Part shown: positions 1 to 64,000 of the stretch, piece after piece
How positions within the stretch are numbered: position 1 is the first letter of the stretch
Layout of the letters: each line of letters begins with the position of its first letter
Assembly (NCBI RefSeq): GCF_018128285.1
Contig: NZ_CP072380.1
Coordinates: forward strand, 248,001-312,000
Source of the DNA: Atopobium sp. oral taxon 416
Lineage (GTDB): Bacteria; Actinomycetota; Coriobacteriia; Coriobacteriales; Atopobiaceae
Length of the DNA: 64,000 bases
Direction of reading: 5' to 3'
Position numbers and translations under genes: made by a program
Notes under the pieces: generated by a model
The model's input: only the letters and a program-made list of their open reading frames with translations
What the model was told of the DNA's origin: nothing
The model's database searches: none

Positions 1-659
1 ACAAACTCTATCAGCCGAGCGAGGCAGTTACCCTCGTAAAGCAGCTCGCTAGTGCTAAATTCGACGAGACTATCGATGTCGCAATCCGCTTGGGCGTCGA
101 TACCAGAAAAGCGGATCAGAACATCCGTGGCTCCGTCTCACTGCCGAACGGCACCGGTAAGAATGTCCGCGTCGCCGTCTTCGCTGAGGGCGAGAAGGCC
201 CGTGAGGCTGAAGAGGCAGGCGCCGATATCGTGGGCTCCGACGACCTCGTCAAGCAGGTCCAGGGCGGCGAGCTTAACTTTGACGCTGCGATCGCAACCC
301 CGAACATGATGAGCAAGGTTGGCCGTCTGGGCCGTATCCTCGGACCCCGTGGCTTGATGCCAAACCCGCGTCTGGGCACCGTAACTATGGATGTCGCAAA
401 GATGGTCAAAGAGCTCAAGGCTGGCCGGGTGGAGTATCGTGCAGACCGCTACGGTATCTGCCACGTACCTCTGGGGAAGGCTTCCTTCGACGAGCAGAAG
501 TTGCTTGAGAACTACGCAGCGCTGATCGCTGAGATCGTCCGTATCAAGCCGGCAACCGCCAAGGGTAAGTACATCAAGTCCGTCACGCTCTCGAGCACGA
601 TGGGCCCGGGCGTCAAAGTCGATCCGACCGCAACCCGCAACCTGCTTCCGCAGGCGTAG
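1..659 (+). CDS. rplA: 50S ribosomal protein L1, 5' end outside window
   Basis: This is the C-terminal ~218 residues of ribosomal protein L1, the rRNA-binding protein of the L1 stalk; the frame is open from base 3. The L1 signature is visible: the [16 protein letters not shown] segment, then [11 protein letters not shown] and the closing GPGVKVDP stretch. The gene is followed by rplJ and rplL in the usual rplKA-rplJL-rpoBC order. L1 of other bacteria also represses its own operon by binding the leader, but that leader is not in the window. No frameshift or odd residue is seen. The stop codon is TAG at 657-659. Confidence 0.97.
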
Positions 660-687
660 CTGGTACACACCATATGAGTGATGCTGT

Positions 688-718
688 GGGGGAGGGCTTG
701 GAGCCTTCTCCCATTTTT
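688..718 (+). terminator. rho-independent terminator after rplA
   Basis: A GC-rich stem, GGGAGGGCT pairing with AGCCTTCTCCC around a short loop, is followed by ATTTTT. It lies 29 bases after the rplA stop and closes the rplKA transcript before the separate rplJL promoter. Confidence 0.8.
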
Positions 719-762
719 GTGTGTATATGCTGTACGTGAGGCCACACTTAAGCGCTTTGAGC

Positions 763-790
763 TTGACTTTTGTGTCCCATGTTGTATAAA
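763..790 (+). promoter_or_regulatory. promoter of rplJL
   Basis: TTGACT at 763-768 and TATAAA at 785-790 are separated by 16 bases, a good sigma-70-type match. Just upstream is AAGCGCTTTGAGC. Almost the same string (AAGCGCTGAGC) precedes the -35 of the rpoB promoter, so the two halves of the beta operon may be co-regulated. Transcription would begin just before the L10 leader. Confidence 0.7.
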
Positions 791-822
791 TATCTATTGT
801 TGTAAACAAAAGCACGTCTACT

Positions 823-936
823 GCCAGAGACAGCCGGTACCGAGAAGGTTTAAAAGGGATAGATGCCCTGCCTGCCGAGGTGGTCTTAGGTATTTGATTG
901 AGACCCCGTCTGGTATGGACCAGGCGGGATTTTCTA
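823..936 (+). ncRNA. ribosomal protein L10 leader
   Basis: The region between promoter and rplJ has the conserved pieces of the L10 leader: a GCCAGAGACAGCCGG 5' strand, the central GATGCCCTGCCTGCCGAGGT block and a final hairpin. In other bacteria this RNA binds the L10(L12) complex and gives autogenous control of rplJL. The 3' part, CCCGTCTGGT pairing with ACCAGGCGGG (905-932) before ATTTTCT, looks like an attenuator terminator. This is recognised by pattern; no covariance search was run. Confidence 0.8.
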
Positions 937-991
937 TGTGACCTGCCGCTCTTGTAGTTCGTGCCGAGAGGTATGCAGGGAGGTGTCATAC

Positions 992-1513
992 ATGCCAAAC
1001 AAGAACAATGTCGAAATGCTCAGCAAGGTCAAGGAGTCCCTGGATTCTTCCGATGGACTTTTTGTCGTCGATTATCGTGGCCTGAGCGTGAAGGAGAGCC
1101 AGGAGCTCCGCCGCAATCTTCGTGATACTGACGCATCCATGAAGGTGTACAAGAACAACATCGTGAGGATCGCCCTCAAAGAGGCCGATATGCCCGATTT
1201 GGATCTGAGTGGAACCTGCGCTTATGTCTTCTTCCAGAAAGATCCTGTTGAGTCCGCAAAGGTCATCAAGGAGTGCGCTCAGAAAACGAAGAAGCTTTCC
1301 TTCGTCGGTGGCATCGCGTACGGTAAAGCACTCTCACCGGAGGATGCTAAGGCTTATGCAGATCTGCCGGGCCACGATGAGCTTATCGCTCAATTCACGC
1401 ACGTGCTCGCAAGTCCGCTGCGTGGGATCGCTTCTGTCTGCGCGGGTCCGGCCCGCGGCCTCGCAACTGCACTGGATGCTGTTGCCAAGCAGAAGGAGAA
1501 GGACGCAGCATAA
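992..1513 (+). CDS. rplJ: 50S ribosomal protein L10
   Basis: L10 (173 residues, normal length) forms the base of the ribosomal L7/L12 stalk. The start is the ATG at 992 because AGGGAGGTG lies just upstream and the protein then begins MPNKNNVEMLSKVKE as in the family; the frame is open further upstream inside the leader RNA. The rRNA-binding N-terminal half is visible (GLFVVDYRGLSVKESQELR), followed by the L12-binding C-terminal helix (LRGIASVCAGPARGLATALDAVAKQ). The gene is followed 81 bases later by rplL and is probably controlled by the leader RNA in front. Confidence 0.97.
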   Translation: MPNKNNVEMLSKVKESLDSSDGLFVVDYRGLSVKESQELRRNLRDTDASMKVYKNNIVRIALKEADMPDLDLSGTCAYVFFQKDPVESAKVIKECAQKTKKLSFVGGIAYGKALSPEDAKAYADLPGHDELIAQFTHVLASPLRGIASVCAGPARGLATALDAVAKQKEKDAA

Positions 1514-1594
1514 CCTACGTGCTGCTGCCTGAAATCAGTAACGAATCAATTGGTGCACTCGTATAAGAGTGCCTAGACAAGAAGAGGAAAAACA

Positions 1595-1969
1595 ATGGCT
1601 GTCACAAAAGATGAGATCATTGAGGCAATTAAAGAGATGCCGGCACTTGAGCTCTCTGAGCTCGTTCACGACCTTGAGGACACCTTTGGTGTCTCTGCTG
1701 CTGCTCCTGTAGCGGTCGCTGCTGCTCCTGCTGCAGCTGCTGCTCCTGAGGAGGAGAAGACCGAGTTTGACGTAGTTCTCGAGAGCTACGGCGACAGTAA
1801 GATCCCGGTCATCAAGGTTGTCCGTAAGCTTACCAACCTTGGTCTGAAGGACGCTAAGGACCTCGTTGAGGCTGCTCCTAAGGCAATCCTTGAGGGTGCC
1901 AAGAAGGAGGACGCTGAGGCCGCCAAGAAGGAGCTCGAGGACGCAGGTGCTTCTGTAACCCTGAAATAA
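1595..1969 (+). CDS. rplL: 50S ribosomal protein L7/L12
   Basis: L7/L12 (124 residues) is the mobile stalk protein that recruits translation GTPases. Visible parts are the N-terminal dimerisation helices ([20 protein letters not shown]), an alanine/proline-rich hinge of alternating AAAP repeats at about residues 36-50, and the globular C-terminal domain with the conserved [20 protein letters not shown] segment. An AAGAAGAGGAA ribosome-binding site precedes the ATG. The gene is intact. A strong terminator follows it, and rpoB, normally next, is found only 8.7 kb downstream. Confidence 0.98.
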
Positions 1970-2004
1970 GCTTGCGTTTCCAAACACAGAGCGTTGAACA
2001 AGAG

Positions 2005-2036
2005 GGAGATCAGGCTTCGTGCCTGGTCTCCTTTTT
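2005..2036 (+). terminator. rho-independent terminator after rplL
   Basis: GAGATCAGGC pairs with GCCTGGTCTC around TTCGT, followed by CTTTTT. In many bacteria only partial termination occurs at the rplL-rpoB junction. Here the hairpin is strong and mobile DNA follows directly. Confidence 0.88.
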
Positions 2037-2043
2037 GCACGGC

Positions 2044-2640
2044 AGATTGTCAAGCTGAGTGCACCATCTCCCTGAAGGCCTCGTCTGCTACCCTGCTAAA
2101 GTCCGTCCCCTTCGAGAAGAACGCGCGCAGCAGCCCCGTCAGTGTTCTTAGCCGTCGGTTTCTGCCAGGGGTGGTGCAGCTTGCAGAAGTAGAGCTGCAC
2201 GCCTGCAAGAGCCTTTGTGACCTTAGCCATGCCTTGTGAACCCCTTATCGCAATTCGCAGTGATGGTCTCGAGCGTAGCGGCCTGGGCCTGCCTGCAGAA
2301 TAGTCGAGAGGCTCAACGACGCAGCTGACACCATACTCGGGTCTGAGATGTCGTCTATCTGCTTGGGGGACCAGCGCTTGGCTTATGATAAGCGAGCGCA
2401 TCTTCTCTGTAAGCGCAAGGGACCAAGAGCCGCCTTTCCGCCCTCTCCCTGCCATGGGGCGGGCAGCTGCTCTCCTTTGGGCCGCACAGGCCCTAAAGCG
2501 TTTGCGCGCTCGTTTTTCTCGATCTTGTGGCAGATAGTGGATCTGTCCCTGCCGATCTTGCGTGCGATACACCTGATGAACTTTCCTTGTGCCACGCAGC
2601 TCGGCTATGCAATCTTCCTCCTGTGGGTTTGAGATGCTTG
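2044..2640 (-). pseudogene. IS30-family transposase remnant
   Basis: On the minus strand this stretch matches the other IS30 copies in the window (54812-55891 and 63549-64000). It has an N-terminal part with GRDRSTICHKI (the helix-turn-helix), a central part, and the C-terminal FYFCK-LHHPWQKPT segment. It ends with the IS30 terminal sequence CAGATTGTCAAGCTGAGTGC at 2043-2062. Reading frames are broken several times and internal pieces are missing, so it cannot encode an active enzyme. It abuts the rplL terminator on the left and the IS1634-like element on the right. Confidence 0.8.
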
Positions 2641-2739
2641 TAGTGCCGGACTTTGGTTTTTCGATCCCCGATATGGTGCTATGGGGCCCTTCAGCCGCGC
2701 TTCCTGCCGGCAGAGGGGCCCTTCCCTTCGCCGCGCAGC

Positions 2740-4372
2740 ATGGGCGAGCGTGCATGAGGAGATTGCCTTCACGTCGCCTTCGGTGAGGTTGAAGTGCAGC
2801 AGCGGAGGCCCTGTCCTTGACGCCAGCTCCTCGATGATGGGGCTTCTCCTGGATATGTTGGCATATCTCCTGTCGGAGGTGCGGCACACATCGAGGCCGC
2901 GGCAGAGCCCCATGATGTCTCTGGAGGAGAACCTATCTCCCAGCACCTTCATCTGCAGGAGCCTCATGAGCAGCACGGCGATGTAGCACACGAGGAAGTG
3001 GCCCGTGATCGTGCTTTGCCTCTGGAGATAGACGGGCCTAGCATCGAGCTTGGACTTCATCACCCTGAAGCTCTCCTCGATCCTCCAGAGCCTGTGGTAG
3101 GTGCTGTATATGGCCAGGGGCTCCATCATGGTCTTCGAGGTCACGATCATGCTGTAGCCTGCCAAGGCCTTCGCCTTCCTGATGGCCTCGTGGTTTAAGG
3201 TGGCCGCGACCTTCATGTCCTTCCTGAGCTCGCCCTCGCCGTCGACGGGGGAGAAGGTGACATACTTCGCGCTGTCGCCATAGTCGGACCTTTTCGCGGC
3301 TGCCGCCTTAAGCGACCTCGCCTTCTCCACCTGCCGGTCTATCTCGTATTTCTGCTTCCTGGCAAGCGAGGGGCTGTACGTGACGACGCGTCTCTCTAGG
3401 AGCTCGACCTTGCGCCTTCGTCCACGAACGTGTACCTAAAGTCGTCGTCGGCCACCTTGTAGCGAAACGATGTCTCGCCCCTTCCGTCGGGGACGTCTGT
3501 CCAGCCGTCGCCGGAGAGCGCCCACGTGCGCTCCTTGGCGGGAAGGGTCTTCACCGACTTCGAGAAGATGTAGCCGTCCCCTGCAAGCACGGCCCTGGAG
3601 ATGTTCGCCGCACAGCTGAGCCCCTTGTCGGTGACCCGCATGGTCCTGCCGGACATGGAGCTTCTCTCCTTCATCTGGGCGATGCACCTTCCGAGCTGCA
3701 GCCTGTCGCTCTCGCTTTTGGGAAACAGGCTCATGGCCACCGGGATGCAGTCCGCATCGAGAAGAAGCCCTATCGCGACTGTCGGCTCCGGCCTGTGCTC
3801 CTTGGAGGGCCCCTTCCTTCTGAAGGAGTCCTTGCGGTCTATCTCGAAGTAGAAGTTCGTGCAATCGAAGTAGGCCAAGGACATGTCGTGGCCGAAGGCC
3901 TCCTCCACGTGCGCATTGTAGATCTCGACGACCTTGTCGTACTCATCGCCCAGATAGGCGAGCCCGTCTCAGAGCTGGTCCAGCGTGAAGGATGCGTCCA
4001 CGCCCTCCATCTGGGGCAGCACGTCCTCGAAGGTCCTGAGCTTGGAGCAGGGCCATGTCGCCTGCAGCTACAAGCGCCGTGTCCTCCGCCTTCAGGGCGA
4101 AGTGGCCGAGGTGCCTTGCGGCGGGGACATCGGAGATCTCCCGCACCCTCTCCCTCTCCATGCCGGCCTTCCGCTCGGCATTCATGCGGGCCACCTCGCG
4201 CTTGTAATGTGAGACGGGGTCGGCGATGCCCTTCTCCTTCAGCTCGTCCTCGTAGCCTAGCGCCTTCACCGACCTGTTCGCGGTATGCCTTCGCTCGGGG
4301 TCCCAGTGGCTCTCGTATATCTGGAGATAGAGCCCTTTCTTTGTTGCGCGTCCTCGTGAGGAAGTAGGCCAT
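2740..4372 (-). pseudogene. IS1634-like transposase, frameshifted
   Basis: Starting at an ATG at 4372 (MAYFLTRTRN...), the protein reads through three frames. The N-terminal part contains GLYLQIYESHWDPER and KALGYEDELKEKGI. The DDE-type core contains MSLAYFDCTNFYFE, PEPTVAIGLLLDADCIPVAMSLFP and VTDKGLSCAANI. The C-terminal part contains GYSMIVTSK, YHRLWRIEESFRVMKS and VYLQRQSTITGHFLVCY. These are characteristic of IS1634/IS4-type transposases. At least two frameshifts (near 3950 and 3400) inactivate it. Another element of the broader IS4 group is at 47111-48720, but it is not a close copy. Confidence 0.8.
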
Positions 4373-4457
4373 CTTCCACTCCCTGTCAGACGAAAGCACC
4401 ATAGCACCGCATATAGATGACGCCAGGAAATTCCCCACAGATCAAGCATCGGAGTAT

Positions 4458-4484
4458 AAAAAAGCCAGCTCAGGGCTGGCTTTT
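4458..4484. terminator. symmetrical hairpin next to IS1634-like element
   Basis: AAAAGCCAGC and GCTGGCTTTT form a perfect stem around a five-base loop, with A and T runs on both sides, so it could stop transcription in both directions. It lies between the IS1634-like transposase start and the IS256 fragment. Confidence 0.6.
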
Positions 4485-4544
4485 CGGGTTCCGGACCATG
4501 TTCCGGGTCCTGAAGAATCGTGGTGCTAAACGCTAAAGACGGGA

Positions 4545-4677
4545 TCTGCTCGGCCGACTCCGCGAGCAGATCGGCGTTGAGCGACTTCTGCAGCATGAGC
4601 TTGAACTCCTCCCCACTGGAATCTTCGAGCAGCCGCATTATCTCGTCCTGGTTAAGTGTAATATTGATCTGAGCCAT
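4545..4677 (-). pseudogene. IS256-family transposase, N-terminal fragment
   Basis: The minus-strand reading begins MAQINITLNQDEIMRLL and continues through the stretch LLAESAEQI, the typical start of IS256/mutator-type transposases. After about 40 residues the homology stops at the edge of the IS1634-like element, which probably inserted here. No C-terminal part is found nearby. The 4685-4895 interval upstream holds no gene. Confidence 0.7.
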
Positions 4678-4895
4678 GTTCGGGCCTTCAAGTCTCCTTG
4701 TTCTCTGGCGATTGCAAATGATACTTGGAACCTGAGCCTCTGGCTCGTTCCTCTATTTACACCACTTTACGGACGTGACCGCACCGGTTATACTCAATGG
4801 TGGTGCTGATATGAGCTGCGACCTCGTCTTCGGCGTTCTTGGTGTTGGCAGCACTAAGAACCTTTGGCCACCAGTATAAACCCGCCCGCCTTATT

Positions 4896-6340
4896 TGAAC
4901 TGCCTCCCATTTCCTGGACATAGGAAATGGGAGGCATATTCATGCATACCGATCTGAGGGTCAAGCACGACATCGAGGCAAGGAAGAAGGCGGCAGAGCT
5001 CTTCGGGAAAGGGCGTGGATACAAGAGCGTGGCGAAGGAGCTCTCCATGCCGCGCAGCACCGTGAGAAAATGGCAGCAGATATGGAAGGCGTTCGGAAGC
5101 GAGGCGCTGCTGTCGATGGACGGCAAGCAGGCAAGGTATACATACGGACAGAAGGTCGCAGCCGCGAAGGCCGTCGTCGAGGATGGCATGTCCAAGGGCG
5201 ATGCGATGGCCAGCTATGGCATCATGTCGCTGGCCCCGCTCGACAGGTGGTGTAGGGCATACCGCGATGGAGACGCTGAGGCCGAAGCCCAAGGGACGCC
5301 CGAAGGGATCGGGGGCCGCAGCGAGGCCGCTCACGCGCGAGCAGCAGCTCGAGCGCAGGGTTCAGCAGCTCGAGGCCGAGGTGGCGTACCTAAAAAAACT
5401 GCGGTCCCTGGCCGGAAGGGGAAGGATCTGACCAGGGCGAAGGCAGAGGCCGTGCATGCGCTCGCGCAGGAGGGCTACAGGCTCGACGACCTGCTGGCGG
5501 CAGCGGGCCTCGCGAGGTCGACGTACCACTATGCGCTCTCCCATCCCGCCAGACCCACCAGGCCAAAGCTCTGGAAGCGCGTGGCGGAGATATTCTCGCG
5601 CTGCCCCAACGGATGCGGCCACAGGGAGATAGCCATGTGCCTGCGCAGCGAGGACGGAGCGCGCATAGCCGACAAGACGGTGCTCAAGATCATGCACGAG
5701 ATGGGGATATCCTGCGACATCAGGCGCGAGACTGACTACCACAGATACAACTCGTACAAGGGGGTCGTAGGCAGCACCTTCGAGAACCTGCTGGGACGCG
5801 ACTTCGCGGCCGAAGGGCCATGGGAGAAGATGGGGACGGACGTGACGGAATTCAGGTGCTCGTTCGGCAAGGCATACCTCGCGCCGCTCTACGACTTCTC
5901 GAGCAGGGAGATCGTCGCATGGTCCATATCGGAGCACCCCGACATGGCGCAGCAGATGGACATGCTCTGCATGCTCATAGAGAAGCTCCCCGCATGGAAG
6001 CATCCGCTGCTCCACAGCGACATGGGATGGCAGTACCAGCATGAGGCCTATTGCTCCAAGCTCGAGGGGGCAGGGATCGTGCAGAGCATGTCCAGGAAGG
6101 GCAACTGCCTCGACAATGCCTGCACCGAGGGCCTCTTCGGCCATATGAAGGACGAGTTCTTCCGCGGGAATGACTGGGACACGTTCGAGGCGTTCAAGGC
6201 AGACCTCGAGGCATATATAATCTTCTGGAACACCCGCAGGCGCCAGAAGGCGCTCGGCGGCCTGACCCCAGAGGAATTCCGGAACCAGGCCGTCTAGGTT
6301 CAGTCTCTATTAGGGCGTCCAGGATTTGGGGCGCAGTTCA
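4896..6340 (+). mobile_element. complete IS3-family element with 3-bp target duplication
   Basis: Terminal inverted repeats start TGAACTGCCTCCCATTTCCT at 4896 and, on the minus strand, TGAACTGCGCCCCAAATCCT from 6340. Both ends are flanked by ATT (4893-4895 and 6341-6343), a likely target duplication, giving a 1445-bp element. Joining the flanks restores a GC-rich hairpin (GCCCGCC...GGGCGGGC then T-rich DNA), so the insertion split a terminator. Confidence 0.85.
4927..6297 (+). CDS. IS3-family transposase (OrfA-OrfB read in one frame)
   Basis: The 456-residue frame contains an OrfA-like helix-turn-helix (AAELFGKGRGYKSVAKEL...STVRKWQ, residues about 20-55). It then has the OrfB integrase core: MGTDVTEFR (first Asp), HSDMGWQYQ (second Asp), and NCLDNACTEGLFGHMKDE (Glu), ending YIIFWNTRRRQKALGGLTPEEF. 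IS3 elements normally make OrfAB by -1 frameshifting on an A-run; the run AAAAAAA is present at 5391-5397. Here residues about 117-157 are out of register. The proper OrfA tail (LRPKPKGRPKGSG, QQLEAEVAYLKKLR) lies in the +1 frame at about 5272-5400. One indel near 5272 therefore keeps OrfA and OrfB in the same frame with a scrambled linker. Activity is uncertain. Confidence 0.85.
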   Translation: MGGIFMHTDLRVKHDIEARKKAAELFGKGRGYKSVAKELSMPRSTVRKWQQIWKAFGSEALLSMDGKQARYTYGQKVAAAKAVVEDGMSKGDAMASYGIMSLAPLDRWCRAYRDGDAEAEAQGTPEGIGGRSEAAHARAAARAQGSAARGRGGVPKKTAVPGRKGKDLTRAKAEAVHALAQEGYRLDDLLAAAGLARSTYHYALSHPARPTRPKLWKRVAEIFSRCPNGCGHREIAMCLRSEDGARIADKTVLKIMHEMGISCDIRRETDYHRYNSYKGVVGSTFENLLGRDFAAEGPWEKMGTDVTEFRCSFGKAYLAPLYDFSSREIVAWSISEHPDMAQQMDMLCMLIEKLPAWKHPLLHSDMGWQYQHEAYCSKLEGAGIVQSMSRKGNCLDNACTEGLFGHMKDEFFRGNDWDTFEAFKADLEAYIIFWNTRRRQKALGGLTPEEFRNQAV

Positions 6341-6366
6341 ATTCCGGTAGGGCGGGCTTTTTCTTT
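6341..6366 (+). terminator. right half of a terminator split by IS3
   Basis: GGTAGGGCGGGC followed by TTTTTCTTTCT is one arm and T-tract of a hairpin. The other arm, GCCCGCCTTA, lies at 4884-4893 on the far side of the IS3 element. The restored hairpin would have stood just past the 3' end of the minus-strand toxin-antitoxin-like operon. Confidence 0.65.
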
Positions 6367-6819
6367 CTAATCGCAGACTAGTCGCGACGAGACCCTACGT
6401 ACCACGTCGAGGTAGTCCCCCTCGACACCATCCTCGCAATACGTTATGGCCCTGACGCTCTGCATAACCCAGCGCTCCCGCACCAGGCGCGCCAGTGCCA
6501 CTGGCTGTGCCCTGAACTCGTCTGCGCCCTCGCGCGCCTGCCACGTGCCGCGAGCCACGCGGACGTTGCCGTAAGGCTCCACGAAGGCACCCACGCGGTC
6601 GTACAGCTCGTCCGCTGTGGCCCCATGTGCGGCGGCCCTCTGCTCGTCGAACTCTATCTCGAAGCGCCACGGCCTCCTGCGCTCGACCTCCCCGGCCACG
6701 AGGCCGCTCACGTACTCGCCGAGGCTCACACCAGCCCTCGCGGCCTGCTCGGACGCCACCCGTGCCGTCCGCTGCGCAAGCTCGACCGAGACCGTCACCG
6801 TGCCATCGTCACATGCCAT
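6367..6819 (-). CDS. ribbon-helix-helix-like hypothetical protein
   Basis: I do not recognise a named family. From the ATG at 6819 the 150-residue protein begins with a beta strand-helix-helix pattern (VTVSVELAQRTARVASEQAARAGVSLGEYVSGLVAGEV, split by eye), which fits a ribbon-helix-helix DNA-binding fold. About 110 residues follow that I cannot place, with the pattern RPWRFEIEFDEQRAAAHG and a C-terminal RVSSRLVCD. The start overlaps the end of the preceding antitoxin-like gene by 11 bases, so translation is probably coupled and the three genes form an operon. It may be an extra regulator or a partner of the toxin-antitoxin pair; that is inference. Confidence 0.6.
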   Translation of the reverse strand: MACDDGTVTVSVELAQRTARVASEQAARAGVSLGEYVSGLVAGEVERRRPWRFEIEFDEQRAAAHGATADELYDRVGAFVEPYGNVRVARGTWQAREGADEFRAQPVALARLVRERWVMQSVRAITYCEDGVEGDYLDVVRRVSSRLVCD

Positions 6820-7108
6820 GCCGCTCGACCCCAAGCAGCTTGTCGGCCAGCGCCGCGCGGGCATACGCGCTCGTGCTCATGCCTGCACTCTTAGCCTCGC
6901 GCTCGACGGCCCTCTTCATACCGATCGGTACCTTGATCGAGATGACCGCCGTCCCCTCGGTCGAGAGCGGCGGGCGACCGTGCACGACACCACCCACGGT
7001 GCGCTCGCCCTCCGGGAACTCACCGCGCTCGTAGGCATCGCACCAGCGGTCTATCATCTCCTCGGTTATCTCCTGGCCGTTGGCGGCGACCCACGTCCGC
7101 TCGCTCAT
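6809..7108 (-). CDS. antitoxin-like protein, C-terminal ribbon-helix-helix
   Basis: From the ATG at 7108 this 99-residue protein has an acidic N-terminal half (EEMIDRWCDAYERGEFPEGE) and a C-terminal ribbon-helix-helix: the strand AVISIKVPIGMK followed by two helices ending STSAYARAALADKLLG. This is the usual architecture of RHH antitoxins in actinobacteria, although the DNA-binding part is more often N-terminal. Its ATG overlaps the stop of the upstream toxin-like gene as ATGA, a common toxin-antitoxin arrangement. It probably binds both the toxin and the operon promoter. The family call is inference from layout and fold. Confidence 0.65.
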   Translation of the reverse strand: MSERTWVAANGQEITEEMIDRWCDAYERGEFPEGERTVGGVVHGRPPLSTEGTAVISIKVPIGMKRAVEREAKSAGMSTSAYARAALADKLLGVERHGM

Positions 7109-7371
7109 AGCGACTTCCTCTCTGTGTCCTCTATCTCTCTCGCGAACTTCCTCTGCACTGGCGCCATGGCGTGTATCACAAGCCAACCAGAGACCGTCTC
7201 GGCCGCTATCAGCTCAACGTCCCTCCCATCGGCCAGCCAGCCGACCATAAGCCATCTAGGGAGCTTCTGAGGGCTCTGGCGCATGATGCTCTTCGTCACT
7301 GACCCCCATGCCTGAAGCACCTCTCCACGGCTTAGGTGCTTCAGGGCGTTCGGATGAATCTCCGGCTTCAT
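7105..7371 (-). CDS. toxin-like small protein of a toxin-antitoxin pair
   Basis: This is an 88-residue protein. The start is the ATG at 7371, after GAAAGGGG; the GTG three bases earlier is less well placed. It contains a basic, tryptophan-rich central part (IMRQSPQKLPRWLMVGWLADGRDVELIAAE) and GWLVIHAMAPVQRKF, resembling small ribonuclease-type toxins with a BrnT/RelE-like strand pattern. I would not name the family firmly. It is the first gene of the minus-strand operon and overlaps the antitoxin-like gene by four bases. Upstream (about 7390) is a TATACT -10 element and several stem-loops. Confidence 0.55.
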   Translation of the reverse strand: MKPEIHPNALKHLSRGEVLQAWGSVTKSIMRQSPQKLPRWLMVGWLADGRDVELIAAETVSGWLVIHAMAPVQRKFAREIEDTERKSL

Positions 7372-7488
7372 CACGCCCCTTTCGTCATACCTATAGTATA
7401 CCCTTTTAGCACCACAATCCTAGCACACTAAAGCGTACCGAAAAGACCTCAATGGAGTAGTGCGGCGTTGCACCACCCCAGCGGTGTG

Positions 7489-7595
7489 CAAGATGTAGGA
7501 AGCGTACGTACAAATTCAACTTTAGTGGAGTTTGTATATACGCTTCCATCTTGCCCCGGCGGCGGGGTCTAGGGATGACGCGGCGGCGCGTCATC
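7489..7595. repeat. three adjacent stem-loops in noncoding DNA
   Basis: An imperfect 65-base inverted repeat (CAAGATGTAGGAAGCGTA... at 7489 pairing with ...ACGCTTCCATCTTG ending 7553) is followed by CCCCG-CGGGG (7554-7567). A perfect nine-base hairpin, GATGACGCG/CGCGTCATC (7574-7595), comes next. A 62-codon minus-strand frame overlaps it, but the palindromes explain the sequence better. Confidence 0.75.
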
Positions 7596-7690
7596 GAGGG
7601 TCAGCCGCGCCAGGCGTCGCACAGACGGCGCCACCGGCTCTCAAACTGGCCTAAAAATACGGCCACTCTGACCTGCGTTTGTCACCTGTC

Positions 7691-7726
7691 ACAGACTATT
7701 TAGGTCGTAGTACCTAAATAGTCTGT
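7691..7726. repeat. perfect 15-bp inverted repeat with 6-base loop
   Basis: ACAGACTATTTAGGT is followed by CGTAGT and the exact reverse complement. There is no T-run on either side, so it does not look like a simple terminator. It could be a protein-binding site, an origin or transfer element, or the stem of a small RNA. Confidence 0.85.
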
Positions 7727-7834
7727 AGCGGTCTTGTGCATGGTCACAATAACCGCAATACCATAGAAGACCTGCGAAACATGCACCCCAATTTAACTGG
7801 GAAAACTTTACGTTACCGCAGGTAAACAGGGTTC

Positions 7835-7901
7835 GGGGTTCGGATGCCCCCTGCGTGGGGGTCGTAGAAAGACCCCACGCAGAAAATCAAAAACGAACCC
7901 C
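7835..7901. repeat. nested double stem-loop
   Basis: An outer stem GGGGTTCG/CGAACCCC (7835-7842 with 7894-7901) encloses an inner stem (7851-7863 with 7871-7882): CTGCGTGGGG-GTC pairing with GACCCCACGCAG around GTAGAAA. The inner stem has one bulged G. An A-rich strand (AAAATCAAAAA) separates the two right arms. The two-level structure suggests a functional RNA or a single-strand DNA structure. Confidence 0.75.
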
Positions 7902-7933
7902 CTCTGAGTGGTAAGTTCGTTAACACCCAGGGA

Positions 7934-7969
7934 AAGGGTCGATGGGAGAGGTGCGTCTCATCGACCCTT
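7934..7969. repeat. 14-bp inverted repeat
   Basis: AAGGGTCGATGGGA pairs with TCTCATCGACCCTT with one mismatch around GAGGTGCG. It is the last of the series of stem-loops before the IS5 element that starts at 8033. No coding region is seen in 7376-8028. Confidence 0.75.
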
Positions 7970-8032
7970 GCCACAGTCTCTCATGTAGCTCAACCGCTGC
8001 GTCAACTACGCAATCCACGGATCTGCGCCTAG

Positions 8033-10456
8033 GGAAACGATGATTAATGCCCATAACGTGTCAGAGGGGACCGACCACACGACTTTTCTAGGCCGGTATG
8101 CGGGGAAGGCAGAAAAGGTTGCTCATCCAGCACGTGCAGGAGCCGCTATCTTGGCATTTGTCCTGCCCCATGCACCGCAAGAAGGCTCCAAGACGGATCA
8201 AGCAACGCTGGGAGCCGGGAGGTGCAGCCTGCCGGCAAAAGATGCACATGGGTAAGGTTTGCAAGGGCGAGAGAGACTCGAGTGTGCAGGCATCTTCTCT
8301 ATCCTTCTGTAGCGCTTCCTTAAGGGGTCGAAGCGCCGCTTCACGATAAGGAAGGGATGCTCTACCTTTGAGCGAACGGAGGCCTTCCTGGACTCGATGC
8401 CTTTTTCGGCTGAGAGTGCACAGTTAAGACCCTTTATGGTCGAAGGTTTCCTTGCGACACTCCAGCGCATAGATGAGAGGTGTGGGTCTTTATGCGTCGG
8501 TGGATTAGCATTCTGAGTGCAACACAATGACCCGCTGAATGCAAGCGTGGCACACTCCGGAAGGCTACGATGTTGGTTGTCTAGTCAGCGTCGAAAGCTA
8601 AAAGGAATGTGCCACTACACACATCTTAAGCCCTCAGGAGAGGGACTGCATAGCCGAGCTGCGTGGCACAAGGGAAGGTCAATTGTCTATATCGCGGCAG
8701 AGATCGGCAGGGACAGCTCCAGCATCTGCCGCGAGCTCAAAAGGAACGCACGGCACGGACACTTTAGGGCATGTACTGCCCAAAAGGAGGGCGGATGAGC
8801 GCCGCAGGAGATGCAGGGCGAAAAGGCGGCTTTCAGACCCTGCGCTCGCACGGAAGGTGCGCTTACTCATCATGGACAGACACTGGTCCCCCGAGCAGAT
8901 AGACGGCAGGCTCAGGCTCGAGGGTGGCGGCAGATGCGTCGTTGAGCCTGCCGACTATTCTACCGGGAGGTCCATACAGGCGCCCTCGAGCTGCCGGGAT
9001 CCGGCCCCGAAGGCCAGATGCGGCGCCACCTGCGCAGGAAGGGGCCTAAGACCAAAGGCAAGATCGAGATCTCACACAGCGTAAAGGAGAGGCCCAAGCA
9101 GGCCGATGCGAGGTCTTGCCTCGATGACTGGGCAGACGACACGCTCGTGGCAGCGGACCCGTGTGCCTGCTCGTGCTTGCCGACAGGGCAGTGAGGCTGC
9201 TTGCCGCGAAGAGAGCCACCACGACAGCGGGAGCGTCTCTAAGGCCGAGGTCGGGCTTTTGCAGGGACGTCCCCTTGAGACGCTCACTTCCGGATAGGGG
9301 CAAGCAGTTCGCAGGGCATACAGATGTCACAGATGCCCCTTGAGGCGTGCAGTTCTACTTCTGTGACCCTCACCATCTATGGCAGAAGCTAACAGTTAAG
9401 AACACCAACGGGCTCCTGCGCAAGTTCTTCCCCTAAGGGCACAGACTTCGGCAAGGTCACAAACGAGGAGGTGCAGCATGCGGTAGAGCTGATCTGTGAC
9501 AGAGCGAGGAAGGTCCTGAAATACAGGACAGCCAACGAGGTCTTTAGGGAGATGTTGCACTCAGCTTGACAATCTGCCGTCCTTAAGGGCGCTTCGCTAT
9601 ACCTATATAGCCTAAAGTCTGCGCAGCAGAACCTGTCATCTTCCCTTAACGAGTGCATGTGCCTGGGATATGTCGGATACATTCTAAGCGGTCGTCTCTA
9701 CAGCATGCACAAGGCCGCTGCCCGCATCCACGCCGATATGCGCCTTGTATCCGAAATGCCAGTTCTTCCCTTTCTTGGACTGGTGCGCTTTAAGGGTCGC
9801 GCGCATGGTCCTTGTTCTTCGTTAAGCTTTAAGGCCCAGGTGAAGGTCGCATCCACCATAGAGCCGCCCCGCGCCGTGATCCCTGCCTTTTCGAGCTCTA
9901 AGTCCAGGTGCAAAGCACAAGCTTTGCCGAACTCCTCTCGCTTTAAGGCTATGGCGGATCTTCGCGCTCGTCGTAGCATCTGGCACCTGCGCCTGCATGA
10001 GGTCTACGTGCACAGAAGCGCTGCCAGGAGTGGCAATCCAGGATAGCATCTTTAAGTTCCCTCGTCTTAAGAGAGCAAACATTACCTAAAGCAGGATACA
10101 TCCTAAAGCTTTGTCTTTGCAGCGCGCACATGCCTGCCACGCGCCTGTCAATGGTAGCTGGTATCTACCAGAACAATCCAGCTATCCCACACAACGATTG
10201 TATCCATCCGCTCCAGGAATGCCTCCCGCCCAGTCTTTCTCCTTAGACCTTAGGATTTAAGGTCCTAAAAGCTCATCTGTCTGTCCATATCTGTCTTTTG
10301 GATATGCAGGAATGTGTGGATGTAGCTATACCATATCCAGAAGACAGATAGGCATTTATGTGGGTATGGGCACTGCGTGGTTCGAGACATTTTAAGCCGA
10401 TGTCATACAGCGTGCGGCTCCACTGGCCTCATCGAGGCGAATTGATCATCGTTTCC
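8033..10456 (-). mobile_element. IS5-family element A with an IS30 inserted in it
   Basis: Both ends read GGAAACGATGAT..AT inward and are flanked by CTAG (8029-8032 and 10457-10460), the target duplication expected for the IS5 group. Without the nested IS30 (about 8498-9579) it matches element B at 41563-42906 along its length. The transposase lies on the minus strand and is broken. Recognisable parts are the C-terminal KASVRSKVEHPFLIVKRRF near 8330-8390 and [20 protein letters not shown] near 9830-9880. It is not expected to be autonomous. Confidence 0.8.
8498..9579 (+). mobile_element. IS30-family element A, degenerate, nested in IS5
   Basis: The left end GGATTAGCATTCTGAGTGC (8502-8520) and the right end GCACTCAGCTTGACAATCTG match the IS30 copy at 54812-55891. 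The transposase begins MCHYTHLKPSGEGLHSR near 8610 and has helix-turn-helix words (GRDSSSICRELKRNARHG), MDRHWSPEQIDGRL and the C-terminal FYFCDPHHLWQKLTV in different frames, so it is a pseudogene. The IS5 element B shows the sequence before insertion (GTGGGTCTG...CCTTAAGGGC), which confirms nesting with a small loss of target DNA. Confidence 0.8.
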
Positions 10457-10484
10457 CTAGAAACAGCGAAGAGCCCAAAAAATG

Positions 10485-10518
10485 AGAGGGTTAGGGTTTA
10501 CACCCGGTTCCCTCTTTG
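10485..10518 (+). terminator. hairpin upstream of the rpoB promoter
   Basis: AGAGGG and inner GGGT pair with ACCC and CCCTCT, followed by TTT. It would block read-through from the IS field into rpoB. It lies directly beside the right end of the IS5 element and was probably part of the original rplL-rpoB spacer. The rest of 10461-10644 shows nothing else. Confidence 0.45.
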
Positions 10519-10644
10519 GTATGCTTACGTATGTATCAAGGAGCCTCTCACAGCTTCTCCATATATGGACACTGACTATCTATACAGATTAAATAGGGTG
10601 TTCAGCTAAATATACTATTTTAATTTTTATGTCAAGCGCTGAGC

Positions 10645-10673
10645 TTGACTGTATTGGTATCTTTCTCTATATT
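10645..10673 (+). promoter_or_regulatory. promoter of rpoBC
   Basis: TTGACT (10645-10650) and TATATT (10668-10673) are separated by exactly 17 bases. AAGCGCTGAGC stands in front of the -35, shared with the rplJL promoter. The promoter sits 55 bases before the rpoB start and lets rpoBC be expressed although the operon is interrupted. Confidence 0.8.
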
Positions 10674-10727
10674 ACTAGCTTGCGGCATAATGCCGTGAAT
10701 GTGACTGTATGAAGGAGGAAGTGCCTG

Positions 10728-14255
<3,528 letters not shown>

Positions 14256-14257
14256 CG

Positions 14258-17200
14258 GTGGCAGATTTCGATACCACAGATTTTGATGCGGTTAAGATCT
14301 CTCTCGCTTCTGCTGATACTATTCGCAGTTGGTCTCACGGTGAGGTTAAGAAACCTGAGACGATTAACTACCGTACCCTCAAGCCTGAGAAAGACGGACT
14401 GTTCTGCGAGAAGATTTTCGGTCCGACCAAGGACTGGGAATGCGCTTGCGGAAAATACAAAGGTATCCGCTTCAAAGGTATTGTGTGCGAGCGCTGCGGC
14501 GTTGAGGTAACGAGCGCGAAGGTCCGCCGTGAGCGGATGGGCCACATCGAGCTTGCCGCGCCGGTCAGCCACATCTGGTACTTCAAGAGCCCGACTTCAT
14601 TCCCCCTGTCCCGTCTTCTTGACATCAAGAGCAAGGACCTGGAGAAGGTTCTCTACTTCGCTTCCTACATCATCACTGATGTCGACACCCAGGCCCGTGA
14701 CACTGACGCCGCTGACCTGAAAGAGGAGCTCGCTGCTGACCTCGAAGAGCTCGACGCTGAGCGCGACGATCAGATCGACCGCGTCAAGGCGCAGGGCGCC
14801 GATCAGGGGGGCTCCGAGTTTGACGGCGTTGAGCCGCTCTCTGAGGATGAGATCAAGGCTGAGGTGGCTGACCTCGAAGCTGAGTATGAGGAGGAGAAGA
14901 AGCTCCGCCAGGATGCTTACAATCAGTTCATGCAGCTCGAGAAGCGCCAGCTCATCTCCGATGAGTCACTCTTCACCGAGATGAAGCGCTATTACTCCAT
15001 CTACTTCAAGGGTGGCATGGGTGCTGAGGCTATCCGTGATCTGCTCAAAGGGATTGACCTTCAGGAGGAGGCCAAGAAGCTCCGTGAGATTGTCAACAAC
15101 GAGAACTCCCAGAAGCAGAAGCGTGAGAAGGCTATCAAGCGCCTCGAGATCGTCGATGCCTTCATCAAGGGCGGCAACGATCCTGCGAACATGATTCTGG
15201 ATGTTATCCCGGTTATCCCGCCTGATCTGCGTCCTATGGTGCAGCTCGACGGTGGCCGCTTCGCAGCCTCTGACCTGAACGACCTCTATCGCCGTGTCAT
15301 CAACCGCAACAACCGTCTGAAGCGTCTGCTCTCTCTTGACGCTCCTGACATCATCGTCAACAACGAGAAGAGAATGCTGCAGGAGGCCGTCGACGCCCTG
15401 TTCGATAACGGTCGTCGTGGCCGCCCAGTCACCGGCCGTGGTGGCAGAGCGCTCAAGTCCCTCGCTGAGTCCCTCAAAGGCAAGCAAGGCCGCTTCCGTC
15501 AGAACCTGCTGGGCAAGCGTGTTGACTACTCCGGTCGCTCCGTCATCGTCACGGATCCGCAGCTCAAGATGCACCAGTGTGGTCTGCCGAAGACCATGGC
15601 GCTCGAGCTTTTCCGCCCGTTCGTGATGCGCCGTCTGGTGGAGCTTGGCAAGGTCGAGAACATCAAGGGTGCCAAGCGCGCAATCGACCGTCAGCAGCCG
15701 GCTGTCTGGGATGTGCTCGATGAGGTGATCAAGGACCGTCTGGTCCTCTTGAACCGTGCACCTACCCTGCACCGCCTGTCTATCCAGGCCTTTGAGCCGG
15801 TTCTGGTCGAAGGTGAGGCAATCCATCTGCACCCGCTGATCTGTGCACCGTTCAATGCAGACTTCGACGGTGACCAGATGTCCGTCCACGTGCCACTGTC
15901 TACCCAGGCGCAGACTGAGGCCCGTGTACTGATGCTTTCGACGAACAACCTGCGCTCACCGGCATCGGGCAAGGTGCTGACCGTTCCTTCACAGGACATG
16001 GTCTTCGGTGTCTACTATCTGACGACTGAGAAGAAAGGCGTCGCCGGGGAAGGCAATGTGTATGCCAACTTCGAGGATGCTGTCAATACGATCTCCAACG
16101 ATGTTGACCTGGATATGCAGGCGAAAGTTACCGTGCGTGTGTATCCGGCTGACGCTAACACCGAAGAGGGCGGCAGAAAGATCTTCCGCGTCAAGACCTC
16201 TGCGCACGACGTGCAGGATTACGACGTGACCGATGGCCCGATCCACTTCGAGACCACCGCTGGCCGCATTGTCTTCAACCGTTCCTGCCTGCCTGCGGAT
16301 TTCCCCTTCATCAACTACAAGATGGTCAAGAACGACATCTCACAGCTCGTCAACGAGTGCTGCGACCGCTATACCAACGCACAGGTCGAGCCGATCCTCG
16401 ACGCAATCAAGTCCATCGGCTTCCACTATGCGACGATCTCGGGACTTACCGTCTCCGTGTGGGATGCTGTCATCCCACCTGAGAAGCAGGAGATGCTCGA
16501 TGCCGCACAGGCGAAGGTCGACGAGATCAACGAGAACTACGAGGATGGCTTTCTGACCGAGGAGGAGCGCCACATCGAGGTCGTCAATGCGTGGACTGTC
16601 TGCACCGAGGCGCTCGGCACCAAGATGCTCGACGGCTTCAGCGAGGACAACCCAATCTACATGATGGCGGACTCCGGCGCTCGTGGTTCCAAGACCCAGT
16701 TGCGTCAGCTCGCCGGCATGCGTGGCCTGATGGCTGATATGTCCGGCGACACCATCGACCTGCCGATTAAGTCCAACTTCCGTGAGGGTCTGCAGCCGCT
16801 GGAGTACTTCATCTCCACCTACGGCGCCCGTAAGGGCCTGGTCGATACCGCGTCGCACACTTCTGATTCCGGTTATCTGACCCGTCGACTCGTCGATGTC
16901 GCCCAGGACGTTATCGTTCGCGAAGAGGACTGCGGCACCGATGAGGCCTGCACCTACAACATCTTCCTGCCCGGCACGAAGAACTTGAACACCGACCTGA
17001 TCGGTCGCTGTACCCTGCACGATGTGGTTGACCCGAAGACCGGTGAGGTCCTTATCAAGGCCGGCGACTACGTCACGAGCGCAGACGATCTGCAGAACTT
17101 GGCAGACCACGGCCTGAAGAAGGTTGAGCTCAGAGCGTTGCTCACCTGCAAAGCCAGGAACGGCGTCTGCCAGAAATGCTACGGCTGGGATCTTTCTACC

Positions 17201-18721
17201 CGTCGGCCAGTCAACATCGGCACCGCTGTCGGCGTTATCGCCGCGCAGTCCATCGGTGAGCCGGGTACTCAGCTGACCATGCGTACGATTCACTCCGGTG
17301 GCGTCGCAGGCGCCGAGGATATTACCCAGGGCCTGCCAACCGTTGCTCGTATGTTCGACGTTGTCGGCAACATCAACGAGAAGATCTTGGGCCGCGAGGC
17401 TGACCTGGCTCCCGCCTCTGGCACGCTGCGCATCACGACCGAGGGCACGCAGTACCTGATGCAGATCGTAGATTCCGACGATAACAGCCGAGTTTTGACT
17501 GAGAAGCGGATCCCGGCATCCGTACGCTTCATGCCTGAGATCGAGGACGGCGTACAGGTGCGCGCTGGCGAACAGCTGACCCGTGGCTTCGTCAACTTCA
17601 GAAAGCTTCGTAAGCTGACTGACATCGAGTCGACGATGCACACCTTCGTCAACTCCGTCAAGGAGGTCTACAGCTCCCAGGGCGTCGATCTGAACGACAA
17701 GCACATTGAGGTTATCGCTCGTCAGATGTTGCGCCGCGTCCAAGTTACCAACTCCGGTGACTCCGACTACCTGCTCGGCCAGTACGTTGACCGCTATGTC
17801 TTCGCAGACAAGGTCCGCGAGATCACGCTTGCGGGCGGTACGCCTCCTGAGGCAGAACCGGTTATTCTGGGTACGCTCAAGGTCGCGAGCTCCATTGACT
17901 CCTGGCTCTCCAGTGCCTCCTTCATCCGTACTGCGGGTGTACTTACCGAGGCTGCTATCAAAGGCGAGGTTGATCACCTCCAGGATCTGAAGTCCAACAT
18001 CATTGTTGGCAAGAAGATCCCGGCTGGCACCGGCCTTCCGGCTTACGAGGACGTCGAACTTACCTACAAGGGCAAGCGCGTTGAGCCGACGAGCCCGAAT
18101 GCCAAGACGCTGCCTGAGTGGGCTCCGGATGACTTGAAGGCCATTGAGGATAAGCTGCCGAAACATGAGCTCTCCTGGGTCGGCGACGACTACAACGGAT
18201 ACGGCGGAGTCTATTCAAAGAACGGGCGTACGCTCAGCTCTGAGGACGCAAAGCTCTATCTGTACGATGACCTCGGCGTGTCACAGCGCTGGACCAATAA
18301 GTTCTCCGAGGAGGGCATCGAGACGGTCGGTGACCTGATCGGCAAGACTGAGGATGATCTTCTGAGGATTGACGGTATCGGTGCAAAGGCTATCGAGGAG
18401 CTCCGCGACGGCCTGCAGAAGCGTGGCCTGCTCTATATCCTGGAGCCGGACGACAATGAGGCGGACTCTGAGGATCTGACCCAGCTGCTGAACATCGTGT
18501 TCTCACCGGATGCGGACAACGACGTGATGCTCGGCCAGGCGGCACCGTCGACTCACCAGTACGACGATGAGCTGATCGGCGGCCCGACTCAGACCAAGAA
18601 GGAGGACGACAAGAACTCTGATGTTATCAACGAGGACCTGTCTTCCTTGGACGATCTGCTGAGCGAAGTCGTGAAGAACGAGGCTGAGCACGATAAGGAA
18701 GAGAAGAGGAACAACCACTAA
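14258..18721 (+). CDS. rpoC: DNA-directed RNA polymerase subunit beta', with C-terminal alpha-CTD-like domain
   Basis: This is the 1487-residue beta' subunit, longer than most. The start is the GTG at 14258 after AAGGAG, two bases past rpoB. Visible features are the N-terminal zinc site (Cys 62, 64, 77, 80), an actinobacteria-type charged insertion (about residues 150-220), and the catalytic loop NADFDGDQ with Asp 535, 537 and 539. Further on are the second zinc-site cysteines ([11 protein letters not shown]) and the trigger-loop region ending [18 protein letters not shown]. Beyond the normal end, residues about 1336-1395 resemble the alpha C-terminal domain: Arg1344 and Asn1347 take the places of E. 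coli alpha R265 and N268, followed by [18 protein letters not shown]. An acidic tail with DELIGG closes the protein. Confidence 0.97.
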
Positions 18722-18743
18722 TCACTGATCCAGTTCTTGGTGT

Positions 18744-18786
18744 GTGGGACCTGCTGCGAATGCGGTGGGCCCCACGTTTATTTTGT
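18744..18786. terminator. terminator between rpoC and the convergent flavin-reductase remnant
   Basis: GTGGGACC pairs imperfectly with GGGCCCCAC, followed by GTTTATTTT. It lies 23 bases after the rpoC stop and overlaps the stop region of the opposite gene. Confidence 0.65.
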
Positions 18787-19298
18787 GAAGCCTAGCCCGG
18801 CATTCCAGGCTTTGCCGATCTCCTCTCTGATCGCATAGTAGCCATTGCGTATCTGATCGAAGGCGAAGGCGCGTACCTTGCTGGCGTCGATCTCCCTCTC
18901 TCAATAAGTGCTGTAAGGCTGTGTCTGTACCTCGACGAGCTTGTACTCGAGTGTAATCGGGGGCTCCTCGATGATCGGTGCGTCTACACGCTCGCTCTTG
19001 TGTGCGTGGAGCTCTGAACGCTCAAACTTGTCCGGAGTGTTGCTCGAAGAGGCAGTGCCAAGGTAGTCGGACTGCTTGAGGGTGTCGGTATCGGGGACCG
19101 CTAGCGTGAAGGCCTTCTGTGCCTTGATATTCGTGAGCGTTTTGCGCTCTATTTCCAAGCTCAGGGCAACCATATTCTGCGCAACGACGCCGCCCATGCC
19201 ATCATCATTACAGCGACGGTGTCATCCCTGTTGTAGGTCCCGATCATGTAGGTCGGCATCGGGAACCGGTAGGGCTGTGGTTTAAAGTCTTTTGCCAT
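18778..19298 (-). pseudogene. flavin reductase-like FMN-binding protein, broken
   Basis: From the ATG at 19298 (after AAGGGACG) the minus strand reads MAKDFKPQPYRFPMPTYMIG, then a frameshift and loss near NRDDTVAVMMMAW. The body follows, with ERKTLTNIKAQKAFTLAVPD and QSDYLGTASSSNTPDKFERS, then PPITLEYKLVEVQTQ, then a stop. The normal C-terminus (EREIDASKVRAFAFDQIRNG...GKAWNAGLGFTK) continues directly after it. These are the pieces of the small flavin-reductase family common in anaerobic bacteria, minus about 30 internal residues. It converges on rpoC and is certainly inactive. Confidence 0.8.
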
Positions 19299-19639
19299 CG
19301 CTCGTCCCTTTCAATGGAGGCCAGACAGGTCCTTACCTCTATGTCCAGGGCTGTATGAGTGCAAAATCAAGTACGCACATTGAGGTTACGTACTCACTTA
19401 AAGGAAAGCGAACCATCGACAGAGCGATGGCATACCGGCCAGATTATTACGGTCGAAATCCCTTCTTGCAGTGTGCTGACATCTGTCCTGCCTAAGGGCC
19501 AACTAGGCTAATAACTGGATGCGAGAGCTTGGCCACCATACGAGAGCGCGATGGCGGGCAGCGGCGCTCTTGCGATGTGGTAGTCCTTGGCGGCACTGCT
19601 GACTAGCGCTGCCAAGGACTTATCACCCATCTATGGAAG

Positions 19640-20475
19640 ATGGAGGATGCCCGCAGTGTCCACCACGCCCAGAGGCGGTACTGGTGAGTCTTCACTCACG
19701 CCTGCTTGAAGGCTCGCGATGGGATGGCAAAAGGAGCACTACGAAAGGCTGCATCGGCAGGGTGGAGAGGCCGAGGCGGCGCTCTTTGATGCCTTTGAGC
19801 ACAGTTCCTGCCCGAGGTGTGGTTCGAGGTGAATAGCGATGCTCGGCCATGAGCTCCAAAGGGTGCGCCGCTGGCGCTGCAATGCGTGCGGGTGCACCTT
19901 CATACCGACCAGCAGGATGATCTTCGAGGACAGAAAAGCTCTCTGTCCAGGGATGGGGAGAATTCCTGCTTACCCTCATATCCTTCGAGAGCCTCTCCGG
20001 CATAGCTCGGTGCAACCGCAGGTCCCAAACCACCCCTCCCTATCAGCTCGTCAAGCTCTTCGTCCAGATAGACGAGATGATGTATGCCGTGCCCATCTTC
20101 GAGAGAGCTCTCGTGCTCGAGGGCAGGCATACCGCTAGGTACTTAAGGAACAACACCTGCATCACCCTCGCTTATAAGGAGCAAGACAGAGGGCCCGTCG
20201 GCCTTCTGCATGGCTTAAGACAGGGCAAGCCGAGCGGCGAGTGCGCCTGTGTCACCTATTGCTCCACTCTCACGTAGGGCCTCACTCTCGTCTATGACAA
20301 GAAGTACTCTTACAGCACCATCGTGAGGAAGCTCGATCTTACAAGTGAGGCCTGCGGCTCTTACATCATCAAGAAGCTTGCCGACAGTGAAAACCCGCTC
20401 TGGAAGGTGGAGCGGCTCTGCTTCCTCTTGAGGCTTGTCTTCGATACCCACACCGGCTTTCAGCAGCTCTAGCCT
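19640..20475 (+). pseudogene. transposase-like remnant with zinc ribbon
   Basis: The plus strand reads HSSCPRCGS, a stop, then HELQRVRRWRCNACGCTFIP. These are two CxxC knuckles of a zinc ribbon as in IS1595/IS1249-type transposases. LLTLISFESLSG and, in other frames, LVKLFVQIDEMMYAVPIFE and YDKKYSYSTIVRKLDL follow. Frames change at least three times. No inverted repeats were identified, although a 10-bp perfect inverted repeat, AGTCCTTGGC/GCCAAGGACT (19582-19620), lies just upstream. The interval 19299-19640 holds no gene I can support. Confidence 0.5.
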
Positions 20476-20659
20476 TACAGGCTAGCTCGATCTCTTCTTG
20501 ACCATGATGGATCTGTCGAAGACAGGCTCTAGAAGGCAGCGATGGTCCTTGCCCAGGCAGTGTCTTTCCCAAATACGCTTGGATGCCGTGACTGCTGGGG
20601 ATAGAAGCTCCGCTCAGACGAATAGGCGGCAGCCGGATTATCAACACGTTGCAGGAAGG

Positions 20660-20850
20660 GATTTGAGCTTGCTTTGTCTGGTGGTTCTGTCGAAACCAGC
20701 ACGCCAGACAGAGACAAAGAGGTCGCACAGCGCAGCGATATCACACAAACACCGGGAGCCGAGCTCTACTTCTGCCTGCCCCATCACCTATGGCAAAAAG
20801 CGACTGTTGAAAAACACCTGCGGTCTTATCCGGGAGGTGGTCGAACCTGT
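20660..20850 (+). pseudogene. IS30 transposase C-terminal fragment
   Basis: The frame reading PDRDKEVAQRSDITQTPGAE then LYFCLPHHLWQKATVEK matches the C-terminal part of the IS30 copies (SLPDRGKQFAGHTGLTEALG then FYFCDPHHLWQK). No IS30 end is present on either side, so only a fragment survives. Confidence 0.7.
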
Positions 20851-20879
20851 AAGACAGGGAAAGCCTGATCTTTTCTGAA

Positions 20880-22140
20880 TCCCCTCCCGTCCGGGCAGCA
20901 CCATTGAAGGGCACGCAGCCTCGCAGACGATGCTCCTGTACCATTTGTGCCGGCGTATCGCAGCTAAACCCATAGTGGATCCGCTCTTCGTTGTACCACG
21001 TAACAAGCTTCTCGATGGTCGCCTTTAAGCTCTGGCGAGCGTACTGTACTCCTCCTGCCGCAGGCATTTGCCCTTGAGCGTCTTGAGCTATCTTTTCATG
21101 AGGGCGTTGTCCCTCCATTTGACCCTTTCTGTTCAGGCTCTGCTCCACATGCATAGAGGCGAGCAGCGACTGCGTACTTATAGAAGCCAAACATACCTCC
21201 CTACCCAAAGTTCATGATGGAGAGGGTCACGTGCTTTACGAAGGCCTGCCTGGCGCAGGCGACAATCTCTTTGGCACGCATGGTGTCAAAGGGCCTCCAG
21301 GAGACGATGTAGCGGTTGAACCGATCGATGACGGTCGCCAAGGTAGGTATGCCTTTCCTCCCTGTCTGGACGTTTGTGGAGCAGACCTGGTTGGAGAAGA
21401 GGACCTTCTTGCCCTTCAGCAGGTACGAGACCCACCTCGACTCCCTGCTGGGCGCCGAGAGCAGGCAGCAGGGGCAGATACCTATGAGCTTTCTCAGCCT
21501 GTAAGCGGGTGGCGCATACCTCACCCTGCCTCTTTAGCATCCTCGTGCCGAATGTGGGGCTCACGATATGGATGTGGTCTATCTCGGCCGCGCGCCGCTC
21601 GTCCTTTACAGACCATATATCCGCGCCACTGCCTTCTTCCCCTGCCATATCGCGCTAGGCACTTACCCTGCTCACGCCGGATAGCTTGCAGGAGAGCTGC
21701 CTGAAGAGGCCTTCCGGAAGCTCTCCTGTTGCCTCACGCCTTGGGGTTCTATCCGTTCCTGTCGCAAAACCGCTAAAGGGAAGTCGTGTTTCAACGGTAG
21801 AGCTGCCCAATCGGCGTCCGGGCTTTATCGTATCGCCTTCGCGCGGTCTTCTTTTGCTCTCTCGTCCTGTTGAATACGGTGTAGGCAGTGCCAAGCAGCT
21901 CGTCTTTTCGTGAGGGTGTAAGCGACGGGTTCACGTCTGTGCTTTACGGCAACCTGTAAGAGTGTCTTTTGCTTCTTCGCCACCTCCAGCGCGACTGCCA
22001 TCTTGAAGCTCGCACTGTATGCCTGTCTTTCTTATGGTCTTCTACATCCTTGCTGTACAGTCTGTGTCCTTTGGAGACATCTTTGCGGGATTTGAAAGGA
22101 TGGTCAAATCGATGTCTCAGAATCGCCAGCCATATCACTC
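20880..22140 (-). pseudogene. IS3-family transposase remnant
   Basis: On the minus strand OrfB fragments appear in order. IDHIHIVSPTFGTRMLKR is near 21540-21590, and NQVCSTNVQTGRKGIPTLAT plus VIDRFNRYIVSWRPFDTMRA are near 21260-21390. KATIEKLVTWYNEERIHYGF is near 20970-21030. The catalytic blocks are partly lost and the frame shifts repeatedly. The segment 21660-22140 upstream is probably degenerate OrfA (it contains words such as AYTVFNRTREQKK), but this part is weak. Confidence 0.65.
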
Positions 22141-22504
22141 ATACGGCTTGTGGCCCTGTCTTACTTGAGCAAGACGATACCCACCAACTGAATCGCTGCA
22201 TGTTCAGTCAAACAACCTATCACACACCTATGGTTCTGACGTACGAGAGAACCTCTCATCTATTGCAGAAGAACAACAAGCGCCTCTGGCCACTTGAGGA
22301 AGGAGATTGTGCGAAATTAATTTACATACAAAAAGGGCTTTACTTGTCTATGCAGGGGCTATAAATTGAAAACAGGTAAAACTTCCTGAATACAGTCTCA
22401 GAGCAACGAAGCGATTTTCCATATAGCATTGAAGGTCGCTCTTGGATGTGCCGACGTGCGAGGAAGGTTGCCGCGCGGGGATATCTGAGAGGAGGCACAG
22501 ATTC

Positions 22505-23272
22505 ATGGGACAGGATGCTGCAGGCGTTCTGCAGAGGCAGGATGCCGGGTCCCGCAGGGCAGAGGGGAAGCATCCCGGATCTGCCTTGAGATATGCAAGC
22601 GAAGAAGATGGACAGTACAGCTGCCTGGATTACGAGGCAGCAGCTGCTGCAAAGAAGCTCGAGGGCCGCTATGGCTACCGCATCGCGAAGCGTGCCTTCG
22701 ATATCGCATTCAGCCTCCTCGTGATTGCCCTCTTCGGTTGGGTCTACATCATTACGGCCATAGCGATCAAGTGTGATAGCGAAGGCCCTGTCCTCTTCAA
22801 TCAGGAACGCATCGGGAAGGATGGTAAGCCCTTCAAGATGTACAAGTTCCGCTCGATGTATACCGATGCAGAGGAGAGGCTCGAGAGTCTCAAGGACCTG
22901 AATGAGAAGGATGGACCGGTCTTCAAGATCAAGAACGATCCGCGCATCACCCGTGTTGGCCACTTCATCAGGAAGACGAGCATCGACGAGCTGCCGCAGT
23001 TCTTCAATGTCCTCAAAGGTGACATGTCCATCGTGGGCCCGCGCCCGGCGCTTGCCCGCGAGGTCTGCCAGTACACGCCCTACCAGCACCAGCGTCTCCT
23101 CATCAAGCCGGGCATCACTTGCTACTGGCAGACGCGCAGGAACAGAGACGACATCAGCTTCGACGAGTGGGTCGGGCTCGATCTGCTCTATATCAAGAAG
23201 TGCAGCGCCTGGTCAGACATCAAGCTCATCGTTGAGACGGTAGGTGCCGTGCTGATGGCGCAGGGAAACTAG
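22505..23272 (+). CDS. sugar-phosphate transferase priming exopolysaccharide synthesis
   Basis: This is a membrane polyprenyl-phosphate sugar-1-phosphate transferase (WbaP/WcaJ-type catalytic core) that loads the first sugar onto the lipid carrier. It has 255 residues. The start is the ATG at 22505 after GAGAGGAGG; the frame is open further upstream without a good ribosome-binding site. One membrane helix is seen at about 66-88. It is preceded by KRAFDI and followed by the family words NQERIGKDGKPFKMYKFRSM (99-118), a DELPQ motif (161-165), MSIVGPRP (174-181), and PGITCYWQTRRNRDDISFDE near the C-terminus. The N-terminal 60 residues are hydrophilic. It stands alone, with IS debris on both sides and a strong terminator behind. 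Functional partners may be the chain-length and kinase genes at 43027-44392. Confidence 0.9.
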   Translation: MGQDAAGVLQRQDAGSRRAEGKHPGSALRYASEEDGQYSCLDYEAAAAAKKLEGRYGYRIAKRAFDIAFSLLVIALFGWVYIITAIAIKCDSEGPVLFNQERIGKDGKPFKMYKFRSMYTDAEERLESLKDLNEKDGPVFKIKNDPRITRVGHFIRKTSIDELPQFFNVLKGDMSIVGPRPALAREVCQYTPYQHQRLLIKPGITCYWQTRRNRDDISFDEWVGLDLLYIKKCSAWSDIKLIVETVGAVLMAQGN

Positions 23273-23280
23273 GAAATCGA

Positions 23281-23315
23281 AAAGCGGAAGTCATGGATGA
23301 CCTCCGCTTATTTTA
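23281..23315 (+). terminator. rho-independent terminator after sugar transferase
   Basis: AGCGGAAGTCAT pairs with ATGACCTCCGCT (one mismatch) around GG, followed by TATTTT. Confidence 0.85.
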
Positions 23316-23324
23316 GGCTCTTCG

Positions 23325-24545
23325 AAACTTCTAGTGGGTAGCACGACAGCGCCGCATTGAGTTCGCAGGTCCCCAACGGCAGTATTTCCCCAACAGATGG
23401 TTCTTGTCGGGGAAGTCAAAGATGAATACGCAAGCAGGCATGCCAGCACAGCTCTTCGAGCGCTCGATGGAGCCTTGGAGAGGAGTGGAAGATCTGCGAT
23501 GTCTGGTTTAAGGAGCGCAGGGACACACCCGATGAGCCCCACGTCAGGGTCGCCCACAAGAGAATCTAGGCTGTGGAGTGTCCCGTCTGCCACAGGAGCT
23601 GCACTACCTGTGGCACCCGCGAGAGGACCTTGTGGTACCTCGACATCTAACAATACGATACCATCGTGCACGGAGCAGTCCCCAGGGCAGACTGCCCTGG
23701 GAGGTGGCGTCCCTACTCCCACATCAGCGCCCTTTTCAAGGCCCAGCTGATCGCGATGGCGCTCTTTGGCATGAGCGTTACGGCGATAAGCCAAGCAGCT
23801 CAAGCAGCCCGACAGCCGCATCTAAACGATGCTCAGGTGCGCTGTCCTTGAGGCAGGCAGTCCTTAAAGACTACTTAGATGTCAGCAGGGTCAGCCTCGA
23901 CAAAGAAAGGGTGGTAGCCATCATTGAGGAACCAGCTACGATATGGGCTAAGGCCTACTCCTGAGGGGTTGGCGAGAAGATGCCCAATGCCTCTCAAAGC
24001 GTCGAGCGCTTCTATGTGATGCAGCTCTTCTCAAGGGCCACAGACAAAGTGAGGTGCACAGAAAGGCGCAAGACAGACGGGAAGCGTCGTATGCTTACAG
24101 GGACCGACTACGTCTGGCTCAAGGGCGAGGAGAACCTGACAGAGCGCCACAGGGCCAGCAGCTCGACCCAAGAAGGAGCCACCTGTAGCGTGTGCTCCTG
24201 CCAGATGGCAAAAGGCCATGCACGTCTGTACGTCCCCAAAGCGTGCGTCTGACACCGCAGCTCCAGACAAGCACATCTTTTGGATCATGCACTCCAACGT
24301 GGAGTAGATGAAGACGCTGGCCAAGACCCTCAGAAAAAGAGCGCGAGGTGATCTTAAACTGGTGGGACAAAAAACTCCACCAACGCGATCCTAGAGGGTC
24401 TCAACTCTCCTGTCCAGAGTCCATCAAGCGGGCAGCAAGAGGCTTTAAGGACACGTCCTACTTTGAGACGATGATCTTGCTCAGGCTGGGAAAGCTCGAC
24501 TTCTTAGCTCAGACATCCCTGGCCTGTGCTACCAACTACAAACGC
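23325..24545 (+). pseudogene. ISL3-like transposase remnant
   Basis: Parallel to the minus-strand copy at 56090-57390, this stretch reads a CxxC zinc-finger part (CPVCHRSCTTCGTRERTLW), then AVPRADCPG, then MALFGMSVTAIS. The C-terminal part reads FKDTSYFETMILLRLGKLDF. Stops and frameshifts occur every 100-200 bases. Its right side cuts into a PIN-domain toxin gene at about 24545. Confidence 0.7.
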
Positions 24546-24651
24546 GGAAGAGCCCGATTTTCCCGTCAACCACCGCTTCAAGGACTTTCCTCGGGTTACC
24601 GCCAAAGAAGGTTCCTGAGATGACCACGTTGGTGTCAATCACTATTCTCAC
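24545..24651 (-). pseudogene. PIN-domain toxin, truncated by ISL3
   Basis: Beginning at a GTG that overlaps the antitoxin stop (GTGA), the minus strand reads VRIVIDTNVVISGTFFGGNP and continues RKVLEAVVDGKIGLF, the start of a VapC-like PIN nuclease with its first catalytic Asp. After about 36 residues the homology ends at the ISL3-like remnant, so the catalytic domain is lost. Confidence 0.75.
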
Positions 24652-24914
24652 GCGTGCCTCTTTGCTCTAACGGACTTGATAACGTCGTCTACGTCAGACT
24701 CCTGGTAGCCAACCGACTTGGTCCATGCCTGCGCCTCGTCCAGCCTGGCACGGAATTCCTCGGCGGTGGGCATCTGAATCCTCTTGAGCATGATGACATC
24801 ACCAGAGGTGTATATGGCAAGTTTGTCGCCACTCTGAATCGAAAGCTCCTTGCGCAGCTTTGCAGGCAGCACAACTTGGCCTTTGGAAGAAACAGTAAGA
24901 ACGTCTGCGCTCAT
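24648..24914 (-). CDS. AbrB/MazE-type antitoxin
   Basis: This is an 88-residue protein with an N-terminal swapped-hairpin AbrB domain (LTVSSKGQVVLPAKLRKELS and GDKLAIYTSGDVIMLKR, residues about 5-47). The C-terminal tail is acidic and helical, and would bind the toxin. AAGGAG precedes the ATG. It is the first gene of a toxin-antitoxin pair whose PIN toxin has been cut off, so this antitoxin now stands alone. A palindrome in the promoter is a likely autoregulatory operator. Confidence 0.85.
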   Translation of the reverse strand: MSADVLTVSSKGQVVLPAKLRKELSIQSGDKLAIYTSGDVIMLKRIQMPTAEEFRARLDEAQAWTKSVGYQESDVDDVIKSVRAKRHA

Positions 24915-24927
24915 GATAACTCCTTAG

Positions 24928-24952
24928 GTAAGAAATTCTTACATATAGTATA
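24928..24952 (-). promoter_or_regulatory. operator palindrome and -10 of the AbrB antitoxin gene
   Basis: GTAAGAAATTCTTAC (24928-24942) is a perfect 7-1-7 palindrome between the TATACT -10 box (24947-24952, read on the minus strand) and the ribosome-binding site. The position fits repression by the antitoxin. No convincing -35 box is seen. Confidence 0.65.
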
Positions 24953-25329
24953 CCCATCGCAGAACTGTCCAGTCATGAACGTGGAATTGTGAGTAGAAAT
25001 GAGCCGAATGCGTCCTGTTCTACACCGCTGACGAGAGGTTGGATCAAGTATGCCGGTCGTCCGCTGACTTTAGGCCCCTGCCATCGCGACGGTCGAGGTG
25101 GCGCTCAAGCAGGCGGTGGCAAATAGCATGGGGACGATATGCCTCGCGTCGGAGGGACACGCGAAGGCCGAGTGCACGGGCGTACAGCCCGTGCAGCGGT
25201 AGACCACACCCGCCGAGGGGGGCTGTCTGCATCGCCGGTCCCGACCCAAACACACCGGCATTAGCAGCCCGAACGAATATATCCGCGCCCGATGTTCGGC
25301 GGGTCCCTCCCATTCCCTGGCGAGCACGC

Positions 25330-25915
25330 ACAGGCGGTGCCGTTACGGGTCATGGTCCACCGTGACCTGCGAGAACCCCGCCTGTGCCAGGTAGTCGTGG
25401 AGCTGCCCTGCCGTGTAGATCTGCAGGCCGTCGATGATCTTCTTCCATTGTCATCGGAGGGGTCCGTGTCGTCCGACTTGTCCACGATGAGAAACGCTCT
25501 GCTGTCCACGAGCACGCGATACACCTCCGCAAAGCTCTCGACCGGACCCGGTCAGAAGTATACGGTCTCGAACGTCGTCGCTAGGTCGAGGGTGCCTCCC
25601 AACGGCAAGTGACTGACGTCTTCCTCCAGCAGCTCACAATGGCCCTCCGTCACGGAGGCCTGGTCGACCTGTGCAGTCTTTGCGAGTGATTCGGTGGAAT
25701 AGTCGACGGCTACCAGGTGCGCGGCGGGGTACACCTGCAGCAGTTTTCCAACGTTGCAGCCACCTCCGCAACCCAGCTTGACGATGCTGCTGGCATGAAT
25801 GCTACTCAAGTGGCCCATGCCCCAGTCCGGCACCTGGGCGTGCTTTCGGTTCATGCCGGCGAGTACGCTCCTGCCCAAGACACCTTCAGACTTGCATGTG
25901 TTGTTGAAGTACGTA
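25330..25915 (-). pseudogene. class I SAM-dependent methyltransferase, frameshifted
   Basis: The minus strand gives YFNNTCKSEGVLGRSVLAGM, then NRKHAQVPDWGMGHL. The SAM-binding glycine loop (VKLGCGGGCNVGKLL), AVDYSTESLAKTAQV and FETVYF follow. After a stop at 25552 the downstream words ESFAEVYRVLVDSRAFLIVD appear in another frame, then the match fades. This is a small methyltransferase family frequent in anaerobes; here it is inactive. Between 24960 and 25330 I see no supported gene, and 25916-26394 likewise shows only short frames. Confidence 0.75.
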
Positions 25916-26394
25916 CGAAGAAGGCCCCATGGCGCCGCTTCCGATTGGTGTGCTGTTGTCAGTCTAGGCTAACTATCATTGTATACGAATGCGTGCCCGT
26001 GTCGTTCCGAAGGTCCCCGCGGCTTGTTCGGCCCTTTGGGTTAACCCCTGCATCGTCTGGTGCGGGGAAGCCTGCTACTCCTCGATATGCTCAGGCAGCC
26101 GAAGTAAAGAATGCAGTTTCCCTAGCGATGGCAAAGTACAACAATAAAATCCCATCTCTACAAATAGTGAAGGACTGCGAGAGGGTTAACTGTCGGCGAA
26201 GGAGGAACGCGGTTCTCGACGTCGTTGTCGAGACGGCGCGTGATGCAGGCGACTCCAGGTGAAAAATCGCGAAATTCCCTCTACTCGATGATGCTGGCAC
26301 TAGTGAGAGCTCCTCGCGGCAATCGTCATGTATGTCTGTGTCTTTTCCATTTCTCGTTTCGTGGTCGGTCGTGAGCGTCACAGAACTCTCCTTG

Positions 26395-27987
26395 TTAGTG
26401 GTACATATCATTGACCTGCGCAAAGCGCATCTTCACATCGGTCTCGTGTGCGAGTCGTGAGAGCTGTTTTGCCTGTTCATGCGATGCGACAAAGAACATG
26501 TAGTCGTCGCTGTCAATATCAAAGTATCCCAAGGAAAGCCCACGCAGCGCCAGTTCGTGTTGCGTTATCGACTGCGTCCATGTCTCGGTGCTCCCGTTGG
26601 GTATCGTGCGGTTAAGCTTGCGCTCGACCTTATCCCCACGCGACACCTAAATCTTCCACATGATGCAGATGGGCAAGGCCTGGGATCAGCTCGTCCAGCT
26701 CCACCTTCCAGTTGAGTTCGCAGACATAGTCGGCATCGTACAGCATGTCGATAAGCATGATAATCAAGCTGCCATCGATTTTGTATAGTTCGGCCTTATC
26801 GCTATCGACTCCAATCATGCCGCACTCGTAGAGCTCATCTTCGTATCTGGCTATGAATTCCTCAGGGGTGTCGAAGTACAGCTTGAGATCGGACGCGACC
26901 CGCTCGTCTTCTCCCGAGATGAGACGCGCCATGCCCATGAAGCGCTCCTTGAAAAACGCACGGCAGTCACGCTCGATATCGGCGTACACCTTGTCACATT
27001 CCCCCCAGGAGAACAGGGCCGTATAAAGCTCACTTTTCCCTTCGAAGCGGTCTTGAATGGCAGGGAGGTAGATGGGATCGTAGTATACGTCGACAAAGCC
27101 GTGCACCACCGGATGCCGCTGCAGTAAAGTTTGCCATCGAGCATTAAGTTGAGATAGGCATAAGGCGTGTCCTCGCGCCTGCGCACGCTATCTTGCAGCC
27201 TCTGGCTTTCCTCGTCGTAAGGCTCGATGAAGTCGTGCGAGATGAGCCAGTTCACAAAGCAGCTGATGTACAGGGCGCTGCTCTCCCAGATCCTTTCGTC
27301 GTCCTCATCAGTGATGTCATCGGGACCCTTGCGGTGACGAGCGCGGTAGGCACTCAGAGCGCTGTCGTAGTGCCACTCGTAGGAATCCATCGTGAAGGGC
27401 TCGACCTTTTCGTCGGCCTGCGAGCCGATACTGTCGTAGAGACCAACGGATGCCGCTGGTCTCGAAGTACTTGACGACCCCGCAGTCACTTCTCCCTTCG
27501 CAGCCGACCCTTCTCCCGAACCGGCCGCTGTGAGCTTGCCGAGCTTGCCGCGGCGATAGTATGTCGTGCACGTAAGCGCGCCGATGAGAAGGACGAACGA
27601 GATTCCAATCCCGGCAAAGTATGCGTATCCCATCGGGGTATCTGCCCAGATGCCGTTGGGGGTTGGCATAGAGTTCTCCACCGCTTTCGCAGGCAGTAAT
27701 GGTAGTGCCCCCTGTAGCCCAAGAGCTGTTCTTAAGCTATCGGGTGACCTGTCATATTTGACAGTGACAATGGCGGACGGTGTAATTTTGCCATTGAAGA
27801 ATGCCTACTAGAGATGTTCTCGTCTCACACTGACCACACGTACCTCAACCTCGGTATAGCTGACCTGAGAGGATTCTGCCTGGAGCCTCAAGAACACGGT
27901 TCCGCAGACGACAAGTGCCACCAGCACCCATGCGACGATTGTCGCCGACAGGGTACCCTGCGTCCCAAACGATTTGCTTTCATGCAA
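26395..27987 (-). pseudogene. DUF3592-type membrane protein with unknown C-terminal domain, frameshifted
   Basis: A TTG at 27987 opens a frame with a membrane helix (TIVAWVLVALVVCGTVFL) and VSYTEVEVRVVSV, as in DUF3592 proteins. The middle (about 27810-27680) is degenerate. The second membrane helix follows (MGYAYFAGIGISFVLLIGAL), then a hydrophilic domain of about 300 residues. This domain continues over two more frameshifts: near 27120, between KLYCSGIR and MVHGFVDVYYDP, and near 26640, between HHVEDLGV and RGDKVERKLN. It ends FAQVNDMYH. The last two shifts cancel each other. The reading is coherent across frames, so it is one gene with recent damage or a sequence error. Function unknown. 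Confidence 0.65.
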
Positions 27988-28278
27988 CTCCCATCCTTCA
28001 GGAAGATGATTTGAGCACGGGAATATTGGAAGCGCATTCTAGCATGCGCAAGCAATTCCTGTTCCGAGCTGAAGGCGACAAACGATGATATCCCGCTGAG
28101 CGCACGAGAGGGATACCTCGGTATCAGGCCAATAATGAAGGGGCGTATGGCTCAAGTGCTTGCAAATTGCACTAGGAGTTGTCTTGAACTGTTGAGGCCC
28201 GTTTTCCAATCATGACGTATGAATCAGCACACGTCTCGCCTTCACTTTCTACTGGTTGGCGCAGGCGCACATTGTGCT

Positions 28279-30219
28279 CTATTGTGTGTGGTCACGGTTC
28301 TTCAGGACCTGAATGAACTCGTCGAAGTCCTTTGCTGCGACGATGCGCTGCTGGTTTCGGCGGCTGTTGGTGACGTCAATGAGAAGGTCGTACAGGCTCT
28401 CTATGTTCGTCTTGTCACCTAGCTTCGCAGCGAGGAGGAAGACGATGCGCACCTCAGGGGAATTCTCGTCCCAGTAAATAGGGCTGAGCAGGATGGCAAC
28501 CGCGACCATGGTCCTGCGACTGACGGGTCTCATCGAGTGGGGGATGGCGAAGGAGGCGCTCATTCCCGTGCTCGAGAGCTCCTCTCTCTTCATTACGAGT
28601 GGCAGGAAGCTTTCATCGACGTCGCCGGTCGACTCCAAACGTTCCGCGAGTCTGCCGAGGACCTCATCCTTGGTGAGTGGTTCGCTGAGCTGCAGGAAGA
28701 GCCTTGAGTCGAAGAAGCCCGTAATATCGGACTCTCGCGATTCATCAAGTGTGCCAAGCGCGCGGTCGACCTTTTGCACATCGGAGGGGCCAATCGTGAA
28801 GTCTACGAGCACGCTGGGTACAGGGAACCCCTCCAATGGCACAGTGGAAATGACGAGGTCAATCTCGCTCAGGGCATCTTTGGGGAGGTCGTTGAGCTCG
28901 TGGTAGGAGAGCACGCCCATTACTTGCACCTTGTTTCCGAACGATGATTCGACTCTGCTTTCTAACATCTGTGAGATGGACCTTCTCGAGCTGCACACCA
29001 CAAGAACCCGATATTTCCCCTTAGGCTCCTCGCTTTTGCGCTCGATGGACGCTCCAAGATGGAGAGCAACATATCCGACCTCGTCTTCTGTGAGCTTGTA
29101 AGGATCGGTGTCGAAGACTTTGCTCGTGCTTGTGAGGGCAATCTCGAATGCGAGGGGGAAATTCGTCTTGATTGTGTTGAGCATGGGGTTTCTCTTGATG
29201 ATCTTGTAGTCCCTCGCCCCAAAGGTGAGGGAGAGATGTTGGAGGAGGTTCTTTCTCAGCATCATGTCGTCACGTAGATCGAACCCGTAGTCCTCCCAGA
29301 TGATCTGGAGCATCTTAGTGATGTCTGCTTGGAAGAGCCTGCCATCTGCGTCCGAGGCGGCGAGTTCGGTGTTGGCGAGCAGGTGGAGATGCAGATAGTC
29401 CCTCTCTGCGTCGTTGATGCGAATCTTAAACTCGGACTCCAGCCTGTTGCAGAGATCGTTTACGAGGAGTGCCGTTCGTCCCGATGAATTGAGTATGCCA
29501 GTCGACTCGACGGTGTGGCCATTCTTGATTCTGTTAACCATCAGAGCCACATGGATGAGGAAGTTCTTGAACCCGTAATCGGTGGTTATCACGTTCGCCT
29601 GGGACAGGTACTCAGAGACGACCCTCTCAATGCGGTCCAGGTCGAGGTTGGGGAAGAGGCACTTCTCGTCATTAGTGAAGCCCTTGACGTAGGTTTTCGA
29701 GTTCCTGACGATTACCTTGTCGACATAGCAGCGGCGCTTGTCGCATTCCATACCGATTACCTTGGTGCCAAGACCCGGCTTGTTTACCAGCACGAGGTCG
29801 TACGGCGAGAGCAGCCCTCGTAGCTGGCGCACGTAACCCTGCAACGTGTTTTCCTCGACGAACACCATGTCGGCGAGGCTCTCGTAGGAAATGTATGTCG
29901 AGCTCTCGAGGAGCGCTCTGAGTAGGAACCGAATCCGATCGTCAACATCGGAAAGGTCGGGTTGCCCTCTGGTGGAGTGTAGGCTTTGGGAGAGAAAGCA
30001 CTCGTACGAGACTTGGTCGTCAATCACGAGGTGATAGCCGCGTTCCCGCTTCATGATGATGCTCCCGCCCTGTCCCTCGAGAGCTTGGTTGATCTTGGCA
30101 ATGTCCGAACGTACCGTGCGCTCAGTGACGCCAGAGGTCTTTGCGAGCAGGTCGGCGGGGGTGTAGTCAGAGTTTTGGATCGTTTCGAAGGTCCTGTCTA
30201 ATCGCTTGTTACCGAACAT
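28279..30219 (-). CDS. PRD-containing transcriptional activator with EIIB- and EIIA-like domains
   Basis: This is a 646-residue regulator of the MtlR/ManR type. I chose the ATG at 30219 (MFGNKRLDRTFETIQNSD), which follows GGAGGGGGCC; the frame is open to 30411. Domains in order: helix-turn-helix (TPADLLAKTSGVTERTVRSD, about 19-38), a second wHTH, and two PRD domains with conserved histidines (LIHVALMVNRI; YLHLHLLANTE; YVALHLG). An EIIB-like segment (YRVLVVCSSRRSISQML) and a fructose-type EIIA-like domain (SASFAIPHSMRPVSRR) follow. It is divergent from the PTS operon at 30468 and ought to sense PTS phosphorylation and activate that operon. The gene is intact. Confidence 0.9.
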   Translation of the reverse strand: MFGNKRLDRTFETIQNSDYTPADLLAKTSGVTERTVRSDIAKINQALEGQGGSIIMKRERGYHLVIDDQVSYECFLSQSLHSTRGQPDLSDVDDRIRFLLRALLESSTYISYESLADMVFVEENTLQGYVRQLRGLLSPYDLVLVNKPGLGTKVIGMECDKRRCYVDKVIVRNSKTYVKGFTNDEKCLFPNLDLDRIERVVSEYLSQANVITTDYGFKNFLIHVALMVNRIKNGHTVESTGILNSSGRTALLVNDLCNRLESEFKIRINDAERDYLHLHLLANTELAASDADGRLFQADITKMLQIIWEDYGFDLRDDMMLRKNLLQHLSLTFGARDYKIIKRNPMLNTIKTNFPLAFEIALTSTSKVFDTDPYKLTEDEVGYVALHLGASIERKSEEPKGKYRVLVVCSSRRSISQMLESRVESSFGNKVQVMGVLSYHELNDLPKDALSEIDLVISTVPLEGFPVPSVLVDFTIGPSDVQKVDRALGTLDESRESDITGFFDSRLFLQLSEPLTKDEVLGRLAERLESTGDVDESFLPLVMKREELSSTGMSASFAIPHSMRPVSRRTMVAVAILLSPIYWDENSPEVRIVFLLAAKLGDKTNIESLYDLLIDVTNSRRNQQRIVAAKDFDEFIQVLKNRDHTQ

Positions 30220-30350
30220 CGTGGCCCCCCTCCACGGTAAACGTCCTAATTGCTCATGGTGCATCGCCACACTTCTACTCAGACCAAGTATAGGGGCCAT
30301 TCTCCTACTCTGAATATCCCGATCTTCCACTTGCAACTGGAAAACGATAG

Positions 30351-30382
30351 CACTTATGCGTTTTTGACTTCCGGCATAAGTG
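30351..30382. promoter_or_regulatory. operator-like palindrome in the divergent PTS promoter region
   Basis: CACTTATGC (30351-30359) and GCATAAGTG (30374-30382) are perfect inverted arms 14 bases apart. A related half-site, CTTCCACTTG, lies upstream at 30324, and GTGGAAG follows the right arm. They stand between the divergent regulator and EIIA genes and are the best candidate sites for the PRD regulator. Confidence 0.5.
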
Positions 30383-30467
30383 GAAGTCCGGAAGCTTGAA
30401 AGAGGGTGCATCTCAACCCATCATCTGGATGTAAGGAGAAGGACTTCCGCCTTGGAGAGGGGATCTG

Positions 30468-30947
30468 GTGAGCAAGAGCAACGAAATCTTTACACCTGAC
30501 CACGTGTTTCTTGACCTTGACGCCAAGAGCAAGCGCAACGTCTTCGAATGCGTTTCGAAGATGGCCGAGAAGGTGGGCGTCACCAACTCCGCTTCCAGCC
30601 TTTGCGATGCAATTGCCGAACGTGAAGAGGAGGGCATGACGGGGCTGATGGACGGATTTGCGATACCGCATGCCAAGACTAGCGTGGTGAGTCGCCCCTC
30701 CATGTTCTACGTGAGGACCAAGCATCCATTGGAGTGGGAGACCCTCGATGGCGAGGGCGTCTCGAGCCTCTTCGCGTTGGTCTCACCGGATGGCGACGAG
30801 GGAGGCTCGCATCTGAAGATGCTTTCCGCATTGGCGACGTGCCTTCTAGAAGACGATTTCAAAGAGACGGTCAAGAGACTCGGAACAGCGGATGAGCTTG
30901 TCTCATACGTCAACGATTGCATTGCAAAGGAGAGTGACGAGAGATGA
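30468..30947 (+). CDS. PTS fructose/mannosylglycerate-type EIIA component
   Basis: This is a 159-residue EIIA of the fructose family that passes phosphate from HPr to EIIB. The phosphorylated histidine is His68 in GFAIPHAKT. The start is the GTG at 30468 after GGAGAGGGG. The family pattern is normal: an N-terminal VFLDLDAKSKRNVFECV, and EREEEGMTGLMDGFAIPH. Its stop overlaps the ATG of the EIIB gene (ATGA), so the two are translationally coupled. First gene of the operon EIIA-EIIB-EIIC-GH38, transcribed away from the PRD regulator. Cytoplasmic. Confidence 0.93.
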   Translation: MSKSNEIFTPDHVFLDLDAKSKRNVFECVSKMAEKVGVTNSASSLCDAIAEREEEGMTGLMDGFAIPHAKTSVVSRPSMFYVRTKHPLEWETLDGEGVSSLFALVSPDGDEGGSHLKMLSALATCLLEDDFKETVKRLGTADELVSYVNDCIAKESDER

Positions 30948-31267
30948 AGGTCGTAGGAGTGTCTGCCTGCCCGGCTGGTCTCGCGCATACGCCAATGGCC
31001 GCGAAGGCGCTCATGAAGGCCGGCGAGAAGCTCGGTTGGGACGTGAAGATCGAGCAGCAGGGTGCCATGGGGTCCATCAACAAGGTGTCTCGCGAGGAGG
31101 CGAGCCAAGCCGACTTCGTCGTGATTGCATCCGACCAGAAGATCAGGGAGATGGACCGCTTTGAAGGCAAGCCGACAATGCGCGTGGACATCAACACCTG
31201 CATCAAGGCTCCGGAGGCTGTGTTGAAGAAGTGTGCCAGCGCCGCGAGAGCATATCAGGGCAAGTAA
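30944..31267 (+). CDS. PTS fructose-type EIIB component
   Basis: This is a 107-residue EIIB. The phosphocysteine is Cys9 in VVGVSACPAGLAHTPMAA, the fructose-family P-loop signature. It ends in a helix KAPEAVLKKCASAARAYQ. It overlaps EIIA by four bases and precedes EIIC by 55 bases. In E. coli MngA and FruA these domains are fused; here they are separate proteins. Cytoplasmic, docking onto EIIC. Confidence 0.93.
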   Translation: MKVVGVSACPAGLAHTPMAAKALMKAGEKLGWDVKIEQQGAMGSINKVSREEASQADFVVIASDQKIREMDRFEGKPTMRVDINTCIKAPEAVLKKCASAARAYQGK

Positions 31268-31322
31268 TCCCTTCGGCAGTTATTGGGCGGGCCCCGGTCC
31301 GCGGGACGAAAGGTGAGGAAAT

Positions 31323-32414
31323 ATGAAGCAGTTCTTTAAAGAGGCGAAAGGCCACCTGATGACGGGCATTGGCTACATGCTGCCAATGATCATCGGCTCG
31401 TCGCTGGTCGTCGCAATCCCAACGCTTATTGGGCTTGCAATGGGAGTTACCTCTCTTACGGATGATTTGACAGGTTTCCCCGGATTCCTATATCGGCTTC
31501 AGCAGGTTGGCTGGACAGGCATCGGTCTTGTCAATACCGTTCTCGCCGCATTCGTTGGCTACTCGATTGCGGATAAGCCCGGCCTTGCCGCGGGTCTGGT
31601 CGGCGGAGCCATGGCTACTTCCACGAAGGCCGGCTTCATTGGAGCCGTTATCTACGCCTTCATCGGCGGCTACACGGTGCGCTGGGCAATCAAGCGCATT
31701 CACGTGCAGGAGAAGTACATGGCAGTCATGCCAAATGTTGTCCTTCCATTTCTGGCCACTGGGCTGGTTGCCATCGTTGCTGTAATCCTTGCCACTCCAC
31801 TTTCAGCAATCAACAATGCGATTGTCGCCTGGCTTGAGACCATGTGCAAAAGTGGTACCAGCAAGGTTATCATGGCCGCTGTGCTCGGTGCGATGATAGG
31901 TTTCGATATGGGCGGCCCCGTCAACAAGGCTGCCTGGATGGCAGGCAACGTACTTCTTGCCGAGGGTATCTACACCCCGAGTGTGTTCATCAACTGCGCA
32001 ATCACCATCCCGCCCTTGGGTTATGCAATCGCTGCCGTCATCCGCAAGGCTCGCTTCTCTGATTCCCTGCGTGACTCTGCCTCTGGCAACTGGGTTATGA
32101 GCTTCATTGGCATCACCGAGGGTGCCATCCCATTCACTCTGGTCAAGCCGTCACGCCTGATTCCGATCAACGTTATTGGCTCCGCGCTTGGCGCCACTGT
32201 CTGTGCCCTCCTTGGCTCTGATGCCACGATTCCTCCCTTAGGTGGTTGGTATGGTGTAATTACGATGCAGAATCCTTGGGGTTACCTCATCGGCATCGCG
32301 GTTGGTGGCCTGTTCATTGCCCTTGTTGCTACGGCGTTGGTTGACTTCAACGTTGACCCTGACGCCGAGGAGGAGAGCGTCGACGAGGATGATATCGAGA
32401 TCTCGTTCGAGTAG
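31323..32414 (+). CDS. PTS fructose-type EIIC membrane component
   Basis: This is a 363-residue permease with about nine membrane segments. It opens MKQFFKEAKGHLMTGIGYML and has the fructose-family EIIC words GFIGAVIYAFIGGYTVRW, IGFDMGGPVNKAAWM and FIGITEGAIPF. The last two lie in the substrate-binding region. GTGAGGAA precedes the ATG. The C-terminal tail is very acidic. It imports and, with EIIB, phosphorylates a sugar. The neighbouring GH38 gene points to a mannoside such as mannosylglycerate, but the substrate is not shown by the sequence. Confidence 0.92.
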   Translation: MKQFFKEAKGHLMTGIGYMLPMIIGSSLVVAIPTLIGLAMGVTSLTDDLTGFPGFLYRLQQVGWTGIGLVNTVLAAFVGYSIADKPGLAAGLVGGAMATSTKAGFIGAVIYAFIGGYTVRWAIKRIHVQEKYMAVMPNVVLPFLATGLVAIVAVILATPLSAINNAIVAWLETMCKSGTSKVIMAAVLGAMIGFDMGGPVNKAAWMAGNVLLAEGIYTPSVFINCAITIPPLGYAIAAVIRKARFSDSLRDSASGNWVMSFIGITEGAIPFTLVKPSRLIPINVIGSALGATVCALLGSDATIPPLGGWYGVITMQNPWGYLIGIAVGGLFIALVATALVDFNVDPDAEEESVDEDDIEISFE

Positions 32415-32447
32415 TACGGCCGAGGTTCTCGGAAGCCGATTGTAAGT

Positions 32448-32486
32448 CGGCACGGCTTTGCGGTCTGCATGGTCGGGGCCGTGCCG
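32448..32486 (+). repeat. hairpin between EIIC and the alpha-mannosidase gene
   Basis: CGGCACGGC and GCCGTGCCG are perfect nine-base arms, followed by CCTTTG. The lack of a full T-run suggests a stabilising or partial-termination hairpin that could lower expression of the hydrolase relative to the transporter. Confidence 0.6.
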
Positions 32487-32527
32487 CCTTTGTTGGATCT
32501 GGCAACGAAGCGTGAGATGGGGTGAGT

Positions 32528-35296
32528 ATGAGAAGGACTATCCACGTTGTGCCTCACTCGCACTGGGATCGCGAGTGGTACTTCACGACTTCGAGATCGA
32601 AGGTCTATCTCATGAAGGACCTCGCCGACGTCCTCGACACCTTGGAGAAGAATCCCGATTTCAAGACATGGATGCTCGACGGTCAGGCCTCTCTCCTGGA
32701 TGATTACCTCGCCTGGAGACCGCAGGACGAGAGTCGCATTAGAACCCTGGTGTGCGACGGTCGCCTGGTGGTTGGGCCTTGGTACACGCAGACCGATGAG
32801 ATATTGGCAAGCGGTGAAAGCATCGTCCGGAATCTCTTCTACGGGATGAGGAGGTGTGAGAAGCTTGGGCCATACATGCGCGTGGGCTACATGCCAGACT
32901 CGTTTGGCCAATCGGGCAACATGCCCCAGATTTATCGCCAGGCGGGCTTCAAGGATACCCTCTTCTGGCGTGGTGTGTCGAATGATATGGTCGAGAAGCT
33001 AAACTTCATGTGGCGTGGGGATGATGGCACCGTTGTGTTCGCGACGCAGATGCCGAATGGCTACTACATCGGCGGCAATGTGCCCGAGGATCCTGACCAG
33101 AACGATGTGTGGTGGCGCGAGCAGTGTCTGGACAGGCTTGCTCCACGATATGCTACCGAGCACGTCTATTTTCCCTGCGGCTTCGATCAGGCTCCTATCC
33201 GCCGGAACCTTCCCGAGCTTGTTGCGGAGCGTGCGAAGCGCGATCCCGACAACACGTACAAGATGAGCAGCATCCCCGAGTATCTTGCAGACCTTCGCGA
33301 GGCGGTGGACCGGGAGGGCGTGAAGCTTGAGGAGGTGCACGGTGAACTGCTGAATGCCAAGCACATGCGCATCCACCGTTCAATCTGGTCCTCGCGCTCG
33401 GACCTCAAGAGGCTGAACACGAAAGCCCAGTTCTATGTCGCGAACGTACTGGAGCCGACGCTCTCGCTCTCGGCCAGCCTCGGAAACGAATATCCAAAGA
33501 GGGCCGTTGAGCATGTCTGGAAGCTCCTGCTCGAGAATGCAGCCCATGACTCGATGGGGTCATGCGTAGCGGACTTCGTCAATGCGGACGTCGGGCTTCG
33601 CTACAGGCAGGCGATGGACATTGCCACGAGCCTCGTCGAACTTCACAGCCGCCTGATTGCCACGAGCGTGGACTCGGGTGGTGCCCCAATGACCGTCACG
33701 GTCTTCAACTCCGATGCGCGTCCGCGCGGCGGCGTAGTCGTTGAGCACATGTATCTTCCAGGTGAGGACTTCAAGATTCTGGACGAGAAGGGCAATCCAG
33801 TCGTATACACGATCCTGAGTAGCAGGGACCTGACGGATTACGTGCTTTCCCAGATGATAAGGTTCGATCCCAGTAGGAAGCCATACGTTCCAAACAAGGT
33901 TCTCGATGCAGAGGTGGCAATCGAGGCGCATGGGGTTCCCGCGATGGGTTACGCGCAGTATCGCCTGGTGCTGAACGAGTGCTCCGCTCGTCCGCTAAGG
34001 AAGCTTGACAGGGACGACGTACTGGAGAACGAGTACTACCGGATCTCTATCAACGCTGATGGCACGCTCAGGGTCGAAGACCGTGCGAACGGCTACGTCT
34101 ACGACCACCAGGCCGTCCTAGTTGAGAGCGGTGATGACGGCGACTCCTTTAACTATTCCCCTCCGATGCAGGATCTGGTGGTCCGCTCGGACGAGGGTAG
34201 ACCGGAAGTGTCGATCGAGGGCTCCGATATCTACCAAAGGGCCACAATCGACTTCTCCATGAGCGTTCCCAAGGACCTGGGCGAGAGGGCGAGGGGCATC
34301 CGCTCTGCCAACCTCTCCGTTCGACTCACCGTTACACTTAGGCGTGGCTCCCGTATCATTGACCTCGAGGTTCATGTCGAGAACCATGTTCTCTCGCATC
34401 GCCTGTGCATCCTCTTCGACGCCCAGATGGCGACGAAGTTCAACTTTGCCGATGAGCAGTTCGGGGCCATCAGACGTGAGAACGTGCACGCTCGCGAGAT
34501 GGCGCTCTACAACGCCTCCCTCGGCAAGGAGAATGAGGACGCGACCGAAGGCGAATCCGCGCTTCCTGCCAACTGGCGTCAGAACGCAGAGACCTGGCAG
34601 GAGATGCCGGTTGCGATTGAGCCCACACAGAGCTACGTGGCGCTTGGCAATGGGACGAGAGGCATCGCAGCGCTGCCAAGGGGGGTTCGCGAATACCAGA
34701 TCGTCGGGGACGAGGAGAACAAGATATGTCTCACCCTGTTCAGGACCTATGGGTTCATGGGAAAGGAGGACCTTCTCTATCGTCCTGGGCGCGCCTCGGG
34801 CGAGAGGACGATGGAGACGCCTGACGCACAGCTGCAGGGGCCAATAAACTTCGACCTTGGTTTGCTTCTATTCGACGGTAGTGTCGACGACGAGCGCGTG
34901 GCCGAGGAGGCTCGCTCCTACGACGGCGAGCTCCGTGCCTATGAGTATGCCGAGTTCCTCAACGGAAGGCTGATCTTCTCGGAGCCCGAGGTCGACGGGT
35001 GGCGCTCTCGGACGGGCTCGCTCTTTGAGCTCGAGGGAGATTCAATCGTCTCCGCGGTGAAGGTTTCAGAAGACTGTGAATCTGATGGGTTCATCATTCG
35101 CCTGTTCAACGGCTTCTTTGATAAGGACTCAACAGCGACCCTGAAGTTCTCGCGTCCGGTGAGAGAAGCCTATCTGTGCGACCTCAGGGAGCATCGCAGC
35201 GGAGACGTCGCGTTCGAGGACAATTTGGTCAGCTTGCCGAGTCTTGGGCGCTGCAAGTTCCTGACGCTATTCGTGCGGTTGGTCTCCGCAGATTAA
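32528..35296 (+). CDS. GH38 alpha-mannosidase, mannosylglycerate hydrolase-like
   Basis: This is a 922-residue cytoplasmic glycoside hydrolase of family 38. I prefer the ATG at 32528 to the GTG at 32522, which would overlap the GATGGGG ribosome-binding site. The N-terminus has the zinc-site signature VVPHSHWDREWY (residues 7-18, ligands His10 and Asp14). The likely catalytic nucleophile is Asp124 in GYMPDSFGQ. A later LLENAAHDSMGSC gives the third metal-site histidine. The large C-terminal beta-sandwich domain is complete. In E. coli the equivalent MngB cleaves 2-O-(6-phospho-mannosyl)-glycerate brought in by MngA. The operon context here suggests the same role with split EII proteins; another alpha-mannoside is possible. 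Confidence 0.9.
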   Translation: MRRTIHVVPHSHWDREWYFTTSRSKVYLMKDLADVLDTLEKNPDFKTWMLDGQASLLDDYLAWRPQDESRIRTLVCDGRLVVGPWYTQTDEILASGESIVRNLFYGMRRCEKLGPYMRVGYMPDSFGQSGNMPQIYRQAGFKDTLFWRGVSNDMVEKLNFMWRGDDGTVVFATQMPNGYYIGGNVPEDPDQNDVWWREQCLDRLAPRYATEHVYFPCGFDQAPIRRNLPELVAERAKRDPDNTYKMSSIPEYLADLREAVDREGVKLEEVHGELLNAKHMRIHRSIWSSRSDLKRLNTKAQFYVANVLEPTLSLSASLGNEYPKRAVEHVWKLLLENAAHDSMGSCVADFVNADVGLRYRQAMDIATSLVELHSRLIATSVDSGGAPMTVTVFNSDARPRGGVVVEHMYLPGEDFKILDEKGNPVVYTILSSRDLTDYVLSQMIRFDPSRKPYVPNKVLDAEVAIEAHGVPAMGYAQYRLVLNECSARPLRKLDRDDVLENEYYRISINADGTLRVEDRANGYVYDHQAVLVESGDDGDSFNYSPPMQDLVVRSDEGRPEVSIEGSDIYQRATIDFSMSVPKDLGERARGIRSANLSVRLTVTLRRGSRIIDLEVHVENHVLSHRLCILFDAQMATKFNFADEQFGAIRRENVHAREMALYNASLGKENEDATEGESALPANWRQNAETWQEMPVAIEPTQSYVALGNGTRGIAALPRGVREYQIVGDEENKICLTLFRTYGFMGKEDLLYRPGRASGERTMETPDAQLQGPINFDLGLLLFDGSVDDERVAEEARSYDGELRAYEYAEFLNGRLIFSEPEVDGWRSRTGSLFELEGDSIVSAVKVSEDCESDGFIIRLFNGFFDKDSTATLKFSRPVREAYLCDLREHRSGDVAFEDNLVSLPSLGRCKFLTLFVRLVSAD

Positions 35297-35492
35297 AAAA
35301 GTGCTGGTGGGGTAGATATTGTGGCACGACGCCTATGGTGTCGCGCTTCGCTCTCAAACGAGAGGCCGCTTTCGAAATCATCGGTGGCGTAAGCCACTTT
35401 GGTCTTTTATTGAAACGTTGCTTTGGTCGTAACTGGAAATCTCGCCACGCTCGTGCTCCAGTCGCTTGCGGATGTGGTGCTTCTCTCCCTAG

Positions 35493-35580
35493 GGAAACGA
35501 TGATTAATTCCCAATAATGTGCCAAAGTGGACCAGCCATGTGGCCTTTTGCGGCCGGCATGGGCATTAATCATCGTTTCC
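35493..35580. mobile_element. 88-bp MITE related to the IS5 elements
   Basis: The ends GGAAACGATGATTAAT and its reverse complement are flanked by CTAG on both sides (35489-35492 and 35581-35584). About 70 bases of the left end match the left end of IS5 element B at 41563. A second 88-bp copy is at 54532-54619 in the opposite orientation. It encodes nothing and would be moved by an IS5 transposase. Confidence 0.85.
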
Positions 35581-35814
35581 CTAGGCCGTCCGCTGGCTCG
35601 TGGCGTGGAAGTTGTACGATATATGCTCGCGTACGCATGCCGCGCCCCTTCGCATTCAGAATCTCCCCGGCGAACATCCAATGCGGTTCCCATCCGCCGT
35701 AGACGCCGTCGCCGATCTGCCATTCCGGCGCTACCGGCTATCGAATATCTCGAAAGCTTTGTAATCCTCTGCCTCGAAGCCACGCATGCCGTCCATCCTG
35801 CCAGGCCTGCTCTC

Positions 35815-36180
35815 ACATGGACGCTATCGCCTCTGCGACGGGTGTATTGCCATTCGATATCTTGATGATTTTCCCGTAGGTGTTCCTGGCTTCGAGGACG
35901 CCGGCGAGCGCTGCCGCCACGTTCGGGGTTGCATTCGGGACGGACTTTTCCGCTGACGGGCTCGTCCACGAGGTCCCCGGGCTGGACGATCGTGTAGTAC
36001 AGGCCCGAGTTGCGCATGAGCCACTGGTCGGCGAAGAACTTCGCGATGCTATAGTTCGCGATGCCTGCGAGCACCGGGTTGTCCTACTTCTCCGGCTCGT
36101 CGACAAACACCGAGCTGAACAGGGCAAAGCGCCTGATGTAGGCTTTTTGGCAGCTTCCATCAGCTTGACCGCTCCTTGAC
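35815..36180 (-). pseudogene. NAD(P)H-binding SDR-family protein, C-terminal remnant
   Basis: In two frames the minus strand reads GAVKLMEAAKK, RRFALFSSVFVDEPEK and a stop. It continues NYSIAKFFADQWLMRNSGLY and YTIVQPGDLVDEPVSGKVRP, then NVAAALAGVLEARNTYGKII and SNGNTPVAEAIASM. These are the second half of an atypical short-chain dehydrogenase (NmrA-like). The N-terminal cofactor loop is missing. Downstream, 35600-35815 contains another degenerate reading (GDGVYGGWEPHWMFAGEILN) that I cannot identify. Confidence 0.7.
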
Positions 36181-36297
36181 AGCTGCTTGAGATAGGAGGG
36201 TATGAATAGGTTTGGCTCCATCTGCGAGACTGCATGCTCTACAGCCGGACATTTGAGGTCGTAAATGGGCAGCTGATAGTGCAGCAGATCAGGCCCA

Positions 36298-36645
36298 CGA
36301 AGGTGGCTGATCCTCCTATTGCCCCAGGTGATTGCTACAGACGACAGAGATGAGCCGAGGTGGTCGAGATCAAGTTCCTATGAACGCCCTGCCGGCTCTA
36401 CCATTCTCGATGGCTCGCTTCTTTTGCTGCAAGCCCCTGTGCAGGGTCAAGAGCCGGAATGTTTTTGTGTTGTCTCCCAGCTCTTCGAGACAGATGCCCG
36501 CACCAGCTCTGCGCATGCCAGTCACAGGACGTGAGGCAGCGGGAGAGATGTGAGAAGGGAAGGCAGGGGAAGCGACCCTATGTAGGCGTATGCCATCTGA
36601 AGGTCCATGAGCGACTGGGCATGCTCCGTGCCGAAGTGGGGGGGG
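36298..36645. repeat. dispersed repeat, copy 1 left part
   Basis: This matches 40166-40510 at about nine bases in ten, including GCTCGCTTCTTTTGCTGCAA and GTTTTTGTGTTGTCTCCCAG. The remaining part of copy 1 is at 38126-38225, beyond the IS110 element. The repeat has no identified coding content, but minus-strand readings such as ELGDNTKTFRLLTLHRSLQQ look like decayed protein. Confidence 0.75.
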
Positions 36646-38125
36646 TGTCCCTATAGTCCTGTCAAGCCATAGCAGGTGATTTTTCTACATTGTCCACTGG
36701 CGGCTCCACATATGGCACCCGGTCGCGCATCACTGCATAGATGACGCGCAACCTCTTGCGGGCCACTGCCTTGAGCGCCTTGTTGTACCTCATGCCCCGC
36801 GCCACGCAGGCATCGTAGTACCTCCCGAAGCGCCTCTTCGTCCCCACGAGGGAGTTGCAGCTGAATATGAGGAGGTTCTTGAGCGCCTTGTTGCCTCCGC
36901 GGGCATCCTTCTGCGACCTGATGGACGATCCTGAGTCGTGGTCCGCAGGCACGAGGCCGCAGTATGCAGCGAGCTTGCTGTCTCTTAGGAAGAGCGAGGT
37001 GGCGAGCGCCGAGGCGCTCTTGGGGCCTATCCCCAAGATGGTGAGCAGGCAGCGGTAGGTCTTATCGTCCTGGAGCAGGCGGCCCAGCTTGGAGAAGAGC
37101 TTTGCCCTCTCGGAGCTGGCCGCAAGGATCTCCCTGGCAAGGCTACTTGCCAGCATGTCCTTTGCATCGGGATGGAAGGACGAGGGGAAGAGCGCGGACA
37201 GCTTCCAGAAGGCATCCCTTGCCTGTACAGGCACGCCCTGTCTCGCGCACAGCGTGCAGTAGTACCTCCTGCCTGCAGCGGCAAGCCCTGTTGCCCCTCC
37301 GTCGGCCATGGCCACGAGCTGCCATGCGCTCGAGAGGTCCGCTGCGGCTCGGACTTAAGAAGCACCGCATGGAGCCTGTTGCAGGCCGGAGCGCCTCGTG
37401 GCATATGAGAGCTGCAAGGACAGCAGCGAGACGCAGGTGCTGAGGTCGTCGGTCTCGGCGATCGGCCTGATGGCCGTCCTGCTGCCGATCCCTGCCTGCG
37501 CGATGAGATCGGTATCTGTTCGGTCGTTCTTGACCGTTCCGGGAAACATCTCCCGGGCGTACTTCATCGCCTTCCCCGGGAAGGTATCTAACATCAATCC
37601 TTTTCGCGCACCACCTGTACACGATAAGCAAGCCGATGTTGTTCTTCTGGTCCACAATTGACCAGGGCGCCCGATCCTGCCTCGTCGAGCAGCGCCTCGA
37701 TGTTCTCCTGGCACCTGTCCTGCCTGCGGCTGATCGCGATGGTGCCACCCAGTTTCAGGTTCACTGCCCGGAGGAATGGCCTCCCGACATCTATCCCGAG
37801 ATAGAAGCGCTGCGGCCCGAACTAGTCTTTCTGCTTGCACTCCATGGTGGTCATCTCCTCTTTTGCCGGCAGGCCAGCGTGTCTGAGGGACGACATCCAC
37901 ACTACCCTGCTTATCGTGTGGCACATCCCTATCAGCCGTTCTCAGACAGACCACCATCCCTTGGCAGCAACATCCCCTCGGGCCTTCGTAAGAGACAGGG
38001 GCACACGGCTGTCCGGGGGAGGTCGGCCAGCAGCCCCTTCAGGGGCTATATACAAGGTTAGGGAATCCGCAGGCAATGCATTGTCGAAAACCCCAAAGCT
38101 TGGAGAGGCTCCTAGGGACCGTCTC
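36646..38125 (-). mobile_element. IS110-family element bounded by its empty site
   Basis: The repeat at 40134-40585 is uninterrupted, whereas copy 1 is split between 36645 and 38126 (GAAGTGGG|...|GCGTGAGCTGG). The intervening 1.48 kb is therefore the inserted element. No terminal inverted repeats are apparent, as is typical for IS110. The transposase occupies 36662-37854, leaving about 270 noncoding bases at the transposase 5' side (37855-38125), where IS110-group elements carry their bridge RNA. Confidence 0.75.
36662..37854 (-). pseudogene. IS110-family transposase, interrupted
   Basis: The ATG at 37854 starts MTTMECKQKD followed directly by a stop. The reading then continues FGPQRFYLGIDVGRPFLRAV with the first Asp of the DEDD nuclease core. 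Later come NDRTDTDLIAQAGIG and, after further frameshifts, an intact C-terminal half from 37315: CLLTILGIGPKSASALATSL, AAYCGLVPADHDSGSS, KDARGGNKALKNLL, and a serine-containing Transposase_20 domain. It cannot act without suppression or repair. Confidence 0.8.
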
Positions 38126-38225
38126 TCACTGTAATGGGCGTGAGCTGGGCCATCTGCGGACAGATGGGAGTGCATCCGAGGCCGAACGGCACGATGCCTG
38201 CTGTGAGAAGGAGCAGAGAGCCTGC
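38126..38225. repeat. dispersed repeat, copy 1 right part
   Basis: GCGTGAGCTGGGCCATCTGC and the following 80 bases match 40507-40590. This places the IS110 element inside a formerly continuous repeat. Confidence 0.75.
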
Positions 38226-38396
38226 GAGAGCACCATTGTGGCTCATATGCAAAACCTGGAAAAGGTAAGCGATATTGCGAAGAAATAAGGCAACAGAGGT
38301 GGTTGATTTTGCAGTAAATTGGGGAGATATAGGTGACTGATATTGCAGTAATCCCATATAATGAGTGATATCTACAATGGCTAACGTGACGGAGCA

Positions 38397-39782
38397 ATGA
38401 TCATGTTCGAGAGAAAGCTCTATAGAACGCTGCTCGACTGGAAGAACGAGTCGAATGGCAGAAGCGCGCTGTTGATAGAAGGTGCTCGACGGGTGGGCAA
38501 GACCACGCTCGTCAAGGCATTCGCAGCCAATGAATACGAATCGAGCCTCTTCATTGATTTCTCGCAGGTTGATAAAGATGTGCGGGATATCTTCAACGAG
38601 CATCGAGGGGATATCGATACGCTCCTGCGCATGCTTCAGCTCTATTTCGGTGTTGAACTGGTTCCTCGTCATTCGCTGGTCGTCTTCGATGAAGTGCAGC
38701 GTTTTCCGGTTGCTCGTGAAATGATTAAGCATCTAGTCGCTGATGGCAGATTTGATTACATGGAGACGGGTTCGCTGATTTCCATACGCAAGAATGTCCA
38801 GGACATTGTCATTCCTTCGGAGGAGGAGCGTGCGGAGCTGTGGCCGCTTGATTTCGAGGAGTACCTGTGGGCATTAGGGCGCAGGAATCTTGCAGACGAG
38901 ATTCGCCGCTGCCGAGATGCCTTCGAGCCGCTGCCAGACAGCCTGCATCGTCAATGTACACGACTCTTTAATGAATACATGCTGGTAGGGGGTATGCCGC
39001 AATCAGTCAGCGATTTCATTGAGAACGCAACCTTCATGCAAAGCGACAAGACCAAGAGACAGATATTGGCACTCTACGCTGAAGACATCGAGAAATTCGG
39101 TGCAAAGGATGCGCGCAGGGCTTACTCCATCTTCATGGGTATTCCGGGTCAGCTCTCTCAGGGGAGCAAACGCTTCAAGTTCTCTTCCTTAGGCAAGGGA
39201 AGCCGCTATCGTCAATATGAATCAGCGCTTCGGTGGCTTGAAGACGCACACTATGTGAACATTTGCCGACTATGCAACGATCCAAACGTCGGATTCAAGC
39301 TTACCGCAGATGAAGGCGAGGACAGCTCGCTCAAATGCTATATGGGAGATACCGGACTTCTTGTGTCGAGCGTTTTCGACGAGGGAGCAGAAACCGAGCA
39401 GATCTATCGTGCTCTGCAGTTTGGCAGGCTCTCCATCAATCGGGGCATGTTCGTAGAGAACGTTATAGCCCAACAGCTACGCGCAGGAGGACGGCCTCTT
39501 TACTATTATTCATGGAACGAACCTCCGCGCGAGGAGAGAAAGCGCCCGCGACCGCGAGAGATAGATTTTCTGATAACAAAGGGCTTTTCAGATGCTGCCG
39601 GCAAGCCGCGCATTGCACCCATTGAGGCTAAATCCACCAAGACGTATTCGATCATCTCCCTTGATGACTTCCAGAAGCATTTTGCCAGTCGCATTGGCAA
39701 CGAATTCGTCTTGCACCCGGGCCAGTTTAAAAGACTTGGCAACCGAGTTTATCTCCCGCTCTATATGTCTTTCTGCATCTGA
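38397..39782 (+). CDS. AAA-family ATPase with DUF4143 domain
   Basis: This is a 461-residue protein with an N-terminal P-loop ATPase: Walker A GARRVGKTTLVKAF at about 29-42, Walker B SLVVFDEVQ at about 93-101, and a sensor-like METGSLIS. A C-terminal DUF4143 domain follows, with a PD-(D/E)XK-like nuclease pattern (REIDFLI...IAPIEAKS). These proteins are common in gut bacteria and archaea, often in several copies. Their role is not settled; a link to DNA processing or mobile defence has been suggested. The start is the ATG at 38397 after GACGGAGC. Upstream at 38301-38365 are two AT-rich direct repeats containing TTGCAGTAA. The gene is intact, in contrast to its neighbours. Confidence 0.85.
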   Translation: MIMFERKLYRTLLDWKNESNGRSALLIEGARRVGKTTLVKAFAANEYESSLFIDFSQVDKDVRDIFNEHRGDIDTLLRMLQLYFGVELVPRHSLVVFDEVQRFPVAREMIKHLVADGRFDYMETGSLISIRKNVQDIVIPSEEERAELWPLDFEEYLWALGRRNLADEIRRCRDAFEPLPDSLHRQCTRLFNEYMLVGGMPQSVSDFIENATFMQSDKTKRQILALYAEDIEKFGAKDARRAYSIFMGIPGQLSQGSKRFKFSSLGKGSRYRQYESALRWLEDAHYVNICRLCNDPNVGFKLTADEGEDSSLKCYMGDTGLLVSSVFDEGAETEQIYRALQFGRLSINRGMFVENVIAQQLRAGGRPLYYYSWNEPPREERKRPRPREIDFLITKGFSDAAGKPRIAPIEAKSTKTYSIISLDDFQKHFASRIGNEFVLHPGQFKRLGNRVYLPLYMSFCI

Positions 39783-40133
39783 TGCCGAGCCATACATGGG
39801 CGGCACATCATCCGAGGATCAAGAATCAGAGCTTTTCGAGTCGTTCTGGTGGTCGGGGCGTGGTTTGGGAGACGCACAACTAAGCTCTGCCAGGAGCTTG
39901 CTGAAGTTTACTCCTGCTATTTTCAGATGACACGTGCCTGTGGGCTCAATCCGCTCGAGATCATGCGTGTCAAACCCTGCGTGAACGAACAGAAGCATCC
40001 GGTCGCGCTCAGCCGTAGCTGCTCGAAGAAGTACACAGAGCTCGGGACTGGGCAATAGATGTAGTGCGAGGCAGGCTCGTTCAATCTGGCGAGCCGTATT
40101 TTCTGCAGCTCGCCATGCCCAGCTGAAAAAGCG

Positions 40134-40590
40134 CTAGGCGATAGTGCAGTAAAATCGGTCTATAGAGGTGGCTGATTCTGCTATTGTCCCAGGTGATTGC
40201 TGCAGACGGCAGAGACGAGCCGAGGTGGCCGAGACCAAGCTCCCATGAACGGCCCCGCCGGCTCTGCCATTCTCAATGGCTCGCTTCTTTTGCTGCAAGC
40301 TCCTATGCAGGGTCAAGAGTCGGAATGTTTTTGTGTTGTCTCCCAGCTCTTCGAGGCAGATGCTCGTGCCAGCTCTGCGCATGCAGTTGCAGGACGTGAG
40401 GCAGCGGGAGAGATGTGAGAAGGGAAGGTAGGGGAAGCGACCCTATGTAGGCGCATGCCATCTGAAGGCCATGAGCGACTGGGCATGCTCCGTGCCGAAG
40501 TGGGAGGGCGTGAGCTGGACCATCTGCGGACAGATGGGGACACATCCGAGGCCGAACGGCACGATGCCTGCTGTGAGAAGAGACAGAGAG
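40134..40590. repeat. dispersed repeat, copy 2 (uninterrupted)
   Basis: Second copy of the repeat at 36298-36645 plus 38126-38225. It begins with a 45-base motif (GATAGTGCAGTAAAATCGG...GGTGGCTGATTCTGCTATTG) that also occurs in altered form at 36269 and 38301. The interval 39783-40133 before it has only short frames without recognisable products. Confidence 0.75.
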
Positions 40591-40662
40591 CCTCGAGGCG
40601 CGAGGATGAGGCAAAGGACGCCTGCGCTGATGATGCCCTCGTCAAGATGCAGAAGCTGCTGC

Positions 40663-40994
40663 CCTGTCATACGCAAGGTGAGGTATACGGGGACAAACGA
40701 CAGCGCGAGGAAGTTCGTCCAGGAAATGGAGACGTCAGGCACGGTCGACACTATCCGCAAGGAGCCTGGCAACCTGAGGTACGAGTACTGGATTTCCTTC
40801 GACGACCCCGAGACGGTCCTTCTGATCGATTTCTGGGTCGAACAGGCGGCGATCGATGCGCACTATGTCTCTCCGATGGTGAAAAGGCCATTGCGGGTCT
40901 GCACGACAAGTACGATCTGCACATGACGTTCGAGCACTATGTCTCGGAAGAGGCGGGCATGCCTGCTGTGGACCAGAAGCTCATCAGGAGGTAG
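40663..40994 (+). pseudogene. antibiotic-biosynthesis-monooxygenase-like protein, frameshifted
   Basis: The reading IRKVRYTGTNDSARKFVQEM, then GNLRYEYWISFDDPETVLLI and DFWVEQAAIDAHYVSPM is the ferredoxin-like ABM (quinol monooxygenase-like) fold. After a one-base shift near 40884 it continues AIAGLHDKYDLHMTFEHYVS and ends AVDQKLIRR. The shift breaks the gene just before its last strand. The 41000-41130 stretch after it is unassigned. Confidence 0.7.
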
Positions 40995-41129
40995 AGGGGA
41001 GTATCGGCGAGCTGCCGAGGGGGGCCGGTTCCGATGACGATGGGATACTCATGGACTGTGCGGCTGGCGGGCTGACGTACATCGGCGATGCCATGTACGA
41101 GGGGGACGATGAGAGGCCAGGCATTGGGA

Positions 41130-41510
41130 GAAGCCGACCTGCTGCACAGTGCCGGACGACCCACTCGGCTCGAACGGCGTAGGGGAGAGGGAGGTCCTCG
41201 TTGCCAGTCATGGCAATGCCTGCGTGAACGACCTTGTTGCCATCGCCTTCCCCAGAAGGTTCAACTCCGTTGCCCAGTCGACCGGGAGCGCCGCCAGGGG
41301 CTTCAGGATCACGGTCTACTTCAAGACCGTGATCTTCTTCAGGCTCGGGAAACTAGACTTCACCGCCCGGATGCAGCTGTCATACGCTATCCACCGAAAG
41401 CAGCAAGGAGCCCTTTTTGGATCTTTTGGACATGCCGCATCAGCTTCTTTTTGCAGCGTGGAAACGGACCGGCCTCTACGGCCCCCACGTCACAGGTTCT
41501 ACCACCCATC
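41130..41510 (+). pseudogene. ISL3-like transposase C-terminal fragment
   Basis: The reading NSVAQSTGSAARGFRITVYF and KTVIFFRLGKLDFTARMQLS parallels the C-terminus of the ISL3-like copy at 56090-57390 (QSARSIARGFRSIAYFRTMI). Only this part is present. Confidence 0.7.
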
Positions 41511-41562
41511 CGAACATGTACAGCTGTCTTCCGGAGCTGTTCGCTTGAAGTCTGAAATCTAG

Positions 41563-42906
41563 GGAAACAATGATTAATTCCCAATGATGTGCCAGAAAGG
41601 ACCAGCCACGTGGCCTTTCTAGGCCGGAATGCGGGAAAGGCAGGGAAGGATGCTCATCCAGCACGTGCAGGAGCCGCTATCCTTACATCTGTCCTGCCCC
41701 ATGCACCGCAAGAAGGCTCCAAGACGGATCAAGCGACTCTGAGAGCCGGGAGGTGCAGCCTGCCGGCAAAAGATGCACATGGGTAAGGTTTGCAAGGGCG
41801 AAGCAGACATTGAGTATACAGGAGTTCTTCTCTATCCTTCTGTAGCGCTTCCTTAAGGGGCAGAAGCGGCGCTTCACGATAAGGAAGGGTGCTTCTGCCT
41901 TTGAGCGAACGGATGCCTTCCTGGACTCGATGCCTTTCTCGGACAAGAGTGCACAGTTAAGGCCCTTTATGGTCGAAGGTTTTCTTAGCAACGCTTTAGC
42001 GCATAGATGAGAGGTGTGGGTCTGCTGTGACCTTAAGGGCGCTTCGCTATACCTATATAGCCTAAAGTCTGCATAGCAGAACCTGTCATCTTCCCTTACG
42101 AGTGCATGTGCCACAGGATATGTCGGACACATTCTAGGCGGTCGTCTCTACAGCATGCACAAGGCCGCCTGCGGCATCCACGCCGATATGCGCCTTGTAT
42201 CCGATACGCCAGGCTCCCCCTTTCTTGGACTGGTGCGCTTTAAGGGTTACGTGTGTGGTCTTTGTTCTTCGTTAAGCTTTAGGGCCCAGATGAAGGTGGC
42301 GTCCACAATAGAGCCGCCCCGCGCCGTGATCCCTGCCTTTTCAAGCTTCTAAGTTCAGGTCGTGAAGCATAGCTTTACCGAGTCCCTGCCGCTTTAAGGC
42401 TATGGCGCATCTTCGCGCTCGTCGTAGCATCTGGCACCTGTGCTTGCATGAGGTCTGCGTGCACAGAAGCGCTGCCAGGAGTGACAATCCAGGATAGCAT
42501 CCTTAGGTTTCCTCGTCTTAAGAGAGCAAACATTACCTAAAGCAGGATACATCCTAAAGCTTCGTCTTTACAGCGCGCACATGCCTGACAAGAGCCTGTC
42601 TGTGGTAGCTGGTATCTACCAGTGCAATCCAGCTATCCCACACAACGATCGCATCCATCCGCTCCAGGAATGCCTCTCGCCGGGTCTTCTTCCTAAGACC
42701 TTAGGATTTAAGGTCCTAAAAGCTCATCTGGCTGCCCATATCTTCCTTTTGGATATGCTGGAATACGTTGCTGTAATTATAACATATCCGCAGGCAGATA
42801 GGCATTTATGTGGGTATGGGCACTGCATAGTTCGAGACATTTTGAGCCGATGTCATACAGCGTGCGGCTCCACTGGCCTCATCGAGGCGAATTAATCATC
42901 GTTTCC
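41563..42906 (-). mobile_element. IS5-family element B
   Basis: The element is 1344 bp. Ends are GGAAACAATGATTAAT and ATTAATCATCGTTTCC, flanked by CTAG (41559-41562 and 42907-42910). Minus-strand transposase words include KTRREAFLERMDAIVVWDSW near 42650, GPKA...[18 protein letters not shown] near 42190 and KASVRSKAEAPFLIVKRRF near 41900. Several stops lie between them, so the transposase is defective. It ends 116 bases before the exopolysaccharide operon. It is the closest relative of the two MITE copies. Confidence 0.82.
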
Positions 42907-43026
42907 CTAGGGCTGCTAGATATTGCGCTAACTTTAAGAATCAACCAATGATTTTTACGATGTGGACTAGAATAAAAAAACACGTTTGAAAATAAGCACC
43001 GCCGTTTTCATGAGAGGGTCCAATAG

Positions 43027-43686
43027 ATGACCTTGCTAGAACTGTTCCGCCTGCTGAAGAAACATCTCAGGCTTGTGATCCTTTTGCCTGTGGTCTGCGC
43101 CCTCGTTGTCGGGCTCTATTCCGTCTTCTTCGTGCGCAATACCTATACAGCAACGGCCAGCATGTACGTGTTGGCACAGGGTGAGAGCTCGAGCTCCACG
43201 AACCTCTACTCCGACCTCAATGCTTCACAGATGCTCACGAACGATGTCGCGAAGCTCCTGAAGAGCGACCGTATCGTGGACCAGGTAGGTTCCGAGGTGG
43301 GCGTGGAGGAGCTCAAGGGCTACAAGGTGGACGTTACGAGCGAGACCACATCCCGTGTCATCACGCTTTCCGTCACTGGGTCCGATCCACAGACGGCAGC
43401 AGACATCGTGAACAAGATGATAAAGGACGTCTCAGACGTCGCCCGTTCTGTCATGAACATCCGGTCCGTGAACCCGATCAACCAGGCACAGGCACCGATC
43501 TCTCCGTCCGGCCCAAACCGTCTCCTTTATACTGTAGTGGCATTCCTGGTAGGCCTCTTTGCCGCAATCGTAATTGTCGTCGTGGCAGACATGCTCAATA
43601 CCCGTGTCCGCGGGCCTGAGGATCTTGAGGAGCTCATCGATGTGCCCGTGATCGGCCGCATCCCGACCATCGAAGGGGGACGATGA
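43027..43686 (+). CDS. exopolysaccharide chain-length/export protein (Wzz family, CapA/CpsC-type)
   Basis: This is a 219-residue membrane protein that sets polysaccharide chain length and activates the adjacent tyrosine kinase. The Wzz domain begins MTLLELFRLLKKHLRLVILL with the first membrane segment at about 14-36, then FFVRNTYTATASMYVL. A second membrane segment lies at about 164-188 (YTVVAFLVGLFAAIVIVVVA), followed by the cytoplasmic kinase-contact tail VIGRIPTIEGG. GAGAGGGTCC precedes the ATG. The kinase gene starts two bases after its stop. The gene is intact. Confidence 0.9.
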   Translation: MTLLELFRLLKKHLRLVILLPVVCALVVGLYSVFFVRNTYTATASMYVLAQGESSSSTNLYSDLNASQMLTNDVAKLLKSDRIVDQVGSEVGVEELKGYKVDVTSETTSRVITLSVTGSDPQTAADIVNKMIKDVSDVARSVMNIRSVNPINQAQAPISPSGPNRLLYTVVAFLVGLFAAIVIVVVADMLNTRVRGPEDLEELIDVPVIGRIPTIEGGR

Positions 43687-43687
43687 G

Positions 43688-44392
43688 ATGCCCAGGAAGA
43701 ATGGCTCTGCCGGCAAGGTCGTCATGCAGAATGCGCCCAGGACCCTTGCTGCAAACATCCGCTTCTCGTCGGTCGACAAGCCGATCCATACGCTTGCCGT
43801 CGTCTCGTCTGTGCCGTCCAAAGGTAAGACAACTGTAGCAGTCGGCCTCGGCAAGGCCTTTGCTGCCAGTGGCGCTCCTGTCCTTATGATCGAGTGCGAC
43901 ATGTGTCGTCGCTCCCTTGCCAGTGTGCTTGCAACCCACGGGAACTATGGACTCTACTCTGTCCTTTCCGGGCGCCGTTCCGTGCAGGAGGCAGTTGTCA
44001 TGGCAGGTATGCCGAACCTGTATCTCCTCGATGCAGAACCAAGCATCCCGAATCCGGCAGCTGTCCTGCAGTCGCGGAGGTTTCACGAGCTTGCAGATAT
44101 ACTGGCATCGATGTATTCCTACGTTATCTTCGATACGCCGCCTGTGAACGCGTTCGTCGATGCGGCTATAGTCTCCTCCATCGCTGATGCGACGCTTCTC
44201 GTCGCGTGTCAGGGCTATGCTCACCACGAGGATGTGGCTGATGCCCGCACGCAGCTCCAGCAGGCAGACGCCCACGTGATCGGTATGGTCTTGAACTGCG
44301 CTGACGTGGAGAACTCGGGCAAGTACTACGGCTACTACCACGAGAAGAGGAATGTCTCCTACGGGATGCTTGCCGGAAACGAGGCGTCGTAG
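43688..44392 (+). CDS. exopolysaccharide tyrosine-protein kinase (BY-kinase, CpsD-type)
   Basis: This is a 234-residue cytoplasmic bacterial tyrosine kinase. It has Walker A SVPSKGKTT (41-49), Walker A' VLMIECDM (65-72), Walker B YVIFDTPP (145-152) and a C-terminal tyrosine cluster KYYGYYHEKRNVSYG, the autophosphorylation region. It partners the Wzz protein encoded upstream; together they control polysaccharide polymerisation. The ribosome-binding site GAAGGGGGA lies inside the end of wzz. After the stop at 44392 the same DNA stays open in another frame for about 50 codons, rich in Pro and Arg, which may be the remains of a longer tail. Confidence 0.9.
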   Translation: MPRKNGSAGKVVMQNAPRTLAANIRFSSVDKPIHTLAVVSSVPSKGKTTVAVGLGKAFAASGAPVLMIECDMCRRSLASVLATHGNYGLYSVLSGRRSVQEAVVMAGMPNLYLLDAEPSIPNPAAVLQSRRFHELADILASMYSYVIFDTPPVNAFVDAAIVSSIADATLLVACQGYAHHEDVADARTQLQQADAHVIGMVLNCADVENSGKYYGYYHEKRNVSYGMLAGNEAS

Positions 44393-44624
44393 AGCTTCAG
44401 GACCACAGCCCCTGCTGCACGCAAAGTTGAGGCGGTACATGAGGAGGTGGCTACTCCGCACCTGAAGCCGCTGCCGCAGAAGAGGAGCCACCTTGCCGGT
44501 AAGCCGCATCCTCGCCGGACGAGACGAGCGAGTTTCTGAAGAGCGCTGGATACGGAATCAGGATGCCGTATGGAACGTGGAGTCAAAAGAGGTAGGACTG
44601 TGCTGCCGTACTGAGGAAGAGCTG

Positions 44625-44663
44625 CAAGAAGGGCTGGCGGCATGCTGCTGCCAGCCCTTCTTG
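44625..44663 (+). terminator. strong hairpin after the kinase gene
   Basis: CAAGAAGGGCTGGC pairs perfectly with GCCAGCCCTTCTTG around an 11-base loop. Only a short T stretch follows, so it may terminate partially or act as an RNA-stabilising element before the DUF4012 gene. Confidence 0.7.
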
Positions 44664-44700
44664 ATGTGACAGCAGCTTCCTTGATACGGGAGCGTGTTTG

Positions 44701-46728
44701 ATGAGTGCCAGACATGAGTGGAAGGGAACGTATCTCATGGCAGAGCATATGCAGCATGACGGACGGCACAATGTGGGAGCGGGAAAGCACTCCCGTGGGC
44801 GGGAAGAGGGACAGACGCAGGCCCGCATCGTGAGACCGAAGCCCGTTCGAGCAGTCTCCAATGCGCATGGAGAGGCCGAAGGCGGGAAGTCAGGCCAAAG
44901 CCGCGCTGGCACAACTATGCCGGGCGTGCAGACCGATTGGGACCCCTATACGGCAGCTGGCTTCAGCAAGGTCCCTCACGACCATCACCACCACAGGTCA
45001 CACAGGACCCTCATCACGGTGCTCTGCGTCGTGGCCGCACTCGTCGTGGTACTTGGCGTTTCAGGCTATCTCTTCTACAAGAGTGCCAAGGCCGTGGCGG
45101 CAGATGCCTCCTCCCTTGTGCCCGAGGCCACGGCATTCTCGAAGAGCCTCACCTCAGGTGACACCTCCTCGCTTCAGGCAAGCGCAGAGAAGATAGAAGG
45201 TCTCTCCTCGTCCATGGAGGAAGAGACGCGCAGCCCGCTCTGGAGCGCAGCAACGCTTGTCCCGGTCGTCGGACCCGATATCTCGAGCGTGCGTACGCTT
45301 ACCTCGGCCGCACATGACCTTTCCTCGAAGGTCGTGACTCCCGCTGCGCAGGAGCTCTCAGGCATAACGATGAAGTCGGTCTTCAGTGACGGAAAGATCG
45401 ATATCGCGACGGTCCAGACGCTCTGCAATACGGTCTCGAAGCTCCAGCCCGAAATCGACTCTGCTGCAAAGCGCGTCGATGCGCTCGGTACAGCAAAGCT
45501 TGACCAGCTGAAGGACCCGATCGGGAAGGCAAGGACGACACTCGATGAACTTGATGCAGCAGCGACGGGTGCAGCAGCAGTTGCGCCGACCTTGCCTGCC
45601 ATGCTCGGCGCCGACGGGGCGCGCACCTATCTCGTCGTTGCCCAGAACAACTCTGAGATCCGCTCTACAGGCGGCTTCCCGGGTGCGCGCATGCTTCTCA
45701 CGATCGACAACGGACGGATCACCCTCGGCAATTTCGAGGCAGTGGGCACTCACTTCGCACCAGGTACGATTCCTCTCACGGACGAGGAGTACCATATCGT
45801 GAATGACATCATGCAGACAGGCGCCACGTTCGCACCGGGAGACGTGAATGCCGTGCCGAGCTTCCCGCGTGCAGCCCAGCTCATGAAGTGGTGCTGGGAA
45901 GCAGAGGGAAACGACAAGGTCGACGGCGTTGTTGCAATAGATCCGGTGTTCCTTCAAAGCCTCTTGAGCCTCACGGGCGGCGTAACGACGGATGATGGGT
46001 CGGTTGTGGATGGCACGAATGCCGCAGAGGTCCTTCTCAACAAGACGTACTACCTGCCTACGGACGAGCAGGATCCCTTCTTCACTGAGGTTGCCAGCCT
46101 TGCCATGAACAAGGTCATGAGCTTACTCGGATCTGTCAGCACGGCAGATTTGGCGCAGACCGTAGAGGATGGCGTCTCTCAGGGTCGCTTCCTCATCTAC
46201 ATGGATGATACAGATGAAGAGTCGGCCATCACGGCACTCGGTGCAGAGGGGGAGGTCAACAAGGATTCCCACAACCTCGTCACAGGCTTCTATATCTATG
46301 ACAAGACGGGCTCCAAGCTTGACTGGTACCTCGACATGCGGAGCAACGTGAGCGAGCCTACCGTGAATGCTGACGGCACGAAGAGCTACCAGGTTACAGT
46401 CACGCTGCACAACACGACGACACTCGAGCAGATGAAAAACGAGCTTCCTGCTTATATCACGGGCCTGCTGCCCGAGTCCCACAACTACTCGATGGTGACA
46501 TCGTACCTGGCCATGGCGCCAGCGGGAGGGACGATCACAGACTTCAAAGTGGATGCTGACGAAGTGAACTCCGAGGCGGAGGCAACACTTTACGGCAACG
46601 ACGTGTGGGCAGGCTATGTGAACATCTATCCCTCTGCCACAGCGACCTTCACCTACACCGTGACTTGCGCTGCTGGAGCGAGCGATCTCTCGATGTGGAT
46701 GACGCCAACAGGACGCAGCTTCGAATAG
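44701..46728 (+). CDS. DUF4012 membrane-anchored surface protein
   Basis: This is a 675-residue protein. I use the ATG at 44701; an ATG at 44737 (MAEHMQHDGRHN) is also possible. The N-terminal ~100 residues are charged and low in complexity, with DPYTAAGFSKVPHDHHHHRS. A membrane helix follows at about residues 105-127 (LITVLCVVAALVVVLGVSGY), then a long extracellular part. This contains the DUF4012 core: TYLVVAQNNSEIRSTGGFPG at about 305-324, GNFEAVGTHFAPG, and VDGVVAIDPVFLQSLLSLTG. DUF4012 genes are found in actinobacterial exopolysaccharide loci and the proteins are thought to act at the cell surface, but no activity is established. It is the third gene of this cluster. Confidence 0.85.
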   Translation: MSARHEWKGTYLMAEHMQHDGRHNVGAGKHSRGREEGQTQARIVRPKPVRAVSNAHGEAEGGKSGQSRAGTTMPGVQTDWDPYTAAGFSKVPHDHHHHRSHRTLITVLCVVAALVVVLGVSGYLFYKSAKAVAADASSLVPEATAFSKSLTSGDTSSLQASAEKIEGLSSSMEEETRSPLWSAATLVPVVGPDISSVRTLTSAAHDLSSKVVTPAAQELSGITMKSVFSDGKIDIATVQTLCNTVSKLQPEIDSAAKRVDALGTAKLDQLKDPIGKARTTLDELDAAATGAAAVAPTLPAMLGADGARTYLVVAQNNSEIRSTGGFPGARMLLTIDNGRITLGNFEAVGTHFAPGTIPLTDEEYHIVNDIMQTGATFAPGDVNAVPSFPRAAQLMKWCWEAEGNDKVDGVVAIDPVFLQSLLSLTGGVTTDDGSVVDGTNAAEVLLNKTYYLPTDEQDPFFTEVASLAMNKVMSLLGSVSTADLAQTVEDGVSQGRFLIYMDDTDEESAITALGAEGEVNKDSHNLVTGFYIYDKTGSKLDWYLDMRSNVSEPTVNADGTKSYQVTVTLHNTTTLEQMKNELPAYITGLLPESHNYSMVTSYLAMAPAGGTITDFKVDADEVNSEAEATLYGNDVWAGYVNIYPSATATFTYTVTCAAGASDLSMWMTPTGRSFE

Positions 46729-46893
46729 GGGCATGGCTCATAGCGGAAAGCGAGCAAGCTCTGGCATATCCCAGGATGACGTACAGTTTCTTTCGCACTT
46801 TTGAAACCGGATAGCCGCATAGAGAGGCATGGCTCCGTCTCGCTACGATTGGAAGCGACCAAGCAAACCACTCGAGACGAGGAAGCGGAAACC

Positions 46894-47107
46894 ATGCCAC
46901 ACGAGACAGTATCATTCGACGAGCCGAAGCTTCAGGGCTACCTCGGAGAGCTCGTCAGAAAAACCGTACAGGACTCACTGAATGCCCTGCTGGATAAGGA
47001 GGCAAACCAGATTGCCAACGCCGGCCGCTACGAGCGGCAGGCCTGCTGCTTCGGCCACTACAGGCAAAACCTCACCACGACCTTAGGGGACGTGACGCTC
47101 AGCATCT
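46894..47107 (+). pseudogene. IS256-family transposase, 5' part, split by IS4
   Basis: The frame MPHETVSFDEPKLQGYLGEL, then LVRKTVQDSLNALLDKEANQ and ending LTTTLGDVTLSI, is the N-terminus of an IS256 transposase. The next part, RGATFASKVIERYRRQESFL ending EEAMMEMY, resumes at 48735-48818 on the far side of the IS4 element. Confidence 0.75.
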
Positions 47108-47110
47108 AGT

Positions 47111-48720
47111 CACAACAATCCGGATTCTTAGGTAACAGCATATAGCACATGCGTTTGCATCGAGAGAGGAATGCCCCATTTGCCAGGCATTCCTCCCTCT
47201 TCCTGTCTTGGTTTCCTGCCTTTCCGCCGCTGTGATATAGCTATGGTGTTAGATATGCTGTAAGGCTCCATGGGAAGGTACTCCGTGCCGGTAAAGATCC
47301 GCGCGATGAAGCCGAAGGGCACCATGGTCAAGGCGATATCGAGCCACTACTGTGTCTGCGAGTACTGAAGCATACGAGAGGGCAAAAGACGCAGGACAAA
47401 GATGGGCCGCTGCATCGGCAGGATCACCGAGGCGGAGGGCTACCTCAGCAATGCGGAGACGAAGGTCGCAAACAGCGAGCTTGCCTGCGTCGAGTTCGGC
47501 CAGTATGCAGTTGCGCTTGCCTGCTTACAGGGGACCCTTACCCTGCTCAGGGAGCATTTTACACGCGCCGATGCCGACAGGATATATGCCTGCGCGCTCA
47601 TCCACTTCGTCGAGGGCTTCCAGCGCATGGGGGCGCTCGCGAGGCTCTACAAGATGAGCGTACTCTCGCTTCAGGATGCTGGGGCTGAAGATGGGATACG
47701 ATGCGCTCGCCGGCCTCTACGGGGACCTCGGCAGGAGGCAGGGGCCGCTCATCTCCTTCGAGCAGGACCTTGTCGAGCCGTGCTCGGGCGAGGTGGCCAC
47801 AGACGGCCACGTGATAGGCTCGCGCTCCTGCGCCAACTCGCTTAGCGAGAAGGGGTACAGGCTCTAAAAGCTCGGCGAGCCGCAGGTCAGCATGCTCATG
47901 GCCTACGACGTGCGCAGCGGCATGCCGTTGCTGTCGCGCATGTATAAGGGAGGGGCTGCGGACGCCGTCTTCGTGAGGGAGCTCTTTTGGCAGGCGCATC
48001 TTGCGGGCATGCTCTTCCTCGCGGATAAGGGCTTTCTCAGCGAGGAGAACATAGCGCTCTTCACGTCGGACAGCCAACCAGTACGTGATCGAGCTTTCCA
48101 AAAGCGACAGGCGCTGCAGGGCATCGGTCGCTCTCGAGGCGAAGGTGGGCTCCTAGGGGCGCTTCGTCTGGACGCGCTACAGGAAGGCGTGCGTCGTCGA
48201 GTGGTGCGACGACATGCTCGCAGGCAGGCGCGCTCTGCACTTTTGCGACCTCTTACAGCAGGCGCAGATCCAGGAGAGCTACCTCAGGCACATGGAGATG
48301 GGCACGTCTGGATACACGCAAGGAGAAGCTCGATGCGATGCTGCCCTACATGGGCGTGACGCTGCTGCAGACGAGCCTCGGGGCCAAACGCTCTGCCCAG
48401 GACATATGGGCACTCTACAAGAGGCGCTGGTCCATCGAGACTCTCTTCGACTACTGCCACAAGCAGGGGCTGGCGTCCGTCCTGCTTGTGAGCGCCCTCA
48501 TCATGTGGGAGGTCTCTGACGCCGCGCAGGCATCGGGGCTGGGGATGTCTGTCGGCGACATCCTGCTCGATGCCAGGATGGTCAAGGCATGCAGGCGCTT
48601 CGGGAAATGGGAGGCGCTCAGCTGCAAGAAGAAGCGGCTCGAGCTCTTCTCGAAGATGAAGACGGACTTGGAGGTCGTCCCCAGGCCCGGGCAGCATACC
48701 TAGCAATCCGGATTGTTGTG
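47111..48720 (+). mobile_element. IS4-family element inserted in IS256
   Basis: The ends CACAACAATCCGGATTCTTA (47111) and, read inward from 48720, CACAACAATCCGGATTGCTA are inverted repeats of about 18 of 20 bases. TCTAG flanks both sides. The 1610-bp element separates the two IS256 fragments. Confidence 0.8.
47268..48703 (+). pseudogene. IS4-family transposase, frameshifted
   Basis: The reading begins MGRYSVPVKIRAMKPKGTMV. It continues in changing frames with GRCIGRITEAEGYLSNAETK, DGHVIGSRSCANSLSEKGYR and MAYDVRSGMPLLSRMYKGGA. The DDE-type core follows as MLFLADKGFLSEENIALF, and the C-terminus reads LYKRRWSIETLFDYCHKQG, the IS4 YREK-like block. At least four frameshifts or stops are present. 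Confidence 0.75.
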
Positions 48721-48815
48721 TCTAGAAGCTTTAGGGGTGCGACCTTCGCGTCGAAGGTTATCGAGCGCTACCGCAGACAGGAGAGCTTCCTCGAGGAGGC
48801 GATGATGGAGATGTA

Positions 48816-50218
48816 TGACCCCTGTCAATATAATGGACAGAGGAATCTCAGATTTTTTATGTGGTCTGCATCACCTTTGGATCGTATGCAAGGCCTCTCT
48901 CGAGGTGCTCGAAGAACTCCTGCATCACCTCTGCCGGTACGCGATCTCCTATGGACTTATGCGGGCGGAAGCGGTTGTAGTATGACTCGATTAAACTCGT
49001 GTGCCTTGTGCTTGGTCGTGGATGCATCTAAGAGGCGCTTATGGTAGTACCATTCGTTCTTGAGCGTGGCGAAAAACGATTTGGCGACCGCATTGTCGTG
49101 GCAGCTTCCGGTTCTCCCCACGGAGAGCCTCACGTCGGGTACGGCTGAGCAGGCGGCGAACTTTGAGCTTATGTACTGGCTGCCTGGGCTGCTTAGAATA
49201 TGGCCCCTCCAGCCACGTATCCGCGCGAATATGCCATCTTCAGGGCAAAGACGACAAGGCCTGCCCTCATGTTGTCCTGTATGCTTCAGCCCACCACCAT
49301 GTGTGTGCACAGATCGTGTGCGACGGTAAGATATATAAAGCCTGCCGTGGTCCTGCGATAGGTTGTATCGCCCACGAGCTTGGCTGTCGGCACAAGACAC
49401 GAGAAGTCGCGCCGGGTGAGGTCGGGGCGCTCGGGGGCGTGCAGATCGGGCAGCGTCGTTCTCTTGGAGGCATTGGATCAGATGCCGCCTATCCCAGTTC
49501 AGCCATGCACCTGCGCACGCAATAGCGAGTCGTGCCTGTAAATTTTGCGTAACTTTGGATCTCCTGTGAGCTTGGATCAGACCTTGCAGGAGCTAAAGCG
49601 CCTGTCGCTTTCCTCCCATATCGCGCAGATGGCTTCCTTGATAGGACCCCATAGGTCCTCACCGCCTTTGGCCTTGAGCCATCTGTAGAAGTGAGCCCTG
49701 CTCACCTCCAGTACGCGCTCCATCATCGAGACGCTGTAGGTTGCCCTCTTCTCCAGCATGAGCTAAAACCTGTCCTTCAACAGAGGCTTCCGGCGAAGAA
49801 GGCTGCCACTTTTCTTGGGAACTTATTCTCGCTTTCGAGCTCGTGCATGTGCCTGTTCACTGCGTCGAGCTCCTTGTGCTCGTCAATCCTTTCCTGGGTC
49901 ACCCTTTTGGTCTTTGAGTGCTTGATGATCCAGTCGTTTAAGGTCTTGTCGTTGGCCTCAAGCTTCGCGGCGCATCCTTTGATGCTCTTTTTCGGGTTGG
50001 CCTTACGTGCCTTCCTGTAGTAGTCGATAGCCTCAAGGCAATACTTCTTCAGTGTAGTGTTTGGGTGTTTCCGGCTTCGTGCGGGACTTTGCCTTCTCTA
50101 TCTCGCTTGCGCTCACCGACATCTCATCTCTTCAATCTGCTGGTGTTGGTAGGTGGGTATCTGGACAGAGCATATCTGCTGCCAGTCCCTGAATCCCACT
50201 GTCTACCAAAAGATTACA
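48816..50218 (-). mobile_element. IS3-family element, degenerate
   Basis: Minus-strand OrfB parts are found. MLEKRATYSVSMMERVLEVS is at the start of the 49759 frame. AKLVGDTTYRRTTAGFIYLT is near 49350 and GSQYISSKFAACSAVPDVRL is near 49160. GRTGSCHDNAVAKSFFATLK and ESYYNRFRPHK-like words follow, then DRVPAEVMQEFFEHLERGL near 48890-48950. Degenerate OrfA lies at 49770-50110. Ends TGACCCCTGTC (48816) and TGTAATC (inward from 50218) are approximate. It truncates IS256 on one side and a HAD hydrolase gene on the other. Confidence 0.7.
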
Positions 50219-50883
50219 GCTCTGCACCAGGCTGATGCCCAGGAGCTCGGCCAGCTGCCGCAGACCCGCGCCCTTGTCGACGCCCGCAGGGTTGAACTCC
50301 AGGTAGCGCTCCGATCTGAAGGTCGTGGAGGTTCCCGCCTCGAGGTTAGAGGGTATGCCCCTCTCGATGGCACGTAGCTCGTCCATCCCATTGGGGATGC
50401 AGTAGAGCACCTTCGTGATGGGGACGTCCCTAAGGAAGTCGAGGGTGGACTCGTCCGTAGGCTTGTAGTCCATGTGGTTCTGGAGGCAGCTGACCTTCTC
50501 GGGCTACAGCCTCCAGGCCCAGACCTTGCCGGACACCTCGCAGAGGTGCAGGCTGACGCTGCCCAGGCCCATGCCGTAGAGAAAGAGCGCCTCCGCCTTC
50601 TGGTGTGACAGCGTGTGGTAGGTGCGGGCCTGGGGTCACCGATGCGGTTCAGGCAGCCGCCATTGTAACTATAAGGTAGGATATAAGGTAGGAGCCCCCA
50701 GAGGAGCTCGGGTGGGATGGCGGCAAGGGAGCTCATGACCGGGCTGTAGGCGCGGCCGGACGCCGGAACAAAGAGGCAGCCAAGCTCGCGCATCTCGCGG
50801 ATTGCCACGATGTTGGCCTGGGGCACCTCATGGTCGGAGCCCAGGAACGTCTGGTCCATGTCGCTTGCAACGAGCTTGTGCAT
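50219..50883 (-). pseudogene. HAD-superfamily (Cof-type) hydrolase, truncated and frameshifted
   Basis: From the ATG at 50883 the reading is MHKLVASDMDQTFLGSDHEV (motif I, DMDQT). FVPASGRAYSPV follows (motif II region), then a shift near 50640. The reading continues in other frames with FLRDVPITKVLYCIPNGMDE, ERYLEFNPAGVDKGAGLRQL and AELLGISL, where motif IV (GDxxND) should follow. The IS3 element removes it. It lies behind the Crp/Fnr gene and may once have been the last gene of that operon. Confidence 0.75.
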
Positions 50884-51030
50884 GCGTCGCGTCCTTCCCT
50901 CGTCGATGCCACCTCAGTATGGCATGTACGCCGAAAGCCCGCCGACGAATTGCCGGCGGGCTTGCGAGCAGGGGACGGGGGAGCGCTCGCCACGCGCGAG
51001 CAGGGGCGTAGAAGCGCTCACACCGTATGG

Positions 51031-51684
51031 TCAGAGGTCCAGGAGCGTGTCCGAGTCCAGTATCGTGACCTTGCGACCAGACCGTGCGATAAGCCTGTCC
51101 TCCTCCAGCTGGCGGAACTTGCGCGAGAGGGTCTCGGGCGTGGTTCCCAGGTACCTGGCGAGGTCCTTCATCTGCATGGGGATGGTCAGCATGTCCGTGC
51201 CCTTCTCCTCCATGAGATCGAGCAGGTAGGCAGCGATGCGCTGCTCGACGCGCTCGAGGGAGACAATCTGCACCTGTCGCTCCGTCTGCGCCCACTTCTG
51301 CGAGCTCAGCTCGAAGAGCCTGAGGGCGATCGCGGGGTCGGCCAGGAGCACCTGGTTGAAAGCCCGCTTGCCGAGGCAGCAGATCTCGGACTCCTCGAGC
51401 GCCTCGGCGTAGAGCGTCTGGTTGCTAACGCCGAAGAGCCTGCTCTCGCCTTCGTAGCCTCCGGGGCGCACGACGCGCAGGAGCTGCTCGTGGCCGCTGG
51501 GGGAGAGCTGGTAGACCCTCATGCTGCCGCGCTCAACGATGTCGAACTCCTCGCTGCCGGGCTGGAAGACGAGCTCACCCTTCTGGTACGTCTGGTGGCG
51601 CAAGAGTCCCTCGATCTTCTCCTGCTCGTCCTCAGGAAGCTGGTTGAACAGGGGGACGAGCGAAACGCACCTGTGCCTTGCCAT
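51031..51684 (-). CDS. Crp/Fnr-family transcriptional regulator
   Basis: This is a 217-residue protein. The N-terminal cyclic-nucleotide-like beta barrel spans about residues 20-120 (GELVFQPGSEEFDIVERGSM, then RVVRPGGYEGESRLFG). The dimer helix comes next. A C-terminal winged helix with MKDLARYLGTTPETLSRKFR (about 173-192) is the recognition helix-turn-helix typical of Fnr-type proteins. N-terminal cysteines for an Fe-S cluster are not arranged as in Fnr: one Cys is at position 6 and a CC pair lies near 104. It is the last intact gene of the P1B ATPase operon, and the operon carries two Fnr-like palindromes, so autoregulation is likely. The signal is unknown. Confidence 0.9.
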   Translation of the reverse strand: MARHRCVSLVPLFNQLPEDEQEKIEGLLRHQTYQKGELVFQPGSEEFDIVERGSMRVYQLSPSGHEQLLRVVRPGGYEGESRLFGVSNQTLYAEALEESEICCLGKRAFNQVLLADPAIALRLFELSSQKWAQTERQVQIVSLERVEQRIAAYLLDLMEEKGTDMLTIPMQMKDLARYLGTTPETLSRKFRQLEEDRLIARSGRKVTILDSDTLLDL

Positions 51685-51726
51685 GCTCTCCTCCTCTGAT
51701 GGTCGTGGGTATTGTCGGTGGCTGCC

Positions 51727-52008
51727 CTATGCCCGGGACAGCGCGTCGAGCTGCTGGAGCAGCTGGTAGGTCAGGGCGAGAGCACCGCAGGCATCGTCCG
51801 GGATGGCGTAGCCGTGGGTGAGGGTGCGCAGCTGCGCGAACTCCTCTGCCAGGTCGGTCCTACCGGCGCGGAACTTGCGCTGCAGCTCCTCGTAGACCTT
51901 CCTCACGCCGAAGATCTCGGGGTGGTGCGCGCCGTGCGCCTTCGTGATCGCCTTGGTGTAGAGGTCCAGCGTCTCGTCCTGCTGCTCGAAGAATTGCCTT
52001 GCGTTCAT
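51727..52008 (-). CDS. small Ric/hemerythrin-like protein
   Basis: This is a 93-residue soluble protein, helical throughout, with KAHGAHHPEIFGVRKVYEEL and TLTHGYAIPDDACGALALTY. Short proteins of this kind in anaerobes resemble the N-terminal part of Ric/ScdA iron-sulfur repair proteins and are often annotated so. The full di-iron hemerythrin domain is missing, so the repair function is doubtful. It sits between the HMA protein and the Crp/Fnr regulator on the same strand, suggesting a shared role in metal or nitrosative stress. Confidence 0.6.
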   Translation of the reverse strand: MNARQFFEQQDETLDLYTKAITKAHGAHHPEIFGVRKVYEELQRKFRAGRTDLAEEFAQLRTLTHGYAIPDDACGALALTYQLLQQLDALSRA

Positions 52009-52056
52009 GATTGTTCCTCTTCCTAGTCTATCCGTCTATCTAACGCGTGTCGTGTC

Positions 52057-52287
52057 TCATCGCTCGGAGACCCTGAGGACGTCGTAGCCGATTGCCTGCA
52101 CTGCATCCGCTATCTGCTGCGCGCTGGTCTGCGCCGGGTCGAACTCCGCCTTTGCCTTGCTGGCGTTGAAAAGGACCTTCGCGGATTCGCCGACGATCCC
52201 GGGGACGCCCTTGATGGCACCCTCAATCTTCTGCATGCAGGTGGGGCAGGCCAGGGTCTCAAGCTGCAGGGTTGCCTTCTTGTTCAT
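52057..52287 (-). CDS. heavy-metal-associated (HMA) domain protein
   Basis: This is a 76-residue ferredoxin-fold metal chaperone. The metal site is CPTCMQK at residues 14-20 (LETLACPTCMQKIEGAIKGV), and it ends QAIGYDVLRVSER. The start is the ATG at 52287 after AGGAAG; the frame is open further upstream but overlaps the ATPase gene. It lies 40 bases after the P1B ATPase and probably delivers or buffers the ion moved by it. The ATPase itself has no N-terminal HMA domain, so this protein may replace it. Confidence 0.85.
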   Translation of the reverse strand: MNKKATLQLETLACPTCMQKIEGAIKGVPGIVGESAKVLFNASKAKAEFDPAQTSAQQIADAVQAIGYDVLRVSER

Positions 52288-52327
52288 GGTCGTACTTCCT
52301 TTCTGGTTGGTTTCGTTGCTGTGCACA

Positions 52328-54235
52328 CTATCGCGCGGATTGCGGCTGCGGGAATTGACGTCTGTCAAGTGCCATGGACTTTTTTGGGTCTCTGCCGTAC
52401 CCCAAGAGGCGCATCGCGTTCAGGATGACGACAAGGATACTGCCCTCGTGCACGAACATGCCTATGGCCATGTTCATCCACGTGCTTGCCACAAGGTTCA
52501 CCAGCAGAAACGCCACGGTCACCAGGGCAATCGAGATGTTCTGAACCATGTTTTGCTGTGTGGCCCGGGCCAGGCCCAGAGCGTGCGGAATCCTGTGGAA
52601 GTCCGAGCCCGTGAGCACGACGTCGGAGGTCTCGATGGCCACATCTGTGCCGCCGCCCATGGCGATGCCGATGTCGGCTAGGGCTAGGGAGGGGCTGTCG
52701 TTGATGCCGTCGCCCACGAAGGCCACGGTCTGGCCCTGCATCTGGAGCCTCTTCACGTACTCGGCCTTGTCCTCGGGCAGGAGTCCGCCGTGTGCCTCCG
52801 TGAGGCCCAGCTGACGTGCCACCAGGTCGACCGTGCCCTGGTTATCGCCGGAGAGAAGCACCAGGTTCTTCACGCCTAGCCTGCGCAGGACCATAAGGAC
52901 ATCCTTTACCTCGTCGCGGGTGCGGTCGCGGATTCCAACTGCCAGCGCCAGACTGCCGTCCAGGGCGAGAAGGACAATGGAGTCCCCCTCCGCCTCGCGG
53001 CCGGCGAGGTCGGACTTAGCACGCTCGTCGAGCACGACGCTATGGCGCCGCAGCAGGCGTTCGTTGCCCACCAGCACCTGGTGGCCCTCCACCTGGGCGG
53101 CGATGCCCTCTCCGCGGACGGCCTCCGTGGAGCCCACCTTGTGCCTCTGCACGTCGGCATAGTGGCCGGCGATGGCCCGCGTCAGCGGGTGGTCGGACTC
53201 CGCCTCGACGCTGGCGAGAATGACCTCGGCTTCGGTCGGATCGTCCACGTAGGGGATGGTCCTTGCCACTTGTGGGGTGCCGTACGTGAGTGTGCCCGTC
53301 TTGTCAAAGAGGATGGTATCGACATGACTGAAATTGGTGATCACGTTGCTGCCCTTGAAGAGGATCCCATTGCGCGCGCCGTTGCCGATGCCCGCTACGT
53401 TCGAGACGGGTACGCCTATCACGAGCGCGCCGGGGCATCCCAGGACCAGAATCGTGACGGCCAACTCCACATTGCGCGTGACCAACCAGACGAGCGCGGC
53501 GATGAGAAGGACCGCGGGGGTGTAGTAGCGCGAGAACCGGTCGATGAAGCGCTCCGCCTCGGACTTGGAGTCCTGGGCTTCCTCCACCAGCTCGATGATC
53601 TTGCCGAACGTGGTGTCCTCGCCCACCTTCTGGGCGCGCAGCTGGATGGTGCCGTTCTTCAGAATGGTGCCGGCGTAGACCTGGCTGCCGGGTGACTTCT
53701 CCGCAGGCAATGGCTCGCCCGTGATGCTGGCCTCGTTTGCCAGTCCAGAACCCTCGACTACGACTCCGTCCACCGGGACCTTACCGCCGGTCTTCACTCG
53801 CAAGACGTCGTCCACGTCGACCTCATCGACGTCCACCTCCTCGAAGTCGCCGTCATCCGTCAGTCGATACGCGGTCTCGGGTGCCATTTGGGTGAGGCCC
53901 TTGATGGCCGAGCGGGTCTTTGCCAGGGTCCGCTGCTCGAGCCACGCACCAAAGAGGAAGAGGAATGCGACGACCGCGGACTCCGCGTACTCCTGGATGG
54001 CAATGGCGCCGAGCATTGCGATGGTCACCAGAAGGTCGATGCTCACGACCCTGACCCTTAGCGCCTTCAGCGCTTGGATCAGGATGGGTAGGCCTCCTGC
54101 GATCGATGCCGCCAACAGCAGCCAGGCGGCCGCCTGCTCGTTTGTCAGGACAAACCTGGCCGCGAATGCTACCGCAATGAGTATACCCGTCGCCGCGGTC
54201 AGCCCGATGCGGTGCTGTAATATAAGCCTTTTCAT
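52328..54235 (-). CDS. P1B-type heavy-metal-translocating ATPase
   Basis: This is a 635-residue membrane pump, without an N-terminal metal-binding domain. The actuator domain has ANEASITGEPLPAEKSPG (166-183). The sixth membrane segment carries CPG (267-269, LVLGCPGALVIG) in place of the common CPC. The phosphorylated Asp is 311 in DKTGTLT. The nucleotide domain has AESDHPLTRAIAG, and the hinge is VAFVGDGINDSPSLALA. The final segments contain MFVHEGSILVVILNAMRLL. GGAGG is eight bases before the ATG. The CPG motif occurs in a poorly characterised P1B subgroup, so the metal cannot be named. It is the first gene of an operon with HMA, Ric-like and Crp/Fnr genes. Confidence 0.92.
   Translation of the reverse strand: MKRLILQHRIGLTAATGILIAVAFAARFVLTNEQAAAWLLLAASIAGGLPILIQALKALRVRVVSIDLLVTIAMLGAIAIQEYAESAVVAFLFLFGAWLEQRTLAKTRSAIKGLTQMAPETAYRLTDDGDFEEVDVDEVDVDDVLRVKTGGKVPVDGVVVEGSGLANEASITGEPLPAEKSPGSQVYAGTILKNGTIQLRAQKVGEDTTFGKIIELVEEAQDSKSEAERFIDRFSRYYTPAVLLIAALVWLVTRNVELAVTILVLGCPGALVIGVPVSNVAGIGNGARNGILFKGSNVITNFSHVDTILFDKTGTLTYGTPQVARTIPYVDDPTEAEVILASVEAESDHPLTRAIAGHYADVQRHKVGSTEAVRGEGIAAQVEGHQVLVGNERLLRRHSVVLDERAKSDLAGREAEGDSIVLLALDGSLALAVGIRDRTRDEVKDVLMVLRRLGVKNLVLLSGDNQGTVDLVARQLGLTEAHGGLLPEDKAEYVKRLQMQGQTVAFVGDGINDSPSLALADIGIAMGGGTDVAIETSDVVLTGSDFHRIPHALGLARATQQNMVQNISIALVTVAFLLVNLVASTWMNMAIGMFVHEGSILVVILNAMRLLGYGRDPKKSMALDRRQFPQPQSAR
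52355..52368. promoter_or_regulatory. Crp/Fnr-type palindrome before the HMA gene
   Basis: TTGACGTCTGTCAA has the form TTGAC-N4-GTCAA, like the Fnr site TTGAT-N4-ATCAA. It lies inside the 3' end of the ATPase coding region, 68 bases upstream of the HMA start codon. Confidence 0.5.
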
Positions 54236-54300
54236 CTGCTCTACCTCCGTCCGAACTCCTTTGACGATTCGTAGAGTAGGAGCAGGGGAACATTTGCGAA

Positions 54301-54314
54301 TTGACCTCCGTCAA
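54301..54314. promoter_or_regulatory. Crp/Fnr-type palindrome before the P1B ATPase operon
   Basis: TTGACCTCCGTCAA (TTGACGGAGGTCAA on the gene strand) is a perfect TTGAC-N4-GTCAA palindrome, 66 bases upstream of the ATPase start. It is the likely site for the Crp/Fnr protein encoded in the same operon. Confidence 0.65.
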
Positions 54315-54531
54315 GTTCGGAGAAATGAATTAAGGGAGGGGGAATTGGGTACGGGGGGAACGCCCGACAAGCAGGCCCTAACGCTTAAGTGAGTTCACTG
54401 TACCAAGGCGCGGGTAATGGGCGTCTGGCTCGGGTTTTGCGTTCGAGACCGATGAAGCTTAGACGGCCGGCAACTTCCGAGGGGTACGGCGTCACCGTCC
54501 CGTAGCCAAGAAAGTGTCACACAGCCTCTAG

Positions 54532-54619
54532 GGAAACGATGATTAATGCCTATGCCGGCCGCGAAAGGCCACGTGACTGGTCCTTTCTGGCACATCATTG
54601 GGAATTAATCATCGTTTCC
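54532..54619. mobile_element. 88-bp MITE, second copy
   Basis: This is the same length as the copy at 35493-35580 and about nine bases in ten identical in reverse orientation. CTAG precedes it (54528-54531), but the right side reads CTCCTAG, so the duplication is imperfect. The stretch 54315-54527 before it has no supported gene. Confidence 0.82.
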
Positions 54620-54622
54620 CTC

Positions 54623-54811
54623 CTAGCGAGAAGGCTTTGCAACAAGAAAGGATGCCACACATGCGCTAGTTGAATTCATTGAGGGCTACTACAACAGAAA
54701 ACGTCCCCACTCAACGACCAACAACAAAATTCCAGCGAAGGTAATGGATGCTTTCTTTGAAAGAACGAAATCTATATCAGAAGAGGACCAGATATCACCA
54801 TCCAATGCAGC
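54623..54811 (+). repeat. left arm of a 189-bp inverted repeat (IS3 transposase C-terminus)
   Basis: The plus strand reads LVEFIEGYYNRKRPHSTTNN and continues KIPAKVMDAFFERTKSIS, the C-terminus of an IS3-type OrfB. The arm is repeated, inverted and about 95% identical, at 55892-56080 on the other side of the IS30 element. Confidence 0.8.
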
Positions 54812-55891
54812 GGCGGATTAGCATTCTGAGTGCAACAGGATAGCCCGCTGAATGCAAGCGTGGCACACTCCGGAAGGCTACGATGTTGGTTGTCCAAGTC
54901 AACGTCGAAAGCTAAAAGGAATGTGCCACTACAAACATCTTAGCCCTCAGGAGAGGAACTGCATAGCCGTACTGTGTGGCACAAGGGAAGGCCAATCGCC
55001 TATATCGCGGGAAAGATCGGCAGGGACAGCTCCAGCGTCTGCCACAAGCTCAAGAGAAACGCACGCCACGGACGCTTTAGGGCATGTACTGCCCCAAAGG
55101 AGGGCAAGCCCGCCCACGGCAGATAAAGGCCGAAAAGGAAGCGCTCAGACCCTGCGCTTACGCAGAAGGTGCGCTTGCTCATCATGGACAGACACTGGTC
55201 CCTGGAGCAGATAGACGACATCTCAGGCTCGAGGGTGGCGGCAGGTGCACCGTTGAGCCTGCCGACTATTCTTACCGGCAGGTCCAGGCCGCCACGCTCG
55301 ACCTGCCGGGATCCGGCCCGCAAGGCCAGGTGCGGCGCCACCTGCGCAGCAAGAGGCCTACGACGAGGGGCAAGATCGAGATCTTACACACCGTGGATGA
55401 GAGGTCCAAGAGGCCGATGCAAGGTCTCGTCTCGGAGAGTGGGCAGACGACACGCTCGTGGCAGCAGGACCCGTGTGCCTGCTCGTGCTTGCCGACAGGG
55501 CAGTGAGGCTGCTTGCCGCGAGAAGATGCCACCACGACAGCGGGAGTGTCTCTAAGGCCGCCTTCGGGCTTTTGCAGGGACGTCCCCTCAAGACGCTCAC
55601 TTCCGGATAGGGGCAAGCAGTTCGCAGGGCATACAGGGCTCACAGAGGCCTTGGGAGGCGTGCAGTTCTACTTCTGCGACCCCCACCATCTATGGCAGAA
55701 GCTAACAGTTAAGAACACCAACGGGCTCCTGCTAGAGTTCTTCCCCTAAGGGCAGCGACTTCGACAAGGTCACAGACGAGGAGGTGCAGCATACAGTGGA
55801 GCTGATCTGCGACAGAGCGAGGAAGGTCCTTGGATATAGGACAGCCAACGAGGTCTTTAGGGAGATGGTGCACTCAGCTTGACAATCTGTC
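54812..55891 (+). mobile_element. IS30-family element B, degenerate transposase
   Basis: Ends are GCGGATTAGCATTCTGAGTG (54813) and CACTCAGCTTGACAATCTG (near 55871-55889). The transposase starts MCHYKHLSPQERNCIAVLCG at about 54921. It passes through GKIGRDSSSVCHKLKRNARH (helix-turn-helix), MDRHWSLEQID and SDRGKQFAGHTGLTEALGG, then FYFCDPHHLWQKLTVKNTNG and LICDRARKVLGYRTANEVFR, in alternating frames. The order is complete but at least four frameshifts inactivate it. The right-hand part is nearly identical to the copy at 63549-64000. Confidence 0.82.
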
Positions 55892-56080
55892 GCTGCATTG
55901 GATGGTGATATCTGGTCCTCTTCTGATATAGGCTTCGTTCTTTCAAAGAAAGCATCTACTACCTTCGCTGGAATTTTGTTGTTGATCGTTGAGTGGGGAC
56001 GTTTTCTGTTGTAGTAGCCCTCAATGAATTCAGCTAGCGCATGTGTGGCGTCCTTTCTTGTTGCAAAGCCTCCTCGCTAG
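55892..56080 (-). repeat. right arm of the 189-bp inverted repeat
   Basis: Inverted copy of 54623-54811, reading the same IS3 OrfB C-terminus on the minus strand (YYNRKRPHSTINNKIPAKVV). With the IS30 between them the two arms could form a very large stem. Confidence 0.8.
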
Positions 56081-56089
56081 TACATCTCA

Positions 56090-57390
56090 CCTTTAAGAGG
56101 CTCTTCGCTGTTTCTAGTGGGTAGCGTATGCCAGCTTCTTCTGGGCCGTGAAGTCCAGACGGCCTAGCCTGAGGAAGATCATCGTCCTGAAGTAGGCGAT
56201 GCTCCTGAAGCCCCTGGCGATGCTGCGGGCGGACTGGACGACCGAGTTGAGGCCTTCGAGGAACGAGTTGGTGGAGCCCCTCTTCCACCAGTTGAGGATA
56301 CCTTCTCGCTCCTTCCTGAGGGTCCTCGCCACGCTCTTCATCTCGGCCACGGCAGAGTGCATCATCCACGAGCAGAGGCGCTCTGGGGCCTCTGCGGCCG
56401 ATTTTCTGTCAGCACATGAATAGACGTCCTGCAGCGCCTCTGCCATCTGGCAGGCGCGTGCCTCCCTGAGATGGGTCTTCGCAGGGTCGAGCTCCTCCCT
56501 CTTGGCGAGCTGGAGCTTTGTGAGCGACTCCTTCTTCTTCAGCCACAGGTACTTCGTCTGGGCAAGCTGCCTTGTACTTCTCCGCCGACTCGCGCCGCTC
56601 TTGGCACCTCACAGGGTCTGTCACCCTCATCAGGAGCTGCACCACATGGAAGCTATCCACAATCTGTGTGGCCTGGGGCATCTTGGCGCCGCCCGCGAGT
56701 ATGCCTTAAAGCCATGTCGCGCGTGACCTCTAAGACCTTCGTGCGGTCCCCTCCTGTGCTTCTTAAGCTCGTCTCAGAGCCTGCCTAAGGCCCCCTTGTC
56801 CCTGCCCTGCGTGATGGCCACGGCGCGCTGGTGGTCGAGGTTGGCCATGATGCTGATGTAGCTTTGGTTGCGCTTGCGGGCGGTGTCGTCTATCCCTACG
56901 CGCACGACATCCGAGTAGTCGACGGCATCCCTCGCCTCGGTCACGGCCTTGCCCAGCAGCCGCCATATGCGCGTGGGCTGTCTCGTGCACCAGATACGCT
57001 ATCGCGGAGACGCTCATGCCAAAGAGCGCCATCACTTATCACCTGCGCCTCGAAGAGCGCCGTGAAGTGCGTCTTCGGCCGCACCTTTCAGGGTATCCTC
57101 ACGGCATGCACGCCGTCTTTGGGGCAGTCGGCCCTGGGCACGGCGCAGTGCACGATCGTATCGTATTGCCAGATGTCGAGGTGTCTCCAGGTCCTCTCGC
57201 GCGTGTCACAGGTGCCGCACCTCCTGTGGCAGACAGGGCACTCGAGCGCCTGCCCTTCCTGTGGGCCACCCTCACATGGAGCTCGTCTTGCGCTTCCTCG
57301 CGCTCCTTAAACCAGACACCGCAGACCTCCCACTCGTCGCTGAGTCCCCTGGGACCTCTTAAAGAGCCTTGCTAGCATCCCTGCCTGAAT
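56090..57390 (-). pseudogene. ISL3-family transposase, frameshifted
   Basis: Minus-strand order: CGVWFKEREEAQDELHVRVA (about 57290-57340), the zinc-finger words ECPVCHRRCGTCDTRERTWR, and AVPRADCPKDGVHAV. MALFGMSVSAIAYLVHETAH at 57035 and VDYSDVVRVGIDDTARKRNQ (catalytic core) follow. The intact C-terminal frame reads GILNWWKRGSTNSFLEGLNS and FRSIAYFRTMIFLRLGRLDF (56114-56446). Frames break several times. It is the most complete of the three ISL3 copies. Confidence 0.75.
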
Positions 57391-57589
57391 ATCCATATCG
57401 CACCTTAGGAACGCAGCCTCCTGTCGGGGAAAATCCTACCGTTTAAAGGCCACGTCCTCAAGGGGATGCAGATATGCTACCCACCATACGTAGCGAAGAG
57501 CCCTTTAAGAGTGGCAAAGACTTCGCCACGGCATTATCGCAGCAGGTGCCCCAGAGGTTGCAGGAGAGCCTCACATCGTTTCTCTTAAG

Positions 57590-58560
57590 CCCACAGAGCA
57601 GACAAGCCTAAGAGGTGTATTGGGCACCTTTGTCTGAATGAAAGGCTGCATTTTCTGCCACATATCCTCGACACTGAGCCACTTTCAGTGTATCTAGCAC
57701 ACTATCGGCTCCCGCTCTATCTGACAGCGACCAAGCCCACCACCATGTAGGTGTTTAAGCCTCACACAGCAAGAAAGATAGAGCCAGCCCTTTTCCGTGA
57801 AGAGATAGGTAATATCTCCAACAAGCTTATAGGTGGAGTCAGGGCTTTATGAGGTCACAATGTATAAGATCAGGCTTTGGTTTGGCATATCTGTCAGGGA
57901 CAGTGGTTCTCTTCTGATCTGTAAAGGGGGTGAGCCCTTTATTCTTAAGCTCGCGCATGCATTTTCTTACCCTGTAGGGGGTAGTGTGGGAAAACTCATC
58001 AGCTAGATAGCAGTGGGTGTAAACCTAGTCCCAAAACCTCTGTCAGAGTCCACCCACAAGCGCCTGATAGCCTCTGTAAGCTCACCTCACCCGTTTTCTG
58101 GTGCTCCTGCGAAACACCCATGAATAAAAGCTTGAGCGCAATACCTTAAGGATTAAAGCCTGTATCTTGATCGGGAGGTTTTCCTTCTCCTTAAGCACCT
58201 GCTTGTAACAATCTATTGCACTTGATCCTTTGCGAAGAAGGCCGCGGCTACCTTTAAGCAGGCATGTTCCATCTCAAGCTCTTTGCTGCGCTTAGCATAA
58301 GGCTTTTGAGCTTTTCCTCTTTAGCCTCGCTGCGCTTAAGCACCTGATAGCCTATCTCTGTACTCTTTTACCCAGCGGATCTGTGTTTTGGGACTTAAGC
58401 CCTAATTCGGTGGTAAGGTGGGCTATCGACTTGCCGGTGGAGATAGCACACTCAGCTGTTTTCAGGCGCTACTTATCGCTGTATTTGGTAGCAAGATTGT
58501 TTGTTACCTGTAGTCCTTTCGGTCGGCTTGTCTTGCAGTTAAGAGGAGTCTCATAATTCC
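57590..58560 (-). pseudogene. IS3-family transposase remnant
   Basis: Very degenerate OrfB words appear on the minus strand (PDSTYKLVGDITYLFTEKGW, then LYLSCCVRLKHLHGGGLG near 57750-57850). OrfA-like words (LKTQIRWVKEY; KSLMLSAAKS) appear near 58250-58400. Stops occur every few dozen codons. It abuts the truncated hsdS gene. Confidence 0.55.
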
Positions 58561-58578
58561 TCAAGCCGCACTGTCCGA

Positions 58579-59156
58579 AAAAATGATACAGGTCATAAGC
58601 TGGGAGACTTCGCTACTAAGGTGATGAGGAAAAACTCAGATCTTGCCACCAGCGAGACGTTCACCAACTCCGCCGAGCTAAGCGTGGTGAGCCAGCTCGA
58701 CTACTTCGACCATGGTATCATGAAGGGCGAGAGCATTGGCAACTACACCGTGGTCGAACCTGACGACTTTGTGTACAACCCGCGAATCTCGGTCGCTGCA
58801 CCTGTGGGTCCCATCAACAGAAACCGCCTGGGTAGAGCTAGAGTTATGTCTCCGCTCTATACGGTTTTCCGGACAGATGAAACCATTGACAAGTGCTTCT
58901 TGGAACATTATTTCGAGACGACGCTTTGGCATGGCTTCTTGAACTTAGAGGGAAATTCGGGGGTACGCTCCAGCAGATTTTCGATAGCTGAACCGGCCTT
59001 CTTCGAAATGCTGATTTCTTGCCCGATAAAGGCCGAGCAACAGAAAATCTCATCATTGCTGGAACACCTCGACTCCCTCATCACCCTTCATTAGTGTAAG
59101 CTGGACTTGCTCAAAAAGGTCGAGAGGTTCCTGCTCGAGAGGATGTCCGTCTAGAC
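58579..59156 (+). pseudogene. type I restriction specificity subunit HsdS, C-terminal half
   Basis: The frame begins inside the second target-recognition domain: KLGDFATKVMRKNSDLATSE and then VEPDDFVYNPRISVAAPVGP with INRNRLGRARVMSPLYTVFR, typical of HsdS. The closing conserved helix is EQQKISSLLEHLDSLITLH. A TAG at 59092-59094 interrupts it; the normal end CKLDLLKKVERFLLERMSV follows in frame to 59156. The first recognition domain is replaced by the IS3 remnant. No hsdM is present in the window. Confidence 0.8.
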
Positions 59157-59175
59157 AGTCAGAAGGAGGATTGGT

Positions 59176-59364
59176 ATGGATCGCAAGACGCTCGTAGAGG
59201 AATCGATTCACTCGGGCGAGATGGAAGGCGCCTACGTTTCCGCGGAATTCCGCAAGGACGCCGACGAGTACGTGAAGGGCAACATTCCCATAGAGGACCT
59301 CATGCGGCGCACCAAGCGGCGCTGGGACCCAAAGCGCAAGAAGGGTGCACCCCATGTCGGATGA
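59176..59364 (+). CDS. VbhA-type antitoxin of the Fic toxin
   Basis: This is a 62-residue protein. The inhibitory motif [S/T]xxxE[G/N] of Fic antitoxins is visible as S13-GEM-E17-G18 in ESIHSGEMEGAYVS. In VbhA-Fic pairs this glutamate occupies the ATP gamma-phosphate site of Fic and blocks AMPylation. AGAAGGAGG precedes the ATG. Its end overlaps the fic start by 11 bases, so the two are coupled. Confidence 0.85.
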   Translation: MDRKTLVEESIHSGEMEGAYVSAEFRKDADEYVKGNIPIEDLMRRTKRRWDPKRKKGAPHVG

Positions 59365-60010
59365 GTTCGTGGACCCCTACATCGACCCGGAGACGGGGGT
59401 ACTCCGCAATCTCGTTGGTGCGACCTCGTACGACGAGCTGGCCAACGCCGAGGGGGAACTCGTGTCATCCCGCGCTGCCGAGTTCGTGAGCAAGTTCTCG
59501 CCTCACGTCGTAGGGACGCTTGACGACTTGAAGATCATCCACCATTACCTGTTCCAGGACATCTACGACTGGGCCGGGGAGATCAGGACCGTGGAGATAC
59601 GGAAGAACGAGGAGGGGTCGCAGTTCTTCCTCCCGTCGGTGAATATACCCATGGGTATTGTCTGGTCCCTGTCCGAGTTGGAAAAGGATGACCACTTGAG
59701 AGGAATGGGACGTGACGAGTTCGCACGATGTCTCGCCTACCACTACGACAACTACAACTTCGCGCATCCCTTTCGTGAGGGGAATGGTCGCACGCAGAGG
59801 CTCTTCTGGACACTCGTGTGCCACGATGCGGGATACGATCTCATGTGGAGGTCGGTGTCGGGCGAGGAGAACGACCGGGCCAGCCGCGACGCGGCGGAGA
59901 AACGCGACTACGGCGGCCTCATCGACATGTTCTTGAGGATCGCCATTCCGTGCGACCCTAAGATTCCTCTCAACGCGGGGCTTGTGGATGCCAGGCACCT
60001 TAATGGATGA
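59354..60010 (+). CDS. Fic-family AMPylating toxin
   Basis: This is a 218-residue Fic protein, apparently intact. The catalytic motif HPFREGNGRTQR (His138 onwards) is a perfect HxFx[D/E]GNGRxxR, and the beta-hairpin flap (FLPSVNIPMGI) precedes it. I prefer the ATG at 59354, which overlaps the antitoxin; the frame also contains a GTG at 59345. Fic toxins transfer AMP from ATP to a target protein; for VbhT-like and many class I members the target is a type II topoisomerase, but the target here is unknown. The pair sits between hsdS and hsdR remnants. Confidence 0.92.
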   Translation: MSDEFVDPYIDPETGVLRNLVGATSYDELANAEGELVSSRAAEFVSKFSPHVVGTLDDLKIIHHYLFQDIYDWAGEIRTVEIRKNEEGSQFFLPSVNIPMGIVWSLSELEKDDHLRGMGRDEFARCLAYHYDNYNFAHPFREGNGRTQRLFWTLVCHDAGYDLMWRSVSGEENDRASRDAAEKRDYGGLIDMFLRIAIPCDPKIPLNAGLVDARHLNG

Positions 60011-60053
60011 GCCAACGGCCCATTATCAGAAACAAGGAAATCGGGTAGGTTAA

Positions 60054-60730
60054 ATGGCTGACGCATTCAAATCCGAAGCCGCCTTCGAGGACGCAGTCGT
60101 GCAGCGCCTCAAGCCCTACGGTTGGAGGGGAGGCGTTCTGCATAACCCTACCGAGCAGGACGTGCTGGACAACTGGGCCCACATCCTCTACGAGAACAAC
60201 AAGGGTATCGACCAGCTCAACGGCTGCCCCCCCTCACGCAGGACGAGATGGGGCAGCTCATGGAACAGATCACGGCCTCGCGCACTCCCATGCGTCTAAA
60301 CGGCTTCATCAACGGCAGAAGTGTCTTCATCACCCGCGACAACCCCGATGGTACCCTGCACTTCGGCCGTGAGGTGAGCCTCTACGTCTACGACCGACGC
60401 GACATCGCTGGCGGCAGGAGCGTCTACCAGATAGCCGAACAGCCCGTCTTCGCCGCTAAGTCGGGCCGGCTCAACAGCCGGCGGGGCGACCTGACCCTGC
60501 TTATCAACGGAATGCCGCTTATCCACGTGGAACTCAAGCGTAGCGGGATTCCGGTGGCCCAGGTCTGCAACCAAATAGAGAAGTACGCTCATGAGTGCAT
60601 CTTCACCGGGCTCTTCTCGCTCGTACAGGTCTTCGTAGCCATGGAGCCCGCCGAGACGCTCTACTTCGCCAACCTCGGGGAAGGCGGTGACTTCTCCCTC
60701 GATTGTGTCGAGTTTTGTGGTGTAAGAGTA
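60054..60730 (+). pseudogene. type I restriction subunit HsdR, N-terminal fragment, frameshifted
   Basis: The ATG at 60054 starts MADAFKSEAAFEDAVVQRLK. The frame shifts near 60230 (between KGIDQLNG and LTQDEMGQLMEQITASRTPM). It continues LNGFINGRSVFITRDNPDGT and the PD-(D/E)XK nuclease part, LTLLINGMPLIHVELKRSG, then IEKYAHECIFTGLFSLVQVF. The match ends near 60730 close to the IS256 element, so the helicase domain is lost. With the truncated hsdS this shows a dead type I restriction locus. Confidence 0.78.
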
Positions 60731-60777
60731 GGGCCGCGCCAGTCTCGATATCGGCAGCCTCCTGCGTTGGCGTAACT

Positions 60778-61921
60778 TTATGCCGCTCTCTCGTACTTAT
60801 CAATCGCTAGCTTCATGATCACCCTCGCTTCGGAGTGCGCCTCCTCGCCCTCCTCCAGCTTCCCGATGCGCATCTTTGCCCTCTTAAGGGAGAAAACGGG
60901 CTCTAGTGACTCCTTCGACATGAACAGCCTTCCGCACTCCCACTCGGCGTTGAGCTTGCCGATAATGCCGGCGAGAAGCCGCATGACTGACCCCGTCGAC
61001 GGGAACACCTGCACGATACGGCCCCTGCGCTTGAGCTTGCCGTTCATGCGCTGCATCACGTTGTTGGTGCGGATCTTCAGGCACTGCTGCCTGGGGAAGG
61101 ACAGATACGCGAGGGCGGCAAGCTCGGCGTCCTTGACCACCCTGGCCCCCGACGGGGCGTCCTCCCTTAGCTCGTCGATGGCGCGCCGTCAGGTGCTCCC
61201 CGGAGTCGATCCTGGCGAGTACGTCGCGCTTGACGTGCGCGAGGCCGCGCTACCAGGTCGCCCACCCAGGGCGTCTGAGGTGACCAGGCGCACGTTGTGC
61301 ACCCCGCGCTGCTGCAAAAACCCGCGCCAGGAGGCGTAGCTCTTCGAATTCGCACACGCGAACCCCACGAAGTGGCGCTGATCGTCGTCGCCAACGCCGA
61401 TCGCCACGATGAAGGCCTCCCTACACCACGCGCCAGCTCACGTAGGTGGCGTTAAGGAACAGGTAGGCGAAGCGGAGCGGCGAGCACCCCCTCGCCAGCA
61501 ACGCATCCACCTTACCCTCTACCACCGCGCACAGGCGTAAGAGCTAGTCCTTGGACAGGGAGTCCCTTGGACAGGGAGTCCACCTTCTCGACCTTGCGCG
61601 TGGAGGTGGCGGTGACATACATCTCGGCTAGCGCACGGTCGGTGCGCGATGCAGCGCTCGAAGAGGTCGGTCGGGAAGTACGAGCCGCAGCGCAACTTGG
61701 GCACCATCAGCGGGAGCGTCCCGACCGCGGTCGCGATAGCCGCAGCGGGTGGCGCCCTCGGCCCCGCACGCCTCGTTTGCCTGGATGGACATGATCTCGT
61801 TGAGCACGGCGGCCATGGTGGTACTCATCATGTCGCACAGGCTCGAGACGCTGTCCAGAAAACCGAGCAGGACCTCCTTCAGCTGCGGGTCCCCACGCTG
61901 TATTCTGTTTAAGCTGACCAT
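60778..61921 (-). pseudogene. IS256-family transposase, frameshifted
   Basis: The minus strand shows an N-terminal part (LKEVLLGFLDSVSSLCDMMS, then LNEIMSIQANEACGAEGATR). KLRCGSYFPTDLFERCIAHR follows in another frame. The core fragments are VGFACANSKSYASWRGFLQQ and RGVHNVRLVTSDALGG. The intact C-terminal frame reads FPRQQCLKIRTNNVMQRMNG and RRGRIVQVFPSTGSVMRLLA (60778-61140). It interrupts hsdR. Ends were not resolved. Confidence 0.75.
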
Positions 61922-62079
61922 CGTCGTTCCCTTCTGTCGTCATCGATGCAACCGACATTCTAGGACCGGCGATGGTCTTCTCGTAGCTTCCCTCTCATAC
62001 ACCACTTTTTTCGACACAACCCATTCTAACATCGGGGCATGGACGGCGCAGGAGTGCTTCTGAAAGCCTGCCATCGGCG

Positions 62080-63250
62080 TCTTGCGAGGCAGGCTGCACG
62101 AGACTTGTCCCTGCCGGATACTCAAGACTAAGGATGTAAAGGTCGTGCCCATAGCGCCCTCAAGGATGTCCACCTTCTGCCTACTCCCGCACGAGGGAAA
62201 ACGACAGGAACGACTCCATGAGGCTCACAAGACATGGCAGATGCAGACAAGCTTTACAGGGTGTGGGTGCCCACACAGGAGATAGCAGAGCTAAAGGGAC
62301 GCGGTGTGTGCCCTTAAGGACCTCAAGGAACAGCAGAAGAAGGCACATCAGCGCGTGCTCGCCCTGCTTGCCGCCACGGGATCGTCTGGGTGGAGAGGAC
62401 GCCCGCAGACAGGCAAAAAGAGGCTTTGGGGAGTCGACTTCTGGGCATGGCTGCGTGCCTGCGCCCTTGTCAATCCAGGCTCGCAAGCGACGCTTCTTGC
62501 CGACATTCGGGCTGCGAAGTCCGCAGACGAGCAGTACGGCGCGATGATGGAGAGGGTGCATCCCCTTGCATCCTCATGCACGCTCGCCCCTGCCCTTAAG
62601 GTGCTCTTATGCCTTTCGGGCGTCGGCTTCAGGTGCGCCTTTACCTTCTGCGCAAAGATGTGTGACTTCTCCAGGTTCTGTTCGGGGAGGAGGGTCACAT
62701 CCTGGCTGGGGCTCGCTCCCGTCGCAGTCGTCAAGCGCCGCCTCCCACAGGATGGCAGGCATATCGAAATGCGGCCCCAGGCTGCTGAGGGCGCTCCTTA
62801 TGGGATGTGCCTGGGCGTGCGCAAGGGCGAGACCTACTTTTTCGAAGAGCTGCCCTACGTCGGTGGATCTACACATCAGGGAACGTGCACGGCTGCTCTC
62901 GGAGGAGGCAGTTGCTCGAGAGGGACGTCTTACCCTGCAAGGCTAATGCCGCCACGGCAGCCGAGCTGGGAAGGTTCATGCTCTTCATCGGCCAGCAGGT
63001 ACAGGAGCGGGCCTCAACCCAGGCTGCATAGCGCCACGCCGCCATCCATCCGCTCCCTTCGTTGCCTTATACTGCCAATCTCCACGAAAGCCCTGAATGC
63101 CGCTGTGTGCGTGAGACTCAAGGCGGCAGGGACGCCCGCATGTCTCATATACAGGATGCGTCCGCAGCGGAATTCGTCGAATATCCTTCATCCCTGCAGT
63201 TCAGGAAGCCTTGTAGGCGCCTGTTTCGCGACTGCATTGCCACTTGACAG
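62080..63250 (+). pseudogene. IS110-family transposase remnant
   Basis: The N-terminal part is scattered over frames (62080-62300). From 62304 a long frame contains FWAWLRACALVNPGSQATLL and the Transposase_20 words LKVLLCLSGVGFRCAFTFCA, FSRFCSGRRVTSWLGLAPVA and EMRPQAAEGAPYGMCLGVRK. The frame after about 62860 is no longer transposase-like. It differs clearly from the IS110 element at 36646-38125. Confidence 0.7.
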
Positions 63251-63263
63251 GGGTTTAAGACGT

Positions 63264-63507
63264 ATGAGAATCGCGGAATTACAGGTTCGTGGAAAGGACG
63301 AAAGACCAATGGAAAGCATAGCAGAGCAGCTCATAAACGCTGTGATGGACGTGGAGGCGAAGGAGATGTGCTCCGCCTGCGGCAACAGCAGGAACGCATA
63401 GCGCCCGAGGACTCTCAGCGCCTGCGTGAGAACGATGAGCCTTAGGATCCCGGGATTGAGGAAGGAACGCTATTTTCCGGTACTTCCTGATGCACTCAAT
63501 TGCTGAT
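63264..63507 (+). pseudogene. IS256-family transposase, N-terminal fragment
   Basis: MESIAEQLINAVMDVEAKEM, a stop, then in another frame SLRIPGLRKERYFPVLPDAL, the N-terminal domain of an IS256-type enzyme (compare the usual LRIPKLR...YFP). The rest is missing; a short spacer leads into the IS30 copy at 63549. Confidence 0.65.
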
Positions 63508-63548
63508 TGAAAAGACTGTTATTGCTAGCTGTGCGAATAATCATTGGG

Positions 63549-64000
63549 GCGACAGATTGTCAAGCTGAGTGCACCATCTCCCTAAAGACCTCGTTGGCTG
63601 TCCTATATCCAAGGACCTTCCTCGCTCTGTCGCAGATCAGCTCCACTGTATGCTGCACCTCCTCGTCTGTGACCTTGTCGAAGTCGCTGCCCTTAGGGGA
63701 AGAACTCTAGCAGGAGCCCGTTGGTGTTCTTAACTGTTAGCTTCTGCCATAGATGGTGGGGGTCGCAGAAGTAGAACTGCACGCCTCCCAAGGCCTCTGT
63801 GAGCCCTGTATGCCCTGCGAACTGCTTGCCCCTATCCGGAAGTGAGCGTCTTGAGGGGACGTCCCTGCAAAAGCCCGAAGGCGGCCTTAGAGACACTCCC
63901 GCTGTCGTGGTGGCATCTTCTCGCGGCAAGCAGCCTCACTGCCCTGTCGGCAAGCACGAGCAGGCACACGGGTCCTGCTGCCACGAGCGTGTCGTCTGCC
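63549..64000 (-). mobile_element. IS30-family element C, cut by the window end
   Basis: CGACAGATTGTCAAGCTGAG at 63550-63569 is the IS30 end. The sequence up to 64000 is nearly the reverse complement of 55440-55890, including an identical 78-codon frame (63693-63929 versus 55513-55749). The same frameshift after KNTNGLLLEFFP shows that the two copies share their damage, so they arose by duplication after inactivation or by trans-mobilisation. Confidence 0.85.

Follow-up and report, generated by a model that had tools for sequence, protein, structure and literature searches.

The movable DNA- and activator-binding domains of the bacterial core RNA polymerase are taken to sit on the α subunit, and the rpoC locus of Atopobium sp. 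oral taxon 416 raises the question of whether a further domain of this kind is carried by β′ and, if so, what it does there. The window, that is, the whole stretch of 64,000 nucleotides that was analysed, corresponds to G000:C1:248001-312000 of a 3.0 Mb genome in a single contig. The gene encoding β′ (rpoC, 14258..18721, + strand, 1487 residues, GTG start) was identified from the list of open reading frames and the NCBIfam models, with NF011498 (PRK14906) matching residues 1-1481 (2643.8 bits) and TIGR02386 residues 12-1264 (1563.3 bits); given the extent of the former match and the presence of rpoA as a separate gene, the protein is distinct from an α subunit. The adjoining upstream open reading frame of 1175 residues (10728..14255, +) is presumably rpoB (β), as judged from its sequence. 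The conserved β′ core ends with the TIGR02386 match at residue 1264 and is followed by a linker of approximately 70 residues (1265-1336; 18050..18265, +), which varies more than its flanks in an alignment of 17 RpoC tails, and then by the domain of interest (residues 1337-1391; 18266..18430, +).

An earlier note, made by eye, had proposed that the latter is a fused domain resembling the C-terminal domain of α (α-CTD), and this holds by Pfam and rpoA models, alignment and predicted structure. Residues 1337-1387 match Pfam PF03118 (RNA_pol_A_CTD) with 35.6 bits, above the curated gathering cut-off of 23.8 (E, 7.9e-9 when full-length RpoC is scanned and 1.4e-10 for the segment alone), and the rpoA models NF003519/TIGR02027 also match the domain. 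As the note had stated, the alignment to α-CTD is gapless: local alignments over 55 residues were obtained both with E. coli α-CTD (22/55 identical) and with that of the genome's own RpoA (23/55), and none of 2000 shuffled RpoC segments reached either score. PF03118 also matches 20/20 Coriobacteriia RpoC rows at E ≤ 0.01. In a search of the PDB sequences with the domain, rows 1-50 are all RNA polymerase α chains (49 named as such, 1i6v_A named just RNA polymerase), and no RpoC chain is found among the best 60 of the 102 solved-sequence matches. With respect to the coordinates first proposed, the residue numbers are right, while the start at 18262 falls one base before codon 1336 (18263).

The AlphaFold model of residues 1318-1405 (pLDDT, 81.5) predicts the helix order of α-CTD with its two helix-hairpin-helix motifs, and solved α-CTDs are its best structural matches (Foldseek, VIA), that of Thermus (1doq) being the first in Foldseek and Spx and CAP complexes being among the structures matched. 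A model of the whole tail (341 residues, 17 sequences) is of low quality beyond the domain (mean pLDDT, 45.6), so that no fold is claimed for the linker or the acidic tail. Taken together, sequence and predicted fold give good support to the identification of RpoC residues 1337-1391 as a true homologue of α-CTD.

The genome's own rpoA retains its CTD in full, as read in the sequence (G000:C1:432423-432614), and rpoA and rpoC account for the only two PF03118 matches of the genome in a profile search even at E ≤ 10. From the retention of the CTD in rpoA it follows that the polymerase should hold three modules of α-CTD type, two on α and one on β′, and we infer that the β′ domain is present in the assembled enzyme. 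A relocation of α-CTD from RpoA to RpoC is ruled out, since the own rpoA keeps its CTD and R265, N268 and C269 are conserved in 24/24 RpoA rows compared from the phylum. Nor is there support for the domain having been copied recently from the CTD of the own rpoA, the RpoC and RpoA CTDs being separated in a tree with 2 label changes as opposed to a shuffled mean of 17.7. This tree rests on 56 columns and has little resolution: when left free, it weakly separates the RpoC rows of families f14 and f49 from the remaining RpoC rows and, again weakly, groups Thermus RpoA with RpoC rows, and a single clade of RpoC CTDs is not rejected (p-AU, 0.499). An ω (rpoZ) candidate was observed at G000:C1:1609067-1609246 (L189), scoring 22.4 bits against a Pfam cut-off of 26 that is passed in 14/14 control genomes.

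The residues through which α-CTD contacts DNA are partly conserved in the RpoC domain. The 265 determinant, which we take to comprise R265, N268, C269, N294, G296, K298, S299 and E302, maps onto two segments of the alignment. In the first helix, Arg1344-Trp-Thr-Asn1347 (18287..18298, +) corresponds to α R265 to N268, with the Arg1344 codon at 18287-18289 (R265) and that of Asn1347 at 18296-18298 (N268), as had been proposed for these two residues. In the helix-hairpin-helix turn, Gly1373-Ile-Gly1375-Ala-Lys1377-Ala-Ile-Glu-Glu1381 (18374..18400, +), Gly1373 corresponds to N294, Gly1375 to G296, Lys1377 to K298, the following Ala to S299 and Glu1381 to E302, so that the Gly, Lys and Glu listed in the note are also in place. 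Thus R265, N268, G296, K298 and E302 are kept in the window, and three of the eight positions are changed (C269 to Lys, N294 to Gly and S299 to Ala).

Across 20 Coriobacteriia RpoC rows (18 families, one or two rows each), R265 is Arg, G296 is Gly and E302 is Glu in 20/20, and K298 is Lys in 17/20. The position of N268 is Asn in only 9/20 (Thr in 6, Lys in 3, Asp in 1 and Arg in 1), that of C269 is never Cys and is Lys in 16/20, that of N294 is Gly in 20/20, and Ala replaces S299 in 19/20. Complete invariance across the 20 rows is limited to the Arg at 265, three Gly, the Glu at 302 and one Leu. The expectation that both Arg and Asn be kept in relatives is therefore borne out for the Arg within the class, and fails for the Asn. 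Among close relatives (alignment A4) both Arg1344 and Asn1347 are invariant (25/25, mean column identity 93%); outside the class, f49 RpoC has Tyr at 265 and f38 RpoC keeps Arg and Asn. The determinant of α-CTD that faces region 4 of σ (the 261 determinant; D259, E261) is lacking: E261 is replaced by Gly in 19/20 rows and by Asp in one, position 259 being acidic in 19/20. The presence of Gly at 261 also in Thermus α-CTD indicates that this loss does not exclude the RpoC domain from the PF03118 family. In the stretch 285-288, which we take to be part of the regulator-contacting 287 determinant, position 285 is Thr or Ser in 18/20 rows and 288 is acidic in 19/20, with 286 and 287 varying. With 13 acidic and 8 basic residues of 55, as compared with 9 and 8 in E. 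coli and 10 and 8 in the own RpoA, of 56, the domain is more acidic than the α-CTDs compared. As judged from these residues, the σ-facing determinant is gone and the DNA face is remodelled, with the key Arg kept and a Lys gained.

With the α-CTDs of E. coli and M. smegmatis the RpoC domain thus shares the sequence family, the predicted helix order and, in the window, five residues of the DNA face, and it differs from them by its position on β′, by the replacement of C269, N294, S299 and E261, and by the length of its linker (approx. 70 residues versus approx. 25 for M. smegmatis α, PMC5511352). According to the same source, N294 is water-bridged to R265 and DNA in α-CTD, and Thermus α-CTD is without some of the DNA-binding residues, an UP element having failed to stimulate the Thermus polymerase. 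Thermus α-CTD (1doq) is also the best solved-sequence match of the RpoC domain (E, 3.5e-8); common to both are R265, the GIG turn, Gly at 261 and 294 and, in the alignment, the losses at 261, 269 and 294. Thermus α-CTD departs from the domain at 268 (His), 298 (Arg) and 299 (Ser). As lineage-bound additions to the large subunits, the actinobacterial β′i1 and other lineage-specific insertions (PMC5511352 and PMC11515920) are comparable; however, these lie inside the subunits, whereas in the RpoC case a domain otherwise found on a different subunit is fused to the C-terminus. An RpoC-fused α-CTD is not mentioned in the available parts of these two works on polymerase insertions, and terminal residues beyond the shared core are masked in the figures of PMC11515920.

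Domains resembling α-CTD that match the RpoC-CTD profile were also encountered outside the polymerase subunits, in proteins named by eye: an AAA ATPase of family f5 (L086), a protein with an HTH-like part in a 591-aa frame (L087), an HTH-like protein with two copies in a 1137-aa frame (L088) and a PglW-like kinase (L084). The AAA copy branches with the RpoA of its family (bootstrap 96, SH-aLRT 52), whereas the RpoC copies branch apart from RpoA. In one 9.2-Mb genome (G267), the usual rpoA is accompanied by a 681-aa frame (L085) for another RpoA-like protein that has a CTD.

The conservation of the domain in other Coriobacteriia, which the note had asked to be checked, proved to be wide. In the order of the window, an RpoC-type domain, counted with an RpoC-CTD profile at E ≤ 1e-20, a threshold that the RpoA CTDs of the class (approx. 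1e-14 to 1e-16 with this profile) do not reach, is present in 171/177 genomes and in 138/139 of those of good quality. The six misses are five genomes that are less than 80% complete and one that is 90% complete; among the match rows listed, a dozen are in frames shorter than 1100 aa, left unread, and the rest in frames of at least 1416 aa. In the rest of the class the domain is found in 41 of the 80 genomes surveyed (83 available), a count that includes G119, where the match is partial and lies at the edge of a contig, and G101, where it lies in an unread 327-aa frame. Of the 39 genomes without it, 25 are from f7, 8 from f18 and 1 each from f19, f16, f23 and f24; the last two are incomplete genomes from domain-bearing families (G041, 59% complete; G139, 73% complete, which has a partial match in a frame of 41 aa). 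The f16, f23 and f24 assemblies are uninformative, as they have no match to the rpoC core at all.

The survey beyond the class covered its own phylum (396 genomes) and detected RpoC carrying the domain in two more families of Actinomycetota, f49 (3/3 genomes) and f38 (6 of the 15 genomes sampled, the other nine having had one or no profile match in the phylum survey). The frames concerned (three in f49, six in f38) are 1356-1464 aa long and contain the polymerase motif NADFDGDQM, and one RpoC scanned from each family exceeds the PF03118 cut-off (50.4 bits in f49 and 43.0 bits in f38). The genomes of the phylum with two or more matches were inspected as a hand-picked set of 43, four of them of the class, so that further RpoC cases may remain. 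Relatives in GTDB species genomes (395 of 533 pattern matches encode one, the best 80 of the 395 being kept) include Olsenella, Atopobium, Thermophilibacter, Tractidigestivibacter and Parafannyhessea, as well as uncultured Atopobiaceae and Coriobacteriaceae.

In all eight RpoC tails read from f7, f18 and f19 (L016, L017, L020, L023, L027, L029, L031 and L032), the place of the domain at the C-terminus is taken by two zinc-finger-type Cys/His repeats with the form C-x9-C-x8/9-(Y/F)C-x2-H (with a stricter pattern, two repeats in seven tails and one in L027), and DUF5763 is over its cut-off in both of the tails scanned, with zf-TRM13_CCCH also in one. In two trees of the rpoC core, which took in 30/36 and 29/36 loci, the Cys/His rows sit among CTD-bearing rows, and the simplest reading would therefore be that α-CTD was replaced by the Cys/His repeats, once or twice. 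The number is left at once or twice because L031 (f7) branches in both trees with L028, a CTD-bearing row of f11, away from the other f7 rows. The starred branches of the 30-locus tree, in which L082 is labelled ‘none’ by a text pattern though its tail shows the domain, force two changes; a single Cys/His clade is not rejected in the 29-locus tree (p-AU, 0.403).

By taking into account these results, we consider it moderately probable that the domain is an old α-CTD homologue that contacts DNA from β′, away from region 4 of σ. The β′ of most Coriobacteriia ends in this homologue on a leash of some 70 residues, so that the enzyme would carry three modules of this type, two on α and one on β′. 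Two parts of the β′ module would touch DNA: the first helix, by way of Arg1344 together with Asn1347 and probably Lys1348, and the helix-hairpin-helix turn, by way of Gly1375 and Lys1377. Fusion can make an activator out of ω, a subunit that binds β′. With Gly in place of E261 in nearly all rows, it would act away from the σ-proximal UP-element site, either at a site farther upstream or by anchoring DNA independently of σ, its place along the DNA being speculative. Of the extra DNA-contacting module tethered to β′ that had been envisaged in the note, the homologue and its long linker stand, and the contact itself, with three of eight positions differing, is likely but not safe; this grading takes into account the changed contact residues, the Thermus precedent and the acidity of the domain.

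The same changes feed the main rival, namely that the α-CTD homologue has turned into a protein-docking module for regulators, NusA/NusG or the leading ribosome and leaves DNA untouched. The replacement of N294, S299 and C269, the variability at 268 and the loss of R265 in f49 speak against DNA contact, α-CTDs are known to dock regulators (as in the Spx and CAP complexes matched by the model), and positions 285 and 288 of the 287 determinant retain their type of residue, which would suit a protein-facing role; the conservation of nearly the whole domain in close relatives fits a protein face, too. However, the columns without variation in the 20 rows are the Arg at 265, the three Gly, the Glu at 302 and one Leu, whereas 286 and 287 vary, and the new Lys at 269 adds charge on the presumed DNA face, so that docking is regarded as rather unlikely. 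A structural or assembly role, with the tail steadying the β′ C-terminus and ω or helping polymerase folding and serving no regulation, appears improbable. The domain follows what is presumably the ω-binding end of β′, and the ω candidate falls below its Pfam cut-off (22.4 versus 26 bits), but a variable linker of approximately 70 residues separates core and domain, and Cys/His repeats occupy the place of the domain in the f7, f18 and f19 polymerases read. Convergence of a generic helix-hairpin-helix of the NusA-tail type, the alternative that the note itself had raised, finds little room and is highly improbable: HHH_5 remains below its cut-off of 27 (20.5 bits for whole RpoC, 24.3 for the segment) and is surpassed by PF03118 by 15 bits, the latter alone passing its cut-off, the NusA C-terminal repeat (TIGR01954) scores 14.1 bits against 48.15, the 50 α rows of the PDB search precede the first NusA (E, 0.19), and the identity with α-CTDs is 40 to 42% over 55 gapless residues.

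In a broader and more tentative reading, to which we give somewhat less than even weight, the C-terminus of β′ may be an evolutionary socket for exchangeable nucleic acid-binding modules, occupied by the α-CTD homologue in the majority of Coriobacteriia families as well as two other families of Actinomycetota and, in f7, f18 and f19, by a pair of zinc-type Cys/His repeats instead, with the third α-CTD touching DNA independently of σ region 4. If so, these polymerases would gain a promoter or DNA-anchoring input through a third α-CTD, which to our knowledge no polymerase is known to have. A third α-CTD on β′ would also alter the interpretation of promoter strength and of regulator input in these gut and mouth bacteria, and the role of a single domain on a core subunit, which can be deleted or mutated, is open to direct test. 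No description of an α-CTD domain on RpoC was found in the literature searched, a scope that leaves subscription papers aside; its homology, predicted fold, conservation and distribution are documented here. The domain is already within reach of annotation libraries, given the Pfam score above cut-off and the extent of the NCBIfam RpoC model PRK14906, which spans it.

Other features of the locus were noted in passing. The acidic tail of 96 residues that follows the domain (18431..18718, +; 27 acidic, 7 basic) has no Pfam family over cut-off and carries motifs conserved in the aligned relatives (17 tails), namely DLSQLLNMVFSPD, LIGG and VINEDL-SLDDLLSQV. Within the core, residues 1205-1234 (17870-17959) depart, here and in L012, from the usual β′ stretch GITKASLAT-SFLSAASFQETT, which we take to be the switch 1 region. 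The altered form is nearly the same in 16 named relatives, the other 27 rows of the 29-locus tree keep the usual one, f8 (L039) also departs from the usual GITKASLAT stretch, and in that tree the two altered rows are set off by a branch of 2.11 changes per column. A second, foreign-looking rpoC in one genome (L083, G040:C24; a 1315-aa frame on a 6.8-kb contig) is probably due to assembly contamination. Downstream of rpoC, part of an open reading frame at 20741-21208 (− strand) resembles, by eye, the end of an integrase-type transposase.
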